Positions 1-64,000 of a DNA stretch of 64,000 nucleotides are shown here, piece by piece. A program made the position numbers and the translations under genes. The notes beneath the pieces were generated by a model. That model saw only the letters and a list, made by a program, of their open reading frames with translations. It did not search any database and was not told the origin of the DNA. Within the stretch, counting starts at the first letter, position 1, and each line of letters starts with the position of its first letter. This stretch comes from Rothia nasimurium (GTDB lineage Bacteria > Actinomycetota > Actinomycetes > Actinomycetales > Micrococcaceae), in contig NZ_CP056080.1 of NCBI RefSeq assembly GCF_014217215.1, positions 1,736,001 through 1,800,000 of the forward strand. Direction: 5' to 3'.

Positions 1-8
1 GTGAAAGT

Positions 9-407
9 ATGACAGATGTGAACCATAGCCTGACCGAGCAGGACATCGACTTCCTTAACTCGGTGTTCGACCTGGCACGTGACAACAAGCCGGTAGCCCT
101 CAAATCACTGTTTGACCAGGGCATACCTGTTGACCTCACCAACGCCAAGGGCGATACCCTGCTCATTTTGGCCGCTTATCACGAACACGCTGACCTGGTT
201 CAGCTCCTGATCAATGAGGGGGCCGATCTTGACCGTCTCAATGAGCGGGGCCAGACTGCTCTTGTCTGCGCTACTTTCCGTAACAACCTTCCGATTGCCC
301 GCATGCTTCTCGATGCTGGCGCCGACGAAACCCTGGGGTCGCAAACGCCCGCTGACGTGGCAGAGTTCTTCGACCTTGACGAGATGAAGAAACTTTTTGA
401 GGGGTAA
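9..407 (+). CDS. Small ankyrin-repeat protein
   Basis: This 132-residue protein is made almost entirely of ankyrin-type helix-turn-helix repeats, which mediate protein-protein contacts in the cytoplasm. Two clear repeats are visible: one around residues 48-76 (GDTLLILAAYHEHADLV and then LLINEGAD) and one around residues 80-107 (GQTALVCATFRNNL and then LLDAGAD), with a weaker copy before them. There is no signal peptide or membrane segment. The ATG is preceded by a weak GAAAG ribosome site. Its partner is unknown; in other bacteria such short ankyrin proteins often sit next to catalase or stress genes, but the upstream neighbour lies outside the window. It is transcribed toward the arginine operon and a terminator hairpin separates them. 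Confidence 0.85.
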   Translation: MTDVNHSLTEQDIDFLNSVFDLARDNKPVALKSLFDQGIPVDLTNAKGDTLLILAAYHEHADLVQLLINEGADLDRLNERGQTALVCATFRNNLPIARMLLDAGADETLGSQTPADVAEFFDLDEMKKLFEG

Positions 408-459
408 TGGGTTAGACCGGTATCATCACCGGGTTTACCTACGCCTACCACGTTAATTC

Positions 460-491
460 AGCCCCGGTCTTCGACGATGAAGACCGGGGCT
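460..491. terminator. Bidirectional terminator between ankyrin gene and argR
   Basis: Two 13-base arms (AGCCCCGGTCTTC and GAAGACCGGGGCT) form a perfect stem with a six-base loop between two convergent genes. A short TT follows on the plus strand and AAT precedes it, so it may serve both directions. Confidence 0.8.
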
Positions 492-523
492 TAACTGTGG
501 TGTGAGGCATCTGTTCAGCGGGG

Positions 524-1003
524 TTAGGCCGCCCACTCCAGGAAGAGGGCGGCTACTTTTTCGCCGCCGTTGGGGTCGCGGGTAATGACCATGACGGTGT
601 CGTCGCCCGCGATGGACCCCAGCAGGGGCTCTAGCCCTGCCTGGTCAATAGCTGAGGCAAGGAACTGGGCGGCTCCCGGCGGGGTACGCAGGATGACCAG
701 GTTGGCTGAGGCCTCGGCAGTCACGAGCAGTTCTTTAAAGAGGGAAACGAGGCGGGCATCGGGGCCTTCCTGGGTGCTACGACGGACGGGGCGGTTAGGC
801 ACGGCGTAAATCAGCCCCGACTTTTCGTCGCGCACGCGCTCGGCGCCAATTTCCACCAGGTCGCGGGAGAGGGTCGCCTGGGTGACTTTGAGCCCGTCGT
901 CGGTGAGCAGCTGGGCTAGTTCGGCCTGCGAGCGCACGCGATGGGTTTGGAGCACCTCGATGATGCGGGCTTGCCGCGCGGTTTTGGTGGAGGGAATCGC
1001 CAT
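524..1003 (-). CDS. argR: Arginine repressor ArgR
   Basis: ArgR is the arginine-sensing repressor of arginine biosynthesis. The 159 residues match the family length. The N-terminal winged helix (about residues 5-80) contains the hallmark QATLSRDL recognition segment, and the C-terminal domain (about 85-159) contains GDDTVMVI, part of the arginine-binding and hexamer-forming core. It is the last gene of the leftward arg cluster, 25 bp after argF, so it is probably co-transcribed with the genes it represses. ARG-box-like sequences lie upstream of argC and argF. A possible AAGAGAA ribosome site precedes the ATG. Confidence 0.97.
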   Translation of the reverse strand: MAIPSTKTARQARIIEVLQTHRVRSQAELAQLLTDDGLKVTQATLSRDLVEIGAERVRDEKSGLIYAVPNRPVRRSTQEGPDARLVSLFKELLVTAEASANLVILRTPPGAAQFLASAIDQAGLEPLLGSIAGDDTVMVITRDPNGGEKVAALFLEWAA

Positions 1004-1028
1004 TGTTTCTTCTCTTTTTCTGGTCGGT

Positions 1029-1994
<966 letters not shown>

Positions 1995-2031
1995 CTAGGG
2001 GTAGGGGCAGCGTTTCAGCTGACCTTTCATT

Positions 2032-2061
2032 ATATGCATAGTTACTGATAGTTATGCAGTA
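2032..2061 (-). promoter_or_regulatory. ARG-box-like operator before argF
   Basis: TATGCATA followed by ACTGATAGTTATGCAGT resembles two overlapping imperfect actinobacterial ARG boxes (TGCAT-type half sites about 18 bases apart). It lies about 47-76 bases upstream of the argF start codon, a sensible place for ArgR binding. The match is partial and the exact registers are inferred. Confidence 0.5.
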
Positions 2062-2083
2062 TGTGAATAGATGGATAGAAGTA

Positions 2084-2191
2084 CACGTCGCGGACGCCCT
2101 TCTGCCGACTAACCTTCTCACAGGCTCGCTAGCGCTCGCATGTGATTCATGCCAGCCCCAGCCAGTCGGCGTACAGGGCGTCCGCGACGTG
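2084..2191. repeat. Large palindromic intergenic element between argD and argF
   Basis: A perfect 17-base inverted pair (CACGTCGCGGACGCCCT at 2084-2100 and its complement at 2175-2191) encloses about 74 bases, with a second nested pair GCCGACT/AGTCGGC at 2104-2110 and 2164-2170. Its core (about 2113-2160) resembles the core of the element at 11661-11773, including GATTCA, GCCAGCC and CGCTA segments. It could fold into a long hairpin that ends or attenuates transcription leaving argD. Confidence 0.75.
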
Positions 2192-2212
2192 CATCTGCAT
2201 TTCCATCTGCAT

Positions 2213-3430
2213 TTACTTCTGTCGCGCCTCAGCCAGAATCGCGGGGAAGGCGACCGTGAACTCTGCTAGTTCGGTGTCGGTGATAGTGAGGGCGGGGGCG
2301 ATGCGGACGGTTCGAGCGTCCGGGGCATTGACGATGAAGCCGGCTGCCCGGGCGGCGGTCACGAAGGCTGGTGCCAGGGGTGCACCGGAGTCGGTGGTCT
2401 CGTCGGTGAGGACGATGCCGATGAGTAGCCCCGCTCCCCTGGTTTCTGCTACGCCGTCTAGTTCTTCGATAGCGGCTCTGAAGGTTGAGCCTCGTTGGGC
2501 GGCGGAGTCAAGTAGATGTTCAGCCTCGATGGTTTCGAGGGTTGCGGTGGCCGCTGCGGTGGCCAGGGGGTTGCCGCCGAAGGTTGTGCCGTGCATGCCT
2601 GCTTCGAGGGTGCGGGCGTTGTCGTCGCCGACCACGATCATAGCGCCGATGGGGAAGCCTCCACCCAGGCCCTTGGCGAGGGTGATGGCGTCGGGCAGGT
2701 TGTCGCCGGTTAGTTCACGGGAGTGTTCGAACCAGCGGCCGGTGCGACCCATGCCGGTTTGGACTTCGTCCACGATGAGCAGGGCGCCGCGAGCACGGGT
2801 GAGTTCGCGGGCGCGGGTGAGGTAGCCTGCGGGCAGGGGCAGGACGCCGGCTTCCCCCTGGATGGGTTCAACGATAAGGGCCGCGACATCGTCGGTGAGG
2901 TTTTCTTCCAGGGCTTCGAGGGTGTCCGGAATGTGTTTGATGCCGGTTGGGAGGGGTTCGAAGGGCTGGCGGTAGGCGGGTTTCCAGGTGAGGGACAGGG
3001 CACCGATGGTGCGCCCGTGGAAGCCGTGGGCCAGGGCTAAGATGGTGCCTTTACCGTGGAGGTTGCCATGGCGGCGGGCGAGTTTGTAGGCGGCTTCGTT
3101 GGCTTCGGTGCCGGAGTTGCAGAAGAAGACCCGGCCCGAGTCGGTGCCCAGGTAGTCCAGCAGGCGGTGGGCCAGGGAGATCTGTTGGGGGCTGGTGAAG
3201 AAGTTGGAGACGTGGGCCAGGGTTGCGGCCTGCTCGCTGACGGCTTTTACCCAGGCGGGGTGGGCATGGCCAAGAGCGTTGACGGCGATACCGCCGAGTA
3301 GGTCAAGGTAGGTGGTCCCGTCGGCGTCCGTCACGCGTGATCCCTGCCCCGAAACCAGCACCAGGGAGGGGTCGCCAAAGACCCCCAGGAGGTCGTTCCG
3401 GTAGTCGGCTAGGAGGTTTTCTTGTGTCAT
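2213..3430 (-). CDS. argD: Acetylornithine aminotransferase
   Basis: Pyridoxal-phosphate enzyme of the class III aminotransferases; it converts N-acetylglutamate semialdehyde to N-acetylornithine with glutamate as amino donor. In the 405 residues the cofactor-binding GTEANEAA lies near 108, the VDEVQTGMGR segment with the cofactor-contacting Asp221 follows, and the Schiff-base lysine is K253 in ITLAKGLGGG. The closely related succinyldiaminopimelate and GABA aminotransferases are less likely because of the arg context. It begins 8 bp after argB and is followed by the palindromic repeat rather than directly by argF. Confidence 0.95.
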   Translation of the reverse strand: MTQENLLADYRNDLLGVFGDPSLVLVSGQGSRVTDADGTTYLDLLGGIAVNALGHAHPAWVKAVSEQAATLAHVSNFFTSPQQISLAHRLLDYLGTDSGRVFFCNSGTEANEAAYKLARRHGNLHGKGTILALAHGFHGRTIGALSLTWKPAYRQPFEPLPTGIKHIPDTLEALEENLTDDVAALIVEPIQGEAGVLPLPAGYLTRARELTRARGALLIVDEVQTGMGRTGRWFEHSRELTGDNLPDAITLAKGLGGGFPIGAMIVVGDDNARTLEAGMHGTTFGGNPLATAAATATLETIEAEHLLDSAAQRGSTFRAAIEELDGVAETRGAGLLIGIVLTDETTDSGAPLAPAFVTAARAAGFIVNAPDARTVRIAPALTITDTELAEFTVAFPAILAEARQK

Positions 3431-3438
3431 GGGTAGTC

Positions 3439-4449
3439 CTAATAAGTCACCGGCTTGACCTGGAAGTCAGGGGCCGGGTGGTGCCAGGGGGTGTCGTCGA
3501 CGTGGTCGGGGGTGAGCTGGGTGCCGATGCCGCGGTCGGTGAAGATTTCGAGCAGGGGCGAGTGGGCGAGGCGTCCGTCGACGATGGAGGCTCTGGGCAC
3601 GCCCTGTTCTACGGCCTGCAGGCAGGCGCTCATTTTTGGGATCATGCCGGAGACCAGGCTGGGGAGCATCTCGCGTAGTTCGCTGACGGTGAGGGATGAG
3701 ATGAGGGAGTCTTTGTCGGGCCAGTTGGCGTAGAGGCCTTCGACGTCGGTGAGGACGACGAGTTTTTCGGCTCCGAGGGCGGCGGCGACGGCTGCGGCGG
3801 CGGTATCTGCGTTGACGTTGAGGATTTCTCCGGTGAGCCCGGCAAGCCCGTGGTTGTGTTCGGGGTACTTTTCGGGATCGTGCATTTCGGGGGCGACGGA
3901 GGAGATGACGGGGATTTTGCCGGCCTGGATCATGGACATGATGGCGGTGGTGTTCACGCCGACCACTTCACCGACAAGGCCGAGGTCGACTTCTTGGCCG
4001 TCCACCACGGTGCCGATGCGGCGGGCGCGTAGGAGCCCGCCGTCCTCGCCGCTCATGGCGACGGCGAAGGGGCCGTGGGCGTTGATGAGGGAGACGAGTT
4101 CGCGGGCTACTTGGCCGGTGAGTACCATGCGGACGACGTCCATGGCTTCGGGGGTGGTGTAGCGCAGGCCGCCGCGGAACTCGCTTTCGATGCCGAGTTT
4201 GGTGAGCATGGCGGTGATTTGGGGGCCGCCGCCGTGCACGACGACGGGGCAGATGCCGATGGTTCGTAAGAAGACCATGTCTTCGGCGAAGGCGGCACGC
4301 AGTTCCTCGGAGATCATGGCGTTACCCCCGTATTTGAAGACCATGACTTTGCCCCGGAACTGTTGGATCCAGGGTAGGGCTTCCATGAGGGTTTTGGCTT
4401 TTTGCTGGGCGGTGTCGAAGCGGGTGTGGGCGTTTTTTTGCTCTGCCAT
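3439..4449 (-). CDS. argB: Acetylglutamate kinase
   Basis: Phosphorylates N-acetylglutamate, usually the arginine-controlled step. The 336 residues show FKYGGNAM with the conserved Lys39, VHGGGPQI for the substrate, and a closing DRGIGTQL. It is longer than the usual roughly 290-300 residues, with a helical extension of about 30 residues at the N-terminus and about 25 extra residues (rich in Asp, His and Pro) at the C-terminus. The N-terminal helix is the feature that marks arginine-inhibited hexameric kinases, so feedback inhibition is likely, though inferred. It follows argJ by 13 bp in the same operon. Confidence 0.96.
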
Positions 4450-4462
4450 GGGGATCTTTCGG

Positions 4463-5680
4463 TTAGCTGGAGTAGGCCGAGTTTTCGTGGACGTAGTCGT
4501 GGGTGAGGTCGTTGGTCCAGATGGTGGCTTCGTGCTGGCCTGCGCCCAGGTCGATGTCGACGGTTACTTTGCGGTCTGCGGCGAGGTTAACGAGGGAGCG
4601 GTCTTGGCCGATGCCGCCGCCGGTGCAGACCTGTACGCCGTTGATCGTGACGTTGACGTTTTCGGGGTCGAAGGTGGCTGAGGTGGTGCCGACTTCGGAG
4701 AGGATGCGACCCCAGTTGGGGTCGTTGCCGAAGATGGCGGTTTTGAAGAGGTTGGAGCGGGATACTGCCCGGGAGACTTCTTCGGCGTCTGCTTCGCTGG
4801 CGGCACCCAGGGTGCGCACGTGGATGTCGTGGCTGGCGCCCTCGGCGTCCCCAATGAGTTGCAGGGCGAGGTCCTGGCAGACCTTGGTGAGTGCTTCGGT
4901 AAAGACGCCCAGGTCGGGTTCGATATCGGAGGCGCCGGAGCTCATGAGGATAACGGTGTCGTTGGTCGACATGCAGCCGTCGGAGTCGGCCCGGTTGAAG
5001 CTCAGACGCACGGCCTCGCGCAGGGCGGTATCGAGGTTATCGGGTGAGATGAGAGCGTCGGTGGTAATGACCACCAGCATGGTTGCCAGTCCCGGGGCCA
5101 GCATGCCTGCGCCCTTGGCCATACCGCCGATGAGGTAGGCGCCGCCCTCTTCGATTTCCACACCGATAGCGGCCTGCTTTGAGACGGTATCGGTGGTCAT
5201 GATGGCTTCAGCCGCCGCCAGCGAAGAGCCAGAGCTTACTCCCAGGGAGGCTGCGGCGTCCTTTGCACCCGCGGTGAGCTTGTCCATGGGCAGGCGCTCG
5301 CCGATGAGGCCGGTGGAGCACACCAGCACGTCGCCGGCTGAGACGCCGAGCAGGTCGGCAACGAGTTCAGCAGATTCGTGTGTGTCTTGGAAGCCGGGGG
5401 CACCGGTGCAGGCGTTGGCACCGCCAGAGTTGAGCAGGACGGCGTCGGCCCGGCCGTCGCTGATGACCTGCTGGCTCCAGAGCACAGGGGCTGCGGCGAA
5501 GCGGTTGCTGGTAAAGACAGCGGCAGCGTGCTTGACGGGCCCGTCGTTGACGACCAGGGCGATGTCCTTTTTGCCCTCGACAGCGCTGATTCCGGCGCGG
5601 ACGCCCGCGGCACGGAAGCCCCGGGGGAAGGTGACGCCCTGGGTGGTGATGCCTTCGATCTGGTGGATAGTGTCGGTCAC
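4463..5680 (-). CDS. argJ: Bifunctional ornithine acetyltransferase / N-acetylglutamate synthase
   Basis: Recycles the acetyl group from acetylornithine to glutamate. The 405-residue precursor has the self-cleavage region [14 protein letters not shown]; the nucleophilic threonine of the new beta-chain would be T200. Such enzymes mature into alpha and beta chains. Whether this copy also uses acetyl-CoA, and so is truly bifunctional, cannot be read from the sequence; no argA-like gene is visible here. The GTG start overlaps the argC stop by four bases (GTGA), showing translational coupling. Confidence 0.96.
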
Positions 5681-6720
5681 GGTGTGAGTCCTTCCTGGAG
5701 CAGACCTGCGTTTTCGGGGAGCCCGAGGGCAATGTTCATGGATTGGATGGCACCGCCGGCGGTGCCCTTGGCTAGGTTATCGATGACGCTGGTGACGATC
5801 ACGCGCCCGGCGTGTGCATCGAAGGCCAGCTGCATTTCGGCATGGTTGGAGCCCTGTACGCTCTTGGTGGTGGGCCACTGCCCTTCGGGGAGCAGGTGTA
5901 CGAACTTTTCGTCGGTGTAGGCCTGTTGCCAGGCTTCTCGGAGCTGGGCTTCAGTCACGCCGGGGCGGATGCGCGCGGTTGCGGTAGCGAGGATGCCGCG
6001 GGGCATGGGGGCGAGGGTAGGTGTAAAGGAAATCTGCACCTGCTCCCCCGCGATGTGGGTGAGCTTCTCTTCGATTTCGGGGGTGTGCCGGTGGGAGCCA
6101 CCGACCCCGTAGGGGCTCATTCCGCCCATGACCTCGGCAGAAAGCAGGTGGGGCTTGAGGCTCTTCCCTGCCCCTGAGGTACCTGAAGCAGCAACGATGA
6201 CCACATCGGTGGGTTCGAGCAGGCCGGCGGCAAAACCGGGAGCTAGAGCCAGGATGGACGCCGTGGGGTAGCACCCGGGCACCGCAACCCGTTTGGTGCC
6301 CACGAGATAATCGCGCTGTTTGCCGGTGGCGGTGGGCAGCTCGGGTAGGCCGTAGGGCCAGGTGCCGGAGTGTGCAGAACCGTAGAACTTTTCCCAGGCG
6401 TCCGCGCTGTCAAGGCGGTGGTCTGCCCCAGCATCGATGACCAGGGTGTTCTCGGGTAGCTGGGCTGCGATCTCGGCGCTGGCGCCGTGGGGTAGGGCCA
6501 TGAAGACAACATCGTGCCCGCTCAGGGCCTCGGCGGTGGTGTCGGCAACGACCAGGTCGGCGTAGGCACGAAGGTGGAGGGCGAGGTCACCCAGGCGGGA
6601 ACCAGCGGACGAGTGCGCGGCCACGGTTTTCACCTCAACGTGGGGGTGGGTTGCCAGTAGGCGCAAAATCTCGCCACCGGCGTACCCGGTGGCTCCTGTG
6701 ACAGCTACGGTAATAGTCAT
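5677..6720 (-). CDS. argC: N-acetyl-gamma-glutamyl-phosphate reductase
   Basis: NADPH-dependent reductase of the arginine pathway. The Rossmann motif GATGYAG is at residues 9-15 and the catalytic cysteine is C150 in VPGCYPTA; 347 residues is the usual length. It is the first gene of the argCJBD transcription unit, and two ARG-box-like sequences lie just upstream of its ATG, so it is the probable point of repression by ArgR. Confidence 0.97.
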   Translation of the reverse strand: MTITVAVTGATGYAGGEILRLLATHPHVEVKTVAAHSSAGSRLGDLALHLRAYADLVVADTTAEALSGHDVVFMALPHGASAEIAAQLPENTLVIDAGADHRLDSADAWEKFYGSAHSGTWPYGLPELPTATGKQRDYLVGTKRVAVPGCYPTASILALAPGFAAGLLEPTDVVIVAASGTSGAGKSLKPHLLSAEVMGGMSPYGVGGSHRHTPEIEEKLTHIAGEQVQISFTPTLAPMPRGILATATARIRPGVTEAQLREAWQQAYTDEKFVHLLPEGQWPTTKSVQGSNHAEMQLAFDAHAGRVIVTSVIDNLAKGTAGGAIQSMNIALGLPENAGLLQEGLTP

Positions 6721-6730
6721 AGCACTATAT

Positions 6731-6767
6731 TTGCATGTTTTTGCATAACGGTAAATATTTATGCACT
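6731..6767 (-). promoter_or_regulatory. Tandem ARG-box-like operators before argC
   Basis: TTGCATGTTTTTGCATAA at 6731-6748 fits the actinobacterial TGCAT-n6-TGCAT type of ARG box well. On the minus strand GTGCATAAATATTTAC at 6752-6767 is a weaker second box about two helical turns away. They lie 11-47 bases upstream of the argC start codon, where ArgR would block transcription. Confidence 0.7.
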
Positions 6768-6851
6768 ACGTTTCGCAATGTGAACCATCAGGCGCCAAGC
6801 CGGCCACGCACGTCCGCTCGCCCCCATCCCCCGCAAGGGGACCTGAAAGCC

Positions 6852-6884
6852 AAAAAGGGACCGCATAATTTGCGGTCCCTTTTT
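6852..6884. terminator. Bidirectional rho-independent terminator
   Basis: A 14-base perfect stem (AAAAAGGGACCGCA and its complement) with a TAATT loop has an A-run on one side and a T-run on the other. It ends transcription of the leftward gene at 6932-7600. A partial extra copy of GCGGTCCC follows at 6891-6898. Confidence 0.9.
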
Positions 6885-6931
6885 GAAAATGCGGTCCCCT
6901 TAGTTGTGAAGGTGAGGGGGACCAGCTCAAC

Positions 6932-7600
6932 CTAGTCGAGCACCTCAGTACTCTTGCGCTTGCGAATCATCATGACGGTACCAGCAACACCGGCGCCAAA
7001 GACCAGAATCGCACCGGCAAGACGCAGCATGGCGCTTCGCTTCTGCGATGCAACGGTATCTTCGGTCACCGGAACCAGGCTCCCCTCATCACCGGTACGA
7101 GCCACGGTGAGGTTAGCGTCTCCGGTCTGCACCAGCAGGGCATCAACGGTCTCGGGGAAGTCAGCGCTGACGGTGCCGGTCTGGGAGCCGCGGAACTCCA
7201 CGGTAGAGCCCGGGTTAACCTGTGCCGGGTCGGCAATATCAGAGATGAAGGTTTTACCGGTCATAGCGGTGTTATCGGGCAGAATGCCGGTGTAGATGGC
7301 AACGTTCTTATCACCCTGCAGGTCGCTAGTGACCTTCTCAAAGGTGCCAGTCATCACCCAGGTGCGCCCCTCGTAGCCCTCGTTAGCGCGGGCCTCGTTG
7401 AAGGTGCGAATACCGCCAATCAGCAGAATAATCGCGAAGATTGACGCGAGAATCATGATGCCGGCAGCTGCCAGTTTGGGGCCGAGCGGGCCGCGGGGTT
7501 CCTCGTAGTCTTCTTCCTCTTCTGCGAAGGTGAAGAAGTCGTTGGTGCGGTCATCTTCGTCGAAGTTGTCGTGGTCTTCGAGGTAGCGCTGATCGCTCAC
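6932..7600 (-). CDS. Membrane protein with two transmembrane helices, unknown function
   Basis: I do not recognise a specific family. The 222 residues start with a very acidic cytoplasmic tail (about 1-40, rich in Asp and Glu), then a hydrophobic helix at about 46-66 (AAAGIMILASIFAIILLIGG), an extracytoplasmic domain of about 115 residues with beta-rich character, a second helix near 192-212 and a basic end (IRKRKS). The shape suggests a membrane-anchored soluble domain facing outside. It is a lone gene: a strong terminator follows it and the pheT terminator lies upstream. The ATG at 7600 follows a plausible TGGAGATG ribosome site. Confidence 0.75.
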   Translation of the reverse strand: MSDQRYLEDHDNFDEDDRTNDFFTFAEEEEDYEEPRGPLGPKLAAAGIMILASIFAIILLIGGIRTFNEARANEGYEGRTWVMTGTFEKVTSDLQGDKNVAIYTGILPDNTAMTGKTFISDIADPAQVNPGSTVEFRGSQTGTVSADFPETVDALLVQTGDANLTVARTGDEGSLVPVTEDTVASQKRSAMLRLAGAILVFGAGVAGTVMMIRKRKSTEVLD

Positions 7601-7773
7601 GGTGCATCTCCAGAGGTTGTATGTGATTGCCTATACAAAGGCGGAAGTCCATTCTACCGCGTCAGCTCCCAAAAGGCTTATCTGTCTCACCGACCGCCCA
7701 GCCTTTTCAGCGCCACCACCCAGAAAACTGGCTCTCTTCGCTCAAGCACCTACCCGGCAGGCCAGTTACACAG

Positions 7774-7805
7774 AAAAAGCCCGGCGGACGCGCGTCCGCC
7801 GGGCT
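7774..7805 (-). terminator. Terminator of pheST
   Basis: Positions 7778-7805 are a perfect 28-base palindrome containing an inverted pair of GCGGACGC, followed on the minus strand by a run of five T. It lies 29 bases after the pheT stop. Confidence 0.9.
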
Positions 7806-7833
7806 CTACCCGAATCTGGGGTTTGTGCGGGCC

Positions 7834-10386
7834 TTAGGCTCGCTGAACCGCGCCGAAGCGTTCGGCGGCCAGGGCTACACCGGCCTCACGGGCCTCAGAG
7901 GCCTCATCAGCGGTCAGGGTGCGGTCGGTGGCGCGGAAGCGCAGGGCAAAAGCCAGTGACTTCTTGCCCTCTTCGATACCGGTGCCGCGGTAGTCGTCAA
8001 AGACGCGGACGTCCTCGAGCAGCTCCCCTGCGCCCTCAGCCAGGGTAGCGGCAAGGTCAGCGGCAGGAACTGCGGCATCGACGACCAGGGCGACGTCCTG
8101 GTTGGCAGCCGGGTAGCCGGAGATACCGGTGGCCTGCACTGCCTCGCCTGCCTCAGCGATCAGGGCGGTGAAGTTGAGCTCGAAGGCGCTGGTGCGCTCG
8201 GGCAGGTTGAGCTTAGCCAGCAGCTTGGGGTGCAGTTCACCGGCGTAGGCGATGACGTCACCGGCATCGTTCTTGAGCACGGCGGTACGGCCGGGGTGGA
8301 AGGCCTGGTGCTCGCCATTGGCAACGGTGAGCTTCACGCCAGCGGCATCGGCAACCAGGAGCACGGAGTCGAGGGCATCGCGCCAGTCAAAGGCACGGGC
8401 GGTTGCCCCCGGGGTTTCATCGTGCTCAGCACCCGAGAAGAGGCCGGCGATGTGGCGGGGCTGGTCGGGAATACCGGCATTCAGGTCGGCCAGAACCTCG
8501 TCGGCGGGCTTGACGCCCAGGCCGGGAATTGAGGCTGACCCCAGCTGGGTGCCGGGAATAAAGACAGAACCGGTCTCGTAGATGGCCAGGTTCTTGAAGC
8601 CGCGGGAGAGGTTGCGGGAGAGTACCTCGGTCAGACCCGGCAGCAGGGAGCGACGCATCCAGCCCTGAGCGGACGAGATGGGGTTAGCCAGGCGGATAGA
8701 ATCCACCTTTTCACCGGCGACAGGGGACGCCCAGAGATTGTTATCTTCGTCAGAGACGAAGGGGTAGGCAAAGACCTCGGTCAGGCCCGATGCTGCCAGG
8801 GCGTTCAGAGCCCGGCGGCGCAGGGTCTGCTCGACGGTGTAGCCGCGGCCGGGAGGGGCCACGGGCAGGGTCGAGGGAATCTTATCGTAGCCCACCAGGC
8901 GGGCAACTTCCTCGGTCAAATCTTCCTTGGCACCCAGGTCGGTGCGCCATGAGGGCACGGTAACCTCGTAGGAACCCTCGGCCACCTCAACGCTGGCGCC
9001 AATCTGCCCCAGAGAGCCAACAATCTGCTCTTCGGTGTAGTCAATGCCAATGCGGCCTGCGGTGTAGTCGGCGGGCAGGGAGATGACGGTGGGCTCGAAG
9101 CTGCCACCGGCGTCCGTCACGCCCTCATCGACGGTTGCGCCTGCCAGCTCTACCAGCAGGTCAACGGCGCGCTGGGCGGCAGCAGCCTGAATCTGGGGGT
9201 CAACGCCGCGCTCAAAACGCTTGGACGCCTCAGATGAGAGCTTGTGGCGGCGGGCGGTGCGGGCGATGGAGACCTCGTCGAAACGGGCTGCCTCAATGAC
9301 GATACGGGTGGTTGAATCAGAGACCTCGGTGGAAGCTCCGCCCATCACACCTGCCAGGCCGATGGGGCCGGACTCGTCGGTAATCAGCAGGTCTTCGATG
9401 TTGAGCTCGCGCTCCTTCTCGTCCAGGGTGGTGAGCTTCTCGCCAGCTTCGGCACGACGCACGGTGATGCCGCCTGCCAGCTTGTCTGCATCGTAGAAGT
9501 GCAGGGGCTGGCCGGTTTCGAGCATGACGTAGTTCGAGATATCAACCGGCAGGGAGACAGAGCGGACGCCCGCAAGGCGCAGGCGGGAGGACATCCAAGT
9601 GGGGACGGGGGCAGTTGCGTCGACGCCGCTAACAGAGCGGGCAACGAAGCGGGTGGCGCCGTCCTTACCGTGAATGGGTGCTGAGTCGGTCAGGGTGACA
9701 GGCAGACCCGCGCTGTTGGCAGCGGGCGCCTTGGCGGCCAGGTCGAGGACGAAGTCGTCGAAGTCGTTGCCGGTAGCATGGCAGTATTCGCGGGCGATAC
9801 CGCGAATGGAGAAGCCGTAGCCGCGGTCGGGGGTTACGTTAACTTCAGCGGCTTCGTCGTAGAGGCCCAGCAGCTCCATAGCGTCGGTGCCGACCTCGGG
9901 GTCAAGCCCCAAGGTGGAGAGCACCAGAATGCCGCCGTGGTCCTCACCGATACCGAGCTCCTTGACAGAGGCGATCATGCCAGCTGACTTGTGGCCGTAG
10001 GTCTTGCGGGCGGTAATAGCGAAGCCGCCGGGCAGTACAGCGCCGGGCAGGGTGACAACGACCTTATCCCCGGGCTTGAAGTTGTGGGCGCCGCAGATAA
10101 TGCCCTGCACGCCGGACTCTTCAATGCCCTTACCGGTCAGGGTCTGCTTCTGCCCCTCGGGCACAACGCGCACCTGGCACCAGTTAACGGTCTTACCGTT
10201 GGAGTGGGTTTCGGGCTCCATCGAGAGCACCTGACCCACCACGATGGGGCCAGTCAGCTCATCGGTCGGGCGGTGAACATCTTCTTCTTCAAGGCCAACC
10301 TTGACCAGGGTAGCCATAACATCTTCGGCACTTGCGTCGGCCGGAACGGGTGCGTATTCACGCAGCCAGGAAAGGGGTACGCGCAT
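7834..10386 (-). CDS. pheT: Phenylalanine-tRNA ligase beta subunit
   Basis: Large subunit of the heterotetrameric enzyme that charges tRNA-Phe. At 850 residues it is full length for the bacterial form: an EMAP-II-like tRNA-binding domain (about 40-155), a B3/B4 editing domain (about 220-390), the B5 domain (about 425-495), a catalytic-like core (about 500-740) and a C-terminal ferredoxin-fold anticodon-binding domain (about 755-850, ending FDDYRGTG and FRATDRTLT). It follows pheS by three bases, so the two are co-transcribed and a palindromic terminator follows. Confidence 0.97.
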   Translation of the reverse strand: MRVPLSWLREYAPVPADASAEDVMATLVKVGLEEEDVHRPTDELTGPIVVGQVLSMEPETHSNGKTVNWCQVRVVPEGQKQTLTGKGIEESGVQGIICGAHNFKPGDKVVVTLPGAVLPGGFAITARKTYGHKSAGMIASVKELGIGEDHGGILVLSTLGLDPEVGTDAMELLGLYDEAAEVNVTPDRGYGFSIRGIAREYCHATGNDFDDFVLDLAAKAPAANSAGLPVTLTDSAPIHGKDGATRFVARSVSGVDATAPVPTWMSSRLRLAGVRSVSLPVDISNYVMLETGQPLHFYDADKLAGGITVRRAEAGEKLTTLDEKERELNIEDLLITDESGPIGLAGVMGGASTEVSDSTTRIVIEAARFDEVSIARTARRHKLSSEASKRFERGVDPQIQAAAAQRAVDLLVELAGATVDEGVTDAGGSFEPTVISLPADYTAGRIGIDYTEEQIVGSLGQIGASVEVAEGSYEVTVPSWRTDLGAKEDLTEEVARLVGYDKIPSTLPVAPPGRGYTVEQTLRRRALNALAASGLTEVFAYPFVSDEDNNLWASPVAGEKVDSIRLANPISSAQGWMRRSLLPGLTEVLSRNLSRGFKNLAIYETGSVFIPGTQLGSASIPGLGVKPADEVLADLNAGIPDQPRHIAGLFSGAEHDETPGATARAFDWRDALDSVLLVADAAGVKLTVANGEHQAFHPGRTAVLKNDAGDVIAYAGELHPKLLAKLNLPERTSAFELNFTALIAEAGEAVQATGISGYPAANQDVALVVDAAVPAADLAATLAEGAGELLEDVRVFDDYRGTGIEEGKKSLAFALRFRATDRTLTADEASEAREAGVALAAERFGAVQRA

Positions 10387-10389
10387 GGG

Positions 10390-11517
10390 TTAGATCTCCA
10401 TCTTGAACTGCTGTGAGAAACGGACGTCGCCTTCAATCATGTCGCGCATATCCTGCACGCCGTTGCGGAACATGAGGGTACGTTCGATGCCCATACCAAA
10501 AGCGAAACCTGAGTAAACTTCGGGGTCAACACCGGCTGCTCGCAGCACGTTGGGGTTGACCATGCCGCAGCCGCCCCACTCAATCCAGCGGGGGCCGCCC
10601 TTGGCGTCCGGGTGCCAGACGTCCAGCTCGGCCGAGGGCTCAGTGAAGGGGAAGTAGTTGGGGCGCAGACGAATCTTTGCCTCTTCACCGAACATGGCAC
10701 GGGCCATGTGCTCCAGGGTGCCCTTGAGGTCGGCCATAGTCAGGCCCTTATCGACGGCTAGGCCCTCAATCTGGTGGAAGACCGGGGTGTGGGTGGCATC
10801 GAGCTCGTCGGTGCGGTAGACCTGGCCGGGGCAGACCACATACAGGGGTAGGTCACGAGACAGCAGGGAACGCATCTGCACCGGTGAGGTGTGAGTGCGC
10901 AGCATCAGGTGGGCGCTAGTAGGCTCCACGAAGAAGGTATCCTGCAGTTCACGCGCCGGGTGGTCAGGCTTGAAATTCAGCGAATCAAAGTTGTACCACT
11001 CTGACTCAAGTTCGGGGCCGTCGGCAATCTCCCAGCCCATGCCCACAAAGATATCGCACATCTGCTCCTGCAGGACGCTGATGGGGTGGCGGCCACCGAT
11101 ACGGCGGCGGGGAGTGTGGGCAGTGACGTCCACAGCCTCTTCAACCAGAATGCGAGCGTCGCGCTCTTCTTCCAGCTCAGCGTTACGGGCCTCAAGAGCC
11201 TTAGTCAGGCGTCCGCGCGCCTGGCCCATGAGCTTACCCACCTCAGCCTTGTGCTCCTTACGCAGATCACGCATCTGCTTATTAGCCAGGGTGAAGCCAG
11301 CCTTATCGCCGGTGAAATCCAGGCGCACGCGCTTAAGTTCTTCGAAGTCAGCGGTTTTTTCAGCGATTTCCTTCTGCGCACGCTCAAACTCGGCGGTGAA
11401 GGCTTCGCGGACGGTCGCCAGACCGTTCTCGGGGTCTTTTTCTAGAATGGCGCGAATGTTAGCCAGCACCTGGAAGGGTGTGGGGTTCTCAGGCACCTCG
11501 GGCAAAGAATCAGTCAT
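10390..11517 (-). CDS. pheS: Phenylalanine-tRNA ligase alpha subunit
   Basis: Catalytic subunit that activates phenylalanine. An N-terminal coiled coil (about 30-110) is followed by the class II core with the signatures HTSPVQ, FHQIEGL (motif 2) and [10 protein letters not shown] (motif 3). I place the start at ATG 11517, giving 375 residues, because GAGAAG sits five bases upstream; a GTG two codons earlier (11523) is possible. It is the first gene of pheST. I saw no T-box or leader peptide upstream. Confidence 0.96.
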
Positions 11518-11660
11518 CTGCACTTCTCTTCACATTGTGGGCGAAACGGGCGCTTACCGCGCCCAGGGCATCAAGACAATAGTTTAGTGCAAATACCGAC
11601 CGGGCGCTGTGGCTGTCTAGCTAGTGAACGATGCGAATCTAGTGAGAAAAGACTTACCGG

Positions 11661-11773
11661 AAGGTGAAGCAGGATCGCGCTCGCTGCCGACCCTCTCGCT
11701 GGTTCGCTAACGCTCACAAGCGATTCACGCCAGCCGCCGAGCCAGCAGCTTCGCTGCGAGCCTGCTTCACCTT
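11661..11773. repeat. Large palindromic intergenic element upstream of pheS
   Basis: A perfect 13-base inverted pair (AAGGTGAAGCAGG at 11661-11673 and its complement at 11761-11773) encloses about 87 bases with nested complementarity (CTCGCTGC near 11690 with GCTGCGAG near 11753). The core resembles the element at 2084-2191, sharing TCGCTA, CGCTC, GATTCA and GCCAGCC in the same order. The right arm covers the last codons of the leftward membrane-protein gene that ends at 11767. Confidence 0.7.
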
Positions 11774-12192
11774 ACCCTCTCGAAGAAAACCCGAGCGCTA
11801 GGAGTGAAGGTTAGGGCAAGCCAGGTCAGGTTGGCTAGGGACCACACCAGGAACCCGGTTATAGCCATTGGGCCGACAGCAGGGGGCGTAACCCAGATAA
11901 GTGAAAGAAGCGAAACAGTGCTGATGATGGTACAGACAAGCCCGAGCAGGTTAGCGGCTCCTGCTTTTTGCCAGGTACCAGTGCGGCGGATAACCCAGAT
12001 ATAGAGCAAAGAGGTGAGGGCGATTGAAATAACAGCACTCACGATTCCTCGTGTACCGCTGATATCAAGGGAAGTAACCGTTAGCGTCAGGTAAGCGATA
12101 CCCGACAGCACTAAAATGCCCTGCATTACTCGGATAACCGTGGGCACCTCTCCCCTACTAAAGGCCAGTTGCTGTTTCTCTTTGTCTTTCAT
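11767..12192 (-). CDS. Small membrane protein with four predicted helices, unknown function
   Basis: I do not recognise the family. The 141 residues hold four hydrophobic stretches at about 21-41, 49-70, 78-100 and 107-128, with a basic loop (RRTGTWQKAG) and a basic C-terminus, so an integral membrane protein is likely. A ribosome site (AGGAGG) stands a few bases before the ATG. It is close to the broken small membrane gene upstream (12316-12645) and the two may have formed one unit. Its last codons overlap the right arm of the palindromic element at 11661-11773, suggesting the repeat was inserted at, or reshaped, the gene end. Confidence 0.65.
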   Translation of the reverse strand: MKDKEKQQLAFSRGEVPTVIRVMQGILVLSGIAYLTLTVTSLDISGTRGIVSAVISIALTSLLYIWVIRRTGTWQKAGAANLLGLVCTIISTVSLLSLIWVTPPAVGPMAITGFLVWSLANLTWLALTFTPSARVFFERVR

Positions 12193-12269
12193 AAATCATC
12201 AGCCTCCTTTCTTTCAGGGTAGTGACCAGCCGGCCACGGTTCAAGATTATGAAGCTCGCACAGAAATGG

Positions 12270-12296
12270 ACCCTCCGGATCAACCGGAGGGCCCAT
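12270..12296 (-). terminator. Possible hairpin after the broken membrane gene
   Basis: GGACCCTCCGG and CCGGAGGGCCC form a near-perfect stem with a five-base loop about 20 bases after the stop of the pseudogene. There is no clear T-run, so termination is only likely. Confidence 0.45.
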
Positions 12297-12315
12297 CACA
12301 GCTTGAAGATAAGGT

Positions 12316-12645
12316 CTAGCGCAAGATTGAAGCAACGGACTTATTCGATACCGCAACAATCCAGACGATGGCCAGAACCAGCCACAGAACGCAGAGTGCA
12401 ACAACAATAATCGAAATATAGATTGAGCCCAGCGCCGAGGTTGCGGGTGTCAGCACGTAACTTAGCACCTGCACCAGCAGGTAAACAACAGCTGTAGCTA
12501 AGAGAATGACCTGTGAGCGCTTGTGCTTCTGCTCAGCGTCGGGAGCTACCGGCTGCTGCCCAAATTCGGGCTAACCGCCCATATACATGGCTTGGGTATC
12601 GTTCGGCGCGGAGTAATCATTAGTTCCGTAGGGTGTCTGCAACAT
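12316..12645 (-). pseudogene. Small membrane protein gene interrupted by an in-frame amber codon
   Basis: Reading leftward from ATG 12645, which has a GGAGG ribosome site, the frame runs 24 codons, meets TAG at 12573-12571, then stays open for a further 84 codons to a TAG at 12318-12316. The downstream part is clearly protein-like: a basic segment (EQKHKRSQ) followed by two hydrophobic helices (VILLATAVVYLLVQVLSYVL and, near the end, IYISIIVVALCVLWLVLAIV). The full product would have been 108 residues with a soluble N-terminal tail and two membrane helices. One substitution explains the break, so it may be a recent pseudogene, a strain variant or a sequencing error. The family is unknown. Confidence 0.65.
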
Positions 12646-12755
12646 GTCTAAACCTCCATGTAAAAGATGTGTTGCGTACTACACATCACACCGGAGATAA
12701 AAGTCAGACACCTTATATTCTCACTGGGGCAGGTTCTATTACGCTTCGCTACAGG

Positions 12756-13199
12756 TTAGGCGGCGCGGACGCCCGCCAGCAGCTCCTCGACAATAGGAAA
12801 GTCAGCGGGAATCCAGGGCAGCTCCAGCACCGTGGCATCAAGCTGGACCCAGCGTAACTCAGCGTGGTCTTGCAGGGCGGTGGCGCGTCCGTCCGTAATT
12901 TCTGCAAACCAAACCCGCATAGCGGCCTTCTCGTTCAGCACCCAGCCCTGGGGGTGGGGGCCGGTGATTTCAGTACCGAGCCGGGCGGTGATGCCAAGCT
13001 CTTCGCGGAGTTCACGCAGCAGGGCCTCCTCGCATGCTTCGCCGGGTTCGACCTTACCGCCGGGGAACTCCCACAGGCCCGCGAGCGCGGGCGGGGCTGA
13101 GCGCTGGCCGACCAGCAGGCGGGTGGGAGTAGCCAGGGAATCGACGATGGCAGCCCCGACCACCTGCACCGGGTAGACGGTGTTGGTGTGCTCCCCCAC
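12756..13199 (-). CDS. NUDIX hydrolase, MutT-like
   Basis: Hydrolyses a nucleoside diphosphate linked to another group; the family member MutT removes oxidised 8-oxo-dGTP. The 147 residues contain a complete Nudix box at about 46-68 (GGKVEPGEACEEA followed by LLRELREELGI), with the metal-binding REL-EE core intact. The N-terminal VVGAAIVD strand and WEFPGGKV are typical of the MutT branch, so mutation avoidance is a reasonable but unproven role. The GTG start shares its first base with the stop codon of the upstream methyltransferase gene (TAGTG), indicating coupled translation. Confidence 0.88.
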   Translation of the reverse strand: MGEHTNTVYPVQVVGAAIVDSLATPTRLLVGQRSAPPALAGLWEFPGGKVEPGEACEEALLRELREELGITARLGTEITGPHPQGWVLNEKAAMRVWFAEITDGRATALQDHAELRWVQLDATVLELPWIPADFPIVEELLAGVRAA

Positions 13200-14134
13200 T
13201 AGTCGCCCTTGCGGTTCTGGGCCAGGGATGAGGCGAAGAGGCAGACGCCAGCTGCCATGCCGACGTTCAGCGATTCGGCGGCACCGCGCAGGGGCACGGC
13301 CACGCGCAGGGAGGCGGCGGCTTTTTCTTCGTCACTTAGACCCGCAGCCTCGTTTCCGAAGAGCCACATGGTGGGCTTGGCCAGGTCGTACTTAACCTTC
13401 TTGCGGGGTTCGACGCCGTTGCGCAGGGCGAAGGCGGCGTCCTGGAGGTCGTCGAGGGAGACTCGACCGTAGCCGTCCGCTGCGAGCACGCCGATGCCCT
13501 GGGCCTTGGCGTCTTCGGCGAAGTCTTCGAGGTCGATGCCCTGGAGAACGGGCACGTGGAAGAGGGAGCCTGCGGTGGAGCGCACTGCCTTGGGGTTGTA
13601 GAGGTCAACTGCGCCCTTGGTGGTGACGATGAGGTCAGCGCCGGCGGCGTCGGCGGCACGCAGGATGGTGCCTGCGTTGCCGGGGTCCTGAACACGGGCA
13701 AGGACGGCGATGAGCTTGGGGTTGATGGCGCCCTCGCCCCAGATGTCGGAGGGAGCGATGTCGTTCTGGAAGGCAACGGCAATGATGCCCTGGGGGCTGA
13801 CGGACTCTGCCATGGCGGCGAGGACGGGCTCGGTCACCATGCGCATGAAGACCTTGCGGCCGGGCTCGGGGGTGGGGGTGCCGTGGACGCCTTCGAGCAG
13901 GTCAACGATGTCGGGGTGACGGTCGAAGGCACGCTCGGTGATGTAGACGGCGTCGAGCAGGGGCTTGGTCTGGTGGGCTTTGAGGGCTTCGCGGACGGCC
14001 TGCGGCCCCTCGACCAGGAAGTGCCCGGTCTTGGTGCGGGCTGCCCGGGTGGCAAGCTTGGCGATGTCTTTGACGCGGTCTGCCTGGGGGTTTTCCATGA
14101 CGACGGGGGTGCTGAGGCGTTCTTTGAAGTCCAT
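13199..14134 (-). CDS. SpoU/TrmH family RNA 2'-O-ribose methyltransferase
   Basis: Transfers methyl from S-adenosylmethionine to a ribose of rRNA or tRNA. The 311 residues show an N-terminal L30e-like substrate-binding domain (about 25-130; FLVEGPQAVREAL) and a C-terminal SPOUT knot with the three motifs: RVQDPGNAGTILRAADAAG (about 160), WLFGNEAAGL (about 257) and VPLRGAAESLNVGMAAGV (about 282). This matches the 23S rRNA methyltransferases of the RlmB/TsnR type, but the target nucleotide cannot be told. ATG at residue 13 is an alternative start. It overlaps the NUDIX gene by one base. Confidence 0.9.
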   Translation of the reverse strand: MDFKERLSTPVVMENPQADRVKDIAKLATRAARTKTGHFLVEGPQAVREALKAHQTKPLLDAVYITERAFDRHPDIVDLLEGVHGTPTPEPGRKVFMRMVTEPVLAAMAESVSPQGIIAVAFQNDIAPSDIWGEGAINPKLIAVLARVQDPGNAGTILRAADAAGADLIVTTKGAVDLYNPKAVRSTAGSLFHVPVLQGIDLEDFAEDAKAQGIGVLAADGYGRVSLDDLQDAAFALRNGVEPRKKVKYDLAKPTMWLFGNEAAGLSDEEKAAASLRVAVPLRGAAESLNVGMAAGVCLFASSLAQNRKGD

Positions 14135-14342
14135 AGGGTCTATTGTCTCACGGCTAGTTTGCTGGCCAGTCAGATTGTGGGGAAGGACGCTGTGGGGCGG
14201 GTTTGCTCTTGTTAGAAAGTGGGTGCGGGGACACAGACAGAGTTAGCTGTGCTTGGTAAGGTAGTAGACACGAAACCTGTATTTTTCGCGCCCTTTTCTG
14301 GTCAACGTCGCCCAGCTATCAGGTTGATGGTAAGGAGTTATC

Positions 14343-14936
14343 TTGAAAACTGATCTTGAAAAGTATGTTCAGATTTTTGAGCAGTTCCTTTGCCATGCCC
14401 ACAATGAGGGTTTGTCTTCTGTGAATCATTTAAAGTTGATGAAGCTTGTGTGGGCTGCTGACCGTTTTCACCTGCGTCAGTTTGGCCGGACTGTTACTGG
14501 CGATACCTATGTTGCGATGAAGAATGGCCCTGTGGCTTCTGAGGGGCTTGATGTTATTCGTGAATCTGGCACCGGGTATTCGTTGCTTTCCCCGGATCAG
14601 CGTCAGTTTGTTGAAGAATTTATTGACTTCACGAATCATGAGGTTTCGCTGAAGTCTTCATGCGGTGACGATTTGTTGTCGCCCTCTGAGAAAATGATGA
14701 TTCAGAAGTCGTGGGAGACTTTTAAGGGCTTTGACCCCTTCTATTTGGCGAATTCGATTACCCATCAGTACCCGGAGTGGTCGAAGTTTGAAGGTTTTTT
14801 CGAGCTTCAGCCTAAGAGCCGCCGGGCAATGTCTCTTGAGGATTTCTTTTTGAACCCTGAGAGCGACTCTTTTTTTGCACAGGATGAACAGACTCTAGAA
14901 GCTGCCCACGATATTTTTGTTTTAGATCATTCTTAG
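14343..14936 (+). CDS. Panacea-domain (SocA/GepA-like, DUF4065) protein, probable antitoxin
   Basis: The 197 residues contain the Panacea core: NHLKLMKLVWAADRFHLRQFG at about 24-44 followed by the typical GDTYVAMKNGPV at about 49-60. Panacea proteins are known as antitoxins that neutralise many unrelated toxins. The TTG start is supported by TAAGGAG five bases upstream. The partner gene at 14976 begins 39 bp after the stop, fitting a two-gene toxin-antitoxin operon with the antitoxin first. The base composition is clearly more AT-rich than the host genes to the left, marking the left side of an acquired island. It could instead be a phage-derived regulator, since SocA/GepA relatives occur in prophages. 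Confidence 0.8.
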   Translation: MKTDLEKYVQIFEQFLCHAHNEGLSSVNHLKLMKLVWAADRFHLRQFGRTVTGDTYVAMKNGPVASEGLDVIRESGTGYSLLSPDQRQFVEEFIDFTNHEVSLKSSCGDDLLSPSEKMMIQKSWETFKGFDPFYLANSITHQYPEWSKFEGFFELQPKSRRAMSLEDFFLNPESDSFFAQDEQTLEAAHDIFVLDHS

Positions 14937-14975
14937 CTAGCAACCGCGTAAGTAGTCGTTTGGTGGGAGCTTGCT

Positions 14976-15461
14976 GTGCTTGAGAAGAATCTTGATTTAT
15001 GGGCGTTGTCTGTTCGTGTAGGCGCCGTCTTTAAGTTTCGTGGCGAAAAGCCCTTTCCTGCGAACCGCGAGGTGGGCCATCATTTCATTGTTGTAGGTGT
15101 TGATGAGAAACGCCAGCAGTTGTACTACGTGGTAAATGGTAGTTCTAAGGTGTCACGTTGGAAGGCGAATATTCATAGAACTTTAGGGGCGTTTCCTGGT
15201 GTTCGCCCGGAAGATACCTATGTGGTTATTCCTGGTGGTCAGACCCCGTACTTCCCTCGGGAGACAATGGTGAACTGCAATGCGGTTCATTCTTTATCGC
15301 TTGAAGATTTGAAGAGGGGAGAATTTGAGATGGTCAGCCCAAGTTATCTGGACGAGAGCAACCTGAGATTCTTGTTTCAGATTTTAAGGGCTGTGGTTGC
15401 TAGTCCCCAGGTCAGCGAGAGAGCAAAGAGGAAAGCTAAAGACCTTCTTGAGGAGAACTAG
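14976..15461 (+). CDS. Unknown protein, candidate toxin partner of the Panacea protein
   Basis: I do not recognise a named family. The 161 residues begin with a beta-rich part (about 10-85: RVGAVFKFRG, then GHHFIVVGVD and QLYYVVNGSS) that looks like a small SH3-type barrel as in PemK/MazF-like RNases, though no catalytic residues can be assigned. A conserved-looking middle (PYFPRETMVNCNAVH, about 94-108) and a helical, basic C-terminus (about 130-161) follow. The GTG start has a GGGAG ribosome site. Its position directly downstream of a Panacea antitoxin is the main reason to suspect a toxin. Base composition matches the island. Confidence 0.55.
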   Translation: MLEKNLDLWALSVRVGAVFKFRGEKPFPANREVGHHFIVVGVDEKRQQLYYVVNGSSKVSRWKANIHRTLGAFPGVRPEDTYVVIPGGQTPYFPRETMVNCNAVHSLSLEDLKRGEFEMVSPSYLDESNLRFLFQILRAVVASPQVSERAKRKAKDLLEEN

Positions 15462-15540
15462 CCCGAGAAGCAAATAAATCTGTTGAAGTTCAAGGAGATA
15501 GGCCTGTTTGCTTTGCTAGCTGAGTAGTAGTCTTTTCTTA

Positions 15541-15753
15541 ACCGTTCAGCCCGCACCACCTCTTGGAGGTGGTGGTGGGCTGGATCTCTTTAAGGCTGCG
15601 AATGGCAAGGACGCGGTGGGGTGGGGTAAGCCTGAGACAATGAAGATGGTGAGGGAACATAGGATTCCCTTTGAGGTGTCGATAGACCCGTTTTATTCCA
15701 AGGCCAAGGTGAGCATGTTGCGCCGGTCTGTTGCTCAGGTTAAAGAGAGTTAA
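15541..15753 (+). pseudogene. C-terminal remnant of a RelB/DinJ-family antitoxin gene
   Basis: One frame from 15541 to the TAA at 15751-15753 reads as the end of a RelB/DinJ-type antitoxin: KMVREHRIPFEVSIDPFYSK followed by LRRSVAQVKES, where IPFEVS and DPFYSK-x6-LRRSVAQ are typical of the actinobacterial branch. No start codon and no N-terminal ribbon-helix-helix part are present before it; an in-frame TAG lies about 25 bases upstream. No RelE/YafQ toxin follows. It is therefore a truncated leftover next to a live-looking toxin-antitoxin pair. A nine-base hairpin (CACCACCTC and its complement, 15554-15574) falls inside the fragment. Confidence 0.6.
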
Positions 15754-15921
15754 CCTCTCATGGCGTGTAGCTGCTGGCAAGGCATTGCTTACGCCCACCT
15801 GAGTTGAGGTATCAGCTTATGGGGATAACGAATTGGTAAGCGAAAAGTTATGATGTTGAGGGGTGTAGATAGTCTCGACAAGAGCACCCCCGTTCGGACA
15901 ATAACTGCAAGGCGGTACATC

Positions 15922-16593
15922 ATGGCAGATTCTGCTGATCTCAAGGAAGAGCTCCTCGTTAAATCTAAGCAACGAGTTGCCGACCACGGTGAAGTGTTTA
16001 CACCTGCTCATATCGTTGAGGCCATGCTCAACCTTGTCAAAGATGAGTCTGAACGTATCGACTCACGGTTTCTGGAACCTGCCTGCGGTGAGGGCAACTT
16101 TCTGGTGCAGGTACTGCTACGAAAATTAGCAACTGTTCAGGACCGTTACGGTAAAAATGAGTTTGAACGCCGGCACTATGCTCTGCTCGGACTGATGTGC
16201 ATTTACGGTATCGAGTTACTTGAAGATAACGCCCAAATTTGCCGCGAAAACCTAGCTAGTATCTTTGACGCTTTTGTCAATGACGACAGTTCCCCCGAAT
16301 GGGGTGTGGCAGCTCGCAAAGTTCTTGAGGCCAATATTGTTCAAGCTGATGCTCTGACCTTACTCCGCCCAAACGGTGAAGCAATTATTTTTCCTGAGTG
16401 GGGCTATCTGACTAAGGGGAAGTTCCAGCGCCGAGATTTTTCTTTCGAGAACCTTACTAAGGGCAAGAACCTTGCTCAAGGTAATGAGCATACAGATAGT
16501 CTCTTTGGGGAGCTTGAAGCAGAGAGCATTTTTGATCCGGTACACACCCACAAGCCAATGACGGTCAAGCAGATAGCAGAACTGGACGGATAG
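15922..16593 (+). CDS. N6-adenine DNA methylase-like protein without the NPPY motif
   Basis: First gene of a restriction-modification operon. From ATG 15922 (AAGGCGG upstream) it has 223 residues; an earlier ATG at 15850 would add 24 residues with no good ribosome site. It shows EVFTPAHIVEAMLNLV (about 25-40) and the S-adenosylmethionine motif FLEPACGEGNF (about 56-66), then YGIELLEDNAQICRENL and NIVQADAL, as in gamma-class adenine methylases. The expected catalytic (D/N)PPY motif is absent; the protein goes into FPEWGYLTKGKFQRRDFSF and ends. It probably works as a partner of the next methylase, which does have NPPY. The stop codon directly abuts the next start codon. Confidence 0.8.
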   Translation: MADSADLKEELLVKSKQRVADHGEVFTPAHIVEAMLNLVKDESERIDSRFLEPACGEGNFLVQVLLRKLATVQDRYGKNEFERRHYALLGLMCIYGIELLEDNAQICRENLASIFDAFVNDDSSPEWGVAARKVLEANIVQADALTLLRPNGEAIIFPEWGYLTKGKFQRRDFSFENLTKGKNLAQGNEHTDSLFGELEAESIFDPVHTHKPMTVKQIAELDG

Positions 16594-18219
16594 ATGACAG
16601 AAAACAATCTGTTAAGGGGCCATAACCCTGATGTTTTGACCTGCATAGCAAACCTCTCAAACGACGAGGTCTTCACTCCGCCCTCTTTAGCTATTGCCAT
16701 GCTCGACCAGGTGGCTCGCGCCTGGGAGGAGCGTTTTGGTGAGGATATTTGGTCTAATCCTGATGTGAAATTTTTGGACCCTTTCACGAAGTCAGGAGTC
16801 TTCTTGCGTGAAATAACTTCACGCCTGGTAAAGGGACTCGAAGACAAAATTCCCGATGTTCAAGAGAGGGTCAATCATATTTTGACCCGCCAGGTCTACG
16901 GGATAGCGATTACTGAGGTCACGGCTCTAATAGCCCGGCGTAGTGTTTATTGTTCTAAGTGGGCCTCGAAAAAACATTCAATTTGTACTGCTTTTGAGAC
17001 TGATGACGGCAATATCTGGTTTGAGCGGGTAGAGCACACTTGGGCTGGTGGGAAGAAGAAGCTCATCAGTCGCAAAAACGCTAAGACAAAGAAGTACGTC
17101 TACGTCAATAGACGCTGTTCTTTCTGTGGAGCTAACGAAGCGGAATATAGCCGAGGTGATGACTTTGAATCCCATGCCTACGCTTTTATACACACAGACG
17201 AACCTCGAACACTGATAAGAAAGATTTTTGGAGAAGATATGCAGTTTGACGTCGTGATTGGCAACCCGCCTTACCAGCTCTCAGATGGTGGGCATGGGGC
17301 CTCTGCTTCTCCTATCTACCAGCACTTTGTTGAGAAGGCTTTAGAGCTTGACCCAAAGTATGCGGTCTTTATTACCCCATCGCGGTGGTTTGCTGGTGGT
17401 AAGGGCTTAGATGAATACCGGCAAAAAATGCTATCTGATCACCGCATGAAAGCACTCGTAGACTACCCTAAACTCTATGAGGCCTTCCCCGGTGTAAAAA
17501 TTCGTGGTGGTGTTTCCTACTTCCTCTGGGATAAGAATCATGACGGTAAGTGTAGCGTTCAAACTATCTGGGACGGAAAGCCCACAGGAGAGCCTATCGA
17601 GCGGTACCTTGACCAGTTTGATGTATTGGTGAGATCCAATCAGGCGGTTTCTATTCTCGAAAAGGTACAAGCCTTTGAAGAGGCAACAATGGATACACAT
17701 ATTTCAAGCCGAAAGCCATTTGGACTTGCAACTAACTACGTTGGTAAGTCCTCACCTCGTGGTTTAGAAGAACCACTTATGCTCTATGCAAATCAAAAAG
17801 TGATCTGGGCTGAAAAGAGCTCAATCACTGTAAATGTCGATTGGATTGACCAGTGGAAAGTCTTGATGACGAAAGTTCATGGCACCAGTGCAGCAGTTGA
17901 AACCATGTTCCTGTCGCGTCCCATCATCGCAGAGCCAGGAACAGCTTGTACTGAGACCTACCTAGTTGCTGGTCACTTCGACACTGAGGATGAGGCAAAG
18001 AGTCTAGCCTCCTACCTTAGAACCCAGTTCGCACGTTTTCTAGTTTCCTTGAGAAAGTCGACTCAAGACGCGCCAAAACATGTCTATAGCTTTGTACCTG
18101 TTCAGAGTTGGGACCGTTCTTGGACTGATGAAGATTTATTTGCCAAGTACGGGCTAACAGACGAAGAAATCTCCTATATCCGGTCGGTTGTTCTGCCTAT
18201 GGAGGAAGAACTACTGTGA
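16594..18219 (+). CDS. Eco57I-like adenine DNA methyltransferase
   Basis: Modification subunit of the restriction-modification operon; predicted to methylate adenine N6 in the recognition site. In the 541 residues an N-terminal EVFTPPSLAIAMLDQV and a degenerate cofactor motif (FLDPFTKSGVFL, about 66-77) precede a cysteine-containing insert (YCSKWASKKHSIC and RRCSFCG, about 126-175, perhaps zinc-binding), then the catalytic VIGNPPYQLS near 221-230 and a C-terminal half that probably recognises the target. It starts immediately after the previous stop (TAGATG) and its stop overlaps the GTG of the nuclease-helicase by four bases. AT-richer than the flanking genes. Confidence 0.88.
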   Translation: MTENNLLRGHNPDVLTCIANLSNDEVFTPPSLAIAMLDQVARAWEERFGEDIWSNPDVKFLDPFTKSGVFLREITSRLVKGLEDKIPDVQERVNHILTRQVYGIAITEVTALIARRSVYCSKWASKKHSICTAFETDDGNIWFERVEHTWAGGKKKLISRKNAKTKKYVYVNRRCSFCGANEAEYSRGDDFESHAYAFIHTDEPRTLIRKIFGEDMQFDVVIGNPPYQLSDGGHGASASPIYQHFVEKALELDPKYAVFITPSRWFAGGKGLDEYRQKMLSDHRMKALVDYPKLYEAFPGVKIRGGVSYFLWDKNHDGKCSVQTIWDGKPTGEPIERYLDQFDVLVRSNQAVSILEKVQAFEEATMDTHISSRKPFGLATNYVGKSSPRGLEEPLMLYANQKVIWAEKSSITVNVDWIDQWKVLMTKVHGTSAAVETMFLSRPIIAEPGTACTETYLVAGHFDTEDEAKSLASYLRTQFARFLVSLRKSTQDAPKHVYSFVPVQSWDRSWTDEDLFAKYGLTDEEISYIRSVVLPMEEELL

Positions 18220-20783
18220 GTCAAAAGATTGAAACACTCCTCCCTGAAAAGCCCACAGCCCGTCTCAAGATCTATGCTTGGACACCGAATAACCCTCCTG
18301 CTGGTTATGAGGGTCTCATCAAGATTGGCCAGACCACCCAGGCCGATGTCAATGACCGCATTCGGCAGTCTCAAGGGCAAATGCAGCAGGAATATACCCT
18401 CCATATCGACGTCCTTGCTGAGCGCCAAGACGGCAGCCTCTTCAGAGATAAAGATGTTATTAACCATCTCAAAGCAAAAGGGTTCGATAACCCCGCTATT
18501 GGGTCGTCGCGTGAGTGGGTTCGCTGCACAGTTGCCGATGTATTAACAGCCATTGAGGAAATCCGTTTAGGCCAGGTCTTTTCAGATAAGCGCCACCAAA
18601 CTTTTGGGCTCCGCCCCGAACAACAACGTGCCGTAGATTTTACCTACGATTACTATTTTTCCCTCTGGCACGAAGAACCCGATGTTACGCCCCGATTCCT
18701 ATGGAACGCCAAAATGCGTTTCGGCAAAACATTTACCGCTTATAAGCTGGCCCAAAAAATGAATGCCCAGCGCGTTCTGGTTGTTACCTTCAAACCAGCA
18801 GTGCAGTCAGCCTGGCAAGAGGACTTAGAATCTCACATCGATTTTCAGGGATGGCAATACCTTAACGCGTCGAGAAAAGCCGCTCAGGAAGAATACGACC
18901 CATCACAGCCACTCGTATATTTTGGCTCTTTCCAAGACCTGATGGGCAGGGACAGGGCAACAGGGCTCATCAAAGCTAAAAATGAGTGGCTCCATACCAT
19001 CAACTGGGACCTTGTTATTTTTGACGAGTACCATTTCGGTGCCTGGCGTGACAAAGCAAAAGAGCTTTTCGAGGGCGAAGAAGCCACTGAACAGAAAGCT
19101 GAGTTAAAAGCTGAATTTAACGAGTCACTCAAGACTTTTGACAAAGAACTAGATGAGCTGGACAACGCCGAGCAGGACTTTCTACCTATTACAACCAGGG
19201 CGTACCTTTACCTCTCAGGTACACCTTTTAAAGCTCTAACCAGTGGTGAGTTCATCGAAGAGCAAATCTTTAACTGGACCTACACAGATGAGCAGCAGGC
19301 AAAAATTGATTGGGAACAGGAGCACCCTGGCGAGTTTAACCCCTACGGTTCTCTGCCTGAAATGCGCCTGATGACCTACCAAATGCCTGACGATATTCTA
19401 TCGATTGCAAGTCAAGGCGAGTTTGACGAGTTCGACCTCAACAGTTTCTTTGAAGCAACAGGCACTGGGGCTGAGGCCAGGTTCGTGCATGAATCAGATG
19501 TGCAGAAATGGTTAGACCTGATTCGTGGTGAACATGCACCAACTCAGTTAGACGCTCTCCGTTCAGGTTCGCGTCCGCCTTTCCCCTACGCCGACGTTAG
19601 ACTCCTACCGTATCTACAACATTCATTCTGGTTCCTGCCTAATGTTTCAGCTTGTCATGCTATGGCTAGTCTTCTGAAGGCCAGGCACAACACCTACTGG
19701 CATGATTATCAGGTTTTGGTTGTTGCTGGTGCCGAAGCTGGGGTGGGAGTTGGGGCTTTACCGCCTGTTCGGGACGCTATAGGTGATGGTTATAGTTCTA
19801 AGACGATTACGCTATCGTGTGGGAAGCTCACCACGGGTGTGACGGTCAAGCAATGGTCTTCGATTTTAATGTTGAGGAATTTATCGAGCCCTGAAACATA
19901 TTTTCAGGCTGCTTTCCGGGTTCAATCGCCGTGGTCGATTATGAATCCTGATGGTGATGATCCCAGCAGAGAAGATATCTTGAAGCCTGTAGCTTTTGTG
20001 TTTGATTTTGCTCCGACACGGGCTTTGCGTCAGATAGCTGAGTATGGTCAGAAGCTGAACCCGTCAGAGTCTAACCCTGAGAATTCGGTGGCTGAGTTGG
20101 TTAAGTTTTTGCCAGTGCTTGCCTATGACGGCGCGAAAATGACTCAGATAGATGCTGGGAGCATTCTTGATATTGCCATGGCTGGTACCTCTGCGACGCT
20201 TTTAGCTCGTAAATGGGAGTCAGCTGTTTTGGTTAATGTTGATAATGCGACGCTTCGTAGGGTCATGAATAGTGAGGCTGCTATGGAAGCTATCATGCAG
20301 ATTGAGGGTTTCCGCGCCTTGGGCACTGATGTAATTGAAACTGTAGTTAATAAGAGTGACAAGGTTTCTGAGACGAAGAAGTCTAAAGGTGCTTCCTTGT
20401 CTGCACGCGAGAAGAAGAAGCTGTCTGCGGAAGAGAAAGAATACAAAGATAAGCGAAAGAAGATTCAAGAAAAGCTCATCAAGTTTGCAACTCGCATTCC
20501 TGCTTTCATGTATCTAACCGATTTCCGTGAGAATACCCTGCAGGATGTTATTTCAAGGATCGAACCGGACTTGTTTAAGACTGTTACTGGCTTGAGTGTT
20601 GCTGATTTCGAGCTACTGGTTAGTTTGAGGGTTTTCAATTCGGTGCATATGAATCAGGCAGTTTTTGCGTTCCGCCGCTATGAAGATGCCTCACTCTCGT
20701 ACACCGGGATCAGAAGTCACAAAAATCTCCGACAAGTAGGGCTGTACGACACAGTAGTGGCAATTGAGGATGAGGGAAACTAG
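18216..20783 (+). CDS. GIY-YIG nuclease / SF2 helicase fusion, predicted restriction subunit
   Basis: Predicted ATP-dependent restriction enzyme subunit. The N-terminal domain (about 18-110) is a GIY-YIG/T5orf172-type nuclease: KIYAW at 18-22, LIKIGQTT at 34-41, Arg48 and a downstream SREWVRC supplying the glutamate. The superfamily 2 helicase part follows: NAKMRFGKTF at about 164-173 (Walker A, Lys171), FDEYH near 269-273 (DEAH-like box) and FQAAFRVQSP (motif VI-like). A lysine- and glutamate-rich segment lies near 720-750. The 855-residue product starts with GTG overlapping the methylase stop, and the HEPN gene begins directly after its TAG. Confidence 0.88.
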   Translation: MSQKIETLLPEKPTARLKIYAWTPNNPPAGYEGLIKIGQTTQADVNDRIRQSQGQMQQEYTLHIDVLAERQDGSLFRDKDVINHLKAKGFDNPAIGSSREWVRCTVADVLTAIEEIRLGQVFSDKRHQTFGLRPEQQRAVDFTYDYYFSLWHEEPDVTPRFLWNAKMRFGKTFTAYKLAQKMNAQRVLVVTFKPAVQSAWQEDLESHIDFQGWQYLNASRKAAQEEYDPSQPLVYFGSFQDLMGRDRATGLIKAKNEWLHTINWDLVIFDEYHFGAWRDKAKELFEGEEATEQKAELKAEFNESLKTFDKELDELDNAEQDFLPITTRAYLYLSGTPFKALTSGEFIEEQIFNWTYTDEQQAKIDWEQEHPGEFNPYGSLPEMRLMTYQMPDDILSIASQGEFDEFDLNSFFEATGTGAEARFVHESDVQKWLDLIRGEHAPTQLDALRSGSRPPFPYADVRLLPYLQHSFWFLPNVSACHAMASLLKARHNTYWHDYQVLVVAGAEAGVGVGALPPVRDAIGDGYSSKTITLSCGKLTTGVTVKQWSSILMLRNLSSPETYFQAAFRVQSPWSIMNPDGDDPSREDILKPVAFVFDFAPTRALRQIAEYGQKLNPSESNPENSVAELVKFLPVLAYDGAKMTQIDAGSILDIAMAGTSATLLARKWESAVLVNVDNATLRRVMNSEAAMEAIMQIEGFRALGTDVIETVVNKSDKVSETKKSKGASLSAREKKKLSAEEKEYKDKRKKIQEKLIKFATRIPAFMYLTDFRENTLQDVISRIEPDLFKTVTGLSVADFELLVSLRVFNSVHMNQAVFAFRRYEDASLSYTGIRSHKNLRQVGLYDTVVAIEDEGN

Positions 20784-22385
20784 ATGAAGCATTCAATTCG
20801 TTTGCGACTAGCAGTTGAGATACCAGATATACCATCACCGCCGAAGGACCAGCGCTCCTCATTCTTTATCTGGGAAACACCTGAAGAAAAAGATAAATCA
20901 ATAATCTGTATTGGCGATGTATCATATCATCCGTTAATTCAATATTTAAATCAAAATAAAGATATACCCGTCGTGGGCATTCAGACCACCAACACCATAA
21001 ATGACACTCCAATCAAGGAAATTTTTCCAGAGTTAAACAACGACAGGCACAACAAAGCAATAGCAGAATTAAACCTAGAGATTTCCACATATGCAACATT
21101 GAATAATTTAGAAATTGATTCAATTTTTAAAAATGTTGAATTAAAGACTTCCAGTCATTATGGAAGTGAAGTTTACCTACTCCAAGAGTTTAAGAAACCT
21201 ACACAGTTAGGTGAAATCTCACATCTTATTGAGGTAGCATTAACAAACTGCATGAAGCTAATACAGCAAACTCAACTTAACTTCTATATAGTTAGACAAC
21301 GCTTCGTTTCGCATTTAATAACCCCTCAGCTGCTCCCTCCTGCGTTACCAATTTCAGTAACTCAATTAAATAAAGGGTTTGAAACCTCAAGGAAGTTCAC
21401 TGTTGTACCAAATAAAAAATCAAACTACCATTGGGGAGAGCGTCGCACATCTCTAAGTGAAAATGAAATTATTCATTTCAAGTCGAACATAAATAGATTA
21501 TACTCTTCGTATACATCAGCATACTGGGATGCACTTAGAGAAGGAGAACTAACAGGGACAAAGTATGGACTTTACAAACCAGCCATACTTCTTTTTGCAA
21601 CCGCTGCTGAAATACTTTTTAATGACATCTACTTGTTTCTGCAATGGGAAAAATCCAAGCTCCCCAGCGAAGTATCTTCTGAATGGAATAGAAGTTTCTC
21701 CCAGAGATTAGATGTTGTATACGATGCTTTGAAGATTAGCAGGGCTGACATAGACCCCTGGGAGAAGAATATTCGACAAATTAGAAATAAAATTGCCCAT
21801 GCAGAATATATTCCCTCAGAAGAAGATTATACTAGTGCATTAATCTCAATTCGAGACCTGACAAAAATTATTTCAGATGCTGCAGCAAGTGTCATTTCTG
21901 AGCACCCGCTAACAGCGTTCTACATTCTTGGCGATAAGGGAGCAAAGAGCAGGGGGAAGTTCAAAATACTTCAGGAACTAGTTGTTATCCCGGCAGATGA
22001 GGCAAACGTTGAAATTCGCAAAAGGTTTAACATCTGGAAAGATTACTTTACTTCACACCGGGAATACATAAATAAAAAACCTAGATTAAGAACAAATGAT
22101 TGCATACCGTCACTTCTTTTCAATCCAGCAACACATGACTTTATAGTATGTTATTACGATGAAAATTGGGGGGTGGCAAGAAAAGCAATGATTATCAGCT
22201 CTGATTTAGATGATATAAAAAAGGTGCTTTCTTCTAAAGCGGAAATGTTCCCGGAAGGTATCCATCTGCATGTACTTCAGCCCGGAGCGATAAGACCGGA
22301 AAAAGAATCAGACTGGGTTCCTATTTATCATTTTACAGAGATAGTAAATCTAACTCCAAACCATTGGGTTTCTAATCAAAATTGA
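20784..22385 (+). CDS. HEPN-domain protein, last gene of the restriction-modification operon
   Basis: The 533 residues include an ApeA-like HEPN region at about 225-380, with FATAAEILFNDIYLFLQWEK and the signature RNKIAH at 334-339 (R-x4-H), the active site of HEPN ribonucleases in many defence and toxin systems. The N-terminal 200 residues are beta-rich and unassigned, and the C-terminal 150 residues are also unassigned. ATG abuts the stop of the nuclease-helicase gene, so it is translationally coupled. It is the most AT-rich gene in the window, with codon use unlike its neighbours, so it may have been added from another source. A role as an RNase effector is an inference. Confidence 0.7.
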   Translation: MKHSIRLRLAVEIPDIPSPPKDQRSSFFIWETPEEKDKSIICIGDVSYHPLIQYLNQNKDIPVVGIQTTNTINDTPIKEIFPELNNDRHNKAIAELNLEISTYATLNNLEIDSIFKNVELKTSSHYGSEVYLLQEFKKPTQLGEISHLIEVALTNCMKLIQQTQLNFYIVRQRFVSHLITPQLLPPALPISVTQLNKGFETSRKFTVVPNKKSNYHWGERRTSLSENEIIHFKSNINRLYSSYTSAYWDALREGELTGTKYGLYKPAILLFATAAEILFNDIYLFLQWEKSKLPSEVSSEWNRSFSQRLDVVYDALKISRADIDPWEKNIRQIRNKIAHAEYIPSEEDYTSALISIRDLTKIISDAAASVISEHPLTAFYILGDKGAKSRGKFKILQELVVIPADEANVEIRKRFNIWKDYFTSHREYINKKPRLRTNDCIPSLLFNPATHDFIVCYYDENWGVARKAMIISSDLDDIKKVLSSKAEMFPEGIHLHVLQPGAIRPEKESDWVPIYHFTEIVNLTPNHWVSNQN

Positions 22386-22585
22386 TATAGTTTTTAGTAA
22401 GAAAAATATTTTATCCGGCAGATTATTATGTAGATAATATTTAGTGGTTAACACCCTGGAGTATTCAGACAACTATTGGCTCACTATATCAATACTTCTT
22501 TGCCTCTCATTTTTCCCGGAATAATCTCGCTCCCCTGCTTGTTACTCCTGAAGCAATCCTCTGTCCATCTCGAAAGGTACAGCCC

Positions 22586-23251
22586 GTGCAGAACCAAGAC
22601 CTCAAGCAGCTCGTCCTCGACGCCGCCCACCGCCGCCGCGCCATCAAATTCTTCGACCCCGAGAAGAAAATCAGCGACGACGACATCAACTACATCCTCG
22701 AAATCGCTCGCCTCTCCCCCAGCTCCGTCGGCGCTCAGGGCTGGCGTTTCGTCGTCCTGCAAAACCCCAAAATTCGTGAAGCACTCAAGCCCTTCAGCTG
22801 GGGTGCAGCCCGCCAGCTCGGCGGCGCAAGCCACTTCATCCTGCTCCTGGCCAACCGCAACATGCAGCACGACGGCCCCCACATGCAGGCGTCACTCGCC
22901 TCCCGTAACCTCTCCCCCGAAGACCACGCTAAGGCCCTCGAAACCTACAAGAGCTTCCAGGTCAACGACATGGGGCTCACCACCGACCGCGCCCTCTTCG
23001 ACTGGGCAGCCAAGCAAACCTACATCGCCCTGGGCAACATGATGACCGCAGCCGCTCTCATCGGCGTTGACTCCTGCCCCATCGAAGGCTTTAACGCAGA
23101 CAAGGCCAATGCCCTCCTGGCTGAACACGGCATCATCGATCCCGCAACCGAAGGCATCGTCTCTATGCTCGCCCTCGGCTACCGCACCGAAGAACTCCCC
23201 TGGCCCCAGACCCGCAAGCCCGCCGAAGAGGTCATTACCTGGGTCAATTAA
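22586..23251 (+). CDS. Nitroreductase family protein, NAD(P)H-dependent
   Basis: Flavin-dependent oxidoreductase of the NfsB-like class. The 221 residues have the FMN-contacting RRAIKFFD at about 18-25, SPSSVGAQGWRFVV at about 44-57, the helix AAKQTYIALGNMMTAAALIG near 144-163, DSCPIEGF, and ALGYRTEELPWPQTRKP near the end. The substrate is unknown; related enzymes reduce nitro compounds or quinones. The GTG start has AAAGG nearby. Its high GC content and host-like codon use mark the right edge of the accessory island at about 22.5 kb. Confidence 0.88.
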   Translation: MQNQDLKQLVLDAAHRRRAIKFFDPEKKISDDDINYILEIARLSPSSVGAQGWRFVVLQNPKIREALKPFSWGAARQLGGASHFILLLANRNMQHDGPHMQASLASRNLSPEDHAKALETYKSFQVNDMGLTTDRALFDWAAKQTYIALGNMMTAAALIGVDSCPIEGFNADKANALLAEHGIIDPATEGIVSMLALGYRTEELPWPQTRKPAEEVITWVN

Positions 23252-23267
23252 CTAGAAATCTGACTGT

Positions 23268-23322
23268 CCACCAGACTCTCGCTGCGCCCATCATAGGCGT
23301 AGACGCTGCGAGAATCTGGTGG
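23268..23322 (+). terminator. Long hairpin after the nitroreductase gene
   Basis: Arms CCACCAGACTCTCGC and GCGAGAATCTGGTGG pair over 15 positions with one G-U type mismatch; an inner GCGCC/GGCGT pair extends the fold. There is no T-run, so it may be a processing site or a repeat rather than a classical terminator. Confidence 0.5.
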
Positions 23323-23374
23323 GCGTTCGCTATGCGCCCGACGCTCCAGGCCCAACAGATACCGCAAAATACAA

Positions 23375-23428
23375 GGACGCCGCCCCTCACTCCCCTGCCC
23401 AGCGGCAGGAAAGCGAGAGGCGGCGTCC
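23375..23428 (-). terminator. Terminator of the infC-rpmI-rplT operon
   Basis: GGACGCCGCC (23375-23384) and GGCGGCGTCC (23419-23428) pair, and the minus strand continues with TTGTATTTT. A second perfect hairpin (CCCCACCT/AGGTGGGG, 23432-23450) lies between it and the rplT stop. Confidence 0.65.
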
Positions 23429-23470
23429 GCACCCCACCTGCTAGGTGGGGAAAGACAAACCTAAAAAGAC

Positions 23471-23854
23471 TTAGGCAGCCTTGGGAGCTGAAGTGTCCTC
23501 AGGCAGGTTGTTCTTAGCGATTTCAACCAGAGCTGAGAAAGCAGCAGGCTCGTTAACAGCCAGCTCAGCCAGCATACGACGATCAACCTCAACCTCAGCA
23601 GCCTTCAGGCCCTGGATGAAGCGGTTGTAGGTCAGGCCCTCAGCGCGTGCAGCTGCGTTGATACGCTGGATCCACAGACGACGGAAGTCGCCCTTCTTCT
23701 TACGACGGTGGTCGTAGCTGTATACCAGTGAGTGAGTGACCTGTTCCTTAGCCTTACGGTAAAGGCGTGAACGCTGGCCACGGTAGCCTGATGCACGATC
23801 AAGGATTACTCGGCGCTTCTTGTGCGCGTTAACCGCGCGCTTCACACGTGCCAC
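23471..23854 (-). CDS. rplT: 50S ribosomal protein L20
   Basis: Primary-binding protein of the large ribosomal subunit. The 127 residues start [15 protein letters not shown], the usual L20 beginning, followed by the basic RNA-binding region ([20 protein letters not shown]) and the globular C-terminal half ([15 protein letters not shown]). It ends with a short Ala/Pro-rich tail. It is the last gene of infC-rpmI-rplT; in other bacteria L20 represses this operon, but I cannot identify an L20-binding leader here. Confidence 0.98.
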
Positions 23855-23968
23855 GTGTGTCTCCTAACGTCTATGTCCTACCCAGCTAAAAACTCTAGCG
23901 CTGGTGCAGGAGAGAAAATATCTACTTTTGGTGCGCCCTTTCGGGGCGAAGCTTCAAAAAGAAGGAGC

Positions 23969-24163
23969 TTACTTGCCCAGCATCTTCTTGATGACCTTAG
24001 CCTGACCGCCGGTTACGATCTGGTCAGAAGCCAGACGACGGGTCAGACGGGAGGACTTGTGCTCGAGGTAGTGGCGGCGGTTGGCCTGCTGGCGCTTAAC
24101 CTTGCCAGTACCGGTGAGCTTGAAGCGCTTCTTAGCACCAGAGTGGGTCTTCTGCTTCGGCAT
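23969..24163 (-). CDS. rpmI: 50S ribosomal protein L35
   Basis: Small basic ribosomal protein of 64 residues, starting [21 protein letters not shown] place the start at ATG 24163, which has AAGGAGA nearby, because family members begin exactly there; the open frame extends 21 codons further upstream but that part is non-conserved. It lies about 114 bp before rplT and 205 bp after infC. Confidence 0.97.
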
Positions 24164-24367
24164 GAGCCGATTCTCCTTACGTTCTACCCTCGCCCCGGTT
24201 ACGGGGTGAGGAACTGAAAAACTCAACGTCCCCGGCGGGCGGGGAAGTTTTAAGGGTGTTCTGCCCGCCCACCGGTGCCCTTATCATTCAATAAAAACAG
24301 CGGCAGAGCGAACGACGACCAAGCACGAAACCCTACACGAGCCCGCGCCTGGTTGTCTAAACAGCTC

Positions 24368-25018
24368 CTATTCGGCTGACGCCTGTGCCTTGAGCTCCTC
24401 GGGCATTGCATCTGCCAGGGAGTTAGTTACAGGGGTTGCCTCAGTGGTGTTGACGCGTTCGCGACCCTTGCGGCCACCTGACTTCTGGCTTTCACGGCGG
24501 GCTTCCTGCTTGCCGCGGAGCGGGGCAAGAACCATTACCATGTTACGACCGTCGACGCGGGGGTTGGACTCTACGGTGCCAACCTCGGTGAGGTCGTTTG
24601 CCATGCGTTCAAGCAGACGCACACCCATCTCGGGGCGCTGCTGTTCACGACCACGGAACTGAATCATAGCCTTGACCTTGTCACCGCCGGCGAGGAAACG
24701 ACGTGCGTGCCCTACCTTGGTTTCGTAGTCATGGGTGTCAATTTTGAGGCGGAAACGGATTTCCTTCAAAGAAGCGTTGACCTGCTTCTTTCGAGATTCA
24801 CGTGCCTTGACTGCGGCTTCGTACTTGTACTTGCCGAAGTCCATAAGCTTACACACAGGCGGCTTAGCGTTGGGAGCAACCTCAACCAGGTCGAGGTCAG
24901 ATTCCTGAGCAAGACGCAGTGCATCTTCTACGCGGACAATACCGACCTGTTCACCGCCGGGGCCGACGAGTCGAACTTCCGGAACGCGAATGCGGTCGTT
25001 GATGCGTGGATCGCTAAT
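24368..25018 (-). CDS. infC: Translation initiation factor IF-3 with an ATT start codon
   Basis: IF-3 binds the 30S subunit and proofreads the start codon. No ATG, GTG or TTG gives a complete protein; the first usual start would lose the N-domain. In frame upstream, ATT at 25018-25016 is followed by [18 protein letters not shown], exactly the conserved beginning of IF-3, and an AGGAG ribosome site stands seven bases before it. The 216-residue product has the N-domain (1-70), the linker helix [11 protein letters not shown] and the C-domain (about 80-165), plus a 45-residue tail rich in Arg, Ala and Glu. The AUU start is the known device by which IF-3 limits its own synthesis. Confidence 0.95.
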
Positions 25019-25074
25019 GACAAAGCTCCTGTTGCTTGTGGTGGGGGTGTCCCCGTGAATTTCTGTGGGGGGGT

Positions 25075-25113
25075 GAAAAAAGCCCCCGGTTGCGGCTTGG
25101 CAAGCGGAGGCTT
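25075..25113 (-). terminator. Intrinsic terminator (attenuator candidate) in the infC leader
   Basis: On the minus strand AAGCCTCCG and CGGGGGCTT form a nine-base stem (one U-G pair) followed directly by six T. It lies about 57 bases before the infC start codon, inside the 5' leader, so transcripts would have to read through it to reach infC. Confidence 0.7.
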
Positions 25114-25230
25114 AGGTTACCTACCCAGGGTGAAGGCGCGGACGCCGGTAGTCGGCGCTGTGAGCCTTCGAAGGTTTCCCTTGCGGGAGCCTGGGGCTGA
25201 CCCGGTCGCCAGACTTGGCGGCAGCGGGTG

Positions 25231-25244
25231 GGAACTTAAGTTCC
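25231..25244. promoter_or_regulatory. 14-base perfect palindrome between infC and the DUF1844 gene
   Basis: GGAACTTAAGTTCC is a perfect palindrome in the 370-bp divergent intergenic region (25019-25388); with one bulged base the symmetry extends to GTGG/CCAC. It could be an operator for one or both genes. The rest of this region holds the infC leader and the repeated GCGGACGC-GG motif at 25138 and 25316. Confidence 0.4.
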
Positions 25245-25388
25245 ACTTGCAAACAGCTCTTAACATTACTGGGTTAGGGGCGGTTTTTCAAGGGTTTTGG
25301 CTGTTTTTCTTGGGGCGGACGCCGGTGGTCGGGTTGAGTGTGACGGGCGATTCACGCTCGGTGGGGTTGGTGTGAGATTCTAGTAACC

Positions 25389-25808
25389 ATGAGCAACGAA
25401 ACTAGCTACCGTTTTGAAGATTCCGCTGAGCCCGGCGAGGTACTGCCTGAAGGCCTGACTGCCGAGCAGGTTGAAGAAGTTAACGCCCAGATGCGCGATA
25501 TCGCTGAGGTTCCCGCGGTTGAGGTCATTACTACCGCTGCTGTTCACCTGATGAGCGCTGCTGCCGTCAAGTGCGGCCTGGCTGCTGAAGAGAACGCCGA
25601 AGACCTCAAAGATCTTGATGAGGCCCGCAAGCTGATTACCGCCCTGGCAGGTTTCGTTACCGCTGCGGCGCCCGAGATTGGTTCCCAGCATGCCGCTCCC
25701 CTGCGCGACGGCCTGCGTTCCCTCCAGCTGGCCTTCCGTGAGGCTTCCCCCTACCCGGACGCCCCCGGCAAGGGGCCCGGCGAAAAGTTCACCGGGCCGG
25801 TTTTCTAG
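25389..25808 (+). CDS. DUF1844 family protein
   Basis: Conserved protein of unknown function, 139 residues, acidic at the start. The core DIAEVPAVEVITTAAVHLMS (about 37-56) and DLDEARKLITALAGFV (about 78-93) are typical of DUF1844, and actinobacteria commonly carry this gene next to infC. It is predicted helical and cytoplasmic. The end is Pro/Gly-rich (ASPYPDAPGKGPGEKF). No clear ribosome site precedes the ATG, so the mRNA could be leaderless. Its stop overlaps the stop of the convergent SseB-like gene. Confidence 0.85.
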   Translation: MSNETSYRFEDSAEPGEVLPEGLTAEQVEEVNAQMRDIAEVPAVEVITTAAVHLMSAAAVKCGLAAEENAEDLKDLDEARKLITALAGFVTAAAPEIGSQHAAPLRDGLRSLQLAFREASPYPDAPGKGPGEKFTGPVF

Positions 25809-26725
25809 GCTGAGGCCAAGGCGATCTGCACTGAGTCAGCCTGCTCGGCAATGACCTGGTTGAGGGCGAGCCCCTGCTGGAAGGTCTGCACGGTCTGGTT
25901 GACCTGTTCCTGGGTGAGGCCGGGGCGGAGTTTGAGCATGATTTTCAGCTCTGGCCCGTGCCCACCACCTGCCAGTACGCGTCCGCTCGCGGTCTGCGAG
26001 TACACGCCGGTGCCGGGGCCTGCTTCAACCGCAACTACAGCAGACAGGGGCGCCGCAATGTTGCTGAGCTCTTCGGCGACCCGGGGGTTGCGGTAGGAGG
26101 GCACCCATTCTTCTCCCTTGGCGATTGCCCAGAAAGCTGGGCGGCGCACGACGAAGGTGAGGTCGGCGCCGGGGTTTACCACGATCAGCTGGTTCTCGTC
26201 TTCAACGGCTGATAGGGCGGTTTTCCGCATGTCTGCAGCAACCGGGCGGGCTAGGTCGTGCCAGGAGGTGAGGGCGTCTACGTTGGTAAAGACGGGGAGG
26301 GCGCGGCGTCCGTCCGGCGCCTGGATACTCACCAGCGCCATATCCGATTCTTTGTCTGATACCAGACCGTGCTCGGTGATTTCTGCTTGAGATAACTGGG
26401 CTACGACCGGGGCAAAGATACGCACGGAGCGCAGGGCATCGACCACGGCAACTTCATCGACTTCGCCCGCGGCAAAAGCATCGAGAACTTTTTGCAGGGC
26501 GGGGTCGGTTCTGCCGTCGTCGCCGGGGAACTGATGGGTATGGCTGGTGCCCTCCCCCAGGTTGCGTCCTTCCCAGGGCTGCCCGCCGGTATCGGTTTTT
26601 TGGCCGGCGGACGCCAGCTGGGCAGCAATATGTGCGGGGAGTTCCCGGCGGGGTGCGCTGGGGTCTCCGGGGTTGCCGTGCCCGTGGGTGTGGGCGCGGT
26701 GCACGCGATCTGAAAAGTCTGTCAC
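25805..26725 (-). CDS. SseB-family protein
   Basis: Protein with the SseB N-terminal domain; the family name comes from an E. coli factor affecting serine sensitivity, but the biochemical function is unknown. The 306 residues begin with a polar, His/Gly/Pro-rich, probably disordered region (1-75), then the SseB fold (about 75-215; RIFAPVV, DMALVSIQAPDGRRALPVFT, TSWHDLARPVAAD) and a C-terminal domain (about 225-306). GTG shares one base with the priA stop (TAGTG). It is the end gene of the leftward his unit, as in other Micrococcales. Confidence 0.85.
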   Translation of the reverse strand: MTDFSDRVHRAHTHGHGNPGDPSAPRRELPAHIAAQLASAGQKTDTGGQPWEGRNLGEGTSHTHQFPGDDGRTDPALQKVLDAFAAGEVDEVAVVDALRSVRIFAPVVAQLSQAEITEHGLVSDKESDMALVSIQAPDGRRALPVFTNVDALTSWHDLARPVAADMRKTALSAVEDENQLIVVNPGADLTFVVRRPAFWAIAKGEEWVPSYRNPRVAEELSNIAAPLSAVVAVEAGPGTGVYSQTASGRVLAGGGHGPELKIMLKLRPGLTQEQVNQTVQTFQQGLALNQVIAEQADSVQIALASA

Positions 26726-27456
26726 TAGGGGCGACCTGCGACGTCGAGTGCCTGGGCGAGGGTAAATTTGCCGGCGTAGAGGGCCTTACCGGTGATAGCG
26801 CCCTCAACGCCATGGGGCACCATGGTGCGCAGGGCAGCGATGTCGTCCAGGGTGGCGATACCGCCGGAAGCAACCACCGGCTTATCGGTGCGCTCAGCAA
26901 CCTTGCGCAGAAGTTCCAGGTTGGGGCCCTGCAGGGTGCCGTCCTTGGTGACGTCGGTGACGACGTAGCGGGCGCAGCCGTCATCGTTCAGGCGGTCGAG
27001 AACCTCCCAGAGGATGCCGCCTTCCTTGGTCCAGCCGCGGGCGGCCAGTACATCCCCGCGGACATCCAGCCCAACAGCGATAACATCGCCGTGCTCAGCG
27101 ATGACCTTGCGGGTCCACTCGGGGTTTTCGAGGGCAGCGGTGCCCAGGTTGATGCGGGCGGGGTTGAGCGACAGGGCCCGTTCCAGGGATTCGTCGTCGC
27201 GGATGCCGCCCGACATCTCAATCTTGATGGAAAGTTCCTGAGCTACCTCGGTCAGAATCTCGATGTTGTCGCCGCGTCCAAAGGCAGCGTCGAGATCAAC
27301 CAGGTGCAGCCACTCAGCACCGGCGTTCTGCCATTCTAGGGCAGCTTCGACGGGGGAACCGTAGTTGGTTTCCGATCCGGCTTCGCCCTGCACCAGGCGC
27401 ACGGCCTGGCCGTTGGCTACGTCGACCGCGGGCAGCAGTTCGAGACGATCAGTCAT
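26725..27456 (-). CDS. priA: Phosphoribosyl isomerase (HisA/PriA)
   Basis: TIM-barrel isomerase acting on ProFAR in histidine synthesis. In many actinobacteria the same enzyme also performs the TrpF step of tryptophan synthesis; that dual role is inferred here. Over 243 residues the catalytic Asp11 is in [18 protein letters not shown], with AVGLDVRG near 125 and the phosphate-binding [10 protein letters not shown] near 195. It follows a 56-residue membrane ORF and precedes the SseB-like gene, with a one-base overlap. Confidence 0.94.
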
Positions 27457-27509
27457 TGTTCTCTCCTTGGGAGTAGGACGGTAAAAATCTAGGTCTAGGG
27501 GGCGGCGGG

Positions 27510-27680
27510 CTAGCTGTAGTTCATCACGACGTACAGGCCGTACCCGGCAAAGGCTAGGCCCACCAGCAGCAGTACAAGCTGGGCCACCCAGGTAATTTTT
27601 TGCTTGTAAAAGGAGTAGGCTCCGCCGATGAACATCATGCCTACGGTCATGAGCAGTAGCCCGGACGTTGTAGCTGACAT
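27510..27680 (-). CDS. 56-residue membrane protein in the histidine operon
   Basis: An open frame of 56 codons fits exactly between hisH and priA. It starts at ATG 27680, three bases after the hisH stop, with AAGTAGGG just upstream. It encodes two hydrophobic helices (about 7-22, [16 protein letters not shown], and about 31-53, [20 protein letters not shown]) joined by a short basic turn (YKQKIT). The function is unknown. Its position and coupling suggest it is genuine; similar small membrane genes occur at this place in related genera as far as I recall. Confidence 0.7.
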
Positions 27681-27683
27681 ACC

Positions 27684-28364
27684 CTACTTCGCCCCGTCTA
27701 GACGCCCGGTTACGGGCAGGGAGTTAATCCAGTTCTTGAGCAGGCGGATGCCGGCCTCACCCGACTTTTCGGGGTGGAACTGGGTGGCAGCTAGGGGCCC
27801 GTTTTCGACCGCCGCAATGAAGTCGCCGCCGTGGTTAGCCCAGGTGACCTGGGGCGGCAGCATGGCTTCGTTGTTCTGATCGAAGGTCCATTCTTGCACC
27901 CCGTAGGAGTGCACAAAGTAGAAGCGTTCGTTCTCAATACCGGCAAAGAGCGTGGACCCTTCAGGTGCGCGGACGGTATTCCACCCCATGTGGGGCACGA
28001 CCTCGGCTTTGAGCTTTTCAACGGTGCCGGGCCACTCGCCCAGGCCATCGGCTTCAACTCCGTGCTCAACGCCTTTTTCGAACATGACCTGTAGGCCCAC
28101 GCAGATGCCGAGTACGGGGCGGCCGCCCGCAACGCGCCTGCCAATCATGCGGATAGCGTCCGCCTCTTTGAGCCCGTCCATCACGGCTTTGAAAGCACCC
28201 ACGCCAGGCACGACCAGGCCGTCTGCGCCCAGAACGTCTGACTCCTTGCGGGACAGCACCACTCGGGCGCCGGCTTCTTCAAGGGCGCGGACGGCTGAGC
28301 GCACGTTCCCTGCCCCGTAGTCAAGAACGGTGACGGTGGGCTTCTGCTGTACAGCTTCGCTCAT
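27684..28364 (-). CDS. hisH: Imidazole glycerol phosphate synthase, glutamine amidotransferase subunit
   Basis: Class I glutaminase that delivers ammonia to HisF for ring closure in histidine synthesis. The 226 residues contain the nucleophile Cys88 in [11 protein letters not shown] and the catalytic His and Glu in TQFHPEKSG (about 199-207); the N-terminal VLDYGAGN is typical. hisF is not in the window next to it. The ATG shares its A with the hisB stop codon (TAATG), so translation is coupled. Confidence 0.96.
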
Positions 28365-28996
28365 TAGAGAGCTCCCTTGGTGGAGGGGATACCGGCGTGG
28401 CGGGGGTCGGGCTCTACTGCCTGACGCAGGGCGCGGGCGAGAGCCTTGAACTGGGCTTCAGCGATATGGTGGGGGTCCCTCCCGCCTAGCAGGGTGATGT
28501 GCAGGCAGATACCGGCGTGATAGGCGAAAGCCTCAAAGACGTGGCGCACCATTGACCCGGTGAAGTGCCCACCGATGAGGTGGTATTCGAACCCTTCGGG
28601 CTCACCGGTGTGGACCAGGTAAGGGCGGCCAGAAATATCGACCACGGCAGAGGCCAGAGCTTCGTCGAGGGGCACGGTGGCAGTACCGAAGCGGCGGATG
28701 CCCGCCTTATCGCCCAGTGCCTGGCGGAGCACCTCGCCCAGCACGATGCCGGTATCTTCAACGGTGTGGTGCACATCGATGTGGGTATCGCCAGAGCACT
28801 TGATGGTCATGTCAATCAGGGAGTGCTTAGACAGGGCGGTGAGCATGTGGTCGTAGAAGGGCACACCGGTGTCGATGTCTGATACGCCGGTGCCGTCGAG
28901 GTTAATTTCGACGCTGACGGACGACTCACTGGTTGCCCGCTCCATCTTTGCAATGCGGGGGCCGATGCCGGTGGATGATTCGGTTGGTACTGCCAT
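28364..28996 (-). CDS. hisB: Imidazoleglycerol-phosphate dehydratase
   Basis: Manganese enzyme that dehydrates imidazole glycerol phosphate. The 210-residue form is the single-function type without the phosphatase domain found in enterobacteria. Metal-binding histidines are visible in [21 protein letters not shown] and [11 protein letters not shown]. The histidinol-phosphate phosphatase must therefore be encoded elsewhere. It is separated from hisC by 54 bp, in the order hisC-hisB-hisH. Confidence 0.96.
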
Positions 28997-29050
28997 GTCT
29001 GTCTCTTTTTCTAAGGTGTCTGCCGATGTTAATGGGGCTACGTGCTGCGC

Positions 29051-30160
29051 TTAGCGCTCGAAAGTCTGCACGTAGTCGGTGAGGTGGTCTAAGAAGGCGC
29101 TGGTCTCGGCTTCGGTTCCGGCGGTGACGCGCAGGTAGCCGGGGATTCCGTTATCGCGCACCAGGACGCCGCGTTCTAGCAGGTAGTTCCAGGCAGCTTT
29201 TTCGTCCTTGAGCCCGCCGAAGAACACAAAGTTAGAATCCGATACAGCCGGTTCTAGCCCCAGGCCGGTGAGGTGCTCCACGATGCGGTCGCGCTGGGCG
29301 CGGATGTCGTCGACGTTAGCCAGCAGCTGGGTGCGGTGGCGCAGGGCTGCAATCGCGGTTGCCTGGGTGACGGCTGAGAGGTGGTAGGGCAGGCGAACCA
29401 GGCGGACGGCATCGGCAACAGCGGGATCTGCTGCAAAGTAGCCCAGGCGGGCACCTGCAAGTGCGAAGGCCTTGCTCATGGTGCGAGAGACAACCAGGTT
29501 GGGGCGGCCGGGAAGTAGGGTGAGAGCATTCTGAGTGCGATCTTGGGCAAACTCTGCGTAGGCCTCATCGACCACGACGATACCGTTGTAGGCTGCCACC
29601 GCGTCGTAGACCGCTTCGATAACGTCTAGCCCCAGGCCGGTGCCGGTGGGGTTATTGGGTGAGCAGAGAATAACGATAGAAGGCTTGTGCTCTTCAATCT
29701 GTTCAACTGCTGAAGCTGCGGTGAGGGAGTAGTCGGCTGCGCGGGTACCCGCGATGAAAGCGGTATTGGTGCCGTCTGCCAGCAGGGGGTACATAGAGTA
29801 GGTGGGCACGAAGCTCATGACCGAGCGCCCGGGGCCACCAAAGACCTGCATGAGTTGCTGGAGAATCTCGTTAGAGCCGTTAGCTGCCCAGATGTTTTCG
29901 GGGGTCAGACCGTGCCCCAGGTAGTCTGCGAGTTCCGCTCTGAGGGTATCGAACTCGCGGTCGGGGTAGCGATTCAGGGTTACGGCGGCCTCTGCTACAT
30001 CGCGCGTGATGGCATCGATGACTTCTTGCGGCATGGGGTGGGTGTTCTCATTAACGTTGAGGGTTACCGGAACATCAATCATGGGTGCGCCGTAGGGTAA
30101 ACGGCCCCGCAAATCTTCGCGCAGGGGCAGGGCTTCGAGTGCTGTGGTAGTTTCGGTCAC
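29051..30160 (-). CDS. hisC: Histidinol-phosphate aminotransferase
   Basis: Class I/II PLP enzyme of histidine synthesis. I place the start at GTG 30160 (369 residues), because the conserved protein begins TETTTALEALPLREDLRG and a TACACT -10 element ends six bases upstream, as in leaderless actinobacterial genes; an ATG at 30217 would add 19 non-conserved residues. Key sequences are NENTHPMP, ANGSNEILQQL, SPNNPTGTG, VVVDEAYAEF and SRTMSKAFALAG with the cofactor lysine. It is the first gene of the leftward his cluster. Confidence 0.93.
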   Translation of the reverse strand: MTETTTALEALPLREDLRGRLPYGAPMIDVPVTLNVNENTHPMPQEVIDAITRDVAEAAVTLNRYPDREFDTLRAELADYLGHGLTPENIWAANGSNEILQQLMQVFGGPGRSVMSFVPTYSMYPLLADGTNTAFIAGTRAADYSLTAASAVEQIEEHKPSIVILCSPNNPTGTGLGLDVIEAVYDAVAAYNGIVVVDEAYAEFAQDRTQNALTLLPGRPNLVVSRTMSKAFALAGARLGYFAADPAVADAVRLVRLPYHLSAVTQATAIAALRHRTQLLANVDDIRAQRDRIVEHLTGLGLEPAVSDSNFVFFGGLKDEKAAWNYLLERGVLVRDNGIPGYLRVTAGTEAETSAFLDHLTDYVQTFER

Positions 30161-30166
30161 TCCCCT

Positions 30167-30172
30167 AGTGTA
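30167..30172 (-). promoter_or_regulatory. -10 element of a likely leaderless hisC promoter
   Basis: TACACT on the minus strand fits the TAnnnT consensus and lies exactly six bases before the GTG start, so transcription would begin at or next to the start codon. AGGGGA fills the gap but touches the GTG and is too close to act as a ribosome site. Confidence 0.5.
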
Positions 30173-30235
30173 GCGACCTAGCCCCGTACGCTGCATTTTT
30201 GTTTCGCAGTCTGGCATAGGGTACCGCTCTTTTTC

Positions 30236-30838
30236 TTACTGTGACTGAGTGTAGACAGGCACCTCAAGAACCTGACCGGGAACCAGCTGTGCGCTGGTGA
30301 GGTCGTTAATCTGCATGATGCGATTGATGACGTCGCGATTATCTTCACCGGGTGCCACATCTGCTGCGATGGTCCAGAGAGTATCGCCGTGTACAACGGT
30401 GACCGTTTGGCTAACCGGAACAACAGGTTCGACAGTGGCACTCTTAGCTTCGCCGGGTGCAAGGAAAGTCAGGGCACCGAGAACCACAAGAGCCACGAGG
30501 GTGAGTAGAGGCAGGCCCCTAAAAACCAGGCGCCCCCGGCGGCTCAGACGGATTTTCCCACGCCCCGTCTTCGCTTTCTGAGACGGTTCTACTACCGCGC
30601 TAGGCCGCTGAACCGGGGTAGAAGCAGCAGGGTGGGAAGGCAGATTCCGCAAGGGAGCTACAGGTGCGGGACGCGCAGACACAGGTGCCGCAAAACGAAT
30701 GCGGTACTGGGGTTGCCGCAGGGCCCCGGCCGATGCGGGCACCTGCGGGTGCTGACGGACGGTAAAAGTAGCAGCCTGATCAAGGGGCTTCTTCAAAGAA
30801 GTACGAGCCATAAACTCGGGCAAGGCGATGGTGCTCAT
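30236..30838 (-). CDS. LysM membrane protein divergent from lexA, probable SOS cell-division regulator
   Basis: The 200 residues start at ATG 30838 (AGGAGA eight bases upstream). They form a cytoplasmic, basic, Pro/Ala-rich N-terminal part (1-95), one membrane helix (about 103-125, GLPLLTLVALVVLGALTFLA) and an outer LysM domain at the end (VVHGDTLWTIAADVAPGEDN, then INRIMQINDL and LVPGQVLEVP). LysM binds peptidoglycan. A LysM gene beside or divergent from lexA is the arrangement of YneA in Bacillus and ChiZ in mycobacteria, SOS-induced proteins that delay division. SOS-box-like sequences fill the shared promoter region. No hydrolase domain is present. Confidence 0.8.
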   Translation of the reverse strand: MSTIALPEFMARTSLKKPLDQAATFTVRQHPQVPASAGALRQPQYRIRFAAPVSARPAPVAPLRNLPSHPAASTPVQRPSAVVEPSQKAKTGRGKIRLSRRGRLVFRGLPLLTLVALVVLGALTFLAPGEAKSATVEPVVPVSQTVTVVHGDTLWTIAADVAPGEDNRDVINRIMQINDLTSAQLVPGQVLEVPVYTQSQ

Positions 30839-30880
30839 AAGTCTTTCTCCTGATTCACGCTCAAACATTCAACCAAAAGT

Positions 30881-30965
30881 CGAATCTTTGTTCTAAAATT
30901 TCTTCGTATCTATGTTCTATCAGAAAAATCGAACATAGTCGAGAAAAATTAGAACAAATGTTTGA
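30881..30965. promoter_or_regulatory. Cluster of LexA (SOS) box-like sites
   Basis: The AT-rich region between the LysM gene and lexA contains AGAACAAATGTTTGA (30951-30965), TCGAACATAGTCGA (30929-30942) and CGAATCTTTGTTCT (30881-30894), each resembling the Gram-positive LexA operator CGAAC-n4-GTTCG. Their placement between the two divergent genes fits control of both by LexA. Confidence 0.65.
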
Positions 30966-30978
30966 ATAACCTGTTTGC

Positions 30979-31007
30979 TTGACATAGTCTTAGAAGACCA
31001 CTTGATA
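30979..31007 (+). promoter_or_regulatory. lexA promoter
   Basis: TTGACA at 30979-30984, a 17-base spacer and TTGATA at 31002-31007 make a good -35/-10 pair about 50 bases before the lexA start. The nearest SOS-box-like site ends 14 bases upstream of the -35. Confidence 0.65.
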
Positions 31008-31056
31008 GTGAACACCGGGTGGCTGACATTTTAAGAACCAACAGAGACGAGATACC

Positions 31057-31773
31057 GTGAGCGAACGAACTCCGCAGACTCCGGCAAGCCCGCCCCACAA
31101 GGGCTCTCGCCCCCTCACTGCCCGCCAGAAAAAAATTTTGAGCGCCATTTCAAGCGCTATTGATGAGCACGGCTATCCGCCGTCTATGCGTGAAATCGGT
31201 GACCTCGTTGGTCTCGCTTCACTCTCATCTGTTACCCATCAGCTCTCTCGCCTCGAAGAGATGGGCTATATTAGGCGCGACCCCAAGCGTCCTCGCGCCA
31301 TTGAGGTTCTCACCGGCGAGACCTCCCCCGAAGAAGCAAAGCCTGAAACCAGCGTCATCACGCTGCCGATTGTGCCTACCTTCGCGCAGACCGACGATAA
31401 CCTCGCTACCGTTCCCCTGGTGGGCCGTATTGCTGCGGGATCACCCATTGCCGCTGAGCAGGCAATTGAAGACGTCATGACGCTCCCCCGCCAGCTCGTA
31501 GGTCAGGGCGACCTCTTTATGCTGCGCGTCAAGGGGGACTCCATGGTCGATGCTGCGATTTGCGATGGCGACTGGGTCGTAGTGCGTGCCCAGAACACCG
31601 CCCAGAACGGTGACATCGTCGCGGCCCTGCTCGACGACGAGGCCACCGTGAAGACCTTCCGCCAGCGCGATGGTCACACCTGGCTGCTGCCCCAGAACAC
31701 CCAGTACGAGCCCATCCTGGGCGATAAAGCCACCATCATGGGTAAGGTCGTCTCCGTACTGCGCAGTCTCTAA
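31057..31773 (+). CDS. lexA: LexA repressor
   Basis: Represses DNA-damage genes and cleaves itself when RecA filaments form. Of the 238 residues, the winged helix is at about 20-85 ([36 protein letters not shown]), the cleavage site Ala-Gly is in [12 protein letters not shown], the catalytic serine is in [11 protein letters not shown] and the lysine in ATVKTFRQ. A 20-residue Pro/Ser-rich N-terminal extension and a linker rich in Glu/Pro are actinobacterial traits. The GTG start is immediately before SERTPQTP. It converges with the DinG-like gene 14 bp away. Confidence 0.97.
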
Positions 31774-31787
31774 GACCTAGCCTCTCA

Positions 31788-33824
31788 CTAGTCGATTGAC
31801 TGTTTGAGGCGCTTGAGCGCTCCTAGTACAACGTCCTTGCGGGTTGTTGTCCAGAAGGGCGGAAGGGACTTCACCAGATAAGAGCCGTATCGCTGAGTAG
31901 CGATGCGGGAGTCAAGGACGGCCACAACTCCCCTGTCACCGACCGACCGCACCAGGCGGCCGGCGCCCTGGGCCATGCGTACCGCCGCGTGGTAGGCAGA
32001 CACAGCCATAAAGCCGTTACCGCCAGCAGCTGCTACCGCCCGGGTGCGAGCCTGCGACAGCGGATCGTCGGGGCGGGGGAAGGGAATGCGGTCCATCATG
32101 ACCAGGCGGCAGGAGTCGCCGGGAACGTCCACTCCCTGCCAGAGACTCATGGTGCCGAAAAGGCAGGAATCGGTGTCCTCGGTGAACTCCTGTACCAGGG
32201 CACGCAGAGACGACTCCCCCTGCAGAAGAATGTTCAGGTCGGTGCGCTCCCGCACGTACTCGGCAGCCAGCTCGGCCCCGCGCTTAGAGGAAAAAAGCCC
32301 CAGCGCGCCGCCACCCGAGGCGGTCACGAGTTCAACAATACGGTCCAGCTGCTCTACCGAAACTCCCCGCCCAGGTTTAGGCAGATCAGAGGCTAGATAC
32401 AGCACGCCCTGCTTGGGGTAGTTAAAGGGAGACCCCACATCGATACCGTCCCAGCGCGGAGCGTCCTTACCCATCAGCCCCAGAGCACCAGCGGCGGCAT
32501 CAAAACTTTCTCCCACCGTCAGCGTCGCAGACGTCAGCACCACGGTGCGGTTTTCGAAAAGCCCTTCTCGCAGGTAACCGGCAACCGAGATAGGTGCAAT
32601 GTTCAGGGTGGCAGGGTCATCGTCAGCTGCCGCTACATACCCCCTACCGGGTTCCCAAGAGCCGGTACGAGAAACCCAGATGACCTGATAAAGCGGGTCA
32701 GCGGTCAACATCTTCTCTGAGGTTTCGTGTACCTCGGTCAGGGCAGCACGCGCCATCTGGCGGCCGGCGTCGCCGTCTTTGTCCCCGCTCTTCGTATCGG
32801 TGAGGGCCTGACGCGCTGCATCACGCACGCGTTCCATGGCAGCGGCAACCCGGTCAGGCAAGCCCTTGGGCATCATCTCGGCGGGTACCCCGTTGAGAGA
32901 GTCGTCAAGGGCAAGCGCTGCCTGTTCGAGTGCCTTGTGATCGGCGTCCGTGTGCCGTTTGAGGCTGCGGGCAACCTTGGTAATAGCGGCCGGTGATAGT
33001 GCCCCGGTGACGGCGCCGGTGACGCGGTCAGCCAGTTCGTGGGCCTCGTCGATGATGGCAATGTCGTGGTCGGGCAGCACCGCAGCGCCCTCAAAGGCGT
33101 TGATAGCGAGAAGGGCGTGGTTGGTAATGACGATATCTGATTCAGCTGCTCTGGTTCGGGCCATCTCGCTGAAACATTCTTCGACCAGGGGGCATTTTTT
33201 GCCCAGGCATTCTGAGGCGGTGACGGCTACCTGCCGCCATGCCTTATCGCTTACGCCTGGCAGCAGCTCGTCGCGGTCGCCGGTGTCGGTGGTTTGTGCC
33301 CATTCGCGAAGGCGCACAACTTCCTCCCCCAGTTTTCCGGCGGGGCCGGTGGATCCGGTAGTGGCGTCCATATCGAAGAGGGCGTCGCCGTCGTCCTCGG
33401 GGTAGCCGCCTTCAAGCTTGTGCAGGCAGACGTAGTTGTTGCGGCCCTTGAGAATAGCGACGTCGGTTTCGTGCTCGGGTTCATCGCCCAGAGATTCCAG
33501 CAGGCGCGGAATATCGCGATTAACAATCTGGGATTGCAGGGCCAGGGTTGCGGTAGCCACCACGATAGGTTTTTCTGCTGTTTGGGCAGCGTGAATGGCG
33601 GGCACCAGGTAGCCCAGGGACTTACCGGTGCCGGTTCCAGCCTGCACCAGCAGGTGTTTTTCGGTGTCGAGGGCGCGGGCTACGTGGGCTGCCATGGTGC
33701 GCTGGCCGTCGCGATTCTGGCCGCCGGAGCGCTCCACGACGGTGTCGAGGAGCTGTAGGACGGGCTTAGCTCCGGGCAGGGTCTCTAGCTCCTGCCCGGT
33801 GGGTGCGGTGACGTGGTCGTTCAT
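31788..33824 (-). CDS. DinG/YoaA-type ATP-dependent DNA helicase
   Basis: Superfamily 2 XPD-like 5'-3' helicase. The 678 residues show AGTGTGKSLGYLVPAI (Walker A, about 61-76), an iron-sulphur cysteine cluster (CLGKKCPLVEECFSEM, about 211-226, with an earlier Cys), IIDEAHELAD (DEAH, about 259-268), LTSATLTVG and, near the end, QGAGRLVRSVGDRG (motif VI). DinG is SOS-regulated in E. coli; the neighbouring lexA suggests a damage-related role, but no LexA site is seen for it. ATG overlaps the hflX stop by four bases, so it is coupled to hflX. Confidence 0.93.
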   Translation of the reverse strand: MNDHVTAPTGQELETLPGAKPVLQLLDTVVERSGGQNRDGQRTMAAHVARALDTEKHLLVQAGTGTGKSLGYLVPAIHAAQTAEKPIVVATATLALQSQIVNRDIPRLLESLGDEPEHETDVAILKGRNNYVCLHKLEGGYPEDDGDALFDMDATTGSTGPAGKLGEEVVRLREWAQTTDTGDRDELLPGVSDKAWRQVAVTASECLGKKCPLVEECFSEMARTRAAESDIVITNHALLAINAFEGAAVLPDHDIAIIDEAHELADRVTGAVTGALSPAAITKVARSLKRHTDADHKALEQAALALDDSLNGVPAEMMPKGLPDRVAAAMERVRDAARQALTDTKSGDKDGDAGRQMARAALTEVHETSEKMLTADPLYQVIWVSRTGSWEPGRGYVAAADDDPATLNIAPISVAGYLREGLFENRTVVLTSATLTVGESFDAAAGALGLMGKDAPRWDGIDVGSPFNYPKQGVLYLASDLPKPGRGVSVEQLDRIVELVTASGGGALGLFSSKRGAELAAEYVRERTDLNILLQGESSLRALVQEFTEDTDSCLFGTMSLWQGVDVPGDSCRLVMMDRIPFPRPDDPLSQARTRAVAAAGGNGFMAVSAYHAAVRMAQGAGRLVRSVGDRGVVAVLDSRIATQRYGSYLVKSLPPFWTTTRKDVVLGALKRLKQSID

Positions 33825-35425
33825 GCGCGCTGGGTCTCTACCGCCCCTGAGGCGATAGCTTCGTCGATTTCAGGTTGCAGTACCTCAAGAAGGTCTTCTT
33901 CAAGCACGTACTCAGCAAGGTCAGAGGCTACTTCTTCGCGGACCAGGGCCTGCACATAGGTGCCATCTTGCACAAAGGCAGTGCGCAGAATCTCGGCGTC
34001 CCACTCGTGCAGACGGGACACCACGCCACCTGCTGAGAAGGGTACCAGCAGGTTGAGCTCAATCGAGGGGCGGGGAATGGTATCCGCAATCTTCTGCTGT
34101 AGCTCCTCGATACCCTCACCGGTACGGGCCGAGACCACAACGTGGTTGGGTTCCTTCTGCCGTAGACGCTCAATGACGAAGGGGTCGGCCGCATCTGCCT
34201 TGTTGAGCACGATGATTTCGGGGATATTTTGGGCGTCGACCTCGGTAATCACCTGGCGGACGGAGTGGATCTGCCCCTCGGGGTCGGGGTGGGAGACGTC
34301 CACAACGTGCACGATGACGTCAGCGTCCGCCACCTCTTCTAGGGTAGAGCGGAAGGCCTCCACCAGCTGGGTGGGCAGGGCACGCACGAAACCGACGGTA
34401 TCAGACAGGGTGTAGCCCACGCCGTCCGGAGTCTGAGCCTTGCGCACGGTGGGGTCGAGGGTCGCAAAGAGGGCGTTCTCGACCAGCACGCCGGCGTCGG
34501 TCAGGCGGTTGAGCAGGGAGGACTTACCGGCGTTGGTGTAACCGGCAATAGCTACGGACGGCACCCGGTTACGCTTGCGATTCAGGCGCTTGGTTTCGCG
34601 GGCAGGAGCCATGGCCGCGATCTCTCGCTTGAGCTTGGCCATGCGGGCACGTAGACGGCGGCGGTCCATTTCAATTTTGGTTTCACCGGGGCCGCGGGAA
34701 CCGATACCTTCACCGCCGGCGGCACGGCCACCCGCCTGACGGGACAGAGAGGCACCCCAACCGCGCAGACGCGGCAGCATGTATTCGAGCTGGGCCAGCT
34801 CAACCTGGGCCTTACCTTCACGCGACTTAGCGTGCTGGGCGAAGATATCAAGAATCAGGGCGGTTCGGTCGATGACCTTGACCTTGACGATATCTTCAAT
34901 GGCTCGGCGCTGGGAGGGGGCCAGTTCAGCGTCCACAATCACGGTATCGGCGCCGGATGCCTCAACGATATCTTTGAGTTCGAGCACCTTGCCGGAGCCC
35001 AGATAGGTGCCAGGGTCGGGCTTCAGACGACGCTGCACCAGACCGTCCAGAACCTCAGAACCGGCGGTCTCAGCCAGCGCCGCCAGCTCACGCAGGGAAT
35101 TCTCGGCTTCTTCCAGAGTGCCCTCTGACCAGACGCCTGCCAGCACAACGCGCTCTAGGCGCAGCTGGCGGTATTCGACCTCGGTAACGTCATCAAGCTC
35201 GGTTGATAGACCGGCTACACGGCGCAGCGCTCGACGCTCTTCGAGATCTACCTGGTCGCCGTCGTATTCGGAATGTTCACGCTGGTTATCTGAGAGTTCG
35301 CGGGCCCTCTCATCGAGCACACTACCGTTGCCCTGTGCCCGCCCCAGCACGCGGTCTACTGTACGTCTCAGCTGTTCATCTGAGGGAAGTTTGGGGTCAT
35401 TGCTGGGGGTTGAAGTCTCGGTCAT
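33821..35425 (-). CDS. hflX: Ribosome-associated GTPase HflX
   Basis: GTPase that splits or rescues stalled 70S ribosomes under stress. In the 534 residues the N-terminal glycine-rich HflX domain (about 90-280; YLGSGKVLELKDIV, RLRGWGASLSRQAGG) and a coiled coil precede the G domain: GYTNAGKSSLLNRL (about 296-309), the switch TLDPTVR, DTVGFVR and NKAD. A charged N-terminal extension of about 80 residues is typical of actinobacterial forms. It is first in the hflX-dinG unit. Confidence 0.95.
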   Translation of the reverse strand: MTETSTPSNDPKLPSDEQLRRTVDRVLGRAQGNGSVLDERARELSDNQREHSEYDGDQVDLEERRALRRVAGLSTELDDVTEVEYRQLRLERVVLAGVWSEGTLEEAENSLRELAALAETAGSEVLDGLVQRRLKPDPGTYLGSGKVLELKDIVEASGADTVIVDAELAPSQRRAIEDIVKVKVIDRTALILDIFAQHAKSREGKAQVELAQLEYMLPRLRGWGASLSRQAGGRAAGGEGIGSRGPGETKIEMDRRRLRARMAKLKREIAAMAPARETKRLNRKRNRVPSVAIAGYTNAGKSSLLNRLTDAGVLVENALFATLDPTVRKAQTPDGVGYTLSDTVGFVRALPTQLVEAFRSTLEEVADADVIVHVVDVSHPDPEGQIHSVRQVITEVDAQNIPEIIVLNKADAADPFVIERLRQKEPNHVVVSARTGEGIEELQQKIADTIPRPSIELNLLVPFSAGGVVSRLHEWDAEILRTAFVQDGTYVQALVREEVASDLAEYVLEEDLLEVLQPEIDEAIASGAVETQRA

Positions 35426-35498
35426 AGTACCTTTCGAGGTGGGTTGAGGCGTCCTTCTATTCTATCTTTTCCGGGGCGGTAAGGGCAGGGGCTTAGCG

Positions 35499-35504
35499 TA
35501 GAAT
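35499..35504 (+). promoter_or_regulatory. -10 element of a likely leaderless promoter
   Basis: TAGAAT fits the -10 consensus and ends eight bases before the ATG of the methyltransferase gene at 35513, which has no ribosome site, so the transcript probably starts at or beside the start codon. Confidence 0.45.
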
Positions 35505-35512
35505 GAACGTCT

Positions 35513-36118
35513 ATGAGTAGCGCGCACTATTTTTCTGAAAACCCCACCGGCGATTTTTTGCCCCAGCCTGTGACTGTTGAGCTGGGCGGACGCCGGGTGC
35601 AGGTTCTGACCGCTTCCGGCATCTTTAGCCCGGGTGGGGTTGATAAGGGAACCCGTATTCTCCTCGATGAGGCCCCCGCTCCGCAGGGGGCGCGTATGCT
35701 CGATATCGGGTGCGGGTGGGGCCCGATTACCCTGACCCTGGCGATGGCAGCGCCCGATGCTGAGGTCTACGGGGTCGAGGTGAACTCCCGCTCCGCCCAG
35801 CTCACCGAGATGAACGCTGAGCGCCTGGGTCTCACCAACGTGACGGTAGCTGCCCCCGATGCGCTCGATGAGTCACTGACCTTCGATACCATCTGGTCTA
35901 ACCCGCCCATTCGCGTGGGCAAGGACGTTCTACACGGCATCATGCACACCTGGCTCCCCCGCCTGGCTCCCGGCGGCACCGCCTACCTGGTCGTGCAGAA
36001 AAACCTGGGCTCAGACTCCCTACAGAAGTGGCTGGCTGAGACTTTCCCCGACCTAGAGGTAGCCCGCTACGCTACCTCGAAGGGCTTCCGCATCCTAGAG
36101 GTGCACCGCCCGGCGTAG
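35513..36118 (+). CDS. RsmC-like class I methyltransferase
   Basis: S-adenosylmethionine-dependent methyltransferase of the family that modifies guanine N2 in 16S rRNA (RsmC/RlmG type). The 201 residues correspond to the catalytic half only: RMLDIGCGWGPITLTLA (motif I, about 62-78), VNSRSAQLTEMNAERLGL, and the catalytic NPPIRVGKDVLHGI (about 129-142). E. coli RsmC is longer, with an additional N-terminal half; the single-domain form is common in actinobacteria. The target base is inferred. Its 3' end overlaps the convergent methyltransferase gene by 24 bp. Confidence 0.88.
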   Translation: MSSAHYFSENPTGDFLPQPVTVELGGRRVQVLTASGIFSPGGVDKGTRILLDEAPAPQGARMLDIGCGWGPITLTLAMAAPDAEVYGVEVNSRSAQLTEMNAERLGLTNVTVAAPDALDESLTFDTIWSNPPIRVGKDVLHGIMHTWLPRLAPGGTAYLVVQKNLGSDSLQKWLAETFPDLEVARYATSKGFRILEVHRPA

Positions 36119-36736
36119 CACCATCACCGCATCTGGAATGGTTGCGGGCTCACCCTCGGGTGAAGTGATATCCCGAATCCATTCTTCGGCCAGTACGATT
36201 TCAATATCGTCCCGGCCCTGGGTAAGAGCTCGGGCCTCTTCTGCTGCCTTGACCATGCGGGCCTTGTGTTTGCGGGCGTCCTCGGGGTCAGCGAAGGAGG
36301 GAGCACCTGCGTGCGCTACCGATATGAGCTCCCCACCGGGTTTCAGCAGGTCCAGGGCCGCTGCAAGCAGGGGCAGGCGGTCAAAGTCAGCGTAGGACTG
36401 CAAGAAACTAGTGACAATCAGGTCAAAACGCTGGTCGGTAGACCAGTCGGTGAGATCAGCGTCGATAAAGCTGGCCTCCACCCCCTCGGCTGCCGCGCGG
36501 GCGCGAGCGCGCCCTACCGCGACATCCGAAATATCGATGCCGGTAGCCTGCCAGCCGCGGGCTGCCAGCCAGAGTACGTCCCCGCCTTCGCCGCAGCCAA
36601 GGTCAAGGACGGAGCCGGGAGCGCGGTCTCCAATCAGGGTAACGAGTGAGGCGTTGGGCTTGCCCGACCACATCTGTTCCCGCTCTAAGTAAATCTCGTC
36701 CCAGAGTTCCCGAGAATTTTCTAGGTTTTCAGTCAT
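36095..36736 (-). CDS. Class I SAM-dependent methyltransferase, substrate unknown
   Basis: The 213 residues contain SVLDLGCGEGGDVLWLAARG (motif I, about 39-58), ATGIDISDVAVGRARARA (motif II), FIDADLTDW (motif III) and DLIVTSFLQSY (motif IV). It resembles the small TehB-like or ubiquinone/menaquinone-type methyltransferases of actinobacteria. The substrate cannot be inferred. The ATG directly follows the dapF stop (TAAATG), suggesting co-transcription with dapF, miaA and miaB. Confidence 0.8.
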   Translation of the reverse strand: MTENLENSRELWDEIYLEREQMWSGKPNASLVTLIGDRAPGSVLDLGCGEGGDVLWLAARGWQATGIDISDVAVGRARARAAAEGVEASFIDADLTDWSTDQRFDLIVTSFLQSYADFDRLPLLAAALDLLKPGGELISVAHAGAPSFADPEDARKHKARMVKAAEEARALTQGRDDIEIVLAEEWIRDITSPEGEPATIPDAVMVLRRAVHL

Positions 36737-37693
36737 TTAGCCCAGCAGCACCTTACCGGTCATAGCGGCAGGACCGGCCAGGACGACGTGTTCGAGGTTG
36801 TCGGGGCCCAGCACGAAGGTGACGGCGAGGGTTCCACCGGGTACGCGGACCAGCCACTCGTCGGGGGCGTCCTCGCCACCCCAGAAGCGGGTAGCGGCAG
36901 CGGCGGCGCAAGCGCCGGTACCGCAGGAGAGGGTTTCGCCGACGCCACGTTCGTGCACGCGCATGCGAATTGAGCCGATGTTTTCGGTGGTGGGGTCGCC
37001 GTCCTCTGCTGAGATTTCTTCGGGAACGACGAACTCTACGTTGGTGCCTTCAGGCGGGTTGGGTGAAACCTTGGGGGCCTCGTGCAGGTTTAGCCCGTCA
37101 AGTTTTCCGTCGGTGCCCAGCATGACGACGGTATGGGGGTTGCCCATGGTGATGGACAGGGCCCCGCGGGGAGTACGCAGGCCCTTGGCGATCACCTGGG
37201 CGTCGGTGCCGTTATCGCGGGCCATGTCACCGTTGATGAAGCCCCAGGGGCCCATATCGATGGCGTAGCCGTCTTCGGTGCGGCCCACGGCCTTGATACC
37301 GGCGCGGGTGGCGATGAGCAGGCGTCCGCCCTCTTCGAGCTCAACCAGTTTCTCGGTCAGCAAGTAGTCAACGAAGGCACGCACTCCGTTACCGCACATC
37401 TCAGCGATCGAGCCGTCGCCGTTGCGGTAGTCCATGAACCAGATAGCTTCGGGGGCCTCTTCCAGCAGGTGGGAGGCAAAATCCAGGTGCTCGGTCTTGA
37501 CCGCGCGAATAAAGCCATCGGCGCCGATGCCGAAGTGGCGGTCGGTCACCTTGGCAATGAGCTCAGCCGGCAGGTCGAGCTTAGCTTCGGGGTCGGCGAC
37601 GAAGATGAAGTCGTTACCGGTTGCCTGCCCCTTGGTGAGGGTCTTGCCGGTCAAATCGCCCCAGACGGGGGTTTCTACGGTGTGGGTTGCCAC
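36737..37693 (-). CDS. dapF: Diaminopimelate epimerase
   Basis: Converts LL- to meso-diaminopimelate, the precursor of lysine and the cell-wall crosslinking residue. The two catalytic cysteines are in EMCGNGVRAFVDYL (about 99-112) and TLSCGTGACAAAAATRF (about 233-249). The 318 residues are slightly long, with an N-terminal HTVETPVWG and an insert in the middle. It belongs to the leftward miaB-miaA-dapF-methyltransferase cluster, while dapA and dapB are 15-18 kb away. Confidence 0.95.
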   Translation of the reverse strand: MATHTVETPVWGDLTGKTLTKGQATGNDFIFVADPEAKLDLPAELIAKVTDRHFGIGADGFIRAVKTEHLDFASHLLEEAPEAIWFMDYRNGDGSIAEMCGNGVRAFVDYLLTEKLVELEEGGRLLIATRAGIKAVGRTEDGYAIDMGPWGFINGDMARDNGTDAQVIAKGLRTPRGALSITMGNPHTVVMLGTDGKLDGLNLHEAPKVSPNPPEGTNVEFVVPEEISAEDGDPTTENIGSIRMRVHERGVGETLSCGTGACAAAAATRFWGGEDAPDEWLVRVPGGTLAVTFVLGPDNLEHVVLAGPAAMTGKVLLG

Positions 37694-37729
37694 GGGTTTT
37701 GCCTTTCCGTTGTGGGGCGCTTTTTCTTC

Positions 37730-38692
37730 TTAGTCTAGTGGCTCGTGGCCCTTGATGATGGCCAGGGCCTCGGTGAGCAGATCGGGGCTGGACCAGTCAA
37801 GCCAGTGCACCCGCTCATCTGCCCTGAACCAGGTGAGCTGGCGGCGGGCGAACTGGCGGGTGGCGGTGACGGTATCTTCAACTGCCTGGGCGACAAAATA
37901 TTCCTCACCGGCAGGCAGCAAGCCGCGGGAGGCGTCCAGAACCTTGAGAAATTCCCGGTAGCCGATAGCTGCCGGGGCTGTTTTGCCCCGGCGCAGTCCC
38001 CTGGCTTCGAGGGCTTCTACCTCGGCCAGCAGCCCGGCTTCTTCCATGGCAACTACCCTCTGGTGCAGCCGCTGGTGCAGCTGGGCACGGTCGCCGTTGA
38101 GACCAATTTGCAGGGCAGGCTGGTGGTAGGTGCGGGTGGGCATAAAGGATGAGAAAGGGCGACCGGTCACCTCAAAGACCTCAAGGGCACGCACCAGGCG
38201 GCGGTCGTCCTTCACCCGCTCAGCTGATTCAGGGTCAACCGCGCGCAGGCGCTCCAGCAGGGGGCCGGGGCCGGACGCCGCCAGCTCAGCTTCCAGCCGA
38301 GCTCGCACCGCCGGGTCGGTTTCGGGAAATTCCAAAACGTCCAGGGCGGCACGCACATACAGGCCGGAGCCACCGACCAGAATCGGGTAGTTCCCGCGAG
38401 CGCGAATCTCGTCAAAGATAGCCCTAGCCTGACCCTGGAAGGTAGCGACCGAGGCTTCCTCAGTGACATCGAGGGTGTCGAGCAGGTGGTGGGGAACCCC
38501 CCGCATTTCTTCGGCAGTGACCTTGGCGGTGCCGATATCCATACCCCGATAGAACTGCATGGAATCGGCGTTGACGCACTCCCCGCCCAAAGCCCGTGCC
38601 AGCTCGATAGCGAGGGCGCTTTTACCTGAGCCGGTGGGGCCCACCACGGCGATGATGGGCAGGGAGCTGCTGGCGGCGTCCTTCTTTGTCAT
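37730..38692 (-). CDS. miaA: tRNA dimethylallyltransferase
   Basis: Transfers an isopentenyl group from DMAPP to N6 of A37 in tRNAs reading UNN codons. The 320 residues show [17 protein letters not shown] (P-loop, about 15-31), [19 protein letters not shown] (about 39-57), PHHLLD and [14 protein letters not shown] (about 102-115). It lies three bases downstream of miaB, so the two consecutive tRNA-modifying enzymes are made together, followed by dapF 36 bp later. Confidence 0.97.
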
Positions 38693-38695
38693 GGG

Positions 38696-40210
38696 CTAGA
38701 GGGCGGGTTTGAAGGTGGGGAAGCCCAGGGAAACCGGGGTGCCAGGCACCTGGGTGGTGCCGGTACCGCAGGAGTCGGCCTGGGCGCGGTCCCAGGCGTC
38801 GCCTGCACGGGAGCGGCGCACCGAGTACTGGTCAGCGGTGGGGTCAGAAATCAGGTGGAAGGAACCGGCCTCGGTGATAGGCAGGGTCACCAGGTCACCG
38901 GGGCGGGGCACCTCGCATCCTTCGGGCACGGTGAAGTGCACCAGGCGCTGGTCGCGGGCGCGGCCCGACAGACGGCCGGTTTCTTCAGCCTTACGCCCTG
39001 ACTCTGCGGTAACCATCAGCTCAACGGTCTTACCCAGCTGCTTACGATTTTCTTCACCGGCGATACGGTCCTGCAGAGCGATCAGACGCTCGTAGCGTTC
39101 CTGCACCACAGCCTTAGGCACCTGGTTGGGCATGGTCGCTGCCGGAGTGCCGGGGCGAATCGAGTACTGGAAGGTAAAAGCGGACGAGAAACGCGACTCT
39201 TCGACCACGCGCAGGGTCTCCTGGAAGTCCTCTTCGGTTTCGCCGGGGAAGCCGACAATAATATCTGTGGTGATGACGGCATCGGGGATGCGCTCGCGCA
39301 CCTTCTCCAGAATGCCCAGGAACTTCTTGGAGCGGTAGGAGCGCTTCATGTCTTTGAGCACCTTGTCAGAGCCGGACTGCAGGGGCATGTGCAGCACGGG
39401 CATGACGTTGGGGGTTTCGGCCATAGCGTCGATGACGTCGTCGGTGAACATGGCCGGGTGGGGGGAGGTAAAACGGACGCGCTCCAGGCCCTCGATTTCG
39501 CCGCAGGCTCGCAGCAGCTTCGAAAACGCCTGGCGGTCGCCAAAGCCCACACCGTAGGAGTTGACATTCTGGCCCAGCAGGGTCACTTCGATAGCACCGT
39601 CGTCAACCAGGGCCTGCACTTCTGCCAGGATTTCGCCGGGGCGGCGGTCTTCTTCCTTACCGCGCAGAGAGGGCACGATGCAGAAGGTGCAGGTGTTGTT
39701 GCAGCCCACCGAGATAGAGACCCAGCCGGAGTACACGTGGTCGCGCTTGGTCGGCAGGGTGGAGGGGAAAACCTCCAGGGCCTCCAGCAGCTCAGCCTGG
39801 GCCTCGTTGTTATGACGGGCGCGCTCAAGCAGGGTGGGTAGGGAGCCAATATTGTGGGTACCGAACACCACGTCGACCCAGGGGGCCTTCTTCAGAATGA
39901 CGTCCTGGTCCTTCTGCGCCAGACAGCCACCTACGGCAATCTGCATGCCCTCGTTCTCACGCTTGACCGGGGCGAGCTGGCCCAGGTTACCGTAGAGCTT
40001 ATTATCGGCGTTTTCGCGCACGGCACAGGTGTTGAAAACGACCAGGTCGGGGGTGGTTCCCTCTTCTGCGGGCACGTAGCCTGATGCTTCAAGCAGGCCG
40101 CTCATGCGCTCTGAATCGTGTACGTTCATCTGGCAGCCGAAGGTACGCACCTCGTAGGTGCGGGTTTTGGGTGCTGCCACGGGCTTGTCGGTGTTCACGT
40201 CAATACTCAC
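38696..40210 (-). CDS. miaB: tRNA-2-methylthio-N6-dimethylallyladenosine synthase
   Basis: Radical SAM methylthiotransferase that completes the ms2i6A37 modification begun by MiaA. Over 504 residues, the N-terminal cluster-binding cysteines are in FGCQMN, NTCAVRE and VGGCLAQ; the radical SAM motif is [11 protein letters not shown] (CxxxCxxC, about 169-179); a TRAM RNA-binding domain is near 395-460. A 40-residue C-terminal tail is extra. Translation starts at GTG 40210. The divergent kinase-fold gene begins 34 bp away, so both promoters share that gap. Confidence 0.96.
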
Positions 40211-40231
40211 CCGTACAGTCTACTAGGTTGC

Positions 40232-40237
40232 TATTCT
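40232..40237 (+). promoter_or_regulatory. -10 element of a likely leaderless promoter
   Basis: TATTCT lies seven bases before the ATG at 40245; there is no ribosome site between them, so a leaderless transcript is likely. The whole promoter must fit in the 34-bp gap or overlap the miaB start. Confidence 0.45.
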
Positions 40238-40244
40238 GGGCTCT

Positions 40245-41315
40245 ATGCCGGTTTGCCCTTCTCCCTCATTCTTTGCATCACGTGCCGCCCAGGCTGCAAG
40301 CGCCTACTCCCCTAGTGCGGTGGAGCAGCCCGTCGATTCTCCCGCTTTTTTGCGTCTGCTGGCCGGGCTTTTAGAGCGTTCTGTGGAGCTGACCGGCGTT
40401 CAGGTTGCTAGTGCCCAGATTCTGTCGAGCGGGATGCGGTCTGTGGTGGTTCGGGTGCGGGATCATCGCGGGGCGAGCTGCGTGCTCAAGTATTTTCGCC
40501 GCAAGGATTCAGCCTGCAACTCTGGCGGTTTTGGCTACCTGCGCGAAAAACACGGCCTTGCTGCCCTGGAGCAGGTCGCACCGGGGCTTTACCCCCGCCT
40601 ATTGGCTGCCGACGACGCTGCCCGTCTGCTGATTCTTGAGGACGTCACCGGCGGCGCCTCATCCGCTATCAGCTTGGGTGAGCTTCTGCTGTCGTCCGGG
40701 GCGGACGCCGCACCCCGGCAGGCCCTGGACGCTTGGGTAGATACCTGGGCTAGCATTCTGGGCTCTCCCGCCCAGGCTGCCGCCCAGGCATCTTTTGCCG
40801 CTGAGCTTGCGAGCGCTGACGCGCGGGCGTCCGCACCGGGGTCCCTACCCTCACCCCAGCTTGCCGACAAGGGCCTGCGCCTGCTGGCCGAGAGGGAAGG
40901 TGTGCCCGTGGGGTCGGTTGAGTTCACGCAGATGGAGGAGTCCGTGGAGGGCATTATCTACCCGGCGCCGAGTGAGAGGGTGCTGTCGTCCGGCGATTTT
41001 TCTCCGGCCAATCTGCTGCAGCAGGCGGCCCCTGGGGCGGGGGTGCGCGGTATCGACGCTGAGGGAACCTGCTGGCACCACTGGGCACTACCGGTGGCTG
41101 AACTCCTGCTGGGCTTCCCGTCCTGGCCTGAGGGGCCCCTACCGCAAGCAGTATTAAGCAGCCTGACCTGGCACACAAAAACCCAAGAATTCTACGAGCG
41201 AGTCTCACCCCAGCCCCAGGCAGCTTTTGATCACGACCAGCACGTGGCTTCAGCGGTTCTCACCCTCCAAGCAATCTTAACGGAACAAACTGTCGGGCAT
41301 AAGCAGTCACAATAG
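40245..41315 (+). CDS. Kinase-fold protein related to aminoglycoside phosphotransferases
   Basis: The 356 residues resemble the protein-kinase-like APH family: an ATP-binding lysine in ASCVLKYFRRKD (about 75-86), a hinge LLILEDVTGG (about 126-135) and the catalytic-loop SSGDFSPANLL (about 246-256) with Asp and Asn in place. The histidine before the Asp found in most APH enzymes is replaced by Ser, and the metal-binding motif after it (GIDAEG) is altered. It may be a small-molecule kinase of unknown substrate or an inactive relative; resistance cannot be inferred. The N-terminal 40 residues are Ala/Ser-rich. Confidence 0.65.
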   Translation: MPVCPSPSFFASRAAQAASAYSPSAVEQPVDSPAFLRLLAGLLERSVELTGVQVASAQILSSGMRSVVVRVRDHRGASCVLKYFRRKDSACNSGGFGYLREKHGLAALEQVAPGLYPRLLAADDAARLLILEDVTGGASSAISLGELLLSSGADAAPRQALDAWVDTWASILGSPAQAAAQASFAAELASADARASAPGSLPSPQLADKGLRLLAEREGVPVGSVEFTQMEESVEGIIYPAPSERVLSSGDFSPANLLQQAAPGAGVRGIDAEGTCWHHWALPVAELLLGFPSWPEGPLPQAVLSSLTWHTKTQEFYERVSPQPQAAFDHDQHVASAVLTLQAILTEQTVGHKQSQ

Positions 41316-41404
41316 CTCTTATTTTGCCCCGCCGGGAGTACTATCTACTTCAGTACCTCACACTGTACGCACCCTTCTTATGTTCCTCTACCCTAAGGAT
41401 TTCC

Positions 41405-42628
41405 ATGTCCTCGTCCGCTCCGTCAGGGTCAGTCGCCTATCAGCGCCCTGCCCCAACCCTCAGTGTCCTCCAAGGCATCGCCCTCATCTTCGGCACCAAT
41501 ATTGGCGCGGGCATCCTCAGCCTGCCCTACGCCGCCCGCAACGGTGGTTTCCTGGCGCTCGCCATTGCCCTCACCATTGCTGGTTTGCTGACTACCTTCT
41601 CTATGATGTACATCGCCGAGGTTTCTCAGCGCACCAAAGAACCACTTCAGCTCTCAGGTCTAGCAGAAAAGTACCTGGGTCAGGCCGGCCGCTGGGTCAT
41701 CTTCGCTGCTATCATGGTCAACTCCATCGGTGCACTCATAGCCTACGCCGCAGGCTCAGGCTCTCTGCTCAACAATCTCACCGGTTTACCACAGCTCGCT
41801 GGAACCCTACTTTTCTTCGCGCTTGGCTCCTTCATCATGTTTAAGGGTCTACACGCCACCGGTCTTGTCGAAGGGCTCATTACCACGGGCATGGCAGCGA
41901 TCATTCTTGCCCTCTCACTCTGGACTATTCTTGGCCCCGGCATCACTCTCTCCAACCTGGTAGAGTTGCACCCCTTCTTCATCGTGCCAATTATGAACCT
42001 AGCGGTCTTCACCTTTATGGCTCAGTACGTTGTCCCTGAGCTGGTACGCGGACTTGGCGACGCCAACCCCAAGGCTATCCCCACCGCTCTCGTTGGCGGC
42101 ATGTCAGCCACCGGTTTCACCCTAGCTCTGGTTCCTTTTGTCGCGCTGGGTCTGCTCGGTGATAACGTCTCTGAGGTTGTCACGCTCTCCTGGGGTGAGG
42201 CCCTGGGCCCTCTTGCTTACTACCTGGCTAACATCTTTGCCCTGCTGGCAATGTTTACCTCTTTTGTAGCTATCGCCTACACCGCTATGCGTAATATCCT
42301 CGATATCACTCGCTGGGAAGAACACGGACCGCTTCGTATCGCCGCTGTTGGCCTGACCGTTTTACCCCCGCTGGCTATCTCTATTGCCGGTCTAGGCGGT
42401 TTCGTTTCTGCCCTGTCATACGCCGGCGGCTTTGCCGGTGCTGCTATGTCTATCCTCCCGGTGCTCATGCTTCGAGCCGCCTGTAAAAAGGGCGAGCTAG
42501 AACCTGTCTGGACAGTGACCTGGCAAGCTCACCCCGTTGCCCAGGGGATTCTCATTGTGACCTATACGGTTGCCTTTATTTACTCGGTTGCCGCTATTTT
42601 CGGTCTACTGCCCAACGGCTGGTCGTAA
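41405..42628 (+). CDS. Aromatic/hydroxy amino acid permease (Mtr/TyrP-like)
   Basis: Inner-membrane transporter of the amino acid/polyamine fold with about 11 helices, 407 residues. The first helix carries the substrate-binding LIFGTNIGAGILSLPYAARN (about 24-43), typical of the HAAAP family that imports tryptophan, tyrosine or serine by proton symport. I place the start at ATG 41405 (AAGGA upstream); an open frame runs 27 codons further back but is not protein-like. The substrate is inferred from family only. A strong terminator follows. Confidence 0.87.
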   Translation: MSSSAPSGSVAYQRPAPTLSVLQGIALIFGTNIGAGILSLPYAARNGGFLALAIALTIAGLLTTFSMMYIAEVSQRTKEPLQLSGLAEKYLGQAGRWVIFAAIMVNSIGALIAYAAGSGSLLNNLTGLPQLAGTLLFFALGSFIMFKGLHATGLVEGLITTGMAAIILALSLWTILGPGITLSNLVELHPFFIVPIMNLAVFTFMAQYVVPELVRGLGDANPKAIPTALVGGMSATGFTLALVPFVALGLLGDNVSEVVTLSWGEALGPLAYYLANIFALLAMFTSFVAIAYTAMRNILDITRWEEHGPLRIAAVGLTVLPPLAISIAGLGGFVSALSYAGGFAGAAMSILPVLMLRAACKKGELEPVWTVTWQAHPVAQGILIVTYTVAFIYSVAAIFGLLPNGWS

Positions 42629-42652
42629 ACCTGCCGTAGGCCACATCAGACT

Positions 42653-42693
42653 GGGGCGCACGGTACATACCTCTGTACCGTGCGCCCCTATTT
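42653..42693. terminator. Bidirectional terminator between transporter and recX
   Basis: GGGGCGCACGGTACA (42653-42667) and its perfect complement (42674-42688) form a 15-base stem with a short loop, followed by TATTTTTA on the plus strand. It lies between two convergent genes. Confidence 0.9.
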
Positions 42694-43695
42694 TTAGTCA
42701 TAGTAGGAATAGCTATCCTGGGCGGTTATGCCCATCGCTTGAGCGTAGCTCTCGACCTCTTCGCGCACCACGCTAAAAGCTAGGCCCGCCGGGTAGCCCT
42801 TACGACCCAGCATAGCCACCAGGCGGCGCATGACCTTCTCTTTCTCAGCTCTGTCCCCCAGATTCATTGAGGGGCGCAATTTTTTGCGCACCAGCTCGTG
42901 GGCGTCGGCGCGCTCGTCCTCCTCGGTGCGCTGCTCCAGGGCTATTTCGGCAAGCTCGCCCTCAACGCCCTTGGTTTTCAACTCCCGCCGGATAGCCGAC
43001 CGCGACAGCTTCTTCACGTTCATTCGAGTGCGCACATACATATCGGCGAACTCAGCGTCATTAATCAGGTTGACCGCCTCAAAACGGTTCAGGATATCCT
43101 CAATAACCTCGGCAGAAATTTCTTTCTCAACCAGCTTTTTCTCCAGCATGGCCCGGGACTTAGGCGAGGCAGCAAGCTGATTCAGCACAATATTTTTAGC
43201 CCGCGTAAATTCACTCTCCGGTTCCTTACCGGCGCGGCCTCTCTTCTCGGGCATGGGAATAACCCCCTGCACCAGCATCTCTTCGTCGGTGACCGGCTCG
43301 TTCAGGGCTGAGCCTTCACGGAAGAGGGGCTGCGAGCGCTTGCGCTGGGGAGCTTCATTCTCTGGGGCGGACGCAGCCCCGATGGCGGGTGCGAAGGGCG
43401 AGCGGGCAGCGTATTTGGCGGGCGGCTTGCGAAACCCTTTTTTGAGGTTGGGGTTGCGGCGGCGGGTGTATTTGCCCTGACGGGCTGGTTCCGCAGCCTC
43501 GGCTACTTGCCCACCGTCACCGCTACTGCCCGCTACGGCTGATGCTTTACCGGTATAGGGGGTAGCGGTTTGCGTGCTGGCGTAGGCGCCAGACTCCCCC
43601 GGCAGGTCCTGGGCCAGGCCCTGTGCCGCCGGGTGCCAGGCCGGGTACTCCTCAGGGGCAAGAAAATCTTCGACTCGTGGGTTTTCTGCGCTCAC
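42694..43695 (-). CDS. recX: RecX regulatory protein with a long N-terminal extension
   Basis: RecX binds RecA filaments and restrains them. The conserved part occupies about residues 165-320: EFTRAKNIVLNQLAASPKS, LVEKEISAEVIEDILNRFE, INDAEFADMYVRTR and IRRELKTKGV, three-helix repeats of the family. The first 160 residues are an unusual Pro/Ala/Arg-rich, probably disordered extension (GKYTRRRNPNLKKGFRKPPA); typical RecX has about 150-200 residues in total. It lies downstream of recA, separated by a strong hairpin that should reduce its expression. Confidence 0.88.
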   Translation of the reverse strand: MSAENPRVEDFLAPEEYPAWHPAAQGLAQDLPGESGAYASTQTATPYTGKASAVAGSSGDGGQVAEAAEPARQGKYTRRRNPNLKKGFRKPPAKYAARSPFAPAIGAASAPENEAPQRKRSQPLFREGSALNEPVTDEEMLVQGVIPMPEKRGRAGKEPESEFTRAKNIVLNQLAASPKSRAMLEKKLVEKEISAEVIEDILNRFEAVNLINDAEFADMYVRTRMNVKKLSRSAIRRELKTKGVEGELAEIALEQRTEEDERADAHELVRKKLRPSMNLGDRAEKEKVMRRLVAMLGRKGYPAGLAFSVVREEVESYAQAMGITAQDSYSYYD

Positions 43696-43731
43696 ATTCC
43701 CCTCCTACTGCCTACATCGTGTCATGTCGAA

Positions 43732-43769
43732 AGCCGCCACTACCGAGGCTTCTCCCGGTAGTGGCGGCT
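43732..43769 (-). terminator. Hairpin between recA and recX
   Basis: AGCCGCCACTACCG (43732-43745) and its perfect complement (43756-43769) form a 14-base stem with a ten-base loop just after the recA stop. The minus-strand continuation lacks a long T-run, so partial read-through into recX is likely. Confidence 0.75.
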
Positions 43770-43789
43770 ACTAGCTCGCTGTTATGAGT

Positions 43790-44896
43790 TTAGAAGTTCT
43801 CAGAGATATCATCGAGCGGGTCAACAGAGGTGCTAGGCTCTACCTCGTCCAGCTCTTCCTCTTCGCCCTCAATGATGCCGAGCTTGACCATAGTCTTGTA
43901 CTTGATCTCTTCGGTCAGTTCGGGGTTGTCCTTGAGGAAACGGCGCACGTTTTCCTTACCCTGGCCCAGCTGATCGCCCTCGTAGGTGAACCAGGCGCCG
44001 GACTTCTTGACCACGTTGTGCTCAACGGCGAGGTCGAGAATGCCGCCTTCAACCGAGATACCCTCACCGTAGAGAATATCGAATTCAGCCTGCTTGAAGG
44101 GCGGAGCCATCTTGTTCTTGACGACCTTAGCGCGGGTACGGTTACCGATGGGGTTAGCGCCGTCCTTGAGGGTCTCAATACGGCGAATATCGATACGTAC
44201 CGAGGCGTAGAACTTCAGAGCCTTACCACCGGTGGTGGTTTCGGGTGAGCCGAAGAAAACGCCAATCTTTTCGCGCAGCTGGTTGATGAAGATAGCGGTG
44301 GTGTTGGTTGCTGACAGGCGGCCGGTAATCTTACGCAGGGCCTGGGACATCAGACGGGCCTGCAGACCCACGTGGGAGTCACCCATCTCGCCCTCAATTT
44401 CGGCGCGGGGCACAAGAGCGGCAACGGAGTCGACCACGATGATGTCGATGGAGCCAGAGCCCACCAGCATATCCATGATTTCCAGGGCTTGTTCACCAGT
44501 ATCGGGCTGGGAGACCAGCAGGGCGTCGGTGTCTACACCCAGCTTGGCTGCGTAGACCGGGTCAAGGGCGTGTTCAGCATCAATGAAGGCTGCGATACCG
44601 CCGGCCTTCTGCACGTTAGCCACAGCGTGGAGGGCGACGGTGGTCTTACCGGAAGACTCAGGGCCGTAGATTTCTACCACGCGGCCGCGGGGCAGGCCGC
44701 CAATGCCGAGGGCTGCGTCCAGAGCCAGAGCACCGGTTGAAATAGTTTCGACCTTGCTGGCCTCGCGGTCGCCCAGACGCATAACGGAACCCTTGCCGTA
44801 GTTCTTATCGATCTGGGCAAGGACGGCCTCAAGCGCCTTTTCGCGCCCTTCGGCGGGCACCTGACCTACTGACTGCATGCGAGTTTTCGCTGCCAT
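43790..44896 (-). CDS. recA: Recombinase RecA
   Basis: Forms filaments on single-stranded DNA, drives homologous recombination and triggers LexA self-cleavage. The 368 residues show the Walker [20 protein letters not shown] (about 70-88), the MAW-type [10 protein letters not shown], Walker [14 protein letters not shown] (about 148-160), L1 QALRKITG and [17 protein letters not shown], and an acidic C-terminal tail ([12 protein letters not shown]). No intein is present. Two SOS-box-like sequences lie about 165-200 bases upstream of its ATG. Confidence 0.98.
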
Positions 44897-45060
44897 GTAT
44901 ATTCCTCATTTCTTATCGCGGTACGAGAGTTCTTCTCTGGCTACCACGGTAATACCTAGGGCTGACACTTTAAGGGTTCAGCACGAAGATTTTGAAAATC
45001 TGTGGATAACCCGGTTATGTGTCGCGGACTGCCGGTCGTTTGTTCACAATCCTACAGGAA

Positions 45061-45098
45061 TTCGAACACATTTTCTATTAAGTACGAACGATTTTCTA
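45061..45098 (-). promoter_or_regulatory. Two SOS-box-like sequences upstream of recA
   Basis: TTCGAACACATTTTCTA (45061-45077) and TACGAACGATTTTCTA (45083-45098) are similar to each other and spaced by about two helical turns. Both have a good CGAAC half site and a weak second half, so they may be a degenerate LexA operator for the rest of the 204-bp gap upstream of recA. Confidence 0.4.
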
Positions 45099-45100
45099 GA

Positions 45101-45322
45101 CTAGGGCCGCGGTTCGATATCGGGCCCCAGCTGCCGTTCCACAGGAACGTCCTGCACCCGACAGATAGCCAGCCATACCTCACGCACGTTGGCACCGGCG
45201 TCCAGGGCTTGCTGGGCCGTCAAATCACCGAAGTCCCCGGGCACCAGATCACGGGCTAGATGGCGGGCATAGACCGGACCAAACTCATGATCCATCGCCG
45301 CCCAAAATTCACTGAGCTTCAT
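45101..45322 (-). CDS. DUF3046 family protein
   Basis: Short conserved actinobacterial protein of 73 residues (start at ATG 45322, GGAGG upstream). It begins MKLSEFWAAMDHEFGPVYAR and contains DLVPGDFGDLTAQQALDAG and VREVWLAICRVQDVP, which fit DUF3046 well. The function is unknown, but the gene is normally found next to recA, as here, so a role in recombination or its control has been suggested only by context. It ends in EPRP and is followed by the recA leader. Confidence 0.85.
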   Translation of the reverse strand: MKLSEFWAAMDHEFGPVYARHLARDLVPGDFGDLTAQQALDAGANVREVWLAICRVQDVPVERQLGPDIEPRP

Positions 45323-45367
45323 CTTTTTCCTTCCTCCACAGTACACAGACACCACAGAACACAAAGA

Positions 45368-45396
45368 GAGCCGAGCCCTTGCGGGGCCCGGCTCCA
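45368..45396 (-). terminator. Hairpin after clgR
   Basis: GAGCCGGGCCC and GGGCTCGGCTC (minus strand) form a stem with one mismatch and a small loop 30-57 bases after the clgR stop; a short CTCTTTG follows. Likely a terminator. Confidence 0.55.
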
Positions 45397-45424
45397 TCTC
45401 TTAGTTGCCTAAAGAGTGAATCGT

Positions 45425-45874
45425 CTAGCGAGCTGCCAGGGGGCGCTCGACGGCGGGAATATCGCGGCTTGAGGTTGCGGCGATACCGTATTCGCGCTTG
45501 AACTGTTCTGAGAACTCAGCGGGTACGGTATCGGGTACCGAGAATCCTTCTTCAACAGCCATGCGAGCGGAGACTTCGGCCAGCATAGCTGAGAGGGAGA
45601 TGCTCAGCGCCTGGCAGATGGAAGCCAGCAGCTCTGATGAGGCTTCCTTCTGGCCGCGCTCGACCTCGCTGAGGTAGCCCAGTGATACTCGGGCTGAGTG
45701 GGAAACTTCGCGGAGGGTGCGGCCCTGGCGCTGGCGAACATCGCGCAGAACTTCGCCGATAGCGTGGCGGAGCAGGATAACTTTACCGGCGTCTTGGGCG
45801 GGGGCAGCGTTCTCAGTCTGACCCACATCCTTCCAACGGACGACACCGTTCACGGATACGGGCTGCTTAGTCAT
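45425..45874 (-). CDS. clgR: ClgR-type transcriptional regulator
   Basis: Xre-family activator that in actinobacteria controls clp protease and other stress genes. The helix-turn-helix lies at about 35-92: [42 protein letters not shown]. The 149-residue length and position beside cinA and pgsA match ClgR of other actinobacteria. The C-terminus reads RPLAAR; ClgR relatives end in an LAA-type tag that makes them Clp substrates, so this near-terminal LAA is of interest. It could also be a related regulator, but the context argues for ClgR. Confidence 0.85.
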
Positions 45875-46078
45875 TTTTATACCAATCTCCTGGTTGTCAT
45901 GCTCCCGTTATATCAGGAGCGGGTGTTCTCAGCCTAGCGCATATTCGCGCTTTCGTCAGCTGACCTCAAGAATATTTCGTTTACTTACGACTTTTTCTTG
46001 TTACATCTATCTAAACCTACGCGGCTGTGTTTTCATTCCCTGTTAGCTGAAAAATTCATCTGAAAATTTTCTGGGAGC

Positions 46079-46621
46079 TTACTTAGCGGTTTCAGCAAGA
46101 AACTCTGCAAGCAGGTTCAAGGCATCGTGGGCTGCTTGGGCACGAATTTCTGCCCGGTTGCCCGCATAGTTTTTTTCAAGCACGCGGACACCCCCGCTCG
46201 CCGGGTGCGCTACGGCCAGGTAGACGCGCCCTACCGGTTTACCGTCGCAGGGCTCTGGCCCGGCAGCCCCGGTGGTGGCTACGCCGAAGTCAGCTTCGCA
46301 GACCCGGGCGGTTCCCTGAGCCATGGCGATTGCGACGTCTGGGTCTACCGCTCCCCGCTCAGCGAGCAAACCGGCAGGTACCCCCAGTACAGAGGCCTTG
46401 ACCTCGGTGGCGTAGGAGATAACGCCACCCCGGTACACCGCAGACGCCCCGGGAACGGTGCAGATAAGCTGGCCTACCATACCCCCGGTCAGGGACTCTG
46501 CCGTTGCCAGCTGAGCACCGGTGTCCGCCCCCTTCTGCGCCCCATCGGCTACGCGAGCCACCGCAGCAGCAACCAGGCGGGCAGCTGCACGCTCAAGGTT
46601 CTGAGCCATCATCTCTACCAT
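46079..46621 (-). CDS. pncC: CinA C-terminal domain protein (nicotinamide-nucleotide amidase)
   Basis: Single-domain form of CinA; relatives hydrolyse nicotinamide mononucleotide to recycle NAD by-products. In the 180 residues the conserved TAESLTGGMVGQLICTVPGAS (about 41-61) is followed by GGVISYATEVKASVLGV and VATTGAAGPEPCDGKPVG (about 113-130), the latter forming the active-site loop. The molybdopterin-binding N-terminal domain of full-length CinA is absent, which is normal in actinobacteria. It is between pgsA and clgR, 7 bp after pgsA. Confidence 0.93.
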   Translation of the reverse strand: MVEMMAQNLERAAARLVAAAVARVADGAQKGADTGAQLATAESLTGGMVGQLICTVPGASAVYRGGVISYATEVKASVLGVPAGLLAERGAVDPDVAIAMAQGTARVCEADFGVATTGAAGPEPCDGKPVGRVYLAVAHPASGGVRVLEKNYAGNRAEIRAQAAHDALNLLAEFLAETAK

Positions 46622-46627
46622 GCCGGT

Positions 46628-47230
46628 CTACTTCCCCTGAGCCGCGAAGTAGTCACGGCGCAGCTGCATGGCCTTGACAACGTAGTCGATACCGGTCACC
46701 ACGGTCACGACCACCACAGCGGCCATCACCAGGTAGCCGGGCCACAGAGCCCAGGAACCCAGCTGCCCCAGCGGGAGAATCATCAGCACCAGTGCCACCG
46801 TCTGCAGCACGGTCTTGAGCTTACCGCCCTTAGATGCTGCCATGACCCCGTACTTGATGATGAACAGGCGCATCACCGTGATACCCCACTCGCGCACCAG
46901 AATGACGATGGTGACCCACCACCACAGCTCCCCCAGCATGGACAGCACCACGAAAGCAGCCCCGGTGAGCAGCTTATCGGCGATGGGGTCAGCAATCTTG
47001 CCGAAGCTGGTAATCAGGTTGTTTTTGCGGGCTAAGTAGCCATCGAGCCAGTCGGTAATCATGGCCAGTACGAACACGGCGGCTGCCCACCAGCGCAAGC
47101 TCAGGTTGGCCTCACCGTGGGGCCCGCCGGCCCAGAGGGCCCAGACGAACAGGGGAACCATCACAATGCGCAGGGCGGTCAGCGCATTCGGGATGTTCCA
47201 GTTAGAAGCGGTTGCGGTCTGGTCGGCCAC
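46628..47230 (-). CDS. pgsA: CDP-diacylglycerol-glycerol-3-phosphate 3-phosphatidyltransferase
   Basis: Membrane enzyme of phosphatidylglycerol synthesis. The 200 residues have several helices and the CDP-alcohol phosphotransferase signature DWLDGYLARKNNLITSFGKIAD (split here as DWLDGYLARK and GKIADPIADK, about 61-86), with the metal-binding Asp residues intact. A related phosphatidyltransferase is less likely given the neighbours ftsK, pncC and clgR, the usual actinobacterial setting. Confidence 0.94.
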   Translation of the reverse strand: MADQTATASNWNIPNALTALRIVMVPLFVWALWAGGPHGEANLSLRWWAAAVFVLAMITDWLDGYLARKNNLITSFGKIADPIADKLLTGAAFVVLSMLGELWWWVTIVILVREWGITVMRLFIIKYGVMAASKGGKLKTVLQTVALVLMILPLGQLGSWALWPGYLVMAAVVVVTVVTGIDYVVKAMQLRRDYFAAQGK

Positions 47231-47251
47231 GGTGTTCTCCTTAGGGTGGTT

Positions 47252-47278
47252 CCGCCCCGCTCGCGATAAGCGGGGCGG
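47252..47278 (-). terminator. Terminator of ftsK
   Basis: CCGCCCCGCT (47252-47261) and AGCGGGGCGG (47269-47278) form a perfect stem 34 bases after the ftsK stop and just before the pgsA start. No clear T-run follows, so it may be partial. Confidence 0.65.
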
Positions 47279-47311
47279 ACGCCGTCGGTTGGGTCTGGCG
47301 GGGAAGGCCGG

Positions 47312-50300
47312 CTAACGGCCGGTCAGGTTCCAGGCGTCTTCGCTGTCGGGGTCGTCCGCCTCGTCGTAGTAGTCAACGGCCTGCGGCACCCCGTCGTTCA
47401 TGTGGGCTACAGGATCCCCGCCGTAGGGGTCACTGTCTACAGGGGCCGGAGGCTCTTCACCCCGGATCTTAGCGAGGACGGCGGGCAGGTCATCGGGCTG
47501 GACCAGTACGTCGCGGGCCTTCGATCCCTCAGAGGGGCCAACGACTTCGCGCGATTCGAGCAGGTCCATCAGGCGCCCTGCCTTAGCAAAGCCCACGCGC
47601 AGCTTGCGCTGCAGCATGGAGGTCGAACCGAACTGGGTGTTGACCACCAGTTCGGCTGCCCGCAGCAGATCGTCCAGGTCGTCCCCGATGTCGTCGTCAA
47701 TCTTCTTGGAGGGGGCAGCGGCGATTACGTCGTCGCGGTAGACCGCAGGGGCCTGCTTCTTTACGTGCTCCACAACCTCGTGAATCTCAGATTCACCCAC
47801 CCAGGCACCCTGCACACGCATAGGCTTCGACGCGCCCATGGGCAGGAAGAGGGCGTCACCCTGGCCGATCAGTTTCTCGGCGCCGGGCTGATCGAGCACC
47901 ACGCGGGAGTCGGTCACTGACGAGGTCGCAAAGGCCATGCGGGAGGGCACGTTGGCCTTAATCAGGCCGGTGACCACGTCAACGGACGGACGCTGGGTTG
48001 CCAGCACCAGGTGGATACCGGCGGCTCTGGCCAGCTGAGTGATACGGACGATGGACTCTTCCACATCGCGCGGGGCAACCATCATCAGGTCGGCAAGCTC
48101 GTCCACGATCACCAGCAGGTAGGGGTAGGCCTTAATCTGGCGCTTGGAACCGGGCTCCGGCTGAATCTTGCCGGCCTTGACGGCCTTGTTGAAGTCGTCC
48201 ACGTGCTTGTAGCCGTAGTGGGCAAGGTCGTCGTAGCGGGCGTCCATCTCTCGCACCACCCACTGCAGGGCCTCGGCAGCCTTCTTGGGGTTGGTGATGA
48301 TGGGGGTGATCAGGTGGGGAATCCCCTCGTAGGCGGTGAGCTCCACACGCTTGGGGTCAACCATAATCAGGCGCACCTGATCGGGGGTTGAGCGCATCAG
48401 GATCGAGGTAATCATGGAGTTCACGAACGAGGATTTACCGGCACCGGTAGCACCTGCCACCAGCATGTGAGGCATCTTAGCCAGGTTAGCAATGACGAAG
48501 CCGCCCTCGACGTCCTTACCCACACCCATGACCATGGGGTGATCGGTAGCGTGGGCCTTAGCCGAGCGCAGCACATCGCCCAGCACCACGATTTCACGGT
48601 CAGTGTTGGGGATTTCGATACCGATAGCACTCTTACCCGGGATGGGCGAGAGAATGCGTACGTCGGCAGACGCCACGGCGTAGGCAATGTTCTTGGACAG
48701 GGCGGTGACGCGCTCCACCTTGGTGCCGGGACCCAGCTCAATCTCGTAGCGGGTGACGGTGGGGCCGCGGGAGAAGCCGGTGACTTCGGCGTCGACGTTG
48801 AACTGCTGGAGCACGTTGGTCAGGGCATTGACCACCTGCTCGTTGGCTTCGGAGCTTTCCTTGGCGGGCGGGCCGGCCTCGAGCATGGACTCGGTGGGCA
48901 GGGTGTAGGAGCCGGTCGACGACTCCACGACTAGCTCGCCACGCGGCTGCTCGGTTCGCTCTGCCACGGTGTTGTTTTGCAGGCGGGCGGACGCGCGCTC
49001 GGCAGCAGGGCGTTCGGCGGCAGGACGCGCCGGGGCGGCTGCGCCCGCGGCACCTGCACCTGCAGCACCTGCAGCAGCCGCGCCGGTCAGGGCAGCACCC
49101 AGGGATGCGGCAGAAGCGCTCCCCTTGCCGGGGCGGGGCACGGCAGGAGCTGATGCGGGGGCGGGTGCTGATGCAGGAGCAGCAGCCGGTCGGCTAACAG
49201 GCTGAGGCGCAGCAGTCTCGGGCTCAAAGCCGTCACGGTCTGTTTCTACCGGTTCAGGGCTATAGCCGTGGTCCGCGGCAGCCTGGCGGGCCTGGTCGAG
49301 ACGCTGGGCCGGGGCGTCCGAACGCTCCTGCTCAGCGTAGCTGGCCGCGAGCTCGTCCTCGCTCTCCCATAGCCCCTGGTCAAAGAGCTCGCCCTTTTTC
49401 TTGGCGGCCTTAGCCGCTGCTTTCTTCTCTTTACGGGTCTGCTTGCGGGGGGCCTCAACGTCAAAGGCTTCTACGGGGCGGGCCGCGTTCTGGGCAGCAC
49501 GGCGGGGGGCAGCGGGAACCTGCTCAACGCGGGCGGTTTCAGGTTCGGCGTCGTAACCGTCCTCAATAACAGCGGCCTGGTAGGGCTCGTCTGCCTCGTA
49601 GCGGTCAAGCCTGCGGTCCTTCTCATCGCGGGGGCCAAAGCCCAGCCAGCTCAGCAGGCCACCGCGACGACGGGGAGCCGGGGCGGGGGCGTCCTCATAG
49701 AGATAGGAGCGGTCGTGCTCGCCGTCCAGCACGCGGGTTTCGGTATCGTCCTGGGTGCGGGAGGCACGGGAAGGACGCCCGGCGTCGGCAACAGAGCCGT
49801 GGGGCTTTTCGCCCAGCAGTAGGCCGAAAATATGCACGACCTTGGGCCAGATTTGGCGCAGGGGCGTATCGGTTGCCACCAGCAAACCAGCCAGGAAGAC
49901 CAGGGCAATCACAAGCCATTCGAGCACATTCACGCCGCCCACGATACGGCTTGCAGGGGTACCGATCAGCACACCCACGGTACCACCACCGCCCCAGAAT
50001 TCATCAAAGCTCGATGAGAATGAGGGGTAGCCGGCGACCTTGGCACCCATCATGGACGCCGAAACCGTCATGATGGTAAAACCGATGGCGATACGGTTGT
50101 TGGCGCGCACTTCTAACGGGTGGCGGAAGATTCTGATCGCGAAAATCAGGCAGAGAATGGGAATCAGCAGGGAGCCCTGACCGAAGAGGCCGCCCACGGC
50201 GATATGCCACAGGTGCAGGGGCCACTCGTACCAGGCCAGGTTGGCGGGGTCAGCTCGCCAGCCCCACCACTCCACGCCCGCGGTGAGCAGGCCAATAGCC

Positions 50301-50581
50301 AGCACCAGCAGGGCCCCGCCGTCACGGCGTTCATGCAGTTCGATATCGGTGCGGAGCTCGCCCATACGGCGCACAGCACCGCCCACGGTAAAGGCTAGAG
50401 ACTGCCAGGCTCCCACCAGGGCGCGCACAAAGGCGTTGCTCTCCTGAGGGGGTGCTGACGTGGTCTTACGGCTTCGACCTTGAGCGGAGGTTGAGCGACG
50501 TGAGGACGTCTTGGAGCGGCTCCCCGTAGAGCGGGGAGCTGATTTACTCGATGCAGACTTTCGCGGAGCCATTCTTCCCAA
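47312..50581 (-). CDS. ftsK: DNA translocase FtsK/SpoIIIE
   Basis: Moves chromosomal DNA at the closing septum. The 1089 residues start with a basic tail (1-45), four membrane helices (about 88-225), and a long low-complexity linker (about 270-600), rich in Ala, Pro and charged residues, with an Ala-rich stretch around 500-545. The motor follows: [16 protein letters not shown] (Walker A, about 708-723), [29 protein letters not shown] (Walker B) and [16 protein letters not shown]. The winged-helix gamma domain that reads polar KOPS-like sites is at about 985-1050. A terminator follows. Confidence 0.96.
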
Positions 50582-50614
50582 TACTGGTTGACGTTGGTAT
50601 GCGTTTAAATAGCT

Positions 50615-50646
50615 TACCCGGCAGCAGGTAAAACTGCCGCCGGGTA
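50615..50646 (-). terminator. Terminator of the RNase J gene
   Basis: TACCCGGCAG and CTGCCGCCGGGTA pair with one bulged base and a nine-base loop, 13 bases after the RNase J stop and upstream of ftsK. The minus-strand continuation has only a weak T-run. Confidence 0.6.
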
Positions 50647-50659
50647 TGCTCAGAGGTTG

Positions 50660-52375
50660 CTAGTTGCCTTCGGCCTCAGGGGTGTGGGTCTCGATGACCA
50701 CGGGTACGATCATGGGCTTGCGGCGCAGGCGGCGGGCCACCCAGGCGCCCATGGTACGGCGGACGATCTGCTGCAGCTGGTGGGTGGTGTGCACCTTCTC
50801 GGGGGCCCGGTGCAGGGCGTCCTCGAGGGCTGCGGTGATCTTGGGGGTGATGTCGTCGAACACAGAGTCGTCTTCGGCGATGCCGCGGGCGTGGATGTCG
50901 GGGCCGGTGACTACGCGCTTGGTGGCGCGGTCGACCACAGTCACGATAGAAACGAAGCCTTCTTCGCCCAGAACGCGGCGGTCCTTGAGGTCGTCCTCGG
51001 TCACGTGGCCCACGGACTTACCGTCGACGTAGACGTATTCGCAGGGTACCTGACCAACGATATCGGCGCGGCCATCGCGCAGGTCTACCACGGTACCGGA
51101 GTCACAGATCAGCACGCGGTCGCTCTTGATACCGGTTTCGATAGCGAGCTTGCCAGAGGCCAGCAGGTGGCGGACTTCACCGTGTACAGGCATGACGTTC
51201 TTGGGCTGCAGAATGTTGTAGCAGTAGAGCAGCTCGCCAGCGGCGGCGTGACCGGAGACGTGAACCCTGGCGTTGCCCTTGTGCACCACGTTGGCGCCCA
51301 GCTTCATCAGGCCGTTGATCACGCGGTAGACGGAGGTTTCGTTACCGGGAATCAGGGATGAGGCGAGGATGATGGTATCGCCCTTTTCGACCTGAATCTT
51401 ATGGTCGCCATTAGCCATACGAGAGAGGGCTGCCATGGGCTCACCCTGAGAACCGGTGCACATCATCACAATCTGCTCGGGACGGTAGTCATCGACCTTC
51501 TTGAGGTCAACCAGAATACCTTCGGGTACGTTCAGGTAGCCCAGCTTTTCGGCGATGGTCATGTTACGCACCATGGAGCGGCCCACCAGCACGACCTTGC
51601 GGCCGCGCTCGGCGGCGGCATCGAGCACCTGCTGCACACGGTGCACGTGGGATGAGAAGGAAGCAACGATGACGCGGCGCTTGGCGTCGCGCATGACGTT
51701 AGAGATAACCGGGCCGATGTTCTTTTCGGTGGGGGTGAAGCCGGGAACCTCAGCGTTGGTTGAGTCAGGCAGGAAGAGGTCGATGCCTTCTTCACCCAGG
51801 CGGGCGAAGTGACGCAGGTCGGTGATGCGGCCGTCGAGGGGCAGCTGGTCCATCTTGAAGTCGCCGGTGTGCAGGCACTTACCGGCCTTGGTGCGGATGA
51901 AGACTGCCAGGGCATCGGGAATGGAGTGGTTAACGGCTACAAATTCGCATTCGAAGGGGCCGAAACGCTCAACCTGGCCCTCAACGACGTCCATGGTGTA
52001 GGGCTTGATGCGGTGTTCCTGCAGTTTTGCCTCGACCAGGGCCAGGGTCAGCTGGGAGCCAACCAGGGGAATATCGGGGCGCAGACGCAGCAGGTAGGGT
52101 ACAGCACCGATGTGGTCTTCGTGGCCGTGGGTCAGCACGATAGCCACGATGTCCTGCAGGCGGTCCTTGATGTAGTTGAGGTCGGGCAGAATGAGGTCAA
52201 CGCCGGGCTGGGACTCTTCGGGGAAGAGCACGCCACAGTCGACAACGAGCAGTTTGCCGTTGATTTCGTAGACGGTCATGTTACGACCAACTTCACCCAG
52301 GCCGCCCAGGGGCACAACGCGCAGGGTGTCTTTTTTCAGTTTGGGGGGTAGGTGCGGGCTTTCAACTGTTTGCAT
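50660..52375 (-). CDS. rnj: Ribonuclease J
   Basis: Metallo-beta-lactamase RNase with both endo- and 5'-exonuclease activity, central to mRNA decay and rRNA maturation in actinobacteria. The start is placed at ATG 52375 (571 residues), 17 codons inside the open frame, because KDTLRVVPLGGLGEVGRNMTVYE is the family N-terminus. HGHEDHIGAVPYLL (about 83-96) is the zinc-binding motif; a conserved SNHSIPDALAV-type region and the C-terminal SGHAAAGELL are present. It is between dapA and ftsK, the usual actinobacterial order. Confidence 0.95.
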   Translation of the reverse strand: MQTVESPHLPPKLKKDTLRVVPLGGLGEVGRNMTVYEINGKLLVVDCGVLFPEESQPGVDLILPDLNYIKDRLQDIVAIVLTHGHEDHIGAVPYLLRLRPDIPLVGSQLTLALVEAKLQEHRIKPYTMDVVEGQVERFGPFECEFVAVNHSIPDALAVFIRTKAGKCLHTGDFKMDQLPLDGRITDLRHFARLGEEGIDLFLPDSTNAEVPGFTPTEKNIGPVISNVMRDAKRRVIVASFSSHVHRVQQVLDAAAERGRKVVLVGRSMVRNMTIAEKLGYLNVPEGILVDLKKVDDYRPEQIVMMCTGSQGEPMAALSRMANGDHKIQVEKGDTIILASSLIPGNETSVYRVINGLMKLGANVVHKGNARVHVSGHAAAGELLYCYNILQPKNVMPVHGEVRHLLASGKLAIETGIKSDRVLICDSGTVVDLRDGRADIVGQVPCEYVYVDGKSVGHVTEDDLKDRRVLGEEGFVSIVTVVDRATKRVVTGPDIHARGIAEDDSVFDDITPKITAALEDALHRAPEKVHTTHQLQQIVRRTMGAWVARRLRRKPMIVPVVIETHTPEAEGN

Positions 52376-52418
52376 AGTTTCTCTTTCGTTCGTTTTTCTT
52401 TTCTGAATACGGGCAAAG

Positions 52419-52456
52419 CGGGCCACCCAAAATCGCCGTGATTTTGGGTGGGCCCG
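52419..52456 (-). terminator. Terminator of dapA
   Basis: CCACCCAAAATC and GATTTTGGGTGG form a 12-base stem extended by CGGG/CCCG (with one bulged G) and a five-base loop, 22 bases after the dapA stop. It also precedes the RNase J gene start. Confidence 0.75.
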
Positions 52457-52477
52457 CCGGGTACCCGCAGTACGTTT

Positions 52478-53410
52478 TTACTTGATCAGGGTTGAGGCGA
52501 TGATGGAGCCTTCGAGGTCGGAGCGCATGAGGGCGGCTTCTTCGTCGGTAGCCAGTACGTGCGGCAGGCGCACGGTAGCTGAGTCGAGGATGCCCTGCCA
52601 GGTGAGAATCTGCTTGGCGGCGACGCAGCCGGGTACGCGGCTCATGGCGGCGCGGACGACGGGGGCCAGGTCGAGGTGCAGTTTCTGGGCGGTTGCCAGG
52701 TCGCCGGCGACGGTTGCGTCGATGAGCTGGCGGAAGTGTTCGGGGGCTACGTGGGAGGTGACGCCTACAAGACCTACTGCGCCCATGGCGAGCCAGGGCA
52801 GGGTGAGGCCGTCATCGCCTGAGTAGTAGTCGAGGTCGGTGGTTTCCATGACCTCGGTGGCTGCGGTGAAGTCTGCTTTGGCGTCCTTGACTGCCACGAT
52901 GTTCTCGTGGCCTGCCAAGGCACGGTAGACAGCGGGGGTGATGGGGATGCCTGCGCGACCGGGGATGTCGTAGAGCATGACGGGGGTCTTGACGGCGTCA
53001 GCTACGGTGCGGAAGTGGGCTTCCAGGCCGGTCTGGGTGGGCTTGTTGTAGTAGGGGGTGACCACGAGCAGGCCGTCTACGCCTACTGCTTCGGCGCGAG
53101 AGGCCAGGTGCAGGGTGTGGGCGGTGTCGTTGGAACCAACGCCAGCTACGATTTTGGCGCGGTCGCCGACGGCCTCTTTGACGATGCGGAAGACGTTTTC
53201 GTTTTCCTCATCGGTCATAGTGGAGTATTCGCCGGTAGTGCCGCAGACGATGAGACCGTCGTGGCCTCGGTCCACCAGATTGGTCGCGAGCGCTGCGGTT
53301 GCTTGTTCGTTAACTTCGCCGTTGGCGGCAAAGGGGGTAACCATGGCGGTGAGCAGGCGCCCGAAGACGGGTTCTGCTGCGGTTGAGGTGTTCTGTGCGG
53401 TCTCAGACAT
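52478..53410 (-). CDS. dapA: 4-hydroxy-tetrahydrodipicolinate synthase
   Basis: Condenses pyruvate with aspartate semialdehyde, the first committed step to diaminopimelate and lysine. The 310 residues form a TIM barrel with VCGTTGEYSTMTDEE (about 57-71), YYNKPTQTGLEAHF (about 125-138), YDIPGRAG (about 151-158) and the Schiff-base lysine in VAVKDAKADF (about 179-188). Feedback sensitivity to lysine cannot be judged. It is in the dapB / membrane protein / dapA / rnj order, with a 91-bp gap upstream. Confidence 0.96.
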   Translation of the reverse strand: MSETAQNTSTAAEPVFGRLLTAMVTPFAANGEVNEQATAALATNLVDRGHDGLIVCGTTGEYSTMTDEENENVFRIVKEAVGDRAKIVAGVGSNDTAHTLHLASRAEAVGVDGLLVVTPYYNKPTQTGLEAHFRTVADAVKTPVMLYDIPGRAGIPITPAVYRALAGHENIVAVKDAKADFTAATEVMETTDLDYYSGDDGLTLPWLAMGAVGLVGVTSHVAPEHFRQLIDATVAGDLATAQKLHLDLAPVVRAAMSRVPGCVAAKQILTWQGILDSATVRLPHVLATDEEAALMRSDLEGSIIASTLIK

Positions 53411-53501
53411 ATCTACTACGTTACCTTATCTGGCTGGATGGGGTGGGGTGAGTTTGCTTAAAGCTAGGTGGTTGGGCGGGGTGGACGCCTGCGGGCAGCT
53501 T

Positions 53502-54107
53502 CTAGACGGAGAGTTGGGCCGGGATTTTGCCGCGGTGAAGGGCGATGGCGGTGCGCATGGCTTTGCGGGCGCGTTTTCGGTCGCCGGAGGCATCGTAGGC
53601 CAGGGAGAGATGGAACCAGTTTTTCCAGTTGGTGGGTTCGGCCTCGGTGGCTGCTGCAACCCGAGTGAACTGGGCGTCGGCGGCGGTGCGGTCGATACGG
53701 CCAGATTCTGTGCGGGGTAGGGTGTCTTCGGGCAGTTCCCCGGTTGCGGCGAGTTCTTGGCCCAGTGCCTGGGTGCGAGAGCCGAAGATAATTTCGCGGA
53801 CCATGGCCCATGCTCCCAGGACAGGTAGCACGATGAGAGCCCCGCCCAATAGTGCGCCCAGGGTTCCGGCGTTCTGCAGGAAGATGAAGCCTCTCTGAAC
53901 GGTCAGCACCAGGTAGAGGCTCAGGGCTACCGTGACGAGGGCGGCGAAGGCACGCCCCCGCCCACCGGCGTCCACCGCGATAAATACCGCGCAGAAAACA
54001 CCGACCGCGAGCAAAAAGAGGCGGGTTCCTAGCGGTAGGGGCAGGATGAGCACGGTGAGGATGGCCAGGGTGATTGCCCCGGCGGTGAAGGCGCGCAGCG
54101 AGGTCAT
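53502..54107 (-). CDS. Membrane protein with a TPR-like C-terminal region, unknown function
   Basis: I do not recognise a named family. The 201 residues have about four hydrophobic helices (8-30, 33-50, 54-74, 82-106) and a cytoplasmic part whose last 50 residues (TNWKNWFHLSLAYDASGDRKR, ARKAMRTAIALH) look like one tetratricopeptide repeat. It follows dapB by three bases and precedes dapA, so it is likely expressed with diaminopimelate genes. Related actinobacteria have a membrane gene at this place, as far as I recall. Confidence 0.7.
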   Translation of the reverse strand: MTSLRAFTAGAITLAILTVLILPLPLGTRLFLLAVGVFCAVFIAVDAGGRGRAFAALVTVALSLYLVLTVQRGFIFLQNAGTLGALLGGALIVLPVLGAWAMVREIIFGSRTQALGQELAATGELPEDTLPRTESGRIDRTAADAQFTRVAAATEAEPTNWKNWFHLSLAYDASGDRKRARKAMRTAIALHRGKIPAQLSV

Positions 54108-54110
54108 GGA

Positions 54111-54866
54111 TTAGTCCAGGTTGAGGTAGCGGTCAAGGCCTACGGTGAGGCCGGGGTGCTGTTCAACCTGGCGGACGCCGAGCAGGACGCCGGGCATGAA
54201 GCTGGTGCGGTCAAAGGAGTCGTGGCGGATGACCAGCTGCTGGCCGGCGTCGCCCAGCAGGATTTCCTGGTGGGCGGTCAGACCGCGCAGGCGGACGGCG
54301 TGCACGTTAACCCCGGCCACCTTGGCGCCGCGCGAGCCGCCCTCATCGGTTTCGGTAGCGTCGGGTGAGGCGGGCACACCGGCTTCGGCGCGGGCTGCTG
54401 CAATTTTGTGGGCGGTGTGGACGGCGGTACCCGAGGGGGCATCCACCTTGTTGGGGTGGTGCATCTCGATGACCTCAACCGATTCAAAGAACTTAGCAGC
54501 CTTAGCTGCAAACTCGGTGGCCAGGATAGAACCGATAGCGAAGTTGGGGGCAATCAGCACGCCCACCCGGGGGTCCTCGGCGAGCAGGGCTTCAAGGGAA
54601 GCAAGACGCTCTTCATTCCATCCGGTGGTGCCGACCACCGCGTGGATGCCGTGCTCAACGGCGAAGCGTACGTTCGCTTCGGTAGCGGAGGGAACGGTCA
54701 GATCGATCATGACGTCGGCGCCGTATTCAACCAGTAGGTCCAGGGAGTCCCCGTTGCCCAGGGCGGCTACCAGATCCATATCTTCTGCGGTGTTGACCGC
54801 TTTCACTGCCTCTGACCCCATACGACCAGCAGCGCCTACAACAGCGACCTTCCAAATCTTGCTCAT
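54111..54866 (-). CDS. dapB: 4-hydroxy-tetrahydrodipicolinate reductase
   Basis: NAD(P)H reductase of the diaminopimelate pathway, acting directly after DapA. The 251 residues show VAVVGAAGRMGSEAVKAV (dinucleotide binding, about 8-25), the substrate signature EMHHPNKVDAPSGTAVHTA (about 134-152) with the catalytic His and Lys, and a C-terminal RTSFMPGVLLGVRQV. It is the first gene of the leftward dapB unit; AGAGG precedes its ATG. Confidence 0.96.
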   Translation of the reverse strand: MSKIWKVAVVGAAGRMGSEAVKAVNTAEDMDLVAALGNGDSLDLLVEYGADVMIDLTVPSATEANVRFAVEHGIHAVVGTTGWNEERLASLEALLAEDPRVGVLIAPNFAIGSILATEFAAKAAKFFESVEVIEMHHPNKVDAPSGTAVHTAHKIAAARAEAGVPASPDATETDEGGSRGAKVAGVNVHAVRLRGLTAHQEILLGDAGQQLVIRHDSFDRTSFMPGVLLGVRQVEQHPGLTVGLDRYLNLD

Positions 54867-55204
54867 GCCTCTATATACCCCTTAGTTAGTCCATTAGCTT
54901 GGGTGCCAAGCGGCACCTGGCGGTACTCGCTCACGCGCACAGCACCGGCTGGCGCACGTATCGCATCAACAAGCCACATCACACTACTCTAGCGAACGGG
55001 GTAGCCTCGCTGCACGCTCTGCCGCACCCAAGCGTCCTTTCACCTGCGCCAATACCCCAAAGTAGGCGGGGGTATTCCAGCATCCGAAACCGCCTTCGGC
55101 TCGCTGAGTGCCAAAAGACCCGGCGGGTGCGACACAAGAAAAGCCTGCCAGCTCTTACACTAGAAAGGTGCGCCTGCACCCCAGCTCACCAACCCAAGGG
55201 AACT
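54867..55204. other. Intergenic region between dapB and the acyltransferase gene
   Basis: The 338 bases hold the divergent promoters. A hairpin AATACCCC/GGGGTATT lies at 55051-55076. A TACACT -10 element at 55156-55161 is a likely promoter for the rightward acyltransferase. An open frame from 54899 reads into the gene but is not protein-like. Nothing else is seen. Confidence 0.4.
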
Positions 55205-57163
55205 ATGAAAGACGATCACGTTTTTTACTCTGCCGTGCACCCCCACGAGGGGCAGCGACGCTTTGTCCTGCGCGGTCTCGACGGCGTCCGCGCTATCGCG
55301 GTGCTGCTGGTGCTGGTGTACCATTTCTGGCCCCAGTACCTGCCCGGGGGCATGATTGGCGTTGATATTTTCTTCGTTATCTCGGGTTATCTGATTACTG
55401 CCCTACTACTGCGCGAGGGTGCCTACACCGGCAAGATGGATATCGTTTCTTTCTGGGTGCGGCGTCTGCGCCGCCTGGTACCGGCTTTTGCCCTGCTGAC
55501 CCTGGTAGTAGGTTCTTTAGCCCTGCTCGTGGGCGGCGACGCGCAGGTCGGCCTGGGCCGCCAGATTCTCGGTGCTTTTACCTACTCGTCGAACTGGCTG
55601 CTGATCTGGGCCGGTAACGACTATTTCACGCAAACCTCCCCTGAGCTCATGACCAATTTCTGGTCGCTGGCGGTTGAAGAGCAGTTCTACCTGTTCTGGC
55701 CCGTGGTGATGGTCATTGTCTTTATGTTTACTGCCAAGTGGTGGCAGCGGGCTCTTGTTCCTGGCGTTTTGGGTGCCCTGTCGCTGCTGGCTGCGGTCGT
55801 ACTGGGGCTACTGGGTGCTTCCACCACCCGCCTCTACTACGGCACCGATACCCACCTTTACGGCCTGATGCTGGGCGTCCTGCTGGCCATGATGATTCCC
55901 TGGTCCATGTACCCGCCCGTTGATGACCGCCTCTACCCCCTGGTCGGCTACGGCAACGGTATCTGGGGCTGGCTGCGCCAGCTGGTCGGTTGGGTGAGCC
56001 TGGTCGCCGTCATTCCCTTTGCACTCACCCTTTCAGACCACAGCTCCTGGCTCATGCCCTGGGGCCTGCTGGTGGGTTCTCTTTTGGGTATGGGTATTAT
56101 TCAGGCCCTGCTTCCGGACGTCCGTGGCGGCACCTCCGGGCTCTTTCGGGGCTTGCTGTCCCTAGCTCCCCTGCGCTGGATTGGCCAGCGCTCCTACGGT
56201 ATCTACCTCTGGCACTGGCCCCTGATGGTGCTCACCCACTACACCTTTGGCGCGGCGCGCTCCCCCTGGGTGAACGTCGGTGTGCTGTTCTTGACCCTCA
56301 TCGTTGCGGGGCTGTCGTATATGTATGTGGAACAGCCTGTTCGGCATCTGGGTTTCCGCGGGGCACTATCAGCCTGGTTCTCAGCCATGGTGGCACCGAC
56401 TGGCCGGGCCCTGCCGGTGGGCGCAGCCGTCCTTGCCGGTGTAACCCTCATTGCCACCGTTTTTGCGCTACGTACCGCACCTGCCATGACCCAGGCTGAA
56501 GCCGTGGTGGCAGCCGGTGCCAACTACGCGCAGGCGTCCGCGCCTGCACCCCAGCCGACTACCGCATCAACTGCTCCCAGCCCACCAGTTGAGGCCAGCG
56601 CTTCAGCTGAACCGACGGAAAGCGCCAGCCCCTCCCCCAGCGCCTCCGCTTCGAAGGTGGCCGCTGTTGATGGGTCCCAGGTGACGATTGTGGGTGACTC
56701 GGTCACGCTGGCTTCTTCGATTGCCCTGGGCGAGGCTATGCCCCAGGCCCTGGTCAATGCGGAAGTTTCCCGCACCAGCGCAGCTGCCCTGCCCGTTGTG
56801 AAGCAGATGGTAGATTCGGGGCAGATGCGCGATGTACTTGTACTGTCGGTAACCGCCAACTCTACTTTCACCGTAGATCAGCTAGAACAGCTCAAGGCAT
56901 CAGTGTCGCCTAACGGGGAGCGCAAGATTGTGCTGGTAACCGGCGTTGGCCCGGCAAACCTAACCTGGATTGAGCCCTCTAACCAGGTGATTCGCGAGTT
57001 CGCGGCGCAGAACCCCGATACGGTCTTTATTGCCGACTGGCAGGCAGCGGCCAAGGGCCACCCCGAGTACCTGGTCTCCGACGGCGTGCACCCGCAAAAT
57101 GAAGGCCTGACCGCCTACGCCCAGACCGTCAAGGACGCTGTGGCGAAGGCGCTGGCGGGATAA
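55205..57163 (+). CDS. OafA/YrhL-type acyltransferase with an SGNH domain
   Basis: Integral membrane O-acyltransferase that modifies a cell-surface polymer. The 652 residues (start ATG 55205, AAGGGA upstream) comprise about ten helices (25-395), with the acyltransferase-3 signature FVLRGLDGVRAIAVLLVLVY, then VDIFFVISGYLITALLL and a conserved WSLAVEEQFYLFWPV. A Pro/Ala/Ser/Thr linker (about 440-485) leads to a C-terminal SGNH-like domain: VTIVGDSVTLASS (about 495-507, catalytic Ser) and DGVHPQNEGLTAYA (about 622-635, Asp and His). Such two-domain enzymes acetylate peptidoglycan, teichoic acids or other glycans; the actual acceptor is unknown. Confidence 0.92.
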   Translation: MKDDHVFYSAVHPHEGQRRFVLRGLDGVRAIAVLLVLVYHFWPQYLPGGMIGVDIFFVISGYLITALLLREGAYTGKMDIVSFWVRRLRRLVPAFALLTLVVGSLALLVGGDAQVGLGRQILGAFTYSSNWLLIWAGNDYFTQTSPELMTNFWSLAVEEQFYLFWPVVMVIVFMFTAKWWQRALVPGVLGALSLLAAVVLGLLGASTTRLYYGTDTHLYGLMLGVLLAMMIPWSMYPPVDDRLYPLVGYGNGIWGWLRQLVGWVSLVAVIPFALTLSDHSSWLMPWGLLVGSLLGMGIIQALLPDVRGGTSGLFRGLLSLAPLRWIGQRSYGIYLWHWPLMVLTHYTFGAARSPWVNVGVLFLTLIVAGLSYMYVEQPVRHLGFRGALSAWFSAMVAPTGRALPVGAAVLAGVTLIATVFALRTAPAMTQAEAVVAAGANYAQASAPAPQPTTASTAPSPPVEASASAEPTESASPSPSASASKVAAVDGSQVTIVGDSVTLASSIALGEAMPQALVNAEVSRTSAAALPVVKQMVDSGQMRDVLVLSVTANSTFTVDQLEQLKASVSPNGERKIVLVTGVGPANLTWIEPSNQVIREFAAQNPDTVFIADWQAAAKGHPEYLVSDGVHPQNEGLTAYAQTVKDAVAKALAG

Positions 57164-57250
57164 GGTCGTTGCAGGGCCGGGCCGTCAGGTCTGTGCCGTG
57201 TCACGGGCTGTTCCCCGGCTCCCGGCGTCCTTCCCGCGTTTGCCCGCTTT

Positions 57251-57317
57251 TCCCCTCACTTTGTACCACGTGCTGCCCAGATTTATCCCCAAAAGTGGGC
57301 AGGACGCGGTACAAAGT
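57251..57317. repeat. 67-bp palindromic repeat, copy 1
   Basis: Contains the inverted pair ACTTTGTACC (57258-57267) and GGTACAAAGT (57308-57317) and an inner CTGCCCA/TGGGCAG pair. It is identical to the copy at 58439-58505 at all but two positions, in the same orientation. It lies between the acyltransferase gene and the end of the DUF559-like gene; the two copies bracket that gene. Confidence 0.85.
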
Positions 57318-57319
57318 AG

Positions 57320-58255
57320 CTAGAGCGGCGCCCCTCTGCGCAGTTCAAGCATTGCAGCAATTTCACTGGCTACCTGCTCCGGATGGTTTCTCACCTGCGC
57401 CCAGCTATACCGAAGAACAATCCAGCCCTGATTCTGCAGCTGTTTCTCACGCTTGCGCTCTGACATAACAGCCCGATCAGTAGGCCCGTAGTCCGTGTAT
57501 TTGATGTGGCCATCAAACTCAACAATGACCTTCTCATCCTCGTACAGAAAATCAGGTCTATATACCCTACCTCCAACCACTACGTTTACTTGCTGTGCAG
57601 GTCTCGGTAGACCACCGTCAATAATTGCGATCAATAGAAGAGTTTCACCGGGGCTTTCGCACAGGCTACTGAGATACGGAAGTGTAGCCCGCGCTCGGCG
57701 TGCTCCCCGGCCCTTGAGCCTATACAGCCGCTCTTCTAAAGCTTCACTCGTTGTAAGCTGCCGATTCAAAGCCGAGTTGATAATGCACACCGATTCGCTC
57801 AGCTCCAGGTATCTCGCACAGTCATCGAGTGTCTGTAGCAGGCTAGTTGCTCGCACTGTTCCTGATATGTATGCGATAGGCACAGAAGGTTTTACAGTGT
57901 AATGCTTGATGATTCCTTGAGCGCGGCCTCGAGTATTCGAGCCAGCCAGAATATCGACCAGGTTCTCTGAAGCAATGACGCTAAGGCCATGGAGCCAGGC
58001 AGCGCTCCTGTGGCTGAAGATAGCATCAGGGTTCTGTTTTGCGTAGGCAGCTATGGCGTAGGGGTATCGCTCGGCTGGTCGCAGAGAGTTATAGATAGAG
58101 CTTGGGCAGAATATGCCGGGGCGTAATTGCACGAGCTCGCCGCGGTGCATTTTGCGTGTGATGGTGGAGTTGCATAGGCCGGCGGCTACAAGTTCGGCGC
58201 GGGTGGAAACGAAGGTTAGAGGTTCAGCGATCCGCATAGGGTGAGTTTGGCTCAC
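57320..58255 (-). CDS. AbiEi-like / DUF559 nuclease-like protein
   Basis: The 311 residues look like an AbiEi-type winged helix at the N-terminus (STRAELVAAGLCNSTITRKM, then HRGELVQLRPGIFCP; about 14-50), as in type IV antitoxins, followed by an AbiEi-like middle and a C-terminal DUF559/Vsr-type fold (about 205-300). The latter keeps a PD-(D/E)xK-like core, YRPDFLYEDEKVIVEFDG (Asp, Glu, then Lys in KREKQLQNQGWIVLRYSW). No AbiEii toxin gene is next to it. The protein may be a nuclease-linked regulator or a defence remnant. It is flanked by the two 67-bp repeats and its GC content is lower than neighbouring genes. Confidence 0.75.
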   Translation of the reverse strand: MSQTHPMRIAEPLTFVSTRAELVAAGLCNSTITRKMHRGELVQLRPGIFCPSSIYNSLRPAERYPYAIAAYAKQNPDAIFSHRSAAWLHGLSVIASENLVDILAGSNTRGRAQGIIKHYTVKPSVPIAYISGTVRATSLLQTLDDCARYLELSESVCIINSALNRQLTTSEALEERLYRLKGRGARRARATLPYLSSLCESPGETLLLIAIIDGGLPRPAQQVNVVVGGRVYRPDFLYEDEKVIVEFDGHIKYTDYGPTDRAVMSERKREKQLQNQGWIVLRYSWAQVRNHPEQVASEIAAMLELRRGAPL

Positions 58256-58438
58256 CCAGTATGAGATTTTCTACTACTCGGTAATCTGTGGATAGCGGAT
58301 AAGAATCTTGGGCCTAGCCAGGGATCTTTGGGGCGTTCTTTTGGTGAAGTGAAGACGCTTTGTTTCGCCTTCCGTTCACAGGGGTTGACAGGCTGTCGTT
58401 TACCCGCTTCGGGGAGGGGTTGTCCGCTTGCCCTGCAT

Positions 58439-58505
58439 TCCCCTCACTTTGTACCACATGCTGCCCAGATTTAGCCCCAAAAGTGGGCAGGACGCGGTAC
58501 AAAGT
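58439..58505. repeat. 67-bp palindromic repeat, copy 2
   Basis: Second copy of the element at 57251-57317, with two substitutions. It lies in the 317-bp gap between the DUF559-like gene and the M16 peptidase gene. The region 58256-58438 shows no gene; 58534-58565 is the M16 terminator. Confidence 0.85.
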
Positions 58506-58533
58506 GGCAAGGTGCCCGTAGAGAGCGCAAAAA

Positions 58534-58565
58534 GAAGGACGCCCGCAGATAAGCAGGCGCCCTCC
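58534..58565 (-). terminator. Terminator after the M16 peptidase gene
   Basis: GGGCGCCTGC and GCGGGCGTCC (minus strand) pair over ten positions with two G-U pairs around a six-base loop, followed by TTCTTTTTG. Confidence 0.7.
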
Positions 58566-58572
58566 CTAAAGT

Positions 58573-59904
58573 TTATTTGACGATGGTGGTGACCCACTCC
58601 TGGTCTGCCAGGTAGCGGGCGAGGTCGTTGACCTGGTCGGCGGTTACTGATCGAACACCATCGAGTAGCTCATCGATCGAGAGGAACTTACCCGAGTCCA
58701 GCTCGGCCCGGCCCAGGCGGCTCATGCGGGAGCCGGCGTCCTCACTGCCCAGTACAGTGGAGCCGCCCAGCTGCCCAACAACCTTCTCAAGTTCTTCCTG
58801 CATGATACCGTCACGTACAAACTCGTCAAAAGTAGAGCGCATGAGCTCGGTGACCTGCTCTGCCTTGGCAGGCAGGCAGCCAGCGTACATGCCGAAGTAG
58901 CCGGCGTCTGAGTAGGATCCGGTAAAGGAGAAGGTGGAGTAGGCGAGGCCGCGCTTTTCGCGGATTTCCTGGAAGAGACGGGACGACATTCCCCCTCCCA
59001 GGGCGGAGTTGAGCACGCTCATGGCGTAGCGGCGCTCGTCGCCGGCGATGAGGCCGGGGCAGCCCATCACGATGTTGGTCTGTTCAAAGCCCTTTTCAAG
59101 TGTTTTTTCGCGGGCACCGGGCACAATGTCGCTCTGGTGGCGGACGCGGCGCGGGGCTGGCAGGGCCTCTTCGGTGAGGTCCCAGCCGCGATTGGCTAGG
59201 GACTCAAGCACCAGGTTGACGATTTCGGAGTGGTTGAGGCTGCCCGCTGCTGAGATAACCAGGCGGTCGGGGGTGTAGAACTTTTTGTAGTGTTCCCAGA
59301 CCTTGTCTCGGGCGACGTCGGTGATTTCCTGCGGGGTGCCGCCGATGGGGCGGCCCAGCGGGTTGTTGCCCATGAGCTGTTCGATGAAGGATTCGAAGGC
59401 GACGTCGGTGGGGTCGTCCTGGTCCATGGCGATTTCTTCGAGGATGACGCCGCGTTCCTGTTCCAGCAGGGTGGGGTCGAGCTTGGCGCCGGTAACCATG
59501 TCAGCGATGACGTCGATAGCCATGGGGGTGTCTTCATCGAGCACGCGGGCGTAGTAGCAGGTGTGCTCCTTGGCGGTGAGGGCGTTGGATTCGCCGCCTA
59601 CCCGGTCAAAGGCATGGGCGATATCGAGGGCGGTGCGATTTTCAGTGCCTTTGAAGAGCAGGTGTTCGAGGAAGTGGGTGGAGCCTAGCATGCCGGGCTG
59701 TTCGTCGCGGGAGCCTACCCCGACCCAGAAACCGATGGAGACGCTGCGTTGGGAGGGCATGCGCTCGGTGATGACGCGGACGCCGCCCGGCAGCACGGAA
59801 CGGCGTACTTCGTTGCCTCCCCCACCGGCGTAGATGAGACGGCCGGTGCGGTAGTTGAGCTCGTCGGTGAGGTCAGCGGTTTCAAGGGGTAGAAGGACAG
59901 GCAT
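58573..59904 (-). CDS. M16 family zinc metallopeptidase
   Basis: Pitrilysin-type peptidase, 443 residues, as in mitochondrial-processing-peptidase-like proteins. The zinc site is complete: HFLEHLLFKGT (HxxEH, about 83-93) with the distal glutamate in NALTAKEHTCYYAR (about 112-125). The second M16 half is in place (about 220-410; GMSSRLFQEIREKRGLAYS). Physiological substrate is unknown; relatives process small peptides. It follows pnp in the same direction (114-bp gap with the pnp terminator), a conserved order in actinobacteria. Confidence 0.93.
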   Translation of the reverse strand: MPVLLPLETADLTDELNYRTGRLIYAGGGGNEVRRSVLPGGVRVITERMPSQRSVSIGFWVGVGSRDEQPGMLGSTHFLEHLLFKGTENRTALDIAHAFDRVGGESNALTAKEHTCYYARVLDEDTPMAIDVIADMVTGAKLDPTLLEQERGVILEEIAMDQDDPTDVAFESFIEQLMGNNPLGRPIGGTPQEITDVARDKVWEHYKKFYTPDRLVISAAGSLNHSEIVNLVLESLANRGWDLTEEALPAPRRVRHQSDIVPGAREKTLEKGFEQTNIVMGCPGLIAGDERRYAMSVLNSALGGGMSSRLFQEIREKRGLAYSTFSFTGSYSDAGYFGMYAGCLPAKAEQVTELMRSTFDEFVRDGIMQEELEKVVGQLGGSTVLGSEDAGSRMSRLGRAELDSGKFLSIDELLDGVRSVTADQVNDLARYLADQEWVTTIVK

Positions 59905-59950
59905 ATCAGTCAGGTCTTTCTGATGGGGAAAGTAAGAAATTGAACGAGTA

Positions 59951-59983
59951 AGAGGGGGCAGACACCGGGTGTCTGCCCCCTCT
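59951..59983 (-). terminator. Terminator of pnp
   Basis: A 15-base stem (AGAGGGGGCAGACAC and its complement) with a three-base loop follows the pnp gene. A short TTACTC follows on the minus strand. Confidence 0.8.
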
Positions 59984-60018
59984 ATCTGCTTCGTACGGTA
60001 GAAGCTACGGAGCGGTCA

Positions 60019-62247
60019 TTACTCTTCGTCGCCGCTCTCTTCGCCTTCGGCTACGACGGGTACCAGGGACAGCTTGCCGCGGTCGTCAATCTTGGAAATC
60101 TCGACCTGGACCTTCTGGCCTACGCCGACGACGTCCTCAACGTCGTCCACGCGCTTGCCGTCGTTGAGCTTGCGCAGCTCGGAGATATGCAGCAGGCCGT
60201 CCTTACCGGGGGTCAGTGAGACGAAGGCACCGAAGGTGGTGGTCTTCACGACGGTACCCAGGTAGCGTTCCCCAATCTCGGGAACCTGCGGGTTAGCAAT
60301 CGCGTTAATTGCTGCGCGGGCTGCTTCGGCAGAGGGGCCATCGGTAGCGCCGATGTAGACGGTGCCGTCGTCCTCGATGGAGATGTCGGTGCCGGTGTCT
60401 TCCTGGATCTGGTTGATCATCTTGCCCTTGGGGCCGATGACCTCACCGATCTTGGCGACGGGGACCTGGATGGAGATGACGCGGGGTGCGTAGTCGCTCA
60501 TCTCGTCGGGTGCATCGATAGCTGCGTTGATGACCTCGAGGATGTGCAGGCGGGCTTCACGGGCCTGGGTCAGGGCGCCGGCCAGAACGGAGGCGGGGAT
60601 ACCGTCGAGCTTGGTGTCCAGCTGGATAGCGGTCACGAACTCAGAAGTACCTGCGACCTTGAAGTCCATATCGCCCAGGGCGTCCTCAGCACCGAGAATA
60701 TCGGTGAGGGCTGCGTAGCGGGTTTCGCCGTTGACCTCATCAGAGACAAGACCCATAGCGATACCGGCGACGGGTGCGCGCAGGGGCACACCGGCGTTCA
60801 GCAGGGAGAGGGTGGAGGCACAGACGGAACCCATGGAGGTAGAACCGTTGGAGCCCAGGGCTTCAGAGACCTGACGGATAGCGTAGGGGAACTCTTCGCG
60901 TGAGGGCAGGATCGGGGTGATCGCGCGCTCGGCAAGAGCACCGTGGCCGATTTCGCGACGCTTGGGTGAGCCCACGCGACCGGTTTCGCCGGTTGAGTAG
61001 GGCGGGAAGTTGTAGTGGTGGATGTAGCGCTTGGACTTGACCGGGTAGAGGGAGTCCAGCTGCTGCTCCATCTTGAGCATGTTCAGGGTGGTGACGCCCA
61101 TGATCTGGGTTTCGCCGCGTTCGAAGATGGCAGAGCCGTGGACGCGAGGCAGTACCTCAACCTCAGCGGTGAGCTGACGGATATCGGTCAAGCCGCGGCC
61201 GTCGATACGGACCTGGTCGGTGAGGATGCGCTGACGCACAACGTGCTTGGTCAGGGCGTTGAAAGCTGCGTTGACTTCGTCCTCGCGGCCCTCGAATTCC
61301 TTACCTTCACCGGCGAGGGACTCTACGATTTCCTGCTGCAGGTCAGCGGACGCGGTTTCGCGGTCCTGCTTACCGGCGATGGAGTAGACCTCAACGATCT
61401 TGGGTTCAAAAGCCTTGACGGCTTCGTCGATTTCTGCGGCACGCTCACCGAAGATGGGCAGCTCCAGAGCGGGCTTGCCGGCGCGCTCAGCCAGGTCAGC
61501 CTGGGCCTTGCAGAGGGCAGCGATGAAGGGCTTAGCAGCTTCGAGGCCCTCAGCAACAACTTCTTCGGTCGGTGCGGTGGCGCCGTCTTCCTTGATGAGC
61601 TTCCAGGAGTTATCGGTAGCTTCTGCCTCAACCATCATGATGGCGACGTCTTTGGTGCCGTCAGCCTTGGTCACAACGCGACCGGCTACAGCCATATCGA
61701 AGACAGCGTTTTCAAGCTGGGAGTGCTTGGGGAAGGCAACCCACTGGCCGTCAATCAGGGCAACGCGCACACCGCCGACGGGGCCCGCGAAGGGGGCACC
61801 GGAGAGGGTGGTAGAGCAGGACGCTGCGTTGATTGCTACGGTGTTGTAGATTTCGTCGGGCTCAATGGTGAGCACAGTGACAACGACCTGCACCTCGTTG
61901 CGGATGCCCTTCTTGAAGGCAGGACGCAGGGGGCGGTCGATCAGACGGGCAGCCAGGATCGCTTCGGTTGAGGGGCGGCCTTCACGGCGGAAGAAGGAGC
62001 CGGGGATCTTACCGGCTGCGTACATGCGCTCTTCAACGTCTACGGTCAGGGGGAAGAAGTCTAAGCCGTCACGGGGGCTCTTGCCGATAGCGGTGGCTGA
62101 GAGCAGGGTGGTGTCGTCGTCGATGGTGACCAGGGCAGAGCCTGCGGCCTGCTTGGCGAGGCGGCCGGTTTCGAAGCGTACTACGCGCTTACCGAACTTG
62201 CCGTTGTCAATGATTGCTTCTGCAAACTGAATTTCGGGACCTTCCAA
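60019..62247 (-). CDS. pnp: Polyribonucleotide nucleotidyltransferase (PNPase)
   Basis: Phosphorolytic 3'-5' exoribonuclease, a main component of RNA turnover. The 742 residues contain two RNase PH domains (about 5-230 and 325-555, the second with [19 protein letters not shown] and [14 protein letters not shown]), an all-helical linker, a KH domain (about 583-640; [19 protein letters not shown]) and an S1 domain (about 650-725; [20 protein letters not shown]). It begins with GTTGTCT... no unusual start; the ATG has AGGAAC upstream. The order rpsO-pnp matches most bacteria. Confidence 0.97.
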
Positions 62248-62300
62248 GGTTCCTCCATTTCTGTTGTCTGCGCCGCGCCTTCGGTCATCGATTGAGGCTC

Positions 62301-62327
62301 ACAGACCCCGCCAATGGGGCTTTCTGT
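62301..62327 (-). other. Hairpin in the pnp leader
   Basis: ACAGA-CCCC and GGGG-ctt-TCTGT form an interrupted stem 54-80 bases upstream of the pnp start. Other bacteria have an RNase III-processed leader there that mediates PNPase autoregulation; this one is a candidate only. Confidence 0.35.
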
Positions 62328-62393
62328 AAACCGCTACCGAGGACCGTCAAAGCACGCGGCGACTTATTTCTATTCTGTAGGTGGTAGGTGTGG

Positions 62394-62465
62394 GTGAGGG
62401 CGTCACCCTCGACCAGCGGCGTCCGACTAGTAAGCCGGATGCGCGGGTTTCGGTGTCGCCCTCAC
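62394..62465 (-). terminator. Hairpin between rpsO and pnp
   Basis: GTGAGGGCG (62394-62402) and CGCCCTCAC (62457-62465) form a perfect nine-base pair around 54 bases, starting 17 bases after the rpsO stop. No T-run; may be a partial terminator or processing site. Confidence 0.45.
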
Positions 62466-62481
62466 GCTCACAAACCTGGTG

Positions 62482-62751
62482 TTATCGGCGGATACCGAGA
62501 CGCTCGATGAGGGCGCGGTAACGCTCGATGTCGACGCTCTTGAGGTAGCCGAGCAGGTTGCGGCGGCGACCAACGAGAATCATCAGACCACGACGTGAGT
62601 GGTGGTCGTGCTTGTGGAACTTGAGGTGTTCGGTCAAGTCGGTGATACGACGAGTCAGAACTGCAACCTGAACCTCGGGTGAACCGGTGTCACCTTCGTG
62701 GGTTGCGTATTCCTTCATGATTTCCTGCTTGATCTTGGGATCAAGAGCCAT
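62482..62751 (-). CDS. rpsO: 30S ribosomal protein S15
   Basis: Primary-binding protein of the 30S subunit. The 89 residues read [20 protein letters not shown], then [36 protein letters not shown], all standard S15 features. In other bacteria S15 represses its own mRNA by binding the leader; no such structure can be identified here. It lies upstream of pnp, 234 bp away. Confidence 0.98.
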
Positions 62752-62947
62752 GGGTTAACTCCTAGAGTTAGTGCCGTGTGCGGCCCGGTCAACATTTTTG
62801 CTGCCGGGTGGAGGGGCAAGGACGCCGGTGGGCGGCTTTCCCGCTGCAGATAACTGCCACGGACTGCAGTCACATGCATAGTCAACTCTACAGCACAAGC
62901 CAGCCACCGGGAAGAGAGGCCCCGGTGGTAGCTTGCTCACCTGCGGG

Positions 62948-63250
62948 CTACTTCTTTTCGCGGCCAAAGGCTAGGGATGCGAGCACGGTAGCACCGGTAA
63001 CGGCGCACACAGCGGGCCAGGGGCCAATCTTCTTGTGCAGGGCGTGGGAGTAGCCGAAGGCGCCGAGGTAGACGGCGGTGAGGGCAACAGCGGTGCCGGT
63101 TCCGGCGTTCTTCTTCCAGCCGGCAAAGGCAGCAGCGCCACCAGCGGCTAGGGCGACCCCGCCCAGGGCGCGGACGTTAGTAACACGGGCAACCTTGTAG
63201 CCGCCCATCAGGCCGGCTGAGGCAGCAGCGGTGGGAATCAGTACGTTCAT
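62948..63250 (-). CDS. Small membrane protein, unknown function
   Basis: No family is recognised. The 100 residues start at ATG 63250 (GGAG seven bases upstream) and show three or four short hydrophobic helices rich in Ala and Gly (about 5-22, 33-48, 54-72 and 80-95), with basic turns (GWKKNAG, HALHKKIG) and a KK end. This looks like a small integral membrane protein. Its promoter region is shared with the divergent luxS gene. Confidence 0.65.
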   Translation of the reverse strand: MNVLIPTAAASAGLMGGYKVARVTNVRALGGVALAAGGAAAFAGWKKNAGTGTAVALTAVYLGAFGYSHALHKKIGPWPAVCAVTGATVLASLAFGREKK

Positions 63251-63338
63251 GGAAGTACTCCAATCGTTCGTGAACACTTATGTCCTAGCCTACTCCTCCA
63301 GCTAGCGCGAGTTCCCTAAGTACGAGAGAATAGTAAGC

Positions 63339-63821
63339 ATGCAAATCACTGAGAATTTTGAGAAGCAGAAGACTAACGTTGAGTCTTTCGACCTGGATCA
63401 TACCGCTGTGGCGGCTCCCTACGTGCGTGTAGCTGACCGTAAGACCCTGCCGGGTGGGGACGTCCTGATTAAGTACGATGTGCGTTTCACCCAGCCGAAC
63501 AAGGGGCACCTGGGCATGAAGGCGGTTCACTCGATTGAGCACATGACCGCCCACCACATGCGCAATCACACCGACGCTCTGATTGACTTCTCCCCTATGG
63601 GCTGCCAGACCGGTTTCTACGCCCTGACCCTGGGTGTTGAGCCTGCCGATTTTATGCAGATTCTTGAGGCTACGATGAATGACCTGCTGGAGGCCGATGA
63701 GGTTCCGGCCGCTAACGAGGTTCAGTGCGGTTGGGGCGCTAACCACTCCCTCGACGAGGCCCAGGCTGCGGTTCGTGCTTTCCTCGAGAAGAAGGACGAG
63801 TGGGAGCAGGTGATGGCCTAG
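63339..63821 (+). CDS. luxS: S-ribosylhomocysteine lyase
   Basis: Iron-dependent enzyme that splits S-ribosylhomocysteine into homocysteine and DPD, the precursor of autoinducer 2. The 160 residues contain the metal-binding [14 protein letters not shown] (about 59-72) and the second metal-region [15 protein letters not shown] (about 85-99, catalytic Cys). It begins [20 protein letters not shown]. It is followed by a nucleosidase whose GTG shares its first base with the luxS stop codon, so both steps of S-adenosylhomocysteine recycling are translated together. Confidence 0.97.
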
Positions 63822-64000
63822 TGTCGGCTTTTGCTCTTCCCGGCGGCTTTGATAACGCCGCCATCGTGCAGGTAGCCATGGACGAAGAGGCTGCCCCCTT
63901 CCTCACCAAGACCGAGCCGGTCGGTGAGGCCTACGCCCTGGGTGAGGCCATCTTCTACCCCCGGGTGCTTGCCACCGGTACTGATGAGCTAAAGATTCTG
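63821..64000 (+). CDS. mtnN: Methylthioadenosine/S-adenosylhomocysteine nucleosidase, 5' part
   Basis: Only the first 60 residues are in the window; the gene runs off the right end. The protein starts MSAFALPGGFDNAAIVQVAM and continues DEEAAPFL, matching the conserved VAMxEEAxPF beginning of Pfs/MtnN enzymes, which remove adenine from S-adenosylhomocysteine to supply the LuxS substrate. The GTG start overlaps the luxS stop (TAGTG). The frame is open to the last base. Confidence 0.85.
   Translation, partial: MSAFALPGGFDNAAIVQVAMDEEAAPFLTKTEPVGEAYALGEAIFYPRVLATGTDELKIL

Follow-up and report, generated by a model that had tools for sequence, protein, structure and literature searches.

The closest described relative of the first three genes considered here is DrdVI, a type IIG system encoded on plasmid pDrdVI of Deinococcus wulumuqiensis 479, whose methylase M1-2.DrdVI recognizes GCAGCC and generates m6A (PMC6430315). 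The pDrdVI methylase genes have been cloned and expressed, and for M1-2.DrdVI it is methylation alone, out of the methylation/restriction pair, that is known (PMC6430315). HEPN proteins beside restriction–modification (R-M) genes have also been described, and in PMC3710099 a second-line role is proposed for R-M-linked HEPN proteins in general. PrrC–EcoPrrI and other R-M-linked HEPN proteins place a HEPN RNase-type protein in an R-M operon, as is the case here. PrrC differs in that it carries an ABC ATPase and is hosted by a type Ic system, whereas no such domain was matched in the fourth gene of the present locus, whose host system is of the DrdVI type. The backup effectors of BREX and BREX-related systems, as outlined in PMC12839542, include different nucleases, among them HEPN, in or beside a modification core. 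That core is a different one and the effectors are embedded in or near the locus, whereas the changes reported below affect the 3′ terminus of a nuclease gene.

The window, i.e. the whole stretch of 64,000 nucleotides analysed here, carries four genes on the forward strand with the tight packing of the original prediction, as confirmed by the ORF coordinates. M1, an N6-adenine methylase half (15922..16593), ends with TAG at 16591–16593 and is directly followed by the ATG of M2 at 16594 (Eco57I-type methylase half, 16594..18219). The TGA of M2 (18217–18219) overlaps the GTG start of HEL at 18216 by 4 nt (GTGA). HEL, a GIY-YIG (T5orf172) plus SF2 helicase protein (18216..20783), ends with TAG at 20781–20783, and the gene for a divergent HEPN protein of 533 aa (20784..22385) follows as TAG|ATG without a gap. 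For M1 the start at 15922 is preferred over a longer ATG at 15850, because the ORF of the relatives L020 and L022 opens at the equivalent residue (223 aa). M1, M2 and HEL were found together in 53 loci, so chance does not account for the tight arrangement of the core.

By sequence, genes 1–3 are members of the known DrdVI family, with a split adenine methylase (M1 and M2) and a GIY-YIG nuclease fused to an SF2 helicase. The three-gene order is common to DrdVI and the Rothia core, and the identity to the pDrdVI proteins amounts to 54% (M1), 48% (M2) and 64% (HEL); the family assignment also draws on PMC4996451 and PMC10113651. The predicted gene classes were borne out by Pfam, with matches to N6_Mtase in M1 (4.6e-7), Eco57I in M2 (4.6e-38), and ResIII (8.7e-7) and T5orf172 (5.8e-5) in HEL, the latter two both above cut-off. 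The proposal that the same genes belong to an undescribed system does not hold in light of the DrdVI order and identity, and a new R-M type was rejected on these grounds. The methylase motifs are split between the two halves: M1 of the window carries SAM motif I (EPACGEGNF) and no NPPY, and M2 carries GNPPYQ with a degenerate motif I (LDPFTKSG). Across the 53 complete cores defined below, EPACGxGxF is present in M1 of at least 47 (counted from the eight commonest forms) and none has [DNS]PP[YFW] within the part of M1 that was aligned. NPPY was found in 52 M2 proteins, the remaining one not being covered by the alignment, and all 53 HEL proteins contain MRFGKT, DEYH and SGTPF. The pDrdVI locus differs in that HEL is followed by genes for a KTSC-domain protein and a recombinase, and its annotation includes no HEPN gene. 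A PDB sequence search with M2 and HEL gave no match below E 0.05. HEL relatives were found in 79 plasmid records, a HEPN relative in one (distant), and among viral contigs no relative of either protein was confirmed.

The fourth gene encodes a protein that is tentatively attributed to the HEPN superfamily, as its best Pfam match, HEPN_Swt1 (PF18731; 9.9e-4), scores 19.8 bits and stays below the curated cut-off of 27.5 bits; two other HEPN matches were weaker. The match covers residues 318–364 and includes the R-x4-H end of the domain, while large N- and C-terminal parts of the protein have no Pfam assignment. The motif lies where it had been claimed (R334, N335 and H339), and R334 and H339 are invariant in all seven homologues compared; RNase activity of the product is plausible. 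An AlphaFold model (four near-identical rows) reached a mean pLDDT of 37.4 and a pTM of 0.31, with low-confidence helices around the motif. No ABC-ATPase domain was matched in Pfam at E ≤ 1, and no PDB sequence at E ≤ 10. The homologue search returned two proteins among 7,995 scored candidates, with the same result twice; of the two, P0001 probably represents the cluster to which the window protein itself belongs. Four distant homologues have no relative of M1, M2 or HEL in the 11–19 kb around each of them.

Among 35 Rothia genomes, HEL is present in five, all five cores occupy one site, and the HEPN gene accompanies two of them. The site is flanked by what we take to be an RNA-methyltransferase-like gene on one side and nitroreductase-like and rplT-like genes on the other. 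At the three loci without the HEPN gene the core is retained at the same site, with HEL 95–96% identical. Altogether, the near-identical cores carry four kinds of 3′ content: the HEPN gene (twice), ThsB/TIR plus HIT, DRT3 (Drt3a and Drt3b), and a reverse-strand RES/unassigned/cll cluster, which takes the place of the HEPN gene at L020. The HIT protein at L021 presumably includes a SLATT part. In blastn comparisons, two of the three loci bearing other cargo lose DNA similarity to the window at 20755 and the third at 20726, in a sharp break 28–57 nt short of the HEL end; similarity sets in again at 22514, 22574 or 22583, ahead of the nitroreductase-like gene. The exchanged segment is thus delimited by a left edge at 20726..20783 (forward strand) and a right edge at 22514..22583 (no strand assigned). 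The G+C content varies among the cargo genes and sets them apart from the core: it is 37.3% for the HEPN gene vs 47–48% for the core, and values for the other cargo are 32–33% (DRT3), 34–36% (RES cluster) and 46–47% (ThsB/HIT).

Gene 4 has the appearance of exchangeable cargo, because the same position holds unrelated anti-phage genes in related genomes. A DrdVI-type core with swappable 3′ cargo is probably the best reading of the locus. M1 and M2 would methylate host sites, and HEL would translocate on and cut unmodified DNA. Immediately downstream of the HEL coding sequence, unrelated defence modules would be exchanged with retention of the core, probably by homologous recombination through conserved HEL sequence. 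The HEPN protein, which would be co-translated with HEL, is most likely an RNase that would stop translation in, or kill, the infected cell; it may work largely on its own, and we infer that it is not an obligate R-M subunit. Titles and abstract openings in the literature searched gave no account of a cargo slot at DrdVI-type operons. It should be noted that pDrdVI has no annotated defence gene directly 3′ of its core, and that the window HEPN protein, itself placed below the Pfam cut-off, gave no hit to the PADLOC models at E ≤ 1e-5; both observations speak against a slot.

The analysis was extended to a wider set of loci. From the lists of HEL places, 17 of 18, 15 of 18, 7 of 9 and 7 of 7 were taken, together with nine of the 79 plasmid records, drawn from the best twelve with omission of the near-copies H5, H8 and H12. 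L030 and L031 (partial HEL) and L012–L015 (copies of L019–L022) were not entered. Among the 67 loci with HEL that were, the end of HEL was not resolved in L090 and L101. Of the remaining 65, 12 lacked M1, M2 or 600 nt of 3′ DNA, giving 53 complete cores. These are not independent, as they include the five Rothia loci and the groups L050/L051, L016/L086, L091/L092 and L076–L078/L085. In 25 of the 53, a same-strand gene lies no more than 60 nt from the stop codon of HEL, with a junction of exactly −4 or 0 nt in 14; Gabija, Shedu and CBASS-type genes are among them. ORF calling was mechanical, and some nearest ORFs in high-G+C loci (e.g. L017 and L041) are probably artefacts. The nearest 3′ gene matches a PADLOC model at E ≤ 1e-5 in at least 17 of 53 cores, and defence matches on the 5′ side number at least 2 of 52 (25 of 64 families), both counts being lower bounds from 25 families each. 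Since defence matches also occur on the 5′ side, no 3′ enrichment is shown.

A plain defence island, in which the HEPN gene is a mere neighbour in a hotspot and its tight junction an insertion by-product with no functional link, is an unlikely explanation of the whole. Variation at the Rothia site extends to either side of the core: a Panacea-type gene pair lies upstream in the window and L022 and is absent at the other three core loci. By eye, other Rothia genomes (L061–L066) have at this site what look like type I R-M operons, or hardly any genes. The labels sce7725/sce7726-like and DinJ/YafQ-like are likewise presumptive. The reverse-strand cluster at L020 fits an island as well, and as 28 of the 53 cores have no tight 3′ gene and the nearest 3′ gene is on the opposite strand in 18, one of them in Rothia (L020), an island could explain part of the data. 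Tight same-strand neighbours are common in bacterial genomes. The junctions at exactly −4 or 0 nt argue against a mere neighbour when set beside the five same-strand 5′ genes within 60 nt in 52 cores, albeit some of this contrast is to be expected, M1 being the first gene of the operon.

In a broader and unlikely variant, the 3′ end of DrdVI-type operons would be a general dock where modules are exchanged at the nuclease stop codon and translationally coupled. On failure of restriction, co-expression with the nuclease would then allow the second module to act or to be set free, and the HEPN protein would be a new single-gene defence effector, revealed by where its gene lies. The modules named for this variant are HEPN, ThsB/TIR-HIT, DRT3, CBASS-type, Gabija, Shedu, IetA and GmrSD-type.

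Quite unlikely is a PrrC-like guardian arrangement, in which the core keeps the HEPN RNase inactive until a phage anti-restriction protein or loss of methylation frees it, so that gene 4 would serve this particular core as a genuine second line. The HEL/HEPN junction is kept in both Rothia loci that have the HEPN gene, and at L034 an unrelated HEPN-like gene (DUF4145, below cut-off) overlaps HEL by 4 nt; both are consistent with such a link, for which PrrC–EcoPrrI provides a precedent (PMC3710099, PMC12707154). Against it, HEPN homologues occur without a core nearby, gene 4 has no match to a PrrC-type ABC-ATPase sensor, and the position 3′ of HEL also holds Gabija, Shedu and DRT3. These three modules are not known to depend on R-M. 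A second-line role as such is compatible with the present data.

That HEPN is an essential subunit of a dedicated four-gene R-M system is extremely improbable and an obligate system was rejected, for although gene order and junctions are common to the window and Rothia sp. S13M_Sa_13, it does not accompany the core in three Rothia loci, this HEPN family is found in two of the 53 complete cores (window and L019) and missing from 51, and the methylase genes of pDrdVI, whose plasmid stretch has no annotated HEPN gene, were expressed. Thus, the methylase and nuclease-helicase core, the HEPN motif and the tight coupling of the original prediction stand, and its fixed fourth gene of an undescribed system does not, the HEPN gene being absent from related operons.

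If the slot of the cargo reading is real, the gene just 3′ of a DrdVI-type nuclease would offer a cheap route to new defence genes. The Rothia site would be a natural experiment, with one core and different second modules at one position, in which it can be asked whether paired defences act independently or in sequence. Besides the window HEPN, 3′-adjacent proteins without a PADLOC match include those at L093 and L097 and, at L076, a small protein whose N-terminus is hydrophobic and which has look-alikes at L077, L078 and L085.

An ORF check of the window reproduced the four genes, gene ends and junctions of the original prediction: two N6-adenine methylase halves, M1 (15922..16593, + strand) and M2 (16594..18219, +), a GIY-YIG/SF2 helicase, HEL (18216..20783, +), and a 533-aa HEPN protein (20784..22385, +). 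The M1 start is most likely correct, with the ORF beginning at the same place in two relatives. Genes 1–3 had been put forward as part of a candidate undescribed system; judged by sequence, they are instead a restriction–modification (R-M) system of known, DrdVI type. A tblastn search of plasmids with HEL matched pDrdVI of Deinococcus wulumuqiensis NEB 479, where the HEL relative adjoins a DNA methyltransferase gene and an Eco57I methylase gene in the same order as in the window (identities: M1 54%, M2 48%, HEL 64%). No defence gene is annotated directly 3' of HEL on pDrdVI. The pDrdVI methylase genes were cloned and expressed (PMC6430315), and a family of split methylase genes resembling DrdVI is mentioned in PMC10113651. 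Across 53 loci compared, EPACGxGxF was present in at least 47/53 M1, and [DNS]PP[YFW] was absent from M1 wherever it was aligned; NPPY was retained in 52/53 M2 (the remaining one is not covered by the alignment) and motif I of M2 was degenerate, e.g. DPFTKSG. From this distribution of motifs, the two methylase halves look complementary. All 53 HEL proteins kept MRFGKT, DEYH and SGTPF, and family membership suggests that HEL would cut DNA.

The HEPN gene, the fourth of the proposed system, is exchangeable. HEL was found in five of 35 Rothia genomes, only two of which carry the HEPN gene; these two were also the only carriers among 99 relatives searched, both being Rothia with the core (M1, M2 and HEL). 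The same genes flank all five cores. What lies 3' of HEL differs: the window and Rothia sp. S13M_Sa_13 have the HEPN gene, R. nasisuis 69RC1 has ThsB_TIR (9.5e-24) with a HIT protein (2.3e-22), and R. nasimurium 37QC2O2 has Drt3a (4.9e-78) with Drt3b (5.8e-121). In R. nasimurium 64QC2CO, the genes there are on the reverse strand and encode RES (7.8e-15), a protein without assignment and one that matches cll (3.5e-21). DNA similarity of the window to the three loci with other cargo stops at 20755, 20755 and 20726 and restarts at 22514–22583; to S13M it is continuous through the HEPN gene. The G+C content is 37.3% for the HEPN gene, 47–48% for the core and 59.3% for the window, and the other cargos differ again. 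Presumably, a recombination route underlies the exchange. For the end of a DrdVI-type nuclease gene, such swapping of unrelated defence modules is apparently new, as far as the literature searched shows.

Inspection by eye of the same site in other Rothia genomes showed apparent type I R-M operons in four (L061–L064) and almost nothing in two (L065, L066). In L061 (2382-10351), a GmrSD-like ORF sits, again by eye, between the apparent hsdM and hsdS, apparently as cargo within another R-M operon. Two genes upstream of the core in the window (14343-15461), the first of SocA/Panacea type (Pfam 2.5e-18) and the second encoding 161 aa without family match above cut-off, look like a toxin–antitoxin-style pair. 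This pair also occurs upstream of the L022 core and beside the apparent type I operon of L064, and is absent from the three other Rothia core loci. A DinJ/YafQ-like pair (by eye) follows a nitroreductase-like gene in R. nasisuis (L021:13648-14222) and in the RES/cll locus (L020:14451-15025); the window ORF list has none at the matching place.

HEL relatives are very common (at least 8,000 candidates at E ≤ 0.001). Of 67 HEL loci, the wider survey used the 53 in which both methylase halves were present, the end of HEL was resolved and the 3' DNA extended for 600 nt or more; these 53 are not independent of each other. A same-strand gene followed HEL within 60 nt in 27/53 (ORFs ≥80 aa). For ORFs ≥100 aa, the 3' side gave 25/53 versus 5/52 on the 5' side, a difference to be expected in part, since M1 is the first gene of the operon. 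The junction was at −4 or 0 nt in 14/53. Genes coupled to HEL include those for GajA (3.9e-157, with GajB, 8.4e-81, adjoining; L099), SduA (1.5e-105, L091; likewise L092 by two-member count), SLATT_4 (with SMODS/AGS_C adjoining; L029), ThsB (L021, L075), IetA (8.5e-99, L045), HEC-05/GmrSD_N (L016) and, in L034, a protein matching DUF4145 under the cut-off, which looks like a second HEPN-type protein unrelated to that of the window. Several coupled genes matched no known families. The nearest 3' gene had a PADLOC match (E ≤ 1e-5) in at least 17/53, a tally of HEL ends alone that speaks for the presence and not for an enrichment of defence genes there (L016, L018, L021, L022, L024, L025, L029, L033, L045, L050, L051, L075, L086, L091, L092, L094, L099; calls for L050, L051, L086 and L092 draw on two-member counts plus annotation or sequence of those loci, and for L025 and L094 the match is weak or generic). 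Defence matches 5' of M1 were seen in at least 2/52. A tightly coupled 3' gene was lacking in 28/53 cores, and in 18/53 the nearest 3' gene lay on the opposite strand. The 5' defence matches, the uncoupled and opposite-strand loci, the coupled genes without match and pDrdVI speak against a cargo slot at HEL ends; part of the pattern could come from a plain defence island in which HEPN protein and core would have no functional link, a reading we consider unlikely for the window.

In four of the surveyed loci, L076 (6104-6592), L077, L078 and L085, the gene for a small protein overlaps the HEL stop by 4 nt; these proteins form one family, their N-terminus is hydrophobic, and the L076 member had no match in Pfam or PADLOC. 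In L032 (9102-9572), a 157-aa ORF without Pfam match overlaps HEL by 4 nt, looks by eye like part of the L029 cyclase and precedes transposase-like ORFs; it is possibly a decayed CBASS-type cargo. The HIT+TIR pair type of R. nasisuis recurs on two mycobacterial plasmids (L050, L051), where it lies immediately beyond the 3' end of a 43%-identical core and on the opposite strand.

Gene 4 encodes, by sequence comparison, a HEPN protein that is divergent and rare. In Pfam it matched HEPN_Swt1 best, under the cut-off, and the homologue search gave two proteins among 7,995 scored candidates, one of which is probably the cluster of the window protein itself. In 396 genomes of the phylum, a profile search revealed nine places besides the window (best E-values 5e-30, 5e-21 and 5e-11; others 8e-8 to 7e-4). 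No relatives of M1, M2 or HEL were detected at E ≤ 1e-3 near four distant HEPN homologues (11–19 kb fetched each). R334 and H339, the proposed motif, held up as invariant in all seven sequences compared (window, S13M, P0002, C. maris, G878, G250 and G848), the residue after R being N or H; because of this invariance, RNase activity is plausible. HEPN proteins tied to R-M systems, and a second-line role, were already proposed in 2013, when no fewer than 16 HEPN clades were linked to such systems (PMC3710099). PMC12839542 describes backup effectors in BREX and related loci. The window-type HEPN family and its pairing with a DrdVI-type core are apparently new, as far as the literature searched shows. 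A guardian role for the HEPN protein towards its R-M core would parallel PrrC (reviewed in PMC12707154) and appears, like the island, unlikely. In the preferred reading, restriction by the DrdVI-type core would form the first line, and the HEPN protein, co-translated but independent, would act as an RNase module and stop translation in the infected cell, with an RNA target and a trigger that we infer. On a Corynebacterium maris plasmid (L003:7508-10152), a DUF5677 gene (7.7e-16) stops 2 nt ahead of the start of a 24%-identical HEPN homologue, and its product is a possible partner of the window-type HEPN family.
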